Positions 1-41,259 of a DNA stretch of 41,259 nucleotides are shown one piece after another. The DNA lies in the NCBI GenBank assembly GCA_027081275.1, contig JALWKV010000095.1, forward strand, positions 1 to 41,259, in the 5' to 3' direction. The notes under the pieces are model-generated. The model was not told the origin of the DNA. It saw only the letters and a program-made list of their open reading frames with translations, and searched no databases. This DNA is from Gammaproteobacteria bacterium (lineage in GTDB: Bacteria > Pseudomonadota > Gammaproteobacteria > UWMA-0217). A program made the translations under genes and the position numbers. Every line of letters starts with the position of its first letter. Position 1 is the first letter of the stretch.

Positions 1-14
1 GGCTACGGAACACC

Positions 15-698
15 GTGATGCTGTCGGCCGCCGACTTCGATGCGTTGCTTATCACCCTCAAGCTGGCGACGCTGACCACATTGATCCTGCTGATCATCGG
101 CGCACCGCTGGCATGGAAACTGGCGCACGCGAAATGGCGCTTCAAGTTTCTGCTGGAGGCGCTGATTGCACTGCCGCTGGTATTGCCGCCGACGGTTCTG
201 GGTTTCTATCTGCTCATTCTGCTGAGCGCCAACGGCCCTCTGGCCGCCTTTTTCGACAGTATCGGCGTCAAGCCGCTGGCGTTCTCCTTTTCCGGGCTGG
301 TCGTCGGCTCGGTGATCTACTCCTTGCCGTTCGTGGTCCAGCCGCTGCAGAACGCCTTTGCCGCCATCGGCCGCCGTCCGCTCGAAGTGGCGGCGACGCT
401 GCGCGCGGGACCGCTCGATACCTTCTTCAGCGTCGTCCTCCCCCTCGCCCGTCCGGGATTTCTCACCGCCGCCGTGCTCGGCTTCGCCCACACCGTCGGC
501 GAATTCGGCGTCGTGCTGATGATTGGCGGGAATATTCCCGGCGAAACACAGGTATTGTCGATCGCCATCTACGATCACGTCGAATCGCTGCAATATGCTC
601 AGGCACACTGGCTCTCGGCCGGGCTTCTACTGTTCTCCTTTTTCATGCTGCTCGGCATCCACGCGCTGAACCGGCGCGAGCCGTCCCTGCATCCATGA
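15..698 (+). CDS. modB: Molybdate ABC transporter permease ModB
   Basis: This is the inner-membrane permease of the molybdate importer, which passes molybdate from periplasmic ModA through to the cytoplasm using energy from ModC. The 227-residue product has five to six hydrophobic segments. It carries the family's cytoplasmic EAA loop around residues 115-140 (EVAATLRAGPLDTF), which docks on the ATPase, followed by the HTVGEFGVVLMIGGNIPG stretch typical of ModB. Translation starts at GTG 15 or ATG 18. The stop overlaps the start of modC in an ATGA, so the two are translationally coupled. modA would lie just left of the window. No molybdenum-cofactor riboswitch is visible because the upstream region is missing. 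The call is secure. Confidence 0.95.
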   Translation: MMLSAADFDALLITLKLATLTTLILLIIGAPLAWKLAHAKWRFKFLLEALIALPLVLPPTVLGFYLLILLSANGPLAAFFDSIGVKPLAFSFSGLVVGSVIYSLPFVVQPLQNAFAAIGRRPLEVAATLRAGPLDTFFSVVLPLARPGFLTAAVLGFAHTVGEFGVVLMIGGNIPGETQVLSIAIYDHVESLQYAQAHWLSAGLLLFSFFMLLGIHALNRREPSLHP

Positions 699-1765
699 GC
701 ATCGAAGTCCGCTTCCGGATCTCCCGTGGCGACGCCTTTACGCTCGACGTCGATCTTCGATTGCCGGATCGCGGCGTGACCGCCATTTTCGGACCATCCG
801 GCTGCGGCAAGACGACACTGCTGCGTGCCATTGCCGGACTGGAAAGGCCCGACATCGCCCGCCTCGCGGTCGCCGGCGATATCTGGCAGGACGAAAAAAC
901 CACTCTGCCCGCCCACAAGCGCCCCATCGGTTTCGTTTTTCAGGAAGCCAGCCTCTTCCCGCATATGAACGTCCGCGCCAATATCGAATTCGGCATGAAA
1001 CGCATCCCCCAGGAGCAGAGGAGATTTTCCATCGACAAGGCGGTTTCGCTGCTGGGCCTGGACAATCTGCTCGACAGAAAACCTGCGCAACTTTCCGGCG
1101 GCGAGCGTCAGCGTGTCGCCATTGCCCGGGCCCTCGCCGTCAGCCCGAAACTACTGCTGATGGACGAGCCGCTGGCGGCCCTCGATCTGGCAAGAAAACA
1201 GGAGATCATGCCCTATCTCGAGACGCTGGCGCGGCAACTGGATATTCCTATTTTTTATGTCAGCCACGCCACCGGCGAAGTCGCGCGCCTCGCCGACCAG
1301 ATGGTGCTGCTGGAGAAGGGGCGCGAACGAGCGACAGGCCCCACGAGCGACATCTTTACCCGGCTCGACCTGCCGCTTGCCCACAGCGACAAGGCCGCCG
1401 CGCTGATCGACGCCACCGTCCGCGAGCACGATGGCGAGTTCGCCCTGACGCTGCTCGACTTTAGCGGCGGTCGCTTCGCCATCTCGAAAAAAGATCTGCC
1501 CATCGGCCACCGCGCGCGATTGCGCGTCATCGCACGCGACGTCAGCATCACCCTCGCGCGCCAGCAGGACACCAGCATCCTCAATATTTTTCCCGCTACC
1601 GTCACCGATATCAGCGACGAAAATGCCTCGCAGGTACTGGTACGCCTGCAGGTAGGCGAAACCACGCTGCTCTCCCGCATCACCCGCAAATCCGCCGCCG
1701 CCCTCCAGCTGGCGCCGGGCAGGAAGGTCTATGCCCAGGTCAAGACCGTTGCATTGCTGGCATGA
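695..1765 (+). CDS. modC: Molybdate ABC transporter ATP-binding protein ModC
   Basis: This is the cytoplasmic ATPase of the molybdate importer, 356 residues, the normal ModC length. It shows the Walker A motif GPSGCGKTT, a Q-loop (FVFQEASLFPH), the ABC signature LSGGERQRVAIARAL, Walker B LLLMDEPLAALD and the H-loop histidine (YVSHATGEV). The last third (about residues 290-356, from TSILNIFPATV) is a Mop/TOBE-like domain, which binds oxyanion in this family. An open frame extends far upstream, but ATG 695 overlaps the modB stop (ATGA) and gives the expected N-terminus, so it is the chosen start. It forms an operon with modB. Confidence 0.96.
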   Translation: MSIEVRFRISRGDAFTLDVDLRLPDRGVTAIFGPSGCGKTTLLRAIAGLERPDIARLAVAGDIWQDEKTTLPAHKRPIGFVFQEASLFPHMNVRANIEFGMKRIPQEQRRFSIDKAVSLLGLDNLLDRKPAQLSGGERQRVAIARALAVSPKLLLMDEPLAALDLARKQEIMPYLETLARQLDIPIFYVSHATGEVARLADQMVLLEKGRERATGPTSDIFTRLDLPLAHSDKAAALIDATVREHDGEFALTLLDFSGGRFAISKKDLPIGHRARLRVIARDVSITLARQQDTSILNIFPATVTDISDENASQVLVRLQVGETTLLSRITRKSAAALQLAPGRKVYAQVKTVALLA

Positions 1766-1986
1766 GACCCGGTCGCGCGGGACAAACGGTCCTGCTTGTC
1801 AAGACGAACGGGTATGCTTTCCTAGAAGCTCATCACGCTTTTTCCCTATCACGTTTGCCAGAATAGCCGAGCGAGCAGTATCCACCTTGGAGTCGTAGGG
1901 GTGGTAAAAGCTTGCGTCGCCCAGACACCAATCAGAAAGCTTCATTAATCCACCCAATATGACTATTGAGCAAATCTATTACAACT
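1766..1986. other. Intergenic region after modC
   Basis: This spacer of about 220 bases separates modC from the lipoprotein gene. I see no RNA gene, no clear terminator with a T-run and no strong promoter. The composition is more AT-rich towards the lipoprotein start. Neither candidate start of the next gene (TTG 1966, ATG 1987) has a good Shine-Dalgarno sequence. Confidence 0.5.
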
Positions 1987-4239
1987 ATGGACACATCAAG
2001 ACTTTTCTCTAAATCAGCGCTGGCTGTTGCCATTTCAGTCGGGTTGATGCTCGGGGGCTGCGGCAACAGCGACGATAATGAATACCAATCTGGAAATAAT
2101 GACTACGCGATACTCGAAGGCATAGCCGCAAAAGGCTTGATCATGAAAGGCCAGGTCGAAGCTTGGGAGCTCGACGCCACTGGCAGGCGATTGCGCCAGG
2201 TCGGTACCGCCGTTACCGATGACGCGGGCAAGTACCGGCTCCCATTGACCTCGGACTACGGTAAAGGCCCAATCCAACTCGTCGTCAAGCCACAATCTGA
2301 CACAAAGATGATCTGTGATGTGAAGGGCGATGCCTGTGAATACGGCAAGCCTGTTACCCTGCCAGATGACTTCACCTTGACGGCCATACTGCCACCATCG
2401 GCAACAGGCGGGACTATATCCGCCCAGATCACACCTCTGACTCACATGGCCGCCAAGCGCGTCTCCGCTAGTGGTAAATTTGATGCCGCCACTATCAAGG
2501 ACGTGCTCTCAGAAGTCAGCAATATCATCGGGGTAGACGTACTCGAGACACCACCAGCAGACATTACCAGAGCGACTGAAAATAGTAACGAAAACGCCAT
2601 TGCTTACGCCGCCTTTATGGCTGGCATGAGCGAGGTCGCACTCGAAAAGGCAGGCGGCCTCGACGAACTTACCGACGGAGTAGAACTGCTCGTAAAGGCG
2701 TTTGAAGACGGCAAGTTCGACGCAACAGACGAGATCTCCATAGAAGAGATCATCAGCGCCACACGCAAACAGGCGACAGCAGCGAACATCAGCGCTCCGA
2801 AGGTCGCTTATCAGCTTGCACAAGTAGAAGCAAAGATAATAGACGGCAGCTACGATCCAGAACCAACGCCGAGCACCACAACTGGAAGCGTTGAACTTGC
2901 CAAGGAACTGGTCGGCCAGGTGCGTGACTGGTATCACAGTCTCGAGGATTTCCAGGAACCGGCGGAAGCCTTCAAGGATGAAGTAGAACTCGCCGGAGAG
3001 GTGTTCAACCAAAATGCGCAGGCGCAGCTTGAGCTTTTCGGAGATGTTCTCGTCCAGATCGGAGATTTTCTCGAGAAAATCGAGGGCAGGAGCACGGTAT
3101 CCGGCCAACACTCTGTCAGCATCGTTGATCACGCCAACAACGATATAGGCGAAGTATCGGTCGATGTTAAGGCTACCGAAAACGATGGGGTTGACATTGT
3201 TGTCGGCCCATCGACATTGTCGGGCACCAATATCGCCTTTGCGATCGATACCGACATTCCGGCTTCGGCCTTGACGAACGAGGCTTACGATACCGATAAG
3301 CTCAATATCAAGGTTACCGGTAAAGTAGAAAACGATAAATTCCTGGTGCAACTAAATGAAATTTCCCTCGGGGGAAAACTGGCCGAATCCATACATGTCG
3401 CTCTTGGCGCCGATGACGGATCGCAAGACAAACCAGACGGAAAACTCGTTGGCGTCGCATTCTCGGGGGATGTCGTTCTGAAAGAAAAGACCAGAAACGT
3501 CGAATTTCAAGGGGAAGTGGCGGCCGATCTGGTCAAACTGACCAAGCCTTACAAGGATAGCGGAAATACGGTGAGCCTCAAGTATGCAATGGTAAAGGGC
3601 GAGGTATCGGCCAGCGATGGCCGGCGGCTGGATGTAAAGGCCGAACTCAATGTCAGCAACGCTGCAATATTCGACACCTTCGCTTTTCTCGATGACGAGC
3701 CTGATCTTTGGCTTTATGGTTATATGAATGGCAAGCTTACAAAAGACGAGGTTCGGAAGGAACTCGCCAAACAATACCCTGAAGCATTGGAGATCCAACA
3801 CGTTTACATTGATTCCGACCCCAATCGCTCCATGACATGGTATTCAGCCCTCATACGGCTGCCGGATATGGAGACAGCCGAATACTTCGGCAAGGCCACT
3901 CTGACGATCAGCACTGATCTCACACTGAAGGGACGGCCCGAAACAAGGCTGATCGCCTCCGGATCGAGGCGTGGGTTCAAGACGGCCACGGCGTTTATCT
4001 CGCTGATAGATCGCAGCCATGAACTCAATATCGACCTCAGGAAGGAAGGAGAGGCGGCCGGTACAGGAACGGTTAACTTTACCAACGACAAGGGCGCGAA
4101 AATGACCATTACGGTAACGGAAGAGCAAAAAACCGGGAAACTCATCGTCAATGGCACAAAAGTTGGGACGGTGGACTTCACCAGGCACGATGCAGTTATT
4201 ATTCGCTATGATGATGGCACGTTCGAAAGCCTGATCTAG
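1987..4239 (+). CDS. Large lipoprotein with N-terminal carboxypeptidase-regulatory-like domain, function unknown
   Basis: This is a secreted lipoprotein of about 750 residues with no assigned function. The N-terminus MDTSRLFSKSALAVAISVGL is followed by the lipobox LGGC, so the mature protein starts with a lipidated cysteine and a short acidic linker. Residues of about 45-110 (ILEGIAAKGLIMKGQVEAW, then TDDAGKYRLPL) resemble the carboxypeptidase-regulatory/Cna-B-like fold common in gammaproteobacterial surface lipoproteins. A TPLTHMAA segment and an alpha-helical part follow. The C-terminal half, from about residue 370, is rich in beta strands and repeatedly returns to a 'KATLTIS/GKVENDKF' style of strand. 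I preferred ATG 1987 over the in-frame TTG 1966; both leave a valid signal. GC content and codon use look lower than in flanking housekeeping genes. It is followed by a putative outer-membrane protein that may be a partner. Confidence 0.75.
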   Translation: MDTSRLFSKSALAVAISVGLMLGGCGNSDDNEYQSGNNDYAILEGIAAKGLIMKGQVEAWELDATGRRLRQVGTAVTDDAGKYRLPLTSDYGKGPIQLVVKPQSDTKMICDVKGDACEYGKPVTLPDDFTLTAILPPSATGGTISAQITPLTHMAAKRVSASGKFDAATIKDVLSEVSNIIGVDVLETPPADITRATENSNENAIAYAAFMAGMSEVALEKAGGLDELTDGVELLVKAFEDGKFDATDEISIEEIISATRKQATAANISAPKVAYQLAQVEAKIIDGSYDPEPTPSTTTGSVELAKELVGQVRDWYHSLEDFQEPAEAFKDEVELAGEVFNQNAQAQLELFGDVLVQIGDFLEKIEGRSTVSGQHSVSIVDHANNDIGEVSVDVKATENDGVDIVVGPSTLSGTNIAFAIDTDIPASALTNEAYDTDKLNIKVTGKVENDKFLVQLNEISLGGKLAESIHVALGADDGSQDKPDGKLVGVAFSGDVVLKEKTRNVEFQGEVAADLVKLTKPYKDSGNTVSLKYAMVKGEVSASDGRRLDVKAELNVSNAAIFDTFAFLDDEPDLWLYGYMNGKLTKDEVRKELAKQYPEALEIQHVYIDSDPNRSMTWYSALIRLPDMETAEYFGKATLTISTDLTLKGRPETRLIASGSRRGFKTATAFISLIDRSHELNIDLRKEGEAAGTGTVNFTNDKGAKMTITVTEEQKTGKLIVNGTKVGTVDFTRHDAVIIRYDDGTFESLI

Positions 4240-4254
4240 TTGGATAGACAACAT

Positions 4255-5325
4255 ATGAAAACCAGTCTGAACGGGCGGCGATGGCCGCCCGTTTTCTTTT
4301 TGGCGGCATTTCTGTTTCACTCCGCGCCCGGATCTACAGAGGAGCATTTTTTCACCCGGCTTGACAGCTTCAGTTGGAGTGAGCCGGTAACGATCGATGC
4401 TGCGATTAACGACTGGCAGGGCGCTTTTTTCAATGGGCAACGACAATTCAGCCATACCCGATTCGATTTCGGTCTACGTTTTCAGAATTGGGAAATATCG
4501 GCACAGTATCGGCGCGACATTTCCTTGCGCTTCAGCAGGGATACCGCCGAATACTACTATCTTTCCAGAAACCACATCGCTGTCGACCCGGAGAGACGTT
4601 TTAGCATAGACTTGAGGGCACGCCAGGCCGAAACGCTGGGTATTCGGCTGGGTAGTATTGGCCACAGATGGCATCGCATCGAATTGAGTGGCGGTATCAG
4701 CTTGTTCAGGGCAAAGCAACTCATCGATGGTTATATCCAAGGCACCGAAAGAAACGTCGATGTCGACTACCTGTACAGCAAGGACGTGCTGTTCGAGAGG
4801 GATGTGCCCCCTCCAGATGGTTACGGCGTCAGCTTCGATCTTTCCTTGAACTGGTCGAACCTCCACGGCACAACGATCAATATCGCCGCTGTCGATCTAC
4901 CGGGTTTCATCAATTGGCAACACGCACCGTTTACCAGGGCAACTGCCAACATCGACCAATCGCATATCGATGAGCAAGGCTATTTGACCGTCGAGCCACT
5001 CGTCAGTGGTATCGAAGGGTCTAGGTCCAACTATTGGCAGCACCTCCATCCCCAGCTTCACCTAGCGGCGACGCATCGATTGAGCCATTCGATCAATGCG
5101 CTTTTCGACTACCGCTACCTTGATCAGAACCACTTCGCAGCAGCGGGCGTCGAGGCGACTGCAAGAGGAAATACATTTGGCATTCGCTACTGGGCGGCCA
5201 CTGGAACAGTAGATATCTGCTTTCGGCGCGCTGGCATGAGGCTGAGTATTGGGGCCGATTCAATCCCGCTGAAGGATTCGCGATCCCTGTGGCTACGATT
5301 CGAGATCGGAGGGACTTCAAGATAG
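4255..5325 (+). CDS. Putative outer-membrane beta-barrel protein, function unknown
   Basis: This 356-residue exported protein was not recognised. Residues 1-30 (MKTSLNGRRWPPVFFLAAFL, then FHSAPGS) form a signal peptide. The rest is dominated by alternating polar/aromatic strands (TRFDFGLRFQNWEISAQYRR; HSINALFDYRYL; NTFGIRYWAA), as in outer-membrane barrels, although it does not end in the classical terminal aromatic residue. ATG 4255 is preferred over TTG 4240 because GGATAG lies at a suitable distance. The gene starts 15 bases after the lipoprotein stop. Unusually, its signal-peptide codons contain a complete rho-independent terminator (4271-4301), so expression may be attenuated or depend on readthrough. 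A periplasmic or surface partner of the upstream lipoprotein is an inference from adjacency only. Confidence 0.65.
   Translation: MKTSLNGRRWPPVFFLAAFLFHSAPGSTEEHFFTRLDSFSWSEPVTIDAAINDWQGAFFNGQRQFSHTRFDFGLRFQNWEISAQYRRDISLRFSRDTAEYYYLSRNHIAVDPERRFSIDLRARQAETLGIRLGSIGHRWHRIELSGGISLFRAKQLIDGYIQGTERNVDVDYLYSKDVLFERDVPPPDGYGVSFDLSLNWSNLHGTTINIAAVDLPGFINWQHAPFTRATANIDQSHIDEQGYLTVEPLVSGIEGSRSNYWQHLHPQLHLAATHRLSHSINALFDYRYLDQNHFAAAGVEATARGNTFGIRYWAATGTVDICFRRAGMRLSIGADSIPLKDSRSLWLRFEIGGTSR
4271..4301 (+). terminator. Intrinsic terminator inside the signal-peptide coding region of the next gene
   Basis: The arms ACGGGCGG and CCGCCCGT pair perfectly over 8 bp around a six-base loop and are followed by TTTTCTTTTT. 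The hairpin lies 32 bases after the stop of the lipoprotein gene, where its terminator would be expected. It is nevertheless inside codons 6-16 of the downstream reading frame. Confidence 0.75.
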
Positions 5326-5335
5326 ACTGGGTAGG

Positions 5336-6388
5336 ATGAAGTCTCACCACCGAGGTCGCGGCGCGACGTTCAATCCGGACAACCGCTATAACGAGTATCG
5401 GTCCGAAGCGGTCGACGATGGCTGGGAGACGCCACCCGGTGACGCCCCGCGTACGACCGTCGAGGTCGAAAAGCCGCGCACGATCATCACACGCAACGAC
5501 TCGCCCGATGTTCCTTTCGATCGTTCGATCAATGCCTATCGCGGCTGCGAGCATGGCTGCATCTACTGTTTCGCCCGGCCGACGCACGCCTGGCTCGGGC
5601 TGTCTCCTGGGCTTGATTTCGAGACGAAACTCACGGCGAAACCCAACGCCGCCGAGCTGCTGCACAAGGCGCTGGAAAATCCCCGCTACACACCGGCGCC
5701 ACTGGCGCTGGGGACCAATACCGACCCCTACCAGCCCATCGAAAGACAATGGCGAATTATCCGCGAGGTTCTCGAAGTGCTGCACGCGCATCGGCATCCG
5801 GTGACGATCACCACGAAATCGGCGCTGATCGAACGGGATCTCGACATTCTTCAGGAGATGGCAAGCAAGCGGCTGGTGCGGGTACAGATATCCCTGACAA
5901 CGCTGGAAGCGGAATTGGCGCGCCGAATGGAGCCGCGCGCCACGTCGCCGCGGCGACGCCTTGAGGCGATAAAGACACTCACGGGCGCCGGCGTGCCCAC
6001 GTCCGTAATGGTCGCGCCCGTTGTTCCCGTACTGACCGATCCGGAACTGGAGACCATTCTCGCCGCATCGGCCGAAGCGGGTGCGGCGCAGGCGGGCTAT
6101 ATTCTGCTGCGCCTGCCGCTCGAGGTGGCGCCGTTGTTCGAGCAGTGGCTGCACACCCACTATCCGCTCAAGGCTGAGCACGTGTTGAGTCGAATTCGCG
6201 ACTGCCGCGACGGCGCGCTCAACAGCGCGAAGTTCGGCGAACGGATGTCGGGAAACGGAGAATATGCCGGTCTTATCGCGCAGCGATTCCGGCTGGCAAT
6301 CAGGCGGCTCGACTTGGAGGAAAAACTGCCGCCACTCGATTGTAGCAAGTTCAGACGGTCGGATCGGCAGTCCGACCTTTTCGATTGA
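5336..6388 (+). CDS. PA0069-family radical SAM protein
   Basis: This 350-residue radical SAM enzyme belongs to the PA0069/Rv2578c-type group, which is distantly related to spore photoproduct lyase and has no established substrate. Cysteines 71, 75 and 78 in YRGCEHGCIYCFARP form the CX3CX2C site that holds the 4Fe-4S cluster with S-adenosylmethionine. Nearby segments (NTDPYQPIER; ITTKSALIERD; VQISLTT) are typical of this family and form the strands of the partial TIM barrel. The length is normal. The start ATG 5336 lies 10 bases after the previous stop and has only a tight GTAGG in front. It converges on the DUF4144-like gene with a 2-base gap. Confidence 0.9.
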   Translation: MKSHHRGRGATFNPDNRYNEYRSEAVDDGWETPPGDAPRTTVEVEKPRTIITRNDSPDVPFDRSINAYRGCEHGCIYCFARPTHAWLGLSPGLDFETKLTAKPNAAELLHKALENPRYTPAPLALGTNTDPYQPIERQWRIIREVLEVLHAHRHPVTITTKSALIERDLDILQEMASKRLVRVQISLTTLEAELARRMEPRATSPRRRLEAIKTLTGAGVPTSVMVAPVVPVLTDPELETILAASAEAGAAQAGYILLRLPLEVAPLFEQWLHTHYPLKAEHVLSRIRDCRDGALNSAKFGERMSGNGEYAGLIAQRFRLAIRRLDLEEKLPPLDCSKFRRSDRQSDLFD

Positions 6389-6390
6389 TA

Positions 6391-6732
6391 TCAGGCGTTA
6401 TCCTCCAACGACGCGACGATCGCCATGGCATCGACAATCGAAGGCGCATGGAGCTTGGCGACACAGCATGAACCGGCTTGCGCGGCGTGTGCCTTGACCA
6501 GTCCAAGAAAATCGTTCAGCGCCATCACCTCACCGGTCGGATGCAGATCTAGGGCGTTATCGTCACATGACAGCAAAAAGATTTTTCCCGCGCTGTCGAT
6601 CAACTGCTCGCCATTCAGATACGAACCCCTGCGCTCGTACAACGCCTGTTCATCGGCGATGTAAGTCAGCTCGGGGTCATCGCCGTGGCGGACAGCGGCT
6701 GGCCAGATGATGGTTGCGAGCGGTAACGGCAT
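6391..6732 (-). CDS. Small DUF4144-like protein
   Basis: This cytoplasmic protein of about 113 residues has no known function. The beginning (LATIIWPAAVRHGDDPELTY) resembles the DUF4144 family of small gammaproteobacterial proteins, whose role is unknown; that assignment is from memory of the pattern and is moderate. The open frame runs upstream to 6882, but that stretch is made of MITE sequence. ATG 6732 has AGAAAGGA at about 11 bases and lies just outside the element, so it is the chosen start. Two cysteines are adjacent (GSCCVAK). The inserted MITE ends 26 bases upstream, so the native promoter may have been displaced or replaced. Confidence 0.6.
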   Translation of the reverse strand: MPLPLATIIWPAAVRHGDDPELTYIADEQALYERRGSYLNGEQLIDSAGKIFLLSCDDNALDLHPTGEVMALNDFLGLVKAHAAQAGSCCVAKLHAPSIVDAMAIVASLEDNA

Positions 6733-6758
6733 GTTCGACTGGATCCTTTCTGACAACG

Positions 6759-6942
6759 CTAGCCCGGATTTCTCTCCACCGTTCGTAGCGAGACGGATCA
6801 AGGGTGCGGCATGGGTGGCTTTCGCGACCGAGGAGCGCGCAGGCATAGCCGACACTATGTCGAGCACTCCGACCGAGCGCAAGCCAGCCAGGGCGCGCCA
6901 TTGGAACGTCGCAGTAGAAGGGTGGTGAGAAATCCGGGCTAG
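6759..6942. mobile_element. MITE family B, copy 1 (184 bp)
   Basis: This non-coding element has terminal inverted repeats: CTAGCCCGGATTTCTC on the left and its exact reverse complement on the right. The similarity extends into TCCACC/GGTGGT. Internally it is closely related to 24449-24634 for most of its length, including CATAGCCGACACTATGTCGA and CAGTAGAAGGGTGGTGAGAA. The outermost bases are CTAG at both ends, which fits a TA duplication with TIRs of the IS630/Tc1 type, or a 4-bp palindromic target. No transposase is encoded. Its right edge supplies the TAG stop of the higA-like gene. Confidence 0.85.
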
Positions 6943-7244
6943 GCCGCATGAGGCGTAACTTCCTTCTCCAACCGCTCACTCAACGCCTCTTCCGCCCGTA
7001 ACAGGTCATATCGGGCCTGCAGGTTGAGCCAGAACTGCGGCTCCATTCCAAAGTACCTCCCGAGCCGCAGCGCCGTATCTGCTGTGACTGCCCGTTTCCC
7101 CTGCGTTATTTCGCTGATGCGGTGTTGGGTTACGCTGATGTCCTTCGCGAGACGATACTGCGAAATGCCCATCGGGCGGAGGAACTCTTGCAAGAGGATC
7201 TCACCCGGATGGATAGGTTCGATGTCTCTTTTCGTGATATTCAT
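6939..7244 (-). CDS. higA: Orphan HigA-family antitoxin (XRE helix-turn-helix)
   Basis: This 101-residue protein has the HigA/VapI signature: IHPGEILLQEFLRPMGISQY, then a Cro/C1-type helix-turn-helix (residues about 24-60), and the family C-terminal FGMEPQFWLNLQARYDL. Such antitoxins neutralise the HigB ribosome-dependent mRNA interferase and repress their own promoter. No higB is present: higB normally precedes higA, but here only 38 bases separate it from the next gene. A short palindrome CCTAATGATAGG lies just upstream (7247-7258) and AGGG abuts the start codon. The stop codon is formed by the CTAG junction of a MITE, so the native C-terminus may have been altered by a residue or two. It could be a retained regulator or a remnant of a toxin-antitoxin pair. 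Confidence 0.85.
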   Translation of the reverse strand: MNITKRDIEPIHPGEILLQEFLRPMGISQYRLAKDISVTQHRISEITQGKRAVTADTALRLGRYFGMEPQFWLNLQARYDLLRAEEALSERLEKEVTPHAA

Positions 7245-7282
7245 TCCCTAATGATAGGCGATGATTTCCACGTCACAAGCCA

Positions 7283-9004
7283 TCAACAGTCCGCCAGCAA
7301 TCGCTCCGTCATGTGCAACCGCATCTCGCCATCCTCGGTGATCGAGTGGAACAGCTGGTGCGGGCCGCTGGCGTTGGCGATGCGCTCGTCGAGGTCGTTG
7401 CGGCGTTCGGCGTAGTAGTCCAGCAGGCGCAGGTCGAAGCGGTGCAGGGCGTGGGTCAGCGGGTCCTTGCGCAGGCGGGCGAGTACGGTTTCCCAGCCGT
7501 CCTCGAAGACGTTGCCGAGGCTCATGTGGACGGCGTTGAACAGCGTGGCCCAGCCGTTGAACCAGAACATCAGGTCGATATCGAAGGTTTCTCCGGTCTG
7601 CTCGCCGCGCAGCACGGCTTCGAGCAGGTCCTTCTCCTTTACCGCCTCGGTTTCGTCCATCATCGTCGCACGGCCATAGGCGTCGATGGTGGAGCTGGTC
7701 AGCAGGATCGGCACGTTCGGGAAGCGGGTGAGGATGAAACTGGCGTCCTTGATAATCGGCGCCAGTTTTTCCGGATTGAGCGGGTTTCTTTTCAGCCGCG
7801 CGGCCGGCGCGGTGGAGAGAATCTTTATCTGGTGACCGCGCGCGCCGAGTTCATTGGCGAGGCGGGCGAAAACACCCTTGTTGAACAGATCCATCGAGAA
7901 ATTGAGTGCGTGCTGCTTGTGCAGCAGGCAGAGCTGGATTTCATGCGGAAAGCGCGGCGCGGCCTCGACGATATTAGCAATTTTCGCCACCGGGATGCGC
8001 TCCCTGAGCTTGCCCTTTTTGTCGACGATGACTTCCTGATGAAATTCATCGAAGCTGATCTGCAACATCACCCTGGCGCGCGGCCAGCCGGCGGAACGCT
8101 GGCGAATCGCGGCGGCCATCTTTTCCAGCACCTGCCGTGTCTCCGCGCGCGTCGTCGCAAAATCGCCATTGAGCAGAATGGCGAAGGTGGTGACGCTTTT
8201 CATGCTGCCGATAGCGCGGTAGAAATGGTCGAGGTGCTTGGTCAGATCGCCGCCGGTGAACAGCACGCTGTCGGTCATGGCATCGACGTGACGGTAGATC
8301 TCCTCCGGCTCGCCCAGCGATTTCATCAGCGGACGGAAAATGAACATGCAGTGGCGGCAGGTCTGCGGGCAACCCATGGCGGGGATGATCCCGAGCTTGG
8401 CGAAACGCGGTTTTTCAACCGGTTCGTCGGGCAGCGCATCGACGAGCTTGAGCCGCTGCCGGTCCTCTTCTCCGAGCATGCCGTCGTAGCGTTCGCGCTC
8501 CTGCCGGGCGAGATCCCTGTAAGCGACGGCGTAGCTGCGGGTGAAGGGGTCGATGCGTTTCCAGATGTCGAGCATGCGCGCGACGAGCAGGTCGGTGTCA
8601 TTGCCGCTGCGTTCGAGCAGGGAGAGAAGCTGGCCGCGCTGGATCGGCGCGGGGTCGGGCGCCTGCCGCCAGTGATCGATATAGCCGCGCAGGAACGCTT
8701 CGCCGTCGGCGGAGAATTCGAGCAGATCCATCAGAAACCGCTTCGCCGGGGAACGGAAGGTCTTGAGTACCAGGCCACGATAGTCCGCCGGCACGTTGTG
8801 ATTAAGCCAGTGGTAGATATAGAGGTAGCTCATGGGAAAGGCGAGATCGGCAATATCCGGCTCGCCGGCCAGCAGCCGGGCCATGCCGCCGCTGGTGAGG
8901 CGGTTGACCTCCGCCTTGAAGCGCTGACGCGTCGCGGCGAGATAGTGCGCCAGCAGCTCGCTCTGTTCGCTCGCCCGTTCGATGGATGCCCCGGTTACCG
9001 CCAT
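7283..9004 (-). CDS. Radical SAM protein of unassigned family with a long N-terminal domain
   Basis: This is a 573-residue protein. Cysteines 212, 216 and 219 in GCPQTCRHCMF form a CX3CX2C radical SAM cluster site, preceded by KLGIIPAMG and followed by strands such as SVLFTGGDLTKH (GGD/E-like SAM-binding motif) and VMLQISFDEFH. The first 200 residues are helical with aromatic residues (SYLYIYHWLNHNVPADYRG) and match no domain I know. The C-terminal 130 residues include FDIDLMFWFNGWATLF. No obvious SPASM or B12 domain is seen, although C-terminal cysteines are few. The open frame extends to 9565, but ATG 9004 begins a sensible protein and avoids overlapping the MOSC gene. Its function and substrate are unknown; the MOSC neighbour lies 89 bp upstream on the same strand. 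Confidence 0.8.
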   Translation of the reverse strand: MAVTGASIERASEQSELLAHYLAATRQRFKAEVNRLTSGGMARLLAGEPDIADLAFPMSYLYIYHWLNHNVPADYRGLVLKTFRSPAKRFLMDLLEFSADGEAFLRGYIDHWRQAPDPAPIQRGQLLSLLERSGNDTDLLVARMLDIWKRIDPFTRSYAVAYRDLARQERERYDGMLGEEDRQRLKLVDALPDEPVEKPRFAKLGIIPAMGCPQTCRHCMFIFRPLMKSLGEPEEIYRHVDAMTDSVLFTGGDLTKHLDHFYRAIGSMKSVTTFAILLNGDFATTRAETRQVLEKMAAAIRQRSAGWPRARVMLQISFDEFHQEVIVDKKGKLRERIPVAKIANIVEAAPRFPHEIQLCLLHKQHALNFSMDLFNKGVFARLANELGARGHQIKILSTAPAARLKRNPLNPEKLAPIIKDASFILTRFPNVPILLTSSTIDAYGRATMMDETEAVKEKDLLEAVLRGEQTGETFDIDLMFWFNGWATLFNAVHMSLGNVFEDGWETVLARLRKDPLTHALHRFDLRLLDYYAERRNDLDERIANASGPHQLFHSITEDGEMRLHMTERLLADC

Positions 9005-9093
9005 GTTTCTGTCCGCAAAATTCGATCGGAAATTGAATATAGCGGAATTCCCGCTGCCGGGTACAAAACCCGCACCGGGCTGGCAACAGCAGC

Positions 9094-9891
9094 CTAGCCT
9101 GGAATGACGCGATCCCCCACCCGCAGGATGCCCGCGTTGTCGGGGATGACGTTCTGCCCGAACATCACCTTGTTGCCCTGCTTGCGATAGGTCGCCAGCG
9201 TCCGCAGCGGCTCGTCGCCGCTCACTTCGCCGGTGTCGGGATCGACGGTGGTGACGACGCAACGCGAACAGGGCTTGACGATGCGAAAGCGCACGCCGGC
9301 GATCTCCATCTGCTTCCAGTCGTCCTCGGCATAGGGGTCGGCGCCGCTGACGACGATATTGGGGCGAAAGCGGCGCATCGGCAGCGGCTGATCGAGCCGG
9401 CTGTTGAGATCGTCCAGCGACGCCTGCCCGATCAGCAGGATCGGAAAGCCGTCGGAAAAGGCGGTCAGATCGCCGGCGCGGGCATAGTCGCGATCCACCT
9501 GCCGCCGGGCATCGCGCGGAAATCGCACCAGCCGCGCCGGCTCGCCCAGCACCTCGCTGAGCCACCAGTCGACATCGGGATCGCTGGTGATCGCCTCGAC
9601 CTCATCGTCCCAGACACGTACCGGAATCCGCTCGCCATCCGACGATTCGGTGACCGTGATCGGCGCCTTGCCAGCCAGCTCCAGCGTCAGCGCTTCGCCC
9701 TCCAGCGTTGGCGTGATCAGCGCCATGCGCGGGTGGCTGCGCTGGGTGATCATCCGACCCACTTCGTTGACGACCATCCAGCGCCGATCGTTGACGAGGC
9801 CCAGAGCATCGACGCGACTCGACTCCAGCGCGATGCCGGCCAGCGACTTGACCGGGTAGATGTAGAGGGCGGAAACGGAAACTGAGGACAT
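9094..9891 (-). CDS. MOSC domain-containing protein (YcbX-like, lacking ferredoxin domain)
   Basis: This 265-residue protein has an N-terminal MOSC beta-barrel (SALYIYPVKSLAGIALE, residues about 5-120) and a C-terminal MOSC domain. The latter holds the conserved cysteine in VKPCSRCVVTTVDPDTGE, the expected ligand site for molybdenum cofactor or a sulfurated group. The family includes mARC and YcbX, which reduce N-hydroxylated compounds. E. coli YcbX has an extra C-terminal 2Fe-2S domain that is absent here, so a separate electron donor would be needed. ATG 9891 gives the family-typical N-terminus; the open frame reaches 9963 but would overlap the divergent promoter region. It is co-oriented with the radical SAM gene and divergent from the oxidoreductase gene. 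Confidence 0.9.
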   Translation of the reverse strand: MSSVSVSALYIYPVKSLAGIALESSRVDALGLVNDRRWMVVNEVGRMITQRSHPRMALITPTLEGEALTLELAGKAPITVTESSDGERIPVRVWDDEVEAITSDPDVDWWLSEVLGEPARLVRFPRDARRQVDRDYARAGDLTAFSDGFPILLIGQASLDDLNSRLDQPLPMRRFRPNIVVSGADPYAEDDWKQMEIAGVRFRIVKPCSRCVVTTVDPDTGEVSGDEPLRTLATYRKQGNKVMFGQNVIPDNAGILRVGDRVIPG

Positions 9892-9965
9892 GGCGACGTC
9901 GTAATCTGGTGATATGGAACCGAGAAGTCTACCATCCATGGGAACCCGACAACCCGGTGGCAACC

Positions 9966-10949
9966 ATGTTCAAGGCACTCGTTCTGCACCGCGAAGACGG
10001 CTCGACCATTCCCCGCATCGAGCAGCTCTCTCTCGACCAGCTCCCGGATGGCGATGTCCTCATCGCGGTCGAGTATTCATCGCTGAACTACAAGGACGCG
10101 CTGGCGATCACCGGGAGAGGCAAGATCATTCGCGAGTTCCCATTCGTGCCGGGGATCGATCTGGCCGGCACTGTCCTCGAATCGACGCACGAGAACTATC
10201 AACCCGGTGATGCAGTACTGCTGACCGGCTGGGGCGTCGGCGAGCGCCACTGGGGCGGTCTAGCGCAGCGGGCGCGGGTTCGGAGCGATTGGCTGCTGTC
10301 ACTGCCCGCCGGACTCACGCCACGCCGGGCAATGGCGCTCGGCACCGCCGGGCTGACGGCGGCGCTCTGCGTCATGGCACTGGAGGAGCACGGCATCGAG
10401 GCGGGCGACCGACCGGTGCTGGTAACAGGCGCATCCGGTGGTGTCGGCAGCATCGCCGTCGCCCTGCTGGCGCGGGCCGGATTCAACGTCGCGGCCGTTA
10501 CCGGCAAGGCATCGGCCCACGACTACCTGCGTCGGCTCGGCGCCAGCGACATCGTCTCGCGCGAAGCGATGAGCCAGCCGGCCAGACCGCTGGAATCGCA
10601 ACGCTGGGCCGGCGGCGTCGATACCTGCGGCGGGCCGATTCTCGCCCGCATGCTGGCCGAAACAGCCTATGGGGGCTGCGTCGCCGCCTGCGGGCTCGCG
10701 GCCGACCACCTCCTCGAAACCACCGTCATGCCGTTCATTCTGCGCGGCGTCGGACTACAGGGCGTCGATTCCGTACAGTGTCCTTCCGCACGGCGCGAAG
10801 AGGCCTGGCAGCGGCTCGCGGATGCGCTCGATGACGAGCTGATCGATTCATTCACCCAGGAGATCACGCTGGCTGAGGCACCGGAGGCGGCGGAGCGGAT
10901 GATGGAGGGCGAGATTCACGGCAGAACGATCGTGCGACTCAGGGCGTAA
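9966..10949 (+). CDS. Acryloyl-CoA reductase/quinone oxidoreductase of the YhdH/AcuI family
   Basis: This is a 327-residue zinc-free medium-chain dehydrogenase/reductase. It shows the substrate-domain motif SSLNYKDALAITGRGKIIR, the LTGWGVGERHWGGLAQ loop typical of YhdH/AcuI, and the NADPH-binding Rossmann glycines in VTGASGGVGSIAVALL (about residues 153-168). AcuI members reduce acryloyl-CoA to propionyl-CoA with NADPH, which detoxifies acrylate; the substrate here is not proven. ATG 9966 is the family start; the upstream in-frame extension lies in the divergent promoter. The gap between the two divergent starts is 74 bases, so a shared regulatory region is likely. Confidence 0.92.
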   Translation: MFKALVLHREDGSTIPRIEQLSLDQLPDGDVLIAVEYSSLNYKDALAITGRGKIIREFPFVPGIDLAGTVLESTHENYQPGDAVLLTGWGVGERHWGGLAQRARVRSDWLLSLPAGLTPRRAMALGTAGLTAALCVMALEEHGIEAGDRPVLVTGASGGVGSIAVALLARAGFNVAAVTGKASAHDYLRRLGASDIVSREAMSQPARPLESQRWAGGVDTCGGPILARMLAETAYGGCVAACGLAADHLLETTVMPFILRGVGLQGVDSVQCPSARREEAWQRLADALDDELIDSFTQEITLAEAPEAAERMMEGEIHGRTIVRLRA

Positions 10950-11436
10950 CCGCTATTCGAGGCCGTCAGGGGCTCGTACCGGCCCAGATCCCGATTCAAC
11001 AATTTAGCGTCACAAATGCCATCCCGCAACAGAAAAAGAGCCTGAAGTTTTTTTCAGCAAGATATGTCTTTTCATACAATTATTGCGCTACGGGCGATAG
11101 ACCTCTTCTCGCTTTCCTGACCTGGGCTACTCGTCCCTTTTCCTCGCTAGAGGCTCGACCATCTCAACATTTTTCTCCATCTCGACGTAGTTATAACAAG
11201 GGATTTCCGTTTGCAACACCTCCCTCACTCCCAGAGTGCCCAACCCAGACCAAACGATTGGCACACATCGTGCAATCACCTTGGCGAGCCAGAAAAAGAC
11301 CTCAAAGCTATCGCTCCAACGAAACTGTCATCAACCGACAGTCGCTCAGAATATCAGCGAGCCTGGCGAAACGACGCTCCCGTGGAAGCCACGGCGGGCC
11401 CTACCGATGATTTTCAACCCAAAGAGGAAAATCGAC
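10950..11436. other. Long leader region upstream of the curli locus
   Basis: This stretch of about 490 bases has no convincing gene. An AT-rich block at about 11030-11095 contains a short inverted repeat CTGAA/TTCAG around a T-run (11042-11057) and a possible -10 (TACAAT, 11075-11080) without a clear -35. The curlin reading frame extends back to 11236, but the composition there is unlike a secreted repeat protein and no signal peptide would result. I take it as a long 5' leader or promoter region. Confidence 0.5.
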
Positions 11437-12555
11437 ATGAAATTCAAAAAATGCAAACTTGTTATATCCATCGTCACCACACTCGCTTGTGGTGCCAGCT
11501 ATGCCGGAAACACGATTCAGGTAGATCAAACGGGCACCGACATCTCCGGCACATTCTCCCAGACCACGACCGACGGAAACAGCATTACCAGCAGTCAGGA
11601 TGGCGCGGACCTCACCGCCACCATTTCCCAGTCCGATGGCAATACGACGGTGGCTACGCTCAATCAGACCGGAACCACCAATGCCGCGACAATTCTACAA
11701 ACAGGTAGTGGACTGTCGGCAACCATAACGCAATCCGGTGATACTGGAACGATCGATACAGAGAGCAATGGCAGCAATCATGCTTTGTCCGCAAACCAGA
11801 GCGGAACGAACAATACAATGGATCTCGACCAGCTCGGCGGCACTGACAACAGCGTCGAAGTGACATTCCAGGACGGTTCTGACAACACCATTCACCTCTA
11901 CCAACAGAACGGCACTTCAGGTTCAAGCGTCACCATATCCCAGACCGACACAACAAACAGCATCGATGTCAACCAGGACGGATCGACCAATACGAGTCTC
12001 AGCATAGCTCAGCAAGGCGACAGCAATACTCTGGTGACAACGCAGACCGCGAGCGATTCATCGATCACTATCTCCCAATCTGGTGACACTAACACCATGA
12101 CGATGGATCAGACTGGCGGCGAGTCAGACAGCTCGATTACCAGTACTCAGGCTGGCGCTGACAATATCATGACCGCATCACAAGATGCCGGACAAAGTAA
12201 CTCGATAGACGCTATACAAGACGGCGCCATGAATACGATGACCCTCACACAGTCAGCCGTACAAAGCAGCAACATTTCCGCGGAGCAAGCTGGTGAAGGC
12301 AACATGATGGATCTATCCCAGAGTGGTGGCGCCGTCGGAAGCAGCATTACGGCCATTCAGTCGACTGACATCACGCAAAGCACCATCACGGGCTCTCAAG
12401 TAGGTGGTGTAAACAACTCAATGCTTTTGTCTCAAGTCGGCGGCACCATGGGCAGCACGATTGTGGCATCACAGACGGGTGGTGCCGATAACTCGATTGG
12501 TATCTCGCAAAACGGCTGCTCAAATTGCTCGGCTACCGCGACACAGACGCAATAG
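11437..12555 (+). CDS. Curlin-repeat amyloid subunit, CsgA-like, about 30 strand units
   Basis: This secreted repeat protein has 372 residues, against about 150 in E. coli CsgA. Residues 1-23 (MKFKKCKLVISIVTTLACG, then ASYA) form a signal peptide. The mature part divides by eye into about 30 units of 10-14 residues with the pattern N/S-S/T-I/M-x-I/A-x-Q-x-G-x-D/N (for example NSIDVNQDGSTN, SSITISQSGDT), the Q/N/G spacing of curlin strands. It therefore predicts a stack of about 15 beta hairpins. The last two units contain a CxxCS turn (QNGCSNCSAT), although curlins are normally cysteine-free. ATG 11437 is preceded by AAAGAGGAAA and starts the signal peptide; longer frame starts are rejected. 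It heads the csg locus, and secretion would be through CsgG. Which of the two repeat proteins is the major subunit is not settled by sequence. Confidence 0.88.
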   Translation: MKFKKCKLVISIVTTLACGASYAGNTIQVDQTGTDISGTFSQTTTDGNSITSSQDGADLTATISQSDGNTTVATLNQTGTTNAATILQTGSGLSATITQSGDTGTIDTESNGSNHALSANQSGTNNTMDLDQLGGTDNSVEVTFQDGSDNTIHLYQQNGTSGSSVTISQTDTTNSIDVNQDGSTNTSLSIAQQGDSNTLVTTQTASDSSITISQSGDTNTMTMDQTGGESDSSITSTQAGADNIMTASQDAGQSNSIDAIQDGAMNTMTLTQSAVQSSNISAEQAGEGNMMDLSQSGGAVGSSITAIQSTDITQSTITGSQVGGVNNSMLLSQVGGTMGSTIVASQTGGADNSIGISQNGCSNCSATATQTQ

Positions 12556-12594
12556 ATGTATAGGACAAATTTGACGGTCCGTTAACAGTGTTCC

Positions 12595-12634
12595 CCTGAC
12601 ATTCGGGCAGCTTATTGCTTGCCTGAATGTCGGG
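12595..12634 (+). other. Stable hairpin between the two curlin genes
   Basis: The arms CCTGACATTCGGGCAG (12595-12610) and TTGCCTGAATGTCGGG (12619-12634) pair over about 15 bp with two G-U type mismatches and an eight-base loop. No T-run follows, so it is not a classical terminator. It could protect the upstream mRNA or partly attenuate transcription into the second gene. Confidence 0.6.
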
Positions 12635-12726
12635 AGGACTTCGCTGCACTTGGAAGCCATGTTCTCCAATCAACTCGTGGCGTACCCATCCGGCCACCTT
12701 GTTCTACTAGCCCAAAGAGAAGATCA

Positions 12727-13326
12727 ATGTTCCTGGCACGTATTGCAAGCCTTCTCCTTCTCCCGGCACTGGTCCATTCCGGGACCAACGATATTGTTAT
12801 CGATCAAAGTGGGGCTGATCTTGGCGTAACCGTCGAGCAGAATAACAACGGCTCGATGAACGAGGCTAACATCATCCAGCTGGGAACGTCTAATAAGCTC
12901 TTAATACTGCAACAATTCTGCATTGGGTGCAGCATCGAACTACAACAATCGGGAACCCAGAATTATTCGTCGATCTATCAAATAGACGCGACGACAAGCT
13001 CGATCGTGGCAATCCAGCAAGGAGATGGAAACATTATCGACGTATCGACCGAGGGAAGATCGATAGAACTTGTGTTATCCCAACACGGCTCCGAAAACAG
13101 CATAGACATGGTAGTTTCGGCAGCAGACTCTTCTATTGAAGTGAATCAAGAAGGGGTAAATAACACGCTGACGGTAACGAATATCGAGAGCGCCTCAAAG
13201 ATTCAGATTGATCAAATTGGGAATGGAAATTCTATCGGGTTCGCAAATGGACGCCTGACAGGGCATAGTGGAATTTCCGTCACGCAGATGGCGAATGGCG
13301 TTCGCATAACAATTTCTCAATACTGA
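12727..13326 (+). CDS. Second curlin-repeat protein (CsgB/CsgA-like)
   Basis: This 199-residue secreted protein has signal peptide MFLARIASLLLLPALVHS. It then has about 15 curlin-type strand units (NDIVIDQSGAD; SSIVAIQQGDG; SKIQIDQIGNG) and ends in RITISQY, recalling the -QY end of E. coli CsgA. It is less regular than the upstream protein, with more charged residues and degenerate units, as expected of a nucleator such as CsgB; this role is inference. A CxxCS turn occurs here too (QQFCIGCSIE, unit 4 to 5). ATG 12727, preceded by AAAGAGAAG, is chosen over an in-frame start at 12619 that would place 36 residues before the signal peptide. csgE follows after 12 bases, so it belongs to the csgEFG transcript. 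Confidence 0.85.
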   Translation: MFLARIASLLLLPALVHSGTNDIVIDQSGADLGVTVEQNNNGSMNEANIIQLGTSNKLLILQQFCIGCSIELQQSGTQNYSSIYQIDATTSSIVAIQQGDGNIIDVSTEGRSIELVLSQHGSENSIDMVVSAADSSIEVNQEGVNNTLTVTNIESASKIQIDQIGNGNSIGFANGRLTGHSGISVTQMANGVRITISQY

Positions 13327-13338
13327 CCACGTACGATC

Positions 13339-13863
13339 ATGAACTTTTCAATCAGCAGGCCCGTGACCGCAGACATGTCTCTGACAGTAATATTTATGTT
13401 GGTGATCTCGCATCCCATTCTTTTCTTTCCAGGGGGTTCCTTGGCGAAGGGCATCGAAAACAATCAACACATCGCCCAAGGGAGCAGACATGTCCTCACA
13501 GAGACTGACAGCACAAGCAAGCAAAAAGGACCGGATTCAAGTATTGACGTGGGGATTATTGTCGACAACACAAAGAGCCCATTTGGACACGAACTGGCTC
13601 GCCAGGTGAGTTCCAAGTGGCTGCTATCGGGACTCAAGCTCCCCGCCGTCCTGACAATTCACGAAAGGCGGTCTCCACTGAAAGGTAGTCTTATTGAAAT
13701 GTCATTGCAACAGAGAACCATATTTTCCAGGCGCTACAGACCTCGGCGGACAGACGTGGATATACTTTCAAACCAGATGGTATCCGTAATTATGGATAGA
13801 TTTCTGGCGGAGCAATTCAATTCAATGTCCAGTTCACCCGATCTCGCGGAAAGCGAACTGTGA
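13339..13863 (+). CDS. csgE: Curli assembly chaperone/gate CsgE
   Basis: CsgE caps the periplasmic side of the CsgG pore and selects curlin substrates. This 174-residue product has the family core from about residue 70: GIIVDNTKSPFGHELARQVS, then LTIHERRSPLKGSLIEM, which matches CsgE's VDxTxSxxGHxF and ERPSxxxGSxI blocks, and an arginine-rich segment (FSRRYRPRR). The N-terminus has a long hydrophobic signal segment; ATG 13375 is an alternative start but would lose the only basic residue. The C-terminal tail is slightly longer than usual. It lies between the second curlin and csgF in one operon. Confidence 0.9.
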   Translation: MNFSISRPVTADMSLTVIFMLVISHPILFFPGGSLAKGIENNQHIAQGSRHVLTETDSTSKQKGPDSSIDVGIIVDNTKSPFGHELARQVSSKWLLSGLKLPAVLTIHERRSPLKGSLIEMSLQQRTIFSRRYRPRRTDVDILSNQMVSVIMDRFLAEQFNSMSSSPDLAESEL

Positions 13864-13887
13864 ACAACCTACTGTAGAGGGTAGACA

Positions 13888-14310
13888 ATGAAACATCTTA
13901 TCAACATGGCGTTCTTTTTCTTATTGATCTCAACCACCATCTACGGTTCGGCCTCTAGCTTGATCTACCGGCCTGTAAACCCGTCTTTTGGGGGAGATCC
14001 GGGCAATGGATCATTCTTGCTAAACAATGCCAAGGCACAAATTCAGTTCGAAAACCCGGACATCAAGAACAAGGATCTGACACCACTCGAGGAATTCAAC
14101 CAGAGACTTCAGCGCTCACTGCTAAGCAGAATGACAAGCGTTATTTCCCGCTCTGTCATTGGTAGCAATGGGGCCGTACACCCCGGCACATTTGAAACTA
14201 CTGACTTCATTATCAATATCTCTGATCTTGGTGATGGAAAAATGAATATAACAACAACCGACAAGGTAACTGGAGACGAAACATCCGTGGTAATCGAAAC
14301 CGGATTCTGA
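13888..14310 (+). CDS. csgF: Curli assembly factor CsgF
   Basis: CsgF sits at the outer face of the CsgG channel, forms a second constriction and couples secretion to nucleation. The 140-residue protein has signal peptide MKHLINMAFFFLLISTTIYG followed by the N-terminal block SSLIYRPVNPSFGGDPGNGS, which in CsgF inserts into the CsgG pore (YxPxNPxFGGxPxNG). A helical linker and C-terminal beta segment follow. GAGGGTAG precedes ATG 13888. csgG starts 5 bases after the stop. Confidence 0.95.
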   Translation: MKHLINMAFFFLLISTTIYGSASSLIYRPVNPSFGGDPGNGSFLLNNAKAQIQFENPDIKNKDLTPLEEFNQRLQRSLLSRMTSVISRSVIGSNGAVHPGTFETTDFIINISDLGDGKMNITTTDKVTGDETSVVIETGF

Positions 14311-14315
14311 TCGAT

Positions 14316-15161
14316 ATGCCATATGTAACCCGACATACGATAATACCTCCTCTACTGATCGCTCTAGCCAGCTGTGCATCCTTTTCACCATCAGCGAATC
14401 AGGCTACCGTGATTCAGAATGCTGCTCCAACTCAACTGACGGATACCAGCCGTGCGTTAACGTCACTGCCTCCGCCCAAGGGGCGGATTACAGTTTCCGT
14501 ATACAACATTAAAGACCAGACTGGGCAGTACAAGCCTTCCCCATCCAACGGATTTTCGACCGCCGTCATGCAAGGCGCGACGGCAGTACTCGTCAAGGCA
14601 CTGATAGATTCAAAGTGGTTTATACCGCTGGAACGTGAAGGCCTCCAAAACCTGTTGACCGAACGAAAAATAATTCGTGCACACAAAGGGGTGAAGGATT
14701 TGGAGGAGCTCGCGGCTGCCAGCCTTATTATCGAAGGCAGTATTATCGCTTACGATACGAATGTCCGTACGGGGGGGGCTGGCGCTCGATATCTCGGTAT
14801 TGGTGGATCGAAACAGTACCGTGAAGACCAGGTAACGGTCAATCTCCGGGCTATCAATGTCAAAAATGGAAGAATCCTGCAAAGTGTAAACAGCACCAAG
14901 ACAATACTATCGCGCCAGTTCGACACGGGTATTTTTGGATATATCAGATTCGGAAAGCTACTCGAAATCGAATCAGGATACAGCTATAACGAGCCAGCGC
15001 AACTTTGCGTGATGGACGCAATTGAAGCGGCGCTTATTCAGCTGATCTACGAAGGCATCGTTTCAGGCACCTGGCAATTGAAAAATCCGGACGATATCTC
15101 GAGCCCGATATTCACCACTTACAGGAAAAAAGGTGGAAGCGCGAAACATTCAAGTTCCTGA
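14316..15161 (+). CDS. csgG: Curli secretion pore lipoprotein CsgG
   Basis: CsgG forms the nonameric outer-membrane channel through which unfolded curlins leave the periplasm. The 281-residue protein has signal peptide and lipobox LASC near residue 19. It then follows the family nearly throughout: VYNIKDQTGQYKPSPSNGFS, WFIPLEREGLQNLLTERKII, EGSIIAYDTNVRTGGAGARY, YREDQVTVNLRAINVKNGRI and SYNEPAQLCVMDAIEAALI. The constriction-loop Tyr-x-x-Asn-type residues cannot be assigned exactly by eye. It is the last gene of the operon; neither csgC nor a csgD-like regulator is seen nearby. Confidence 0.97.
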   Translation: MPYVTRHTIIPPLLIALASCASFSPSANQATVIQNAAPTQLTDTSRALTSLPPPKGRITVSVYNIKDQTGQYKPSPSNGFSTAVMQGATAVLVKALIDSKWFIPLEREGLQNLLTERKIIRAHKGVKDLEELAAASLIIEGSIIAYDTNVRTGGAGARYLGIGGSKQYREDQVTVNLRAINVKNGRILQSVNSTKTILSRQFDTGIFGYIRFGKLLEIESGYSYNEPAQLCVMDAIEAALIQLIYEGIVSGTWQLKNPDDISSPIFTTYRKKGGSAKHSSS

Positions 15162-15320
15162 TGCGCGATAGACAATATCGCCATATGGGCTGGCCCGTGA
15201 CGCTGATCCCACGCTCACCGACGCTGCGGTGATGGCGGGATGAGCAATTCGCAACCATAACACGCCAGCCATTGTGCTAGCATCGTTATAGGCTGATCGC
15301 TCAACATAAGGTTTCGAACG

Positions 15321-15845
15321 ATGCAGGCATACGAGGAACACTACACCATCGACGATTACCACCAGTGGCGCGGTGACTGGGAATTGATTAGGGGCAGACC
15401 CTACGCGATGACGCCCTCCCCCGGCGTGACCCATCAGCGCACCGCCGGCAAGATCTTTCGCCAGCTCGACGAAGGACTCGACGCCTGCGAACACTGTACC
15501 GCGCTGCCGGAGATCGATTGGGAGATCGCGAATGACACCGTTGTCAGGCCAGACGTCATCGTTGCCTGTCACCAGACCGGCGAGCGTATTGTGCGAACAC
15601 CCGCGCTGGTGGTCGAGGTGATCTCCGCATCGAGCGCGCGGCGGGACGAAGAGCTGAAATTCGAGCTCTACCAGCGCGAAGGCGTTCCATTCTATCTGTT
15701 GGTCTATCCGGAAAAAGCGCTCGCGAAAATCTTCAGACTTGCCGACGGTCGCTTCACCAAGCTGGGTGATTTCCACACCGAACAGGCGACGCTGTCGATC
15801 GAGGGCTGTGACGTCACGCTCGACTTCGCGAGCATCTGGCCTTGA
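15321..15845 (+). CDS. Uma2-family (DUF820) PD-(D/E)XK nuclease-like protein
   Basis: This 174-residue protein belongs to the Uma2 family, a restriction-endonuclease-like fold common in cyanobacteria and many other bacteria; the biological role is not established. The active-site pattern is intact: Asp78 in RPDVIV, Glu99 in ALVVEVISASS and Lys113 in EELKFELYQREGVPFYLLV. The N-terminal WELIRGRPYAMTPSPGVTHQ is also typical. It stands alone with its own upstream spacer and converges on the Do protease gene. Its ATG follows AAGGTTTCGAACG. Confidence 0.9.
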   Translation: MQAYEEHYTIDDYHQWRGDWELIRGRPYAMTPSPGVTHQRTAGKIFRQLDEGLDACEHCTALPEIDWEIANDTVVRPDVIVACHQTGERIVRTPALVVEVISASSARRDEELKFELYQREGVPFYLLVYPEKALAKIFRLADGRFTKLGDFHTEQATLSIEGCDVTLDFASIWP

Positions 15846-15861
15846 CCCGGGTTAAGCGCCA

Positions 15862-17208
15862 CTACTGGATCAGCAGAAACAGCCCCCGCCCGTCACGCAC
15901 GATATTCATCAGCAACGCCCGGTCGTTCAGCGCGATGGCCTCCGCCATTTCCGAGGAGTTTCCCACCCGCTTGCGATTCACCGAGAGGATGATGTCGCCT
16001 TCCACCAGCCCGGCGCGGTCGGCCGGGCTGCCCGGTTCGACCGCCGCCACGGCGATGGCGGGATCACCATCGATGGTGACATCCTGAAAGTAGGCGCCGG
16101 CCAGCTTTTCGCTGAGACGGTTGCCTTGCAGCTTGGCCGAAGGCGGCGCCTCGATCACGGCCGTCAGCGTCTTGCGTTTGCCGTCTCGCAGCACGGCCAG
16201 CTTGATTTCGCTGTCGACGCGCAGCAGGCCGATATAGTTGCGCAGCTCGGCCGAGTCGCGGATCGGGTCGCCATTGACGCCGACGATGACGTCACCGACG
16301 ACCACGCCCGCCTTGTCAGCCGGCGAGCCTTCCTCCACCTGCGACACCACCGCGCCTTCCTGCCTGGCGATGTTGAACGCCCGCGCCAGCGCCGGCGTCA
16401 GATCCTGAATGCCGACGCCGAGGCGACCGCGGCGCACCTCTCCGAACTCGATCAGCTGGTCCGCGATCGACCGCACCATGTTGATCGGAATGGCGAAGCC
16501 GATGCCGATATTGCCGCCATTGGGACCGAGAATCGCCGTATTGATGCCGACGAGCTCGCCACGCAGGTTGACCAGCGCGCCGCCGGAGTTGCCGGGATTG
16601 ATCGAGGCGTCGGTCTGGATGAAGTTTTCGTAGGATTCGATGCCGAGCCCACTGCGACCGAGGGCGCTGACGATGCCGGAGGTGACGGTCTGCTTGAGGC
16701 CGAAGGGGTTGCCGATGGCGACGACGAAGTCGCCGACGCGCAGCTTGCTGGAGTCGGCCAGACGAATGCCCTGCAACCCCTTAGCGTCGATCTTCAGCAC
16801 CGCGATATCCGCTTCGGGATCGGCGCCGACCAGGCTGGCCTTCAGGCTCTGGCCGTTGCTGAGGGTGACGACGATATTGTCGGCATCCTCGACGACATGG
16901 GCATTGGTGACGATGAAGCCCTTGTCGGCGTCATAGACCACGCCGGAACCGAGGCCCCTGTTCTGGTCGCGACGCTTCGGCACGACGCCGAAGAAATGCT
17001 CGAAGAAGGGGTCGAGCCCCGGATGCGCCGAGCTTGCGCGGCTTGATGTGGCGATATGGACGACGGCGGGACGGGCCTTTTCGAGCATCGGCGCAAGGCT
17101 GGGAACCGGCTGTCCGTCGACTTCCGAGGGAATAGCCGCGCCGACGGAACCCGCCATCAGCATCAGGGCAAGCGCCACGGAAAAGAGGCTGATGAATCGT
17201 CTCGGCAT
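15862..17208 (-). CDS. Periplasmic Do-family serine protease/chaperone (DegP/DegQ-like)
   Basis: This 448-residue protease degrades or refolds damaged envelope proteins. The signal peptide covers residues 1-24 (MPRRFISLFSVALALMLMAG). The trypsin-like domain has the catalytic triad His104 (VTNAHVV), Asp134 (EADIAVL) and Ser208 (NPGNSGG). Two PDZ domains follow (about 275-365, with RRGRLGVGIQDL, and 370-448). The order and length match DegQ/DegP. ATG 17208 begins the signal peptide; the frame extends upstream to 17289 but that part overlaps the cbpA-like gene. It lies just downstream of that gene on the same strand, suggesting a shared protein quality-control role. Confidence 0.95.
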   Translation of the reverse strand: MPRRFISLFSVALALMLMAGSVGAAIPSEVDGQPVPSLAPMLEKARPAVVHIATSSRASSAHPGLDPFFEHFFGVVPKRRDQNRGLGSGVVYDADKGFIVTNAHVVEDADNIVVTLSNGQSLKASLVGADPEADIAVLKIDAKGLQGIRLADSSKLRVGDFVVAIGNPFGLKQTVTSGIVSALGRSGLGIESYENFIQTDASINPGNSGGALVNLRGELVGINTAILGPNGGNIGIGFAIPINMVRSIADQLIEFGEVRRGRLGVGIQDLTPALARAFNIARQEGAVVSQVEEGSPADKAGVVVGDVIVGVNGDPIRDSAELRNYIGLLRVDSEIKLAVLRDGKRKTLTAVIEAPPSAKLQGNRLSEKLAGAYFQDVTIDGDPAIAVAAVEPGSPADRAGLVEGDIILSVNRKRVGNSSEMAEAIALNDRALLMNIVRDGRGLFLLIQ

Positions 17209-17222
17209 AGGCTTGTCCGACC

Positions 17223-18152
<930 letters not shown>

Positions 18153-18211
18153 TCACGGCCTGACATTGCTGGTGCAACGGTGAGGACGAAAAGGGCCGAT
18201 TTCAAGTAAAG

Positions 18212-19075
18212 CTACTCTATATTCTGCACTTGCTCACGCATCTGCTCGATCAGCACCTTCAGCTCGACGGCGGCCTCGGTGGTCTCGGCATCGGCCGACT
18301 TGGAGCCCAGCGTATTGGCCTCGCGGTTGAACTCCTGCATCAGGAAGTCGAGGCGGCGACCCACCGGCTCGTCGCGATCGAGCACTTCGCGCGCCGCCTT
18401 GACGTGGGCATCGAGCCGGTCGAGCTCCTCGTCGACATCAAGCTTCTGCGCGATCATCGCCATCTCCTGCTCCAGCCGGCCGGGATCGGCATCGACATCG
18501 AGCTGCGCCAGCCGGGCCTCGAGCTTTTCCCGCATCGCCGCGACCACCTCGGGACGCCGCCGGCGCACTTTCGCGGCGATGGCCTCGATGCCATCCAGTC
18601 GCTGCCGCAGCAGCTCGGCCATGCGCCGTCCCTCGCGGGCGCGCATCTCCCGCAGGCGCTCGAGACCTTCATCGACCGTCTCCAGCAGCAGCACGGCCAG
18701 CGCGTTCTCGTCCGGCGAGGGTTCCTGGATGACACCGGGCCAGCGCAGAATCTCCAGCGCCGAGATCCGGGCCGCATTGCTCATGATGTCCTCGGTCTTC
18801 TTCACGGCGTCGAGCAGGGCGCGCACCGCATCCTCGTTTACCAGCACCTCGGTCGTGCCGCTGGACGGCTCGTAACGGAGATTGCATTCGATCTTGCCGC
18901 GGGCGAGTTTCTGCTGGAGCCGCTCCCGCAACTGCGTCTCGAAGGCACGCAGCTCTTCCGGCATGCGAAAGGAGATGTCGAGGTAGCGGTGGTTGACGCT
19001 GCGCAGTTCAAGCACCAGCGCGCCGACATCCGACTGTTTCTCGACCCGGGCAAAGCCGGTCATGCTATAGATCAT
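18212..19075 (-). CDS. yicC: YicC-family endoribonuclease
   Basis: This 287-residue cytoplasmic protein is of the same length as E. coli YicC. It begins MIYSMTGFARVEKQ and has the family signature LRSVNHRYLDISFRMPEELR. The C-terminal DUF1732-type part ends in FNREANTLGSKSADAETTEA followed by VELKVLIEQMREQVQNIE, where the conserved EQMREQVQNIE tail carries residues important for the nuclease. YicC family members cut RNA and are linked to small-RNA turnover and stationary-phase survival. ATG 19075 is chosen by alignment to the family start. It is divergent from rph, as in many proteobacteria. Confidence 0.96.
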   Translation of the reverse strand: MIYSMTGFARVEKQSDVGALVLELRSVNHRYLDISFRMPEELRAFETQLRERLQQKLARGKIECNLRYEPSSGTTEVLVNEDAVRALLDAVKKTEDIMSNAARISALEILRWPGVIQEPSPDENALAVLLLETVDEGLERLREMRAREGRRMAELLRQRLDGIEAIAAKVRRRRPEVVAAMREKLEARLAQLDVDADPGRLEQEMAMIAQKLDVDEELDRLDAHVKAAREVLDRDEPVGRRLDFLMQEFNREANTLGSKSADAETTEAAVELKVLIEQMREQVQNIE

Positions 19076-19179
19076 GATGTGGTCCGTTATGGAGTGGGTT
19101 CGAGCGAGGGTATCAGCGGAAGAATACACCCATGGGGCGACAGCTCCTATCGGGGCGAACGCCGAGCGGGTGAATGGAC

Positions 19180-19185
19180 TATAAT
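19180..19185 (+). promoter_or_regulatory. Candidate -10 box of the rph promoter
   Basis: A perfect TATAAT lies 33 bases before the rph start in the yicC/rph divergent spacer. No good -35 hexamer is seen at the usual distance, so this is a tentative call. Confidence 0.35.
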
Positions 19186-19217
19186 CCGCGACCCTGCCAT
19201 TACCCGAGGATCAGTTC

Positions 19218-19934
19218 ATGCGTCCCAGCGGAAGACAACCCGACGAAATGCGCCCGGTCAGCTTCGAGCGCAACTTTACCTGTCACGCCGAGGGATCGGT
19301 GCTGGTCTCCTTCGGCAATACCAAGGTGCTCTGCACCGCATCGGTGGAACAGCAGATTCCGCGCTGGCTGAAGGGCAAGGGCCAGGGCTGGGTCACGGCC
19401 GAGTACGGCATGCTGCCACGCGCCACCGGCACCCGCACCGGACGCGAGGCGGCGCGCGGCAAGCAGAGCGGCCGCACGATGGAGATCCAGAGGCTGATCG
19501 GGCGCTCGCTGCGGGCGGCGATCGATCTGGAAGCGCTCGGCGAGCGCCAGATCACGCTCGACTGCGACGTGATCCAGGCAGACGGCGGTACGCGCACGGC
19601 GTCGATCAGCGGCGCCTATGTGGCGCTGGCCGACGCCATCAACCAGCTGCTCGACGAGGGCACGCTGACGAAGAACCCGCTGCACGGCCATGTCGCCTCG
19701 GTCTCGGTCGGCATCTACAATGGCGTGGCCGTGCTCGACCTCGACTATGACGAGGACTCCACCGCCGAAACCGACATGAACGTGGTGATGAACGACGCCG
19801 GCCATTTCATCGAGGTGCAGGGCACGGCCGAGGGCCATGCCTTTCGCCGCGACGAGATGGACGCCATGCTCGATCACGCCGAGAAGGGCATCCGCGAAAT
19901 CATCGCGGCACAACGCGAGGCACTGGGCCAATGA
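19218..19934 (+). CDS. rph: Ribonuclease PH
   Basis: RNase PH is a phosphate-dependent 3'-5' exoribonuclease that trims tRNA precursors. The 238-residue protein begins [20 protein letters not shown] and has the family blocks [19 protein letters not shown], the phosphate-binding [20 protein letters not shown], and [19 protein letters not shown] with the catalytic acidic residues. It is full length. The stop overlaps the start of rdgB (ATGA). The order rph-rdgB-hemW is a conserved housekeeping cluster. Confidence 0.98.
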
Positions 19935-20542
19935 GTGACAATCGAATCGTCGTCCTTGCATCCAACAACAAGGGCAAGCTGCGCGAGTTCGGCGCGATGT
20001 TCGAACCGTTGCATATCGAGATCCGGCCGCAGGCCGATTACGGTATCCCCGAGGCCGAGGAGACCGGTCTGACCTTTGTCGAGAACGCCATTCTCAAGGC
20101 GCGCAACGCCTGCGAACACAGCGGCCTGCCGGCGATGGCCGACGATTCCGGCATCGAGGTGGACGCGCTGCAAGGGGCGCCGGGCATCTATTCGGCCCGC
20201 TACGCCGGGCCCGAATGCAACGACGACGCCAATAACGAGAAACTGGTCGCCGCGCTGCGCCACGTGCCACCGGCCGAGCGCACCGCCCGCTATCGCGCCG
20301 TGCTGGTCTATCTGCGCCACCCCGCCGACCCCGCGCCGCTGATCGCCGAGGGCACCTGGGAAGGGCTGATCATCGACGAGGCCCGCGGCGAGAACGGTTT
20401 CGGCTACGACCCCTATTTTCTGCTGCCGGAGCGCGGCATCACCTCGGCGGAGCTGCCGCCGGAGGAGAAGAACCAGCTCAGCCATCGCGCCAAGGCGCTG
20501 CGCATTCTGTTGGAGAAGATTCGCGAGCGGGATGGGGAGTAA
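19931..20542 (+). CDS. rdgB: XTP/dITP diphosphatase (RdgB/HAM1)
   Basis: This enzyme hydrolyses dITP, dXTP and ITP to monophosphates so that deaminated purines stay out of DNA. The 203-residue protein has the nucleotide-binding [13 protein letters not shown], the acidic [16 protein letters not shown] metal site and the [12 protein letters not shown] motif followed by SHRAKALR, all in the right order. Translation is coupled to rph by a 4-base overlap. The downstream hemW gene, normally part of this cluster, is separated by a MITE. Confidence 0.98.
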
Positions 20543-20555
20543 CATTTCTTCAAGA

Positions 20556-20696
20556 GTAACTGCTCAGCATGGTTGGGTTTTGTTTCAGATCAAGGCATTT
20601 TCGCGCGCAACGAGGGCGCATACACGCAGTATGTAACCGAGCGAGCACGAAAATAACGCAGATATGGAACAAAAGACGACCGTGCTGAGCAGTTAC
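20556..20696. mobile_element. MITE family A, copy 1 (about 141 bp)
   Basis: Terminal inverted repeats read GTAACTGCTCAGCAtGG and its complement CCgTGCTGAGCAGTTAC. Pairing continues imperfectly through GTTTTGTTTCAGATC/GATATGGAACAAAAG and ATTTTCG/CGAAAAT, so almost the whole element is one long palindrome with a centre near 20625. It encodes no protein of its own. It sits between rdgB and hemW and contains the hemW start codon. A second element with the same tips lies at 34357-34548. Confidence 0.8.
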
Positions 20697-21839
20697 GTAG
20701 AGGAGTCGATTCCGCTTGGCCTCTACATCCACCTACCTTGGTGCGTTCGCAAGTGTCCCTATTGCGACTTCAACTCCCACGCCCGTGACAGCCTGCCGGA
20801 GACGCGCTATGTTGATGCGCTGATCGCCGATCTCGAGGCGTCGCTGCCGCTGGTCTGGGGGCGGCCGGTGCAGACGCTCTTTTTCGGCGGCGGCACCCCG
20901 AGCCTGTTCAGCCCGGACGCGATCGGCCGCATTCTGCGCGAGGTCCGCGCGCTGCTGCGGCTACCCCCCAACGCCGAGATCACGCTGGAAGCCAACCCCG
21001 GCACGGCCGAGCAGGAGAAGTTCAGCGGCTTTCGCGAGGCCGGCGTCAACCGCCTCTCGCTCGGCATCCAGAGCTTCGACGACCCCATGCTGCAACGGCT
21101 GGGGCGGATCCACGGCGCGGCCGAGGCGCGGCGGGCCGTCGAAATGGCACGCGCCGCCGGCTTCGACAACATCAATCTGGATCTGATGTTCGGCCTGCCC
21201 GGGCAGACGCTCGAACAGGCGCTGGCCGACCTCGACCGGGCCATCGCGCTGGCACCGGCGCATCTGTCTCGCTATCAGCTCACCATCGAGCCCAATACCC
21301 TGTTTCATCACCAGCCCCCTGCCCTGCCCGACGACGGGTTGATCTGGGAGATGCAGCAGCAGGGCAACGAACGACTCGCCGCGGCGGGCTTTCACCAGTA
21401 CGAGGTGTCGGCCTGGAGTCTCCAGGGGAGACAGTGCCGTCACAATCGCAACTATTGGGAGTTCGGTGACTATCTCGGCATCGGCGCCGGCGCCCACGGC
21501 AAGATCACCGATCAGGGCAGCGGGCGGATCACCCGCCTGTGGAAGCATCGTCACCCGGACGACTACATGAGCCGCCGTGGTGGTGCTTTCGTCAGCGGCA
21601 GCGACACGCTCGACGCGGCCGATCTGCCGTTCGAGTTCATGCTCAATGCGCTGCGCCTTACTGAAGGCGTCGACAGACGACTGTTCCGCAGCCGCACCGG
21701 GGTTGCCGACAGCGCCATCGCCGCCACGGTGACGGCGCTGACCGATGACGGCCTGCTGGAAGGCGACACCACGCGGTTGCGCGCCACCGAACTGGGCCAA
21801 CGCTTTCTCAATGAAGTAATCGCCCGTTTCCTACCCTGA
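20664..21839 (+). CDS. hemW: HemW, radical SAM haem chaperone (coproporphyrinogen oxidase-like)
   Basis: HemW is a haem-binding radical SAM protein thought to deliver haem to membrane cytochromes; it was once annotated as an oxygen-independent coproporphyrinogen III oxidase. Cysteines 27, 31 and 34 in LPWCVRKCPYCDF form the CX3CX2C cluster site. They are followed by LFFGGGTPSLF, EANPGT, NRLSLGIQSF and a C-terminal HemN-type domain (RLTEGVDRRLF). It lacks the extra N-terminal cysteine of true HemN. The first 11 residues (MEQKTTVLSSY) come from the inserted MITE, and the alternative GTG start 20682 also lies inside it. No Shine-Dalgarno sequence is visible for either. Confidence 0.94.
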   Translation: MEQKTTVLSSYVEESIPLGLYIHLPWCVRKCPYCDFNSHARDSLPETRYVDALIADLEASLPLVWGRPVQTLFFGGGTPSLFSPDAIGRILREVRALLRLPPNAEITLEANPGTAEQEKFSGFREAGVNRLSLGIQSFDDPMLQRLGRIHGAAEARRAVEMARAAGFDNINLDLMFGLPGQTLEQALADLDRAIALAPAHLSRYQLTIEPNTLFHHQPPALPDDGLIWEMQQQGNERLAAAGFHQYEVSAWSLQGRQCRHNRNYWEFGDYLGIGAGAHGKITDQGSGRITRLWKHRHPDDYMSRRGGAFVSGSDTLDAADLPFEFMLNALRLTEGVDRRLFRSRTGVADSAIAATVTALTDDGLLEGDTTRLRATELGQRFLNEVIARFLP

Positions 21840-22168
21840 TTGCGGCGGCGACAGCTCATGCCCGAAAACCTGCCGTTCAGCGATAGACCGACCATTTTGC
21901 TCGGATACCGTTCAGTTGTTGATATCTCGCCACTGACAGGGGCGCAAAACGGCTGTTTTGGGGCATTCTAGGCGAGGTTGGCCACTTTTTATTCACAGGA
22001 GCCGCAACGAGCCTGACAAATTTGTCAATACCCTTGGGCGAATACCTAAGAGTTTTACAATCACGCTATAAATCAATCACTTGCAGGAATGATCAAAATA
22101 TCGCCAATCCACCTGAAAGCCTTTGTCCGCGGGCCCTGAGGGGCGCCCGCGTAAAACAATTCACAGAG

Positions 22169-22191
22169 TTATCCACAGATTTTGTGGATAA
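22169..22191. promoter_or_regulatory. Pair of inverted perfect DnaA boxes
   Basis: TTATCCACA and TGTGGATAA face each other with GATTT between them. Both match the strict DnaA consensus. The pair lies about 165 bases upstream of rpmE. Confidence 0.8.
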
Positions 22192-22288
22192 CCGTCAAAA
22201 CTCCGACGCTTCAGTTACTTAGAGGATAAAGTCACGAAAAAACCGCACAAATGGTCGATAAGCTGAATTTGTGTGACGCATATCACTG

Positions 22289-22317
22289 TTGTCTTGTCAC
22301 GCGCCGCGCGGTATCAT
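22289..22317 (+). promoter_or_regulatory. Candidate sigma-70 promoter of rpmE
   Basis: TTGTCT (22289-22294) and TATCAT (22312-22317) are separated by 17 bases, matching the consensus at 4 and 5 of 6 positions. They lie 40 bases before the rpmE start. Confidence 0.5.
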
Positions 22318-22356
22318 GCCCGGCTTCCTAACCAATCGACTAACCAGGTGTCATCG

Positions 22357-22560
22357 ATGAAGCCCGGAATTCATCCCAATTACAAAGACGTTACCGTCAA
22401 GTGCTCTTGCGGCAACAGTTTTGATACCCGCTCGACCTACGAGAAAGACGAGATGCACGTGGAAGTTTGCTCCTCCTGCCATCCTTTCTATACCGGCAAG
22501 CAGAAGATCCTCGATACCGCTGGCCAGGTAGACAAGTTCCGCCGCCGCTATGCAAAATAA
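22357..22560 (+). CDS. rpmE: 50S ribosomal protein L31, zinc-binding form
   Basis: L31 bridges the large and small ribosomal subunits. This 67-residue protein begins [20 protein letters not shown] and carries the zinc ligands Cys-x-Cys and CxxC ([11 protein letters not shown]), so it is the C+ (zinc-replete) paralogue; a zinc-free rpmE2 may exist elsewhere. The ATG at 22357 is chosen by family alignment; an upstream frame to 22273 would add 28 unrelated residues. It is monocistronic, with a promoter candidate upstream and a strong terminator downstream. Confidence 0.97.
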
Positions 22561-22567
22561 TCTCTTG

Positions 22568-22596
22568 CTTCATTGTGACACCATGTTACAATGAAG
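22568..22596. repeat. Perfect 9-bp inverted repeat after rpmE
   Basis: CTTCATTGT and ACAATGAAG flank an 11-base loop, 8 bases after the rpmE stop and just before its terminator. It may be an accessory mRNA hairpin or a protein-binding site; nothing more is visible. Confidence 0.6.
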
Positions 22597-22620
22597 ACTC
22601 TAGACCCCCACTTAATTAGA

Positions 22621-22646
22621 GGCGCTCTCCGAGCGCCTTCTTTTTT
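22621..22646 (+). terminator. Rho-independent terminator of rpmE
   Basis: GGCGCTC and GAGCGCC pair over 7 bp around a three-base loop and are followed by TTCTTTTTT. Confidence 0.9.
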
Positions 22647-22665
22647 GCCTGCGATTTGGCGTCCA

Positions 22666-23172
22666 TCAGTTGGAAATACTGATCCCGATGCCGAAGTGAA
22701 TCCCTCCCCAGCTCAACCCATCCGACGGCAGCGGCCACAGGTAGATCTCGTCCGCTTCGACCAGTGGATAGTCATAAGGCGCATCGCCCACTTTTCCCCG
22801 GACCCGCTTCAGCAATCTGGCGGTCACAGTCAGCAGCCGACCCGGCGTGTAGTCGGCCGACTCGAGATATCCCGCCCTGTCGACAAGAAACCGGCCCAGC
22901 GAAGGCTCATCGACAGTCGGACGCTGCCTGCCATCCAGCGGATAGGCCAGCAATTCGATCCGGCTGCGATCCACAAGATTCTTCATGCCGATGATCTGGC
23001 CGCCCCAGACTACGCGCCTGCCCTCCGGAAACGGCTGCATCGACACCACCTCCCGCGGCGCCGCCAACTCGGCGACCGCATCATCGAGGCGAAAGCCGGG
23101 GCCAGCTGCACAGGCGAGCAGCAGAGAGATGGTCAGCAACGGTAGGGCGATACGCACCAATTGCATCATCAT
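22666..23172 (-). CDS. Slp-family outer-membrane lipoprotein (second of a pair)
   Basis: This 168-residue lipoprotein has the lipobox LLLAC after signal MMMQLVRIALPLLTIS. The Slp-type core reads VVWGGQIIGMKNLVDRSRIE, LLAYPLDGRQRP, GRFLVDRAGYLESADYTPGR and YPLVEADEIYLWP. Slp proteins are starvation or carbon-stress induced lipoproteins of unknown mechanism. Three ATGs in a row (23172, 23169, 23166) and an upstream GTG at 23190 are possible; ATG 23172 is preferred since GAAGG precedes it and it just clears the stop of the neighbouring gene. It is a diverged duplicate of the adjacent gene. Confidence 0.88.
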   Translation of the reverse strand: MMMQLVRIALPLLTISLLLACAAGPGFRLDDAVAELAAPREVVSMQPFPEGRRVVWGGQIIGMKNLVDRSRIELLAYPLDGRQRPTVDEPSLGRFLVDRAGYLESADYTPGRLLTVTARLLKRVRGKVGDAPYDYPLVEADEIYLWPLPSDGLSWGGIHFGIGISISN

Positions 23173-23180
23173 TCGAGCCT

Positions 23181-23693
23181 TCACCACCACCAGGGTGAAT
23201 AGGGGTATCTCCAGGGGTCATGCCGCCAGAAGGGATAGGGGTCGGGAATGGGGCGCAATACGACGGGCTTGCGTCGTGGCCATAGCCGTTGCGAAGCGGC
23301 GCGTACCACCACGAAACGATAGGGATAGTCACCGATATGCCCCGGCTCGACGCCTGCCACCTCCCCCTCGATGGTGATCTCCCTTCCCTTGGCATAGACA
23401 ACCGGGTCGAGAAACCCGTCAACATAGGCGACAAAACGCCCCTCGGTGCGATCGGTCAGACGCGGCCGACCGCTGCCATCGAGCGGGCGGGAGACGATCT
23501 CGATCCGCGTCTTGTCGGGCCGGTTGAGCGTCGACGCGATTTCACCGCCCCAGCGCACCGACCTGCCCTTGACCTGTTCCGGATGCGCCCTCGCTTCCGT
23601 CAGCATCAGCGACGGGTCGTCAGCCTGCCGCGGCTGGCTGGCGCAACCGGCAACGGTCAGCAGCAGCACTCCGAGCAGAATCAGCTTCTTCAT
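23181..23693 (-). CDS. Slp-family outer-membrane lipoprotein (first of a pair)
   Basis: This 170-residue lipoprotein has signal MKKLILLGVLLLTVAG and lipobox VAGC. It shows the Slp core VRWGGEIASTLNRPDKTRIE, SRPLDGSGRPRL, GRFVAYVDGFLDPVVYAKGR and YPYRFVVVRAASQRLWP. It ends in an unusual Pro/Trp/Tyr-rich tail (PDPYPFWRHDPWRYPYSPWW), which its neighbour lacks. The two genes share one strand and are only 8 bases apart, so a tandem duplication in one operon is the simplest reading. Confidence 0.88.
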   Translation of the reverse strand: MKKLILLGVLLLTVAGCASQPRQADDPSLMLTEARAHPEQVKGRSVRWGGEIASTLNRPDKTRIEIVSRPLDGSGRPRLTDRTEGRFVAYVDGFLDPVVYAKGREITIEGEVAGVEPGHIGDYPYRFVVVRAASQRLWPRRKPVVLRPIPDPYPFWRHDPWRYPYSPWWW

Positions 23694-23770
23694 CGCTCAT
23701 CCTATAGAACAACTGGACACTTCTAACTATAGCAAGCAAACTGAATCATCGCTGAATCAAGGACTTATCC

Positions 23771-24322
23771 ATGGCCCGAATTCTGCTGTTCAACAAACCC
23801 TACGGTGTGCTCTCTCAGTTCACCGATCGCGAGGGGCGAGCGACGCTGGCGGACTGGATCGATATCGAGGGCATCTACCCGGCCGGTCGCCTCGATCGCG
23901 ACAGCGAGGGGCTGCTGGTGCTGACGGATTTGGGGCGCTTGCAGGCCCGCATCGCCGATCCGCGACACAAGATGTCGAAAACCTATCTGGCGCAGGTCGA
24001 AGGCATCCCGGACAAGACGGCGCTGGCGGCATTGCGCGCGGGCGTCGAGCTGAAGGACGGACCGACGCTGCCGGCGAGGGCGCGACTGGTCGAGCCACCC
24101 GCCTGGCTCTGGCCACGCGAGCCGCCGATCAGGAGCCGCAAGCACATTCCCACCCGCTGGCTGGAGCTGACAATCCGGGAAGGCCGCAATCGTCAGGTGC
24201 GGCGAATGACGGCAGCGGTCGGGCATCCGACACTGAGGCTGATCCGCTATCGGGTCGGCTCGTGGACGCTCGACGGTCTGGCGCCCGGCGAACGCCTGAT
24301 GCTAGGAGCCTGTCGGACTTAA
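23771..24322 (+). CDS. rluE: RluE-family 23S rRNA pseudouridine synthase with MITE-derived C-terminus
   Basis: RluE converts U2457 of 23S rRNA to pseudouridine in E. coli. The 183-residue protein opens with [16 protein letters not shown], has the catalytic aspartate (Asp42) in [16 protein letters not shown], and the RNA-binding [20 protein letters not shown] and LIRYRVGSW motifs. It has no S4 domain, which fits RluE. The final residues (GACRT) and the TAA stop are encoded by the left inverted repeat of a MITE that begins at 24301; the catalytic core is untouched. ATG 23771 is the family start. Confidence 0.93.
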
Positions 24323-24651
24323 CGCTGTTTGGCTGCAAATCCGTGGAGAGCGATCAACTGGACTGATCAGACTCGTTAAATAGCCCTGCTATTCGCCTCG
24401 CCTGATCGGCCCATTTGATTCGCTCCCACGAATTTTCGCTTCAAACGGTTAACCCGCATTTCTCACCAACGTTCGTAGCGAGACGGCACAAGGGTGTGCG
24501 GCATGGGTGACTTTCGCGACCGAGGAGTGCGCAGGCATAGCCGACACTATGTCGAGCACTCCGACCGAGCGAAAGCCACCCAGGGCGTGCCATTGGGCCG
24601 TCCCAGTAGAAGGGTGGTGAGAAATGCGGGTTAAGTCCGACAGGCTCCTAG
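24301..24651. mobile_element. MITE family C, interrupted by a family B element
   Basis: The tips are exact inverted repeats: CTAGGAGCCTGTCGGACTTA at 24301 and its complement ending at 24651. Without the inner element at 24449-24634 the outer element would be about 169 bp. Its arms continue to pair imperfectly (TTAACGCTGTTTGGCTGCAA against TTAACCGTTTGAAGCGAAAA; CGTGGAGAGCG against CGTGGGAGCG), so it is a long palindrome. It encodes no protein. CTAG occurs at both outer ends and may represent a TA or CTAG target duplication. It is inserted in the 3' end of rluE. Confidence 0.85.
24449..24634. mobile_element. MITE family B, copy 2 (186 bp), nested
   Basis: The inverted repeats are TTAACCCGCATTTCTCACCA on the left and the complement (GAGAAATGCGGGTTAA) on the right. 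The interior is closely related to 6759-6942. It sits exactly at the TTAA of the right arm of the family C element, with TTAA at both junctions. Compared with copy 1 the tips differ at two positions, and each change is matched at the opposite end. Confidence 0.85.
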
Positions 24652-24669
24652 ACCAACGCGCATAAAAAA

Positions 24670-24689
24670 ACCCGGCGCGAGGGCCGGGT
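24670..24689 (-). terminator. Terminator of the haem-c membrane protein gene (possibly bidirectional)
   Basis: ACCCGGC and GCCGGGT pair around a six-base loop. Seven A residues on the left (24664-24670) give a T-run on the minus strand, and TCTTTTC on the right gives a weak plus-strand tail. Confidence 0.85.
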
Positions 24690-24714
24690 CTTTTCGTTGC
24701 GGACGTGGTCTACG

Positions 24715-25458
24715 TTACGACTTTCTGCGCAACGGCGTAATCCACATCTGCCACAGGCTGGTGAAGAGCATGATCGCCGCCGCCACCGAGTAACCGATAC
24801 CGCCGATGATGGTGAGCCATGCAAAGGCCGGGCTGAGCTTGGTCAGCCACCAGGAGAGGATGTCGATGATCAGAAAGAAGAAAGGTGTCAGCACGATGAC
24901 AGCCTTCCAGAAACAGCCAATGCCTTCGGCCAGCGTGAAGATCGCGCCGACGAAGAAAAAGATGAATCCGATACCGAACAGGTGGATGTGCGACACGCGG
25001 GTCAGTGAAGCGAAAGAGGCGCCGTGATCGGACTCGGCCGTTGCCTTGATGTTTTCATACTTGGTGAAATCGCCCATCGGCGCGCCGGGGACGTGGCAGA
25101 TAGTGCAGTACTTGTCGACAATCGCCTTGATCTTGGCGTCGTATTGGTCCTTCGGTGCGCCGGCGCGGGCCCACTTGATCAGTTCCAGGCGCTCGGCATC
25201 CGGCGCATTCATCTTCATCGAGCCGTTCAGCTTGGCCTCGAGCTTGGTCCCCTCCTTGTTGCCATAGTAGCTGTAGACGATGTCATCGAGAGACAGGCCA
25301 ACCTTTCCGTCAGCCATGCCGTGCGTCATCATGATTTGAACGCCGGCCATCAGCAACCCGAAACCCACCGAGATGATGTAACCGGTGAACAGGATCTTGA
25401 ATGACAGCGGCAGTTTGGGCAGCGATACCCGATCGAGAATGTAATTCGTATCTTTCAT
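24715..25458 (-). CDS. Membrane-anchored c-type haem protein, function unknown
   Basis: This 247-residue protein has one N-terminal membrane segment (about 20-43), a soluble loop of about 110 residues, and three membrane segments at about 156-177, 184-203 and 212-236. The loop holds a single CxxCH haem-c site (Cys118, Cys121, His122; VDKYCTICHVPGAP), preceded by SLDDIVYSYYG. The next segment begins HIHLFGIGF, whose His157 and His159 could serve as axial or haem-b ligands. The haem site implies the loop is periplasmic. It resembles uncharacterised membrane cytochromes of beta- and gammaproteobacteria that are sometimes misannotated; I do not know a function. It is divergent from the DsrC-like gene, has its own terminator, and an electron-transfer role is inference. 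Confidence 0.75.
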   Translation of the reverse strand: MKDTNYILDRVSLPKLPLSFKILFTGYIISVGFGLLMAGVQIMMTHGMADGKVGLSLDDIVYSYYGNKEGTKLEAKLNGSMKMNAPDAERLELIKWARAGAPKDQYDAKIKAIVDKYCTICHVPGAPMGDFTKYENIKATAESDHGASFASLTRVSHIHLFGIGFIFFFVGAIFTLAEGIGCFWKAVIVLTPFFFLIIDILSWWLTKLSPAFAWLTIIGGIGYSVAAAIMLFTSLWQMWITPLRRKS

Positions 25459-25677
25459 GGACAGTTGGCCTCGAATCTTGTTGGGTATGGCGTATTAGAA
25501 ACCGCTGATAAAGCATGTGTCAAAGATAATTGTCAAAAAAAGCCGCTCGAAGGGTGCATTTCCGCTTGAAACCCCGGGTCAACGATGGGAATTGCAGCCG
25601 CAAACGGGGTATGTCTTGAAAACCGGCCACCCTCCCGCATAGTGGAAGAACACAAAACAGGAAAAAGGAGCAAGAAA
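25459..25677. other. Divergent promoter region between the haem protein and the DsrC-like gene
   Basis: This 219-base spacer separates two divergent starts. It contains AT-rich stretches (for example around 25515-25545) and a GAAAAAGGAG ribosome-binding site before ATG 25678. No clear operator palindrome stands out. Confidence 0.5.
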
Positions 25678-26208
25678 ATGAACGACGACAAGGTTCTGGG
25701 ACGCATCCTCAAGGCTGTCCGCCCGATCGAGCTGCCGCCGGCGGAGTACCCGCCCGCTTCCATCGTTCGCGATACCCCGCGCGACGATCTCGAGCAGCGC
25801 ATCCGCGCCAATGCCGATAAGGTCGGCATCGAGCTGACGGATGAACACTGGGAAGTCATCGACTTTCTGTTCGACTTTTACGTCAACTGCTGCGACAGCG
25901 ATACCGATCCCGGCTATGTCAAGCAGGAAACCTACTGGAAATATGTGGACTGCCTGTACGACGAGGCCTGCATGAAGGAGAAGGAGTCGCACCTCAAGCG
26001 GGAGTGCCCTTATGGCGAGCTGTCGCCGAAGGAATGCACCAGCGGCTATCGCGTCTACCGCATCCTGGAAAACAGGTTCAAGGACAAGGGCGGCGCAACG
26101 CATCTCTATCGGCTGTTTCCCTATGGGCCGATCTTCACGATCCATCTGCTGGCGCAATTGCCGCGGCTGCGCCACGACGCCAACCCGCACTTCGGCACCT
26201 CGTTCTGA
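25678..26208 (+). CDS. Cysteine-rich DsrC/TusE-related protein lacking the C-terminal cysteines
   Basis: This 176-residue cytoplasmic protein has a DsrC-like helix block (IELTDEHWEVIDFLFDFYVN, residues 51-70) and a DsrC-like end (LYRLFPYGPIFTIHLLAQLP, 143-162). Between them, where DsrC has a short YGIxPxxR-type segment, lies about 55 residues with six cysteines (71, 72, 92, 98, 110, 120). The C-terminus runs LRHDANPHFGTSF, so both cysteines of the DsrC swinging arm (one in the ACK region, one in the penultimate position) are absent. DsrC carries sulfur as a trisulfide for DsrAB; without those cysteines this protein cannot do the same, though the insert cysteines may bind metal or sulfur. AAAGGAG precedes ATG 25678. 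Its relationship to DsrC is by motif only. Confidence 0.7.
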   Translation: MNDDKVLGRILKAVRPIELPPAEYPPASIVRDTPRDDLEQRIRANADKVGIELTDEHWEVIDFLFDFYVNCCDSDTDPGYVKQETYWKYVDCLYDEACMKEKESHLKRECPYGELSPKECTSGYRVYRILENRFKDKGGATHLYRLFPYGPIFTIHLLAQLPRLRHDANPHFGTSF

Positions 26209-26214
26209 GCACCG

Positions 26215-26243
26215 GCCGGGTCGGGCTCTCGGGCCGACCCGGC
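26215..26243. terminator. GC-rich hairpin between convergent genes, no T-run
   Basis: GCCGGGTCGG and CCGACCCGGC pair perfectly over 10 bp around a 9-base loop, 7 bases after the stop of the DsrC-like gene and 7 before the end of apbE. There is no T-run, so it may only partly terminate or stabilise both mRNAs. Confidence 0.45.
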
Positions 26244-26249
26244 GCGCGG

Positions 26250-27131
26250 TTACCGCAGCACCCAGTAGGGCACCTGCTGCCGCTTCAGAAAATCCTCCGC
26301 ATTCTCTCCTTGCAGCGAGGCTAGGGTGGCGAGCATGCCCGCCTCGATCGTCGTCGGCGCAGCCACTGTTACCGAGCGTGGCGCGCCCGCTACCGGCCAG
26401 CCGCTGCGCGGGTCGAGAATGTGGCTGTAGCGACGACCGTCGCGCACCAGGTACCGTCGCGAATCACCGCTGGTCGCCATCGCGCCCTGGCGCAACTCGA
26501 TGCGCGCGGCGCCCGGCTGCTGCATGGTCGGATCCTCGACGCCGATCCGCCACGGCTCGCCACTTGCGCGTGGCCCACTGGCGCGCAGATCGCCGCCGAA
26601 GTTGAGCAGAAACGGCCACTGCGTCTCGGCGCGCAACAGCTTGAAACAGCGATCCACCGCGTATTCCTTGCCGATACCGCCAAAATCGACCTCCATGCCG
26701 TCAGGCATCGTCAGTATCGGCTTGCGCCATGAGAGCTTTTTCCAACCGACCCGCCGCAACACCTCGGCCACCGCCCGCGGCTCCGGAATCCGGTCACTGC
26801 CATCGAAGCGCCAGACCGCCCGCAACGCGCCGGAGGTGATGTCGAAACGCCCTTCGCTGAGGCGGTAACAGGTCTCGGCGAAGTCGAGCAGCAGCGCGGT
26901 CTCTTCATCGACCTCGGTCGGTCGGCCACGGGCGCTGTTGATGCGGTGGACGATGTTATCATATCGATAGCGGCTGAACTTCGACTCGATCCGCCAGGCT
27001 TCCTTCGCCACCCGCGCCAGGGCCCGCTCCATCCCGGCCCGGTCGCCACCGTCGAGCAGCAGTTCGCAGGGACTCGCCATGGCCGCAAAGCGCCCCACCC
27101 AGTGGCCTGCCGGTACGCGGCGGATTTCCAT
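26250..27131 (-). CDS. apbE: FAD:protein FMN transferase (ApbE)
   Basis: ApbE attaches FMN covalently to Thr or Ser in exported proteins. The 293-residue protein begins at ATG 27131 and has the expected blocks: AMASPCELLL, SKFSRYRYDNIVHRINSARG, FDITSGALRAVWRF, VDFGGIGKEYAVDR (magnesium-binding region), LLNFGGDLRASG and SHILDPRSGWPVAG. No classical signal peptide is visible at this start. The gene starts 10 bases after the DUF3570 gene, in one operon with a TlpA-like protein and a DUF4266 lipoprotein. No obvious flavinylation target is in the window, although the operon's own exported proteins are candidates. Confidence 0.95.
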   Translation of the reverse strand: MEIRRVPAGHWVGRFAAMASPCELLLDGGDRAGMERALARVAKEAWRIESKFSRYRYDNIVHRINSARGRPTEVDEETALLLDFAETCYRLSEGRFDITSGALRAVWRFDGSDRIPEPRAVAEVLRRVGWKKLSWRKPILTMPDGMEVDFGGIGKEYAVDRCFKLLRAETQWPFLLNFGGDLRASGPRASGEPWRIGVEDPTMQQPGAARIELRQGAMATSGDSRRYLVRDGRRYSHILDPRSGWPVAGAPRSVTVAAPTTIEAGMLATLASLQGENAEDFLKRQQVPYWVLR

Positions 27132-27141
27132 GGTCGCGCCG

Positions 27142-28428
27142 CTACCAGCGGAACCGGTAGCCGGCCTGGATGATGATGGCCTTCGTTTCCGGGAAGAGAT
27201 CGAGATTGCGCTGCAGGCCGACCGCATCGTCGGGATGATCGACGCCGTCCTGCCGATACAGCTCGACGCGCAGACTCCACTCGCTCCCGGCATCGATGCG
27301 ATGACCGTACTTGAGGCCAATCGTCGTCGCGTCGTACTCGGCAAGGCGTGGATCGGCGCTGGCGTATTCGGGCAGCGGCTCGCCGGCGATCAGGCTGTGG
27401 TGGTAGAAATCGGCTGCCGTCTGACTGTACCAACGCAGTCGCGGTTGCAGATAGTTCTCCCGATTCAGGTTCCAGCGATAGCGCAGATCGACGGTGTGGG
27501 AGATCACGCCCCAGTCATCGCTGTAGAAGCGATAGGCCGCCGTCACTACGTCACCACCGAGAAAGTGCTTCAGCTCGCCATAGAGGCTGTGCTTCTGGCG
27601 ACTGTCGGGGCGCTTCTCGTAGAGGTAGTCACGCGTCTTGCCACTGACGCCGTCGACCACGCTGAGTATCTTGAACGGGTCATTGAGATAGCCGCTCGCC
27701 AGGCTGAAACTGTAGTTGAGCTGGCCTATGGTGTCGTGGCCCAGCACCTGGGTGACGCCGAAAAGCAGGTCCAGCGTCAGCTTGTCGTCGATATCGGTGT
27801 CGCGCGGCTGCGGCTGATCCGGCGGAACCATGACGGCATAGGGGGTGGGAATGTCACCGACGGGATGGATGAAGTCGGCGGCGAGCGAGGCACCGGCGGA
27901 CAGTGTCGTGTTGCGGTGGTTGATGTCGCGACTGAGCTGGCCGTTTGCCGACAGCGAAGTGTAGTCGAACTCCCGCGAGATGCCGACGCCGAGCGTGCGG
28001 CGCTGCAGGCGACCGAGCGGCCTATCCCAGCTCAGCGAAACGGCCCCGCGGGTATCGCGAAAGGTGTCATCGAGCGGCGTTTCGCCCGGGTCGGCGGTAT
28101 AGACGCCCGTGCCCGAGGGTCGGGTAAAGGTCTGCACCTCATCGCTCGGCGTCGCCCCGTTCGGCGACGCACCGGTCAGCGCATCGACCACCACCTTGAG
28201 CTGGACGAATTCGTCCTCGCGTATCTCCTTGCGCGCCGTGGCCACCGGCTCGATTGCCGAGACGCGGCCATCCGCTTCCGAATAGAGCAGCACCGCGCTG
28301 TCGATCTCCCACGGCGTATCGGCCGCCTGGGCCGAGGCGCCCCCGCCCAGCAGCGAACAGGCGGCCAGCGCCAGCGCCTGGCGAATGCTCCCCTGCCCTT
28401 CCCCTTCCCGCTTCAGTTGCATCCGCAA
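27142..28428 (-). CDS. DUF3570 outer-membrane beta-barrel protein
   Basis: This 428-residue exported protein has signal peptide MRMQLKREGEGQGSIRQALA then LAACSLLGGGASAQA. The rest is alternating beta strands with aromatic girdles (DTIGQLNYSFSLASGYLND; TVDLRYRWNL; AIIIQAGYRFRW), and it ends in RW as outer-membrane barrels often do. The mature N-terminus DTPWEIDSAVLLYSEADGRV is characteristic of DUF3570. Its function is unknown. Its start overlaps the DUF4266 gene by 16 bases and apbE begins 10 bases downstream. Confidence 0.88.
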   Translation of the reverse strand: MRMQLKREGEGQGSIRQALALAACSLLGGGASAQAADTPWEIDSAVLLYSEADGRVSAIEPVATARKEIREDEFVQLKVVVDALTGASPNGATPSDEVQTFTRPSGTGVYTADPGETPLDDTFRDTRGAVSLSWDRPLGRLQRRTLGVGISREFDYTSLSANGQLSRDINHRNTTLSAGASLAADFIHPVGDIPTPYAVMVPPDQPQPRDTDIDDKLTLDLLFGVTQVLGHDTIGQLNYSFSLASGYLNDPFKILSVVDGVSGKTRDYLYEKRPDSRQKHSLYGELKHFLGGDVVTAAYRFYSDDWGVISHTVDLRYRWNLNRENYLQPRLRWYSQTAADFYHHSLIAGEPLPEYASADPRLAEYDATTIGLKYGHRIDAGSEWSLRVELYRQDGVDHPDDAVGLQRNLDLFPETKAIIIQAGYRFRW

Positions 28429-28628
28429 CCTCCGCCGGCAAAACCGCGGCCACCGCTGGAGGCCTCCTTGCTGAAATAGATGTGATCGTCATAGGCGGCA
28501 TCGAGCGATTCGGCGGCAAGGGCCATGTCCGGCCGCGCCAGCACGCCACGCTGCCAGGGCTTGACCCCCAGGCTGGAGCAGCCGGAAACGACGATCAGCA
28601 TCAGCCCGAGTGCTGTCCAGCGTCTCAT
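28413..28628 (-). CDS. DUF4266 small lipoprotein with Gly/Cys tail
   Basis: This 71-residue lipoprotein has the signal MRRWTALGLMLIVVSG followed by lipobox SGC. The mature part KPWQRGVLARPDMALAAE with DDHIYFSKEASSGGRGFAGG and ends GGGCGCN, a glycine-rich tail with two cysteines, typical of DUF4266. The function is unknown; the free cysteines next to a TlpA-type thioredoxin suggest a redox or metal-binding tail, which is inference. ATG 28628 overlaps the TlpA stop (ATGA), and the stop overlaps the DUF3570 start by 16 bases. Confidence 0.9.
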   Translation of the reverse strand: MRRWTALGLMLIVVSGCSSLGVKPWQRGVLARPDMALAAESLDAAYDDHIYFSKEASSGGRGFAGGGCGCN

Positions 28629-29107
28629 TTGCCGTCACCCCCCTTTGGCAGCAAATCGACGATCGCCGCCTCGTACTCCGCCTTCCTGCTCTCGCGAAAA
28701 CCGATATGGCGGCCGGCCTGCCGACCATCGGGCGCGAACAGCAACGCCGTCGGCATGCCCTCGATACCATAGCGTTCGGCCAGCACGCCCTCGGGATCGC
28801 GAACGATGGTAAACGACACCGGGTAGCTGCGCAGGAAGCGGTCGGCATCGGCCTGATCCTCGTCGAGATTGACGGCGATGATCTGCAGGCCGCGCTGCCC
28901 GTGCTTGCGCTGCATCTGCTCCATCCACGGAAAGGACTTCTTGCAGGGCAGGCACCACGAGGCCCAGAAATCGACGTAGACCACCTTGCCGCGGTATTGC
29001 GACAGATCAAGAGTGGCCGCGGCCGTCGCCACGTAAGGGAGGGTGGACAACAACCCCAGCAGGATAATGAGCGGTAACAGAATACGGGTCATGGACGGAA
29101 TGGGCAT
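28625..29107 (-). CDS. TlpA-like periplasmic thioredoxin-fold protein
   Basis: This protein of about 160 residues has a signal peptide (MTRILLPLIILLGLLSTLPY) and a thioredoxin fold. The redox site is Cys52-Leu-Pro-Cys55 in FWASWCLPCKKSF, and the cis-proline loop EGMPTALLFAPDG follows. It probably acts as a periplasmic disulfide reductant, as TlpA and ResA do. The start ATG 29107 is chosen; ATG 29092 is also plausible and neither has a clear Shine-Dalgarno. It is the first gene of the four-gene DUF4266-DUF3570-apbE operon. Confidence 0.9.
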   Translation of the reverse strand: MPIPSMTRILLPLIILLGLLSTLPYVATAAATLDLSQYRGKVVYVDFWASWCLPCKKSFPWMEQMQRKHGQRGLQIIAVNLDEDQADADRFLRSYPVSFTIVRDPEGVLAERYGIEGMPTALLFAPDGRQAGRHIGFRESRKAEYEAAIVDLLPKGGDGK

Positions 29108-29206
29108 GGTTGAAACGCTGACGATTATCACTCCAGAACGATGGAGAACGTCAGTGTAGGCGTCACGGCGCTTGAAAGTGACGCATAATCCGTGATCCAA
29201 TAAAAA

Positions 29207-29226
29207 TATACTGACCGGTCTAAATA
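29207..29226. promoter_or_regulatory. Candidate TetR operator at the regulator's own start
   Basis: TATACTGACCGGTCTAAATA has a GACCGGTC core with TAT/ATA flanks. It directly abuts the ATG at 29226 and its left end (TATACT) resembles a -10 box, so binding would block the tetR promoter. Its half-site matches the operator at 29905. Confidence 0.55.
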
Positions 29227-29858
29227 TGTCGCGAGCCACCGCAAAAGCCGAAGCCACCCGCCATCGCATTCTCGAAGCGGCCGATCGGCTGTTCTATCGC
29301 CACGGATATCACGCCACCGGGCTGGACGCAATCATCCGCGAGGCCGGCGTCACCAAGGGGAATTTCTACTATTACTTCAAGAGCAAGGAAGCGCTCGCCC
29401 TTGCCGTGCTCGAATGGCATTTCGAACTCACCAGCCGGGAAACGGCAACCCTGCTCGGCGAGCGCAGGCTCGGCCCACTGGACTCGTTGTTCGCCATGCT
29501 CGAAGGAATCGCCGGACGACAGCACGCCCAGGCCGACGAAGGCGCCATCTGTGGCTGCCTGTTCGGCAACTTCACGCTGGAGATGAGCGCGGACAGCGAC
29601 CCCGTCAGGCGCAAGGTCGCCACCATCTTCGAGCGCTATCGCAAGACCATCGCCGCCATGCTGCACCGGGCGCAGAAGGCCGGCGAAGTCCCAATGAGTC
29701 TCGATCCGGACAGCGAGGCCCATGTCATCCTCAGCCTGATCGAGGGCGCGATTCTGCTCGACAAGTCGAAACAGCGGATCGAGGCACTGCCGAAGGCTAT
29801 CGATTTTCTGCGCCGCACATTGCCAGCCGCGGCCAAACCGACTCAACCGGAGCACTGA
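29226..29858 (+). CDS. TetR/AcrR-family transcriptional regulator
   Basis: This 210-residue DNA-binding protein has the N-terminal TetR helix-turn-helix (residues about 10-56, LEAADRLFYRHGYHATGLDA then VTKGNFYYYFKSKEALA) and a longer ligand-binding C-terminal half with GAICGCLFGNFTLEMSA. Such regulators repress genes until an effector binds. The start ATG 29226 lies at the edge of a palindrome, so the message may be leaderless. A related palindrome precedes the downstream AhpD-like gene, which is the likely target. The effector is unknown. Confidence 0.92.
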   Translation: MSRATAKAEATRHRILEAADRLFYRHGYHATGLDAIIREAGVTKGNFYYYFKSKEALALAVLEWHFELTSRETATLLGERRLGPLDSLFAMLEGIAGRQHAQADEGAICGCLFGNFTLEMSADSDPVRRKVATIFERYRKTIAAMLHRAQKAGEVPMSLDPDSEAHVILSLIEGAILLDKSKQRIEALPKAIDFLRRTLPAAAKPTQPEH

Positions 29859-29904
29859 TCCGTCGGCAACGCCGTCACCGGATCAGCGCTTCATTCGCAG
29901 CAAA

Positions 29905-29926
29905 TATAGACCGACTGGTCTGTATA
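29905..29926. promoter_or_regulatory. Candidate TetR operator upstream of the AhpD-like gene
   Basis: The palindrome AGACCGACTGGTCT is flanked by TAT on the left and GTATA on the right and shares the TATA..GACC half-site with the operator at 29207. It lies 16 bases before ATG 29943, within the likely promoter. Confidence 0.6.
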
Positions 29927-29942
29927 ACAATCGGAGAAAACC

Positions 29943-30491
29943 ATGAACGACAATGTACTGATCGACATCACGCCACCCGACACCGAGCGGAAACAGGTCG
30001 AAGCCGTCTTCAGCATGATAGAGGAATCCCTCGGCTTCGTTCCGGATGGACTCAGGCTCTACGGCGTCAGCCCTGCCCTGCTCAAGTCCTTCGTTACCGC
30101 CATCGGCTACTTCCGCGCACAGGACAGACTCAGCCAGGAACTGCTCGCCACCATCCGCTACCTCACCGCCAGCAAGAACGACTGTTCCTTCTGCATCGAC
30201 TTCAACGAGGGGATCCTGCTGCAGCTCGGCAAGGATCGGGCCGAGCTGCAAGCCGCACGAGAGGATGTACATAAGGCGCCGCTGCCCGACAACGAAAGGG
30301 CCCTGCTCGAGTTCGCGCTCGCCGCGCTCGACAATCCCGACAGCGCCAGTGCCGAAGATATCGCCAAGATGAAGGCTCTGGGATGGACGGATCAGGATAT
30401 CTTCGAAGCCGTCTATGTCGCCGCAAACAACCGGGCCTTTACAACCATGCTGAAAACCTTCGGCATTGAACGTCAGGGGCAGCTCGACTGA
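29943..30491 (+). CDS. Carboxymuconolactone decarboxylase (AhpD-like) family protein
   Basis: This 182-residue helical protein has the AhpD-type redox pair Cys-Ser-Phe-Cys (SKNDCSFCIDFNEGILL) after LSQELLATIRYLTA. AhpD proteins reduce peroxides or regenerate partners with this CxxC; the histidine that often follows three residues later in AhpD is Asn here, so peroxidase activity is uncertain. It follows the TetR gene and its operator. GGAGAAAA precedes ATG 29943. It is a likely member of the TetR regulon, possibly in oxidative or xenobiotic stress. Confidence 0.85.
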   Translation: MNDNVLIDITPPDTERKQVEAVFSMIEESLGFVPDGLRLYGVSPALLKSFVTAIGYFRAQDRLSQELLATIRYLTASKNDCSFCIDFNEGILLQLGKDRAELQAAREDVHKAPLPDNERALLEFALAALDNPDSASAEDIAKMKALGWTDQDIFEAVYVAANNRAFTTMLKTFGIERQGQLD

Positions 30492-30526
30492 CAATCGAAG
30501 GCCGGAAGCGGCGTGGAATCATTTAT

Positions 30527-30548
30527 GCAGGGTGCGGTAGCACCCTGC
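30527..30548. terminator. Hairpin between convergent genes
   Basis: GCAGGGTGC and GCACCCTGC pair perfectly over 9 bp around a GGTA tetraloop, between the AhpD-like stop and the end of the HAD-like gene. It lacks a T-run on either strand, so it is a weak or factor-dependent terminator at best. Confidence 0.45.
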
Positions 30549-30557
30549 CGGAGAGAA

Positions 30558-31010
30558 TCAGGCGAGCATGCCGAGCTGCTGTTTCAACAGTGCGAGAATC
30601 TGTTTCGGGTTGTCCCAGCCCTTGCTGTCCACCATCACGAGATGGTCCCGCAAGCCGTGGTCGACGAGCCACTGCGCATCTTCTTCCTCGAGGTAGTCAT
30701 CGAACCACAGAAACTGCCGATCCAGGGCGATGCCCTCATGCTTGAAGTTGTCCCAGTAGGCGATGCCCACCTGCTCGGCGATCGACGGCAGATGGGGGAA
30801 GATCCGGGTTTCGAGAATGTCGCGACGCCCGAGACGAGCGCGGTAGCTGAGCCAGTAGGGGTCGCAATGCTCGCAGACGAAATGGAGGAGTTCGCCGATA
30901 CCATCACCCACCCGCTGGCCGTCGAGAGAAACAACCTCATGATCGTCGCCATCCGACTCGTAGAGGATGGTGCCATCGATATCGAGATAGACAATCAGAT
31001 CCTGTGGCAT
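30558..31010 (-). CDS. HAD-like protein of unknown specificity
   Basis: This 150-residue protein begins MPQDLIVYLDIDGTILYESD, where DIDGT is the HAD-superfamily motif I with the nucleophilic aspartate. YWLSYRARLGRRDIL may provide motif II, and FLWFDDYLEEEDAQW the acidic motif IV. It is short for a HAD phosphatase and has no cap domain. AAAGGAG precedes ATG 31010, so this start is preferred to the longer open frame reaching 31463, which lies over glmS. It sits downstream of glmS on the same strand; whether they share a message is unclear. Confidence 0.75.
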   Translation of the reverse strand: MPQDLIVYLDIDGTILYESDGDDHEVVSLDGQRVGDGIGELLHFVCEHCDPYWLSYRARLGRRDILETRIFPHLPSIAEQVGIAYWDNFKHEGIALDRQFLWFDDYLEEEDAQWLVDHGLRDHLVMVDSKGWDNPKQILALLKQQLGMLA

Positions 31011-31110
31011 TGGACGCTCCTTTCGCCGGCGGCCCCGCTTCCCCAGATCCGCATTGTAGCGATCAATTCGCCCGACATCCCGATCCCTTCTGGAGTGAGA
31101 ACCGATCGAC

Positions 31111-32946
31111 CTATTCCACGGTAACGCTCTTGGCCAGGTTTCTCGGCTGGTCCACGTCCGTTCCCTTGAGAACGGCGGTGTGGTACGACAGCAGCTGCAG
31201 GTAGACGACGTTGACGACCGGGGCCACGATCGAAGGTACGGGTTCGATCTGGACGATGCGGATATTGTCGGCATCATCATCGAAGTTGCTGACATCGTCG
31301 GCGAAGACATAGAGCTGGCCGCCGCGGGCGCGAACTTCTTCGAGATTGGAGCGCAGCTTTTCCAGCAGGTCGTTGCTCGGCGCGACGGTGACGACGGGCA
31401 TGTTTTCGTCCACCAGCGCCAGTGGACCGTGCTTGAGCTCTCCGGCCGGATAGGCCTCGGCATGAATATAGGAGATCTCCTTCAGCTTCAGCGCGCCTTC
31501 CATCGCGATCGGATACTCGACGCCACGACCGAGGAACAGGGCATGTTCCTTGTCGAGGAATTCATTGCAGAGTTCCTCGATTTCGCTGTCACGATTGAGC
31601 GCCAGCTCGATCAGACCGGGCAGGTTGTTGAGCGCGGTGACGATCTCCGCTTCCTTTTCGCTGCTCATGCCATGGTGCTTGCCGACGGCGACAACGAGCA
31701 GCATCAGCGCCACCAGCTGGGTAGTGAATGCCTTGGTCGACGCGACGCCAATTTCGGGTCCGGCGTGAGTCATCAGCATGAGGTCGGACTCGCGCACCAG
31801 TGAACTCTCCGGCACGTTGCAGATGGCAAGGCTACCGAGATAGCTACGCTCCTTGGCCTGCATCAGCGCGGCGAGGGTGTCGGCGGTTTCACCGGACTGG
31901 GAGATGGTAACGAAGAGGCAGTCTTCAGGAACGACCGGATTGCGATAGCGGAATTCGCTGGCCACTTCGACATTGCAGGGGATGCCGGTATGCGATTCGA
32001 ACCAGTAGCGCGCGCACATGCCGGCGTGATAACTGGTGCCGCAGGCGACGATCTGGATATTCTTCACTTTCGCAAACAGCTCGGGCGCCTTGTTGCCGAA
32101 GACACTGTCGAGCACCGAATCTCCTGTCACCCTGCCCTGCAGGGTTTCACTGATGGCCTTGGGCTGCTCGTAGATCTCCTTGAGCATGTAGTGCTTGAAC
32201 TTGCCTCGCTCGACGCTGCTGTCGCTCTGCACTGAGGTCTTGGGCTCACGCTCGACAGGGTTCAGGTCACTGTCGAACAGTTCGACCTTCTGCCGGGTGA
32301 TGCGACCGATATCGCCGTTCTCGAGATAGATGAAGCGATGCGTCACCGGCAGCAGCGCCTGAACATCGGAGGCGATGAAATTCTCGGCGATGCCGAGGCC
32401 CACGACCAGCGGGCTGCCCTCGCGGGCAATGACCATCAACTCGGGATCATCGGCGGCGACGACGCCGAGCGCATAGGCGCCCTTGAAGTCGCGAATCGCC
32501 CTGGCCACGGCATCGAGCAGATCACCGGACTGCTCGTAGTAGTGGGTGATCTGGTGGACCACCACTTCGGTATCGGTTTCCGAGGTGAAGACGAAACCCT
32601 TCTCTTTCTGCGCTTCGCGCAGCTCCTCGTAGTTTTCGATGATGCCGTTGTGGACCACGGCGATGCGATTGTTGCAGATGTGCGGGTGAGCATTGTTCTC
32701 CGACGGCACGCCGTGGGTGGCCCAGCGCGTATGGGCGATGCCGAGCCCACCGGGGAGCGGCTGCTCATTCAGCGCCGCTTCGAGCTCGGCGACCTTGCCG
32801 AGACGACGATGGCGGGTGATTGTCTTGTCGCGAGTGACGACCGCCAGCCCCGCCGAGTCGTATCCGCGATATTCGAGCCGCTTCAGTCCCTCGATAAGAA
32901 TCGGATAGACATCCCTTTGCGCTACACCGCCGACGATTCCACACAT
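31111..32946 (-). CDS. glmS: Glutamine-fructose-6-phosphate aminotransferase GlmS
   Basis: GlmS makes glucosamine-6-phosphate, the first committed step to UDP-GlcNAc for peptidoglycan and LPS. The 611-residue protein has Cys2 as nucleophile (MCGIVGGVAQ), a glutaminase domain to about 240, and two SIS isomerase domains with CGTSYHAGMC, SQSGETADTLAAL and the C-terminal DQPRNLAKSVTVE. It follows glmU with one base between, as in many gammaproteobacteria. No glmS ribozyme is expected in this group and the short spacer leaves no room for one. Confidence 0.98.
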   Translation of the reverse strand: MCGIVGGVAQRDVYPILIEGLKRLEYRGYDSAGLAVVTRDKTITRHRRLGKVAELEAALNEQPLPGGLGIAHTRWATHGVPSENNAHPHICNNRIAVVHNGIIENYEELREAQKEKGFVFTSETDTEVVVHQITHYYEQSGDLLDAVARAIRDFKGAYALGVVAADDPELMVIAREGSPLVVGLGIAENFIASDVQALLPVTHRFIYLENGDIGRITRQKVELFDSDLNPVEREPKTSVQSDSSVERGKFKHYMLKEIYEQPKAISETLQGRVTGDSVLDSVFGNKAPELFAKVKNIQIVACGTSYHAGMCARYWFESHTGIPCNVEVASEFRYRNPVVPEDCLFVTISQSGETADTLAALMQAKERSYLGSLAICNVPESSLVRESDLMLMTHAGPEIGVASTKAFTTQLVALMLLVVAVGKHHGMSSEKEAEIVTALNNLPGLIELALNRDSEIEELCNEFLDKEHALFLGRGVEYPIAMEGALKLKEISYIHAEAYPAGELKHGPLALVDENMPVVTVAPSNDLLEKLRSNLEEVRARGGQLYVFADDVSNFDDDADNIRIVQIEPVPSIVAPVVNVVYLQLLSYHTAVLKGTDVDQPRNLAKSVTVE

Positions 32947-32947
32947 G

Positions 32948-34318
32948 CTATTTCTTCTCCCCTTTTACCGGCCGTTTCCATCCGGTGATATTGATCTGTT
33001 TTGCCCGTGTCAGCGTCAGCGTATTGGCCGGCGCTTCGCGGGTAATGGTCGAACCGGCGCCGATGGTGGCGCCTTCGTTGATTTTCACCGGCGCCACCAG
33101 CGCGGTATTGGAGCCGATGAAGGCGTTGTCGCCGATTTCGGTCAGGTGCTTGTTGGCGCCGTCGTAGTTGCAGGTAATGGTGCCGGCGCCGATATTGACG
33201 TTCTCGCCGATCAGCGAGTCTCCGACGTAGGTCAGATGATTGACCTTGCTGCCCTTCCCCACCACGGCCTTCTTGATCTCGACGAAGTTGCCGACCTTCG
33301 CGCCCTCCTTCAGCTCGGTCGCCGGGCGCAGACGGGCGAAGGGGCCGATATTGCAGCCGGCGCCCACCGTCGAATCCTCGATGACGCAGTTGGCGAGAAT
33401 GGTAGCATTGTCGCCGATGGTCGAATTGATGATCTGGCAATTGGGGCCGATGCTGACGTTGTCGCCAATCGTCACCTTCCCTTCGAAAACGCAGTTGACG
33501 TCGATGCTGACATCCATGCCGATCGACTCGATCTCTCCGCGCAGGTCGAAACGCTCGCGATCGGCCAGCGTCACGCCCCGCTCCATCAGCGATTCGGCGG
33601 CCTGGCGCTGAAATACCCGCTCCAGCTCATTGAGCTGCAGCTTGTTGTTGATGCCGCTTACCTCGCTTTCGCTGGCGGCGACCATGCCGTGGACGGTGCC
33701 GCCGGATTCGACGCAGGCCTCGATACAGTCGGTCAGGTAATACTCGCCCTGGGCATTGTCATTGCTCAAACCGGCGAGATAGCGCGCAAGATCGTCCCGC
33801 GTCGCACAGAGAATGCCGGTATTGCCCTCGGTAATGGCCAGCTCCTCTGGCGTTGCATCCTTCTGTTCGACGATCCGGACGACGCTGCCGTCGGCGGCAC
33901 GGACGATGCGACCGTAACCGGCCGGGTTCGACAATTCGACCGACAGCAGCGCCATCTGTCCCGGCCGCACCGCCGCCGTCAGGGTTTCCAGCGTGCGCAC
34001 GGTGATCAGCGGCACGTCGCCGTAGAGAATCAGCACGTTTTCGGCGGTGACCTGAGGCATGGCGATCTGGACGGCATGGCCGGTGCCCAGCTGCTCTTCC
34101 TGTAACGCCCATTTCAATGCCGGGTCGTCGATGACCGCCCGCAGCTGGTCGGCGCCATGGCCGGCCACGACAATCAGCTCTTTCGGCTCAAGGTGGCGGG
34201 CCGTGTCGATGACGTGCTGAACCAGCGGCTTGCCGGCAAGTTTGTGGAGAACCTTCGGCAAACGGGAACGCATCCGAGTGCCCTTGCCTGCGGCAAGAAT
34301 GATGACTGCCAGATCCAT
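32948..34318 (-). CDS. glmU: Bifunctional GlmU (glucosamine-1-P acetyltransferase/UDP-GlcNAc pyrophosphorylase)
   Basis: GlmU acetylates glucosamine-1-phosphate and couples it to UTP. The 456-residue protein has the nucleotidyltransferase motif ILAAGKGTRMRSRLPKVLHK, the GDVPLI and GYGRIVR blocks, and a C-terminal left-handed beta-helix of hexapeptide repeats (IGPNCQIINSTIGDNATI, ENVNIGAGTITCNYDGANKH) that carries the acetyltransferase. It is full length. It lies between atpC and glmS, but a MITE occupies the upstream spacer and a strong terminator isolates it from atpC, so it probably has its own promoter, perhaps within or next to the element. Confidence 0.98.
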   Translation of the reverse strand: MDLAVIILAAGKGTRMRSRLPKVLHKLAGKPLVQHVIDTARHLEPKELIVVAGHGADQLRAVIDDPALKWALQEEQLGTGHAVQIAMPQVTAENVLILYGDVPLITVRTLETLTAAVRPGQMALLSVELSNPAGYGRIVRAADGSVVRIVEQKDATPEELAITEGNTGILCATRDDLARYLAGLSNDNAQGEYYLTDCIEACVESGGTVHGMVAASESEVSGINNKLQLNELERVFQRQAAESLMERGVTLADRERFDLRGEIESIGMDVSIDVNCVFEGKVTIGDNVSIGPNCQIINSTIGDNATILANCVIEDSTVGAGCNIGPFARLRPATELKEGAKVGNFVEIKKAVVGKGSKVNHLTYVGDSLIGENVNIGAGTITCNYDGANKHLTEIGDNAFIGSNTALVAPVKINEGATIGAGSTITREAPANTLTLTRAKQINITGWKRPVKGEKK

Positions 34319-34356
34319 GTGGGCCTGTTCCTGGAATATTGGGTGGTTGCTCTTTC

Positions 34357-34548
34357 GTAACTACTCAGCTCACCCCTGAAACCCGCCATTTCTGCGGTCA
34401 TTTACACTCGTAAACTCACATTATGTCCATGGATGGACTGTATTTCGCATGGAGCCATGGATGGCGATGCGATTCTGCCTCGAACTGTCGGAATTCAGTG
34501 GCAATCCGAGCAGTTACAGGCGAGTTTCCGAAGGAGCTGAGTAGTTAC
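34357..34548. mobile_element. MITE family A, copy 2 (about 192 bp)
   Basis: The tips GTAACTACTCAGCTC and GAGCTGAGTAGTTAC are perfect inverted repeats and share the GTAACT-CTCAGC core with the element at 20556-20696. Pairing extends imperfectly into CTGAAACCCGCC/GGCGAGTTTCCG. The interior differs from copy 1 and carries a duplicated CCATGGATGG (34427-34436 and 34455-34464), each within a short palindrome. It encodes nothing. It lies 38 bases upstream of glmU. Confidence 0.7.
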
Positions 34549-34715
34549 GCTCTTTGTCGACAGCCGTCTCCGGGAAGCCAGAGCCTCGCGAAAAGCGCAT
34601 TGGCGCCCCTGCTTCTCTGGACGAACTCTCTATCGACCGGCCAACCCGCGGGAAAGTTCATCGCCAGCGGTCACGGCGCAGCCGGATCGCACAATTTTAG
34701 CGCCTGCGGACAACA

Positions 34716-34742
34716 AAAAAGGCAGCGCGAGGCTGCCTTTTT
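34716..34742 (-). terminator. Strong bidirectional terminator after atpC
   Basis: AAAAAGGCAGC and GCTGCCTTTTT form an 11-bp stem with a five-base loop. The A and T runs serve both strands. It ends the ATP synthase operon 46 bases after atpC. Confidence 0.92.
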
Positions 34743-34787
34743 GAAACGGATCACATATCAGATTCGGGTTTGCATCGGAATTGTGCC

Positions 34788-35207
34788 TTAGCGCGCCCTC
34801 TTGCGGATCTTCTCGAGCAGCTGGAGTTGCGCCATGGCCTCGAGCAGTTCCGATTTCGCCTTGGCGAATTCGATCGTATCTTCCTGATTCTGCATCGCTT
34901 CCTCGGCACGAGCCTTTGCTTCCAGCGCCCGGGCCTCGTCGAGATCCTGAGCGCGGACGCCGGTGTCGGCAAGCACGGTGACGACATGAGGCTGGACCTC
35001 GACCATCCCGCCGCTGACGAAGATCGAAGTCTCCTCGCCCGACATCATCACCCGCACCTCGCCGGGCTTGAGCCGGCTGATGAGCGGCGTGTGACGCGGC
35101 AGCACCCCGATCTCGCCCATCTCGGCGGGAATGAAGACCTCTTCAGCGGTGCCGGAGAAGATTTCCCCCTCCGCGCTCACCACATCGACGTGTATGGTCA
35201 TCGCCAT
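34788..35207 (-). CDS. atpC: ATP synthase epsilon subunit
   Basis: This 139-residue rotor stalk subunit regulates F1. It has the N-terminal beta-sandwich ([40 protein letters not shown]) and the two-helix C-terminal domain (from about residue 90), which can inhibit rotation. It is the last gene of the atp operon and is followed by a strong terminator. Confidence 0.98.
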
Positions 35208-35226
35208 AATTCAGTAGCCTCTCTTG

Positions 35227-36627
<1,401 letters not shown>

Positions 36628-36656
36628 CTAGATTCTTAAGTGGCGGAGCGAGGCCA

Positions 36657-37517
36657 TCAGCCCACCGCGGCCGCACCGCTGACGATCTCGGAGATCTCCT
36701 GGGTGATCGCGGCCTGACGCGCTTTGTTATACATCAGCTTGAGCTCGTCGATCATGTCGCCGGCATTGTCGGTGGCCGACTTCATCGCCACCATCCGCGC
36801 CGACATCTCGCAGGCGATATTCTCGATCACGCCCTGATAGACCAGCGACTCGACGTAGCGCATCAGCAGGCCGTCGAGCACCTCGCGCGAGTCGGGCTCG
36901 TAGATGTAGTCCCAGTGATGCTTCAGCTCCTCCTCGCCGGAGGGCTCTACCGGGATCAGCTTGCTGACGTGCGGCTTCTGGCTCATGGAGTTGACGAACT
37001 CGTTCTCGACCAGGAAAAGACGATCGATGCGGCCATCGTAATAGGCGTCGAGCATGACCTTGACGGCGCCGATCAGCGTGTCGAGATGGGGCGTATCGCC
37101 CAGATGCGTAACGCTGGAGACGATGTTGCCGATGCGCTTGAAAAAGGCCTCGGCCTTGGCGCCGATGAGGCAAAGATCGATCTCGATATCCTGCTCGCGC
37201 CACTGCTCCATCGAGGTCATCGCCTCCTTGAACAGGTTTATATTGAGTCCGCCGCAGAGACCCCGGTCGGTGGAAATGATGATGTAGCCGACACGTTTCA
37301 CCTCCCGCTCCTCGAGAAACGGGTGGCGATACTCAGGATGGGCCATCGCCAGATGGCTGATGACCTGACGCATCTTTTGCGCGTAGGGCTTGGTCGCGTT
37401 CATCCGCTCCTGGGCCCGGCGCATCTTGCTCGCGGCGACCATTTCCATCGCCTTGGTGATCTTCTGAGTATTGGAAATACTCTTGATCTGCGTGCGTATC
37501 TCTTTACCAACTGCCAT
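36657..37517 (-). CDS. atpG: ATP synthase gamma subunit
   Basis: This is the central rotor shaft of F1, 286 residues. It has the N-terminal coiled-coil ([33 protein letters not shown]) and the C-terminal helix ([20 protein letters not shown]), with the Rossmann-like part [16 protein letters not shown] between. Gene order and spacing are typical. Confidence 0.98.
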
Positions 37518-37529
37518 GATCGGCCTCGC

Positions 37530-39071
<1,542 letters not shown>

Positions 39072-39085
39072 GGTTTCAATTCCTC

Positions 39086-39622
39086 TTAGCGAGTCAGGGC
39101 TGCGTTCAGCTTCTCGATGCGGCCTTTCAGCGAACCGTCGATGACCAGATCTCCGGCGCGGATCACGGCGCCGCCGAGCAGGCTCTTGTCGACATGACTG
39201 GTGACCTTGACGTCGCGTCCGAGACGCTTCGCCAGCGCGGCTTCCAGCTTTTCGCGCTGCTCTTTGCTCAGACGATAGGCAGCGTAGACCTCGGCCTCGA
39301 CCGTCCCCTGGGCATCGGCACGCAGCTTGTCGTAGAGCATCGAAAGTTCCGGCAGTACCGCGATACGGCCGTTTTCGGCCAGCAGGCGAACCAGGTTCCT
39401 GCCCTGATCGTCGATGTCGTCACCGCAGGCGGTGATGAATACTTCGGCCACTTCCTGCCGGGTCAGCTTCGGGTTGCCGATCAGCTGCTGGAGTTCGGGA
39501 TCCATCGCGACCGCGGCCATGAACCGCAGCTGCTTCGACCATTTGTTCATGGCCTTGTCGGAATCCGCCAGCTCCAGAATCGCCTTGGCGTACGGCCGGG
39601 CAGCGGTAACGAGATCAGACAT
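39086..39622 (-). CDS. atpH: ATP synthase delta subunit
   Basis: This 178-residue subunit joins F1 to the peripheral stalk. The N-terminal helical bundle opens with [20 protein letters not shown], and the C-terminal motif is [20 protein letters not shown]. Gene order atpF-atpH-atpA is conserved, with 14-base spacers. Confidence 0.98.
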
Positions 39623-39636
39623 GGCTTAAGTCTCCG

Positions 39637-40107
39637 TCAGATTTGCGAGGCCAGTTCGTCCAGTACCTTGCTGTGGACGGAAGAGTCGACCTCCTTGTGG
39701 AGGATCTTCTCAACGCCCTGCAGGGCGATCCGGGAAACATCCTTGCGCAGGTCTTCTCTCGCTCTGGCGACTTCGCGCTCGATCTCGGCCTGGGCCGCTG
39801 CCTTAAGACGCTCCCCCTCTTCGCGGGCGGCATTCTTGGCCTCCTCGATGATCTCGCCACTACGGCGCTGCGCCTGGGCGATGATCTCGGCGGCCTGCTG
39901 CTTCGCTTCAGCCAGTTCCTCCTTGGCCCGTTGCTCGGCAAGTTCCTTCTCGTGCACGCCCCGCTCGGCGGCCGCCAGCCCCTCGGCAATGCGCGCCTTG
40001 CGCTCCTCGAGCATGTTGATCATCGGTTCCCAGAGCACGCCCTTGATGAACCAGATCAGCGCTGCGAAGACCAGCATCTGACCGATCAGTGTTGCTGTTA
40101 TGTTCAC
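39637..40107 (-). CDS. atpF: ATP synthase b subunit
   Basis: This 156-residue peripheral-stalk subunit has one N-terminal membrane segment (MNITATLIGQMLVFAALIWF) and a long Ala/Glu-rich helical coiled coil (from about residue 30) that reaches F1. The length equals E. coli AtpF. It lies between atpE and atpH. Confidence 0.98.
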   Translation of the reverse strand: MNITATLIGQMLVFAALIWFIKGVLWEPMINMLEERKARIAEGLAAAERGVHEKELAEQRAKEELAEAKQQAAEIIAQAQRRSGEIIEEAKNAAREEGERLKAAAQAEIEREVARAREDLRKDVSRIALQGVEKILHKEVDSSVHSKVLDELASQI

Positions 40108-40151
40108 GGCAACCTCCGCGTTAGGTTAACTGGATGGCAAACGCGGCTGGA

Positions 40152-40436
40152 TCAACCGCCAATGGCCGCCTTGGCTGCACCGACGAACGGATTGGCGAAG
40201 ATGAACCACATGGCGATACCGAGAACGATCATCGGGAAGGCCTCCATCAGACCGCCGGTGAACAGCATCTGACCGGTCAGCTGGGGGCGCATCTCGGGCT
40301 GACGCGCGATGCCTTCCATGAACTTGGAACAGATCAGGCCCCAGCCGAGGGCGGAACCGAGGCCGGCGGCGGCGAGGATGATGCCAACGCCGAGGGCGGT
40401 GTAAGCGTAGATAGTAGCGAGTTCAGCAGGACTCAT
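40152..40436 (-). CDS. atpE: ATP synthase c subunit
   Basis: This 94-residue two-helix proteolipid forms the rotor ring. The first helix has the glycine-packed GLGSALGWG, the loop ARQPEMRPQL is the F1 contact, and Glu65 in GGLMEAFPMIV is the ion-carrying carboxylate. The Gln, Val, Ser and Tyr/Thr ligands of sodium-type rings are not all present, so a proton-driven enzyme is expected. It is about 15 residues longer than E. coli AtpE, mainly at the ends. Confidence 0.98.
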   Translation of the reverse strand: MSPAELATIYAYTALGVGIILAAAGLGSALGWGLICSKFMEGIARQPEMRPQLTGQMLFTGGLMEAFPMIVLGIAMWFIFANPFVGAAKAAIGG

Positions 40437-40486
40437 CAGCTAGTCTCCTTTAAGTAAATGAATAAACGGATAATCGTTGAATCCGG

Positions 40487-41259
<773 letters not shown>

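Follow-up and report, generated by a model that had tools for sequence, protein, structure and literature searches.

The gene at positions 25678-26208 of the window (the whole stretch of DNA analyzed here, 41,259 nucleotides in length) encodes a protein that, judging from profile comparisons, is a rare member of the DsrC family, with a cysteine-containing loop inserted in its middle and a C-terminal arm that is free of cysteine. In related genomes, the homologous genes lie in a stress-gene context, which points to stress physiology rather than sulfur relay. Instead of carrying sulfur, the protein probably acts in the stress response and has a thiol or metal site. The reading that we favor, and to which we give about an even chance, is that this Cys-free-arm protein belongs to a stress regulon, carries a metal-binding or redox-switch loop, and has left the sulfur relay.

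Family membership and architecture

Translation of the forward strand matched exactly the ORF, the motifs, and the six cysteine positions (71, 72, 92, 98, 110, and 120) that an earlier note had read from this DNA. No cysteine follows residue 120, leaving the last 56 residues Cys-free, and the claim of a C-terminal arm without cysteines therefore holds; the protein ends in ..HFGTSF, and the penultimate cysteine of the TusE type is absent. We regard the ORF as real because an AGGAG sequence precedes its ATG, it is intact in seven genomes, and its dN/dS values are low. The features of the gene and protein were as follows.

25615..25640, + strand: sigma-32-like promoter match CTTGAA-N14-CCGCAT, agreeing at 11/12 consensus positions and beginning 63 bp upstream of the ATG
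25666..25670, + strand: ribosome-binding site AGGAG, 7 nt upstream of the ATG, read off the sequence
25678..26208, + strand: CDS of 176 aa for a DsrC-family protein with a five-cysteine loop and a Cys-free C-terminal arm (translation, profile matches, ORF kept in seven genomes)
25804..25884, + strand: N-terminal DsrC segment, residues 43-69, ..GIELTDEHWEVIDFLFDFYV (best Pfam stretch, 43-69 corresponding to profile positions 27-53; helix confidently modeled)
25882..26043, + strand: insert, about residues 69-122, with Cys 71/72/92/98/110 (invariant in 7/7) and 120 (2/7) (alignment; low model confidence)
26044..26172, + strand: C-terminal DsrC segment, residues 123-165, ..KGGATHLYRLFPYGPIFTIHLLAQLPRL (second DsrC stretch; high model confidence)
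26173..26205, + strand: C-terminal arm HDANPHFGTSF, without cysteine (aligned with many short Cys-free DsrC paralogues, -D.SFGS)

The protein matched the Pfam DsrC profile (PF04358) in two stretches with 32.9 bits, above the cut-off of 24.9, supporting the family membership that had been proposed from motifs. The match to TIGR03342 (TusE/DsrC/DsvC sulfur relay protein; 37.4 bits) lay under the NCBIfam cut-off of 53.5, and the similarity to NF008562 (TusE) was weak, its 38 bits falling well short of the equivalog cut-off, 191 bits. A profile built from the seven insert homologues alone matched A. vinosum DsrC (1yx3) at 1.8e-8. In two AlphaFold2 models (mean pLDDT 71.6 and 77.6), the flanking helices were confidently placed and the insert was poorly resolved (mean pLDDT 49-62 for residues 71-110). 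With both models, 1yx3 was the top Foldseek match (probability 1.00), with low TM (0.34/0.51) and E-values of 0.04-0.09, so that the profile comparison is the stronger family evidence. The earlier proposal of a DsrC fold flanking a cysteine loop was thus borne out for the flanks, which are DsrC-like, whereas the fold match remained above an E-value of 0.001 and the loop itself was modeled with low confidence. The alignment further indicated that the middle of the protein is not replaced, as had been described; the core is retained, and two DsrC helices have the extra segment inserted between them.

Relation to DsrC and TusE in the host

The window lies on contig C95; the draft genome, of 3.19 Mb, contains seven DsrC-family genes, namely the window gene and six others. 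The canonical two-cysteine DsrC is encoded on contig C111, in an operon with dsrA, dsrB, dsrE, dsrF, and dsrK, indicating that the host is a Dsr-type sulfur oxidizer and that the window protein is not its working DsrC. A functional DsrC needs two arm cysteines, Cys100 and Cys111 in A. vinosum (PMC3397948). The window protein has no arm cysteines and is not encoded with dsrAB/dsrEFH (C95 versus C111). It shares with A. vinosum DsrC its family by profile, the flanking helices, and the LFPYGP core motif, and has it as its best fold match; it differs in the missing arm cysteines, the 54-residue insert, and its location outside the dsr operon. TusE, which relays sulfur for tRNA 2-thiouridine, showed weak profile similarity; its penultimate cysteine is missing from the window protein.

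Homologues and conservation of the insert cysteines

We found seven full-length homologues including the window copy, all with the insert and at 61-70% identity to the window protein; this number is a lower bound, as one contig scan relied on exact peptide patterns and the class and phylum searches each covered a sample of a few hundred genomes, the second class sample overlapping the first to a large extent. The relatives' genes are simple ORF calls. Of the five genomes in the window's order, four carried a homologue, as did both members of another order and 1/20 genomes of a third family, that of the complete genome G083; the carriers outside the window's order belong to two other gammaproteobacterial families. 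Searches of the orders and families around G083 and G126 yielded no further members, and the phylum sample (398 genomes) contained the insert protein in the window genome only.

Cys71, 72, 92, 98, and 110, which include an adjacent CC pair, were invariant in all seven sequences, whereas Cys120 was kept in two and replaced by Ala in the rest. The idea that all six insert cysteines are conserved thus stands for five of them. Cysteines were enriched among the invariant insert positions (5/6 versus 11/48 other residues; Fisher p = 0.007, indicative only, as the seven sequences are related). The dN/dS value was 0.045 for the closest pair (G240/G126) and 0.045-0.35 where computable, the other pairs being near or past synonymous saturation. 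From these ratios, the insert-form gene appears to be under purifying selection.

The patchy occurrence of the gene, which is found in a single genome of G083's family and is absent from G002, a member of the window's own genus, might suggest a decaying paralogue or a misassembled chimera. This explanation is vanishingly improbable: seven assemblies contain seven intact ORFs of one architecture, and these, together with the dN/dS range and the invariant cysteines, refute it as stated.

A phage or plasmid origin was also rejected, as searches of viral contigs, phages, and plasmids gave no relative of the window protein. The viral dsrC_1 group of SUP05 phages provides a precedent for DsrC homologues missing an arm cysteine; it differs in being phage-borne, with no insert reported (PMC4164917).

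Origin of the loop and the Cys-free arm

In alignments and trees, the window protein clustered with DsrC paralogues having Cys-free arms. These share with it a cysteine-free arm of equal length and kind, the KGG..YLY.LFP core, and their occurrence in Gammaproteobacteria; unlike them, the window protein, as well as all its homologues, carries a 54-residue insert. We take these paralogues to be the proteins called RspA in the literature. A Cys-free arm of this kind, with the ending -D.SFG-, is found in many short paralogues, and loss of the arm cysteines is therefore, contrary to the reading in the earlier note, not special to the window protein.

When 85 DsrC-family proteins were placed in a tree, all insert forms fell into one group (98/98), which joined three short CxxC proteins at 95/90 and then short Cys-free forms. 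Removing the loop columns left the insert group at 92/96 and its join with the CxxC short forms at 94/87; the deep forks are uncertain because the alignment is short (~118 columns). The CxxC of the three short relatives sits exactly at the insert start (..VYESCPECRHA.., ..FYEHCDDCENA..). Among the Cys-free paralogues examined, only three (L104, L105, and L077) had a CxxC in the loop. Short DsrC-family proteins with a loop CxxC and no arm cysteines lie at L109 3683-4027, L110 4148-4468, and L111 8162-8530; no description of such proteins was found in the searchable literature.

Since the nearest short CxxC relatives also lack arm cysteines, the Cys-free arm is older and ordinary, and the novelty, as judged from the alignment and tree, would be the expanded loop. 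On the same comparison, the most economical history is that the arm cysteines were lost, a CxxC was gained in the loop, and the loop then grew and acquired more cysteines. Contrary to what had been suggested, the cysteines of the loop do not have to be catalytic thiols that moved there, because short relatives already devoid of arm cysteines carry the loop CxxC.

Gene neighborhoods

The window gene stands alone: the gene for a CxxCH membrane protein is divergent from it, and an ApbE/DUF3570/thioredoxin-like cluster is convergent with it. The membrane protein (24715-25458, - strand) has a CxxCH haem-type motif and 86% identical copies in G002 and G004, and it matched no Pfam or NCBIfam family. 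The convergent cluster (26250-29269, - strand) encodes ApbE (FMN transferase), DUF3570, small lipoprotein-like, and thioredoxin-like proteins. The co-occurrence of the DsrC-like gene with the CxxCH protein that the earlier note had envisaged was contradicted: the latter is present in G002, which has no DsrC-like gene, lies on another contig in G004, and is absent from the gene-bearing G001 and G003. A partnership of the two was rejected on this presence/absence pattern across five genomes.

Neighbor genes vary from lineage to lineage. In G001, a same-strand DnaK gene lies 22 bp downstream, accompanied by a same-strand YfdX gene, while G240 and G126 have a same-strand gene for a ribosome-hibernation-type S30AE protein directly downstream. 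Same-strand genes for DUF1931 and a CMD-family protein flank the G003 copy, one on each side; G004 has a PsiE gene nearby on the opposite strand, and in G083 an Hsp20 gene is found ~4 kb from the DsrC-like gene. S30AE homologues occur in all seven insert-bearing genomes; as G002 has one too, and G207 a weak one, the S30AE link is not specific. At none of the seven loci, which include several short contigs, was a dsr or tus gene recognized beside the DsrC-like gene.

These neighborhoods bear on a sulfur-relay variant, the view taken by the earlier note, in which DsrC/TusE thiol chemistry has shifted to the internal loop, whose cysteines carry the persulfide. A Dsr-type sulfur-oxidizing host with seven DsrC-family genes and five invariant cysteines including a CC pair would be consistent with such a protein. 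However, the penultimate arm cysteine on which the DsrC-DsrE interaction of A. vinosum depends is missing here (PMC3397948), and this, together with the lack of recognizable dsr or tus neighbors, disfavors a relay role; the Cys-free arms of the closest short relatives and the stress-gene context also argue against it. We therefore consider a relay variant improbable.

A palindrome upstream of stress genes

The palindrome TGTCAY-N4-RTGACA was present upstream of four of the seven homologues (three of them have it 72-85 bp before the start, and G004 has it at about 330-340 bp) and was not found before the copies of the window genome, G003, and G083. A scan of eight gammaproteobacterial genomes gave 37 sites versus 0 for the reversed control, and 27 of 31 examined sites were intergenic, versus an expectation of 21% noncoding sequence. 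They included the following.

L157: palindrome sites at 1457, 6340, and 9347
L158: palindrome sites at 2414, 2502, and 6553
L159: palindrome sites at 3130 and 3303
L160: palindrome sites at 196 and 826
L166: palindrome site at 3312
L171: palindrome site at 3503, and others elsewhere

Many sites lay 55-65 bp before genes for DUF308/HdeD-like, SpoIIAA-Usp, class I aldolase, P-type ATPase, and arm-Cys-free DsrC paralogue proteins, and others lay near HSP70/ClpB, HSP20, and FtsH. Pfam confirmed HSP70, HSP20, FtsH, Usp, DUF308, one aldolase, and one ATPase; the names ClpB, P-type ATPase (L158), and aldolase for some of the genes are presumptive, being our reading of the sequence. The TGTCA-N6-TGACA spacing resembles that of CRP/FNR-type regulator sites, and in G004 two CRP-type regulator genes, at L157 1836-2585 and L158 5768-6511, lie close to palindrome sites. 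On this distribution, the palindrome looks like the mark of a candidate undescribed stress regulon in the eight genomes. Literature searches on a TGTCA palindrome regulon, DsrC and stress, DsrC and DNA binding, and Cys-lacking DsrC paralogues returned nothing direct.

A second DsrC-family paralogue was observed ~55-90 bp behind the palindrome in two genomes; the window-genome copy has no C-terminal cysteines.

G000:C136 5490-5828, - strand: second DsrC paralogue, palindrome site at 5928
L157 9418-9795, + strand: second DsrC paralogue, palindrome site at 9347

Several genes near the homologues and palindrome sites (Hsp20, YfdX, HdeD-like, FtsH, and PsiE) overlap with those of the transmissible locus of stress tolerance (PMC8290217); that locus is not known to include a DsrC-family gene, and in our genomes the genes are dispersed over contigs rather than collected in one island.

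The sigma-32-like match before the window copy had a score reached by 0.3% of shuffles, the background of such matches being 0.006 per 300 nt of one strand; it was sought only after the contexts had been seen, which makes it weaker evidence. Because the palindrome is absent there, the stress link of the window copy rests on its relatives and this one promoter match, from which we infer its stress induction.

A possible role in stress protection

In another explanation, the cysteines do no more than stabilize the insert, through a zinc knuckle or through disulfides. As with other Cys-free paralogues, the protein would then be an adaptor with the DsrC fold, or a regulator that binds DNA or RNA, and its cysteines would be inert. 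In favor of this explanation, numerous paralogues persist that lack cysteines in both arm and loop, and another arm-Cys-free paralogue stands behind the same palindrome in two genomes; however, it does not by itself explain the thiols in the same loop of the CxxC relatives, and we regard it as rather doubtful.

In the stress-protein reading that we favor, two DsrC helices of the ancestor were probably linked by a short CxxC loop, which would have grown in the insert clade to ~54 residues with five invariant cysteines. The protein would have left its sulfur-relay role for the protein-quality-control or general stress response of some sulfur-oxidizing Gammaproteobacteria. The loop cysteines may be ligands of a metal (zinc or Fe-S), either structural or redox-labile, or may pair in switchable disulfides, and the DsrC-fold body, a protein-binding module in known relatives, may act as a stress-responsive adaptor or sensor. 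More tentatively, these proteins could constitute a new DsrC clade in which a sulfur-carrier fold now serves the response to heat and oxidative stress as a metal-bound thiol sensor or adaptor, its CxxC loop having grown to hold five invariant cysteines, and which in relatives belongs, with another arm-Cys-free DsrC paralogue, to an undescribed palindrome-defined stress regulon; this version is possible, and we hold it with some reserve.

Many DsrC-family paralogues of sulfur oxidizers cannot perform DsrC chemistry, and we know of no firmly assigned role for them. Two such lineages, one with a five-cysteine loop, tied to a stress regulon would give them a testable role in stress protection rather than sulfur transfer. 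Inferences of sulfur metabolism from metagenomes should not count such genes as dsrC/tusE.
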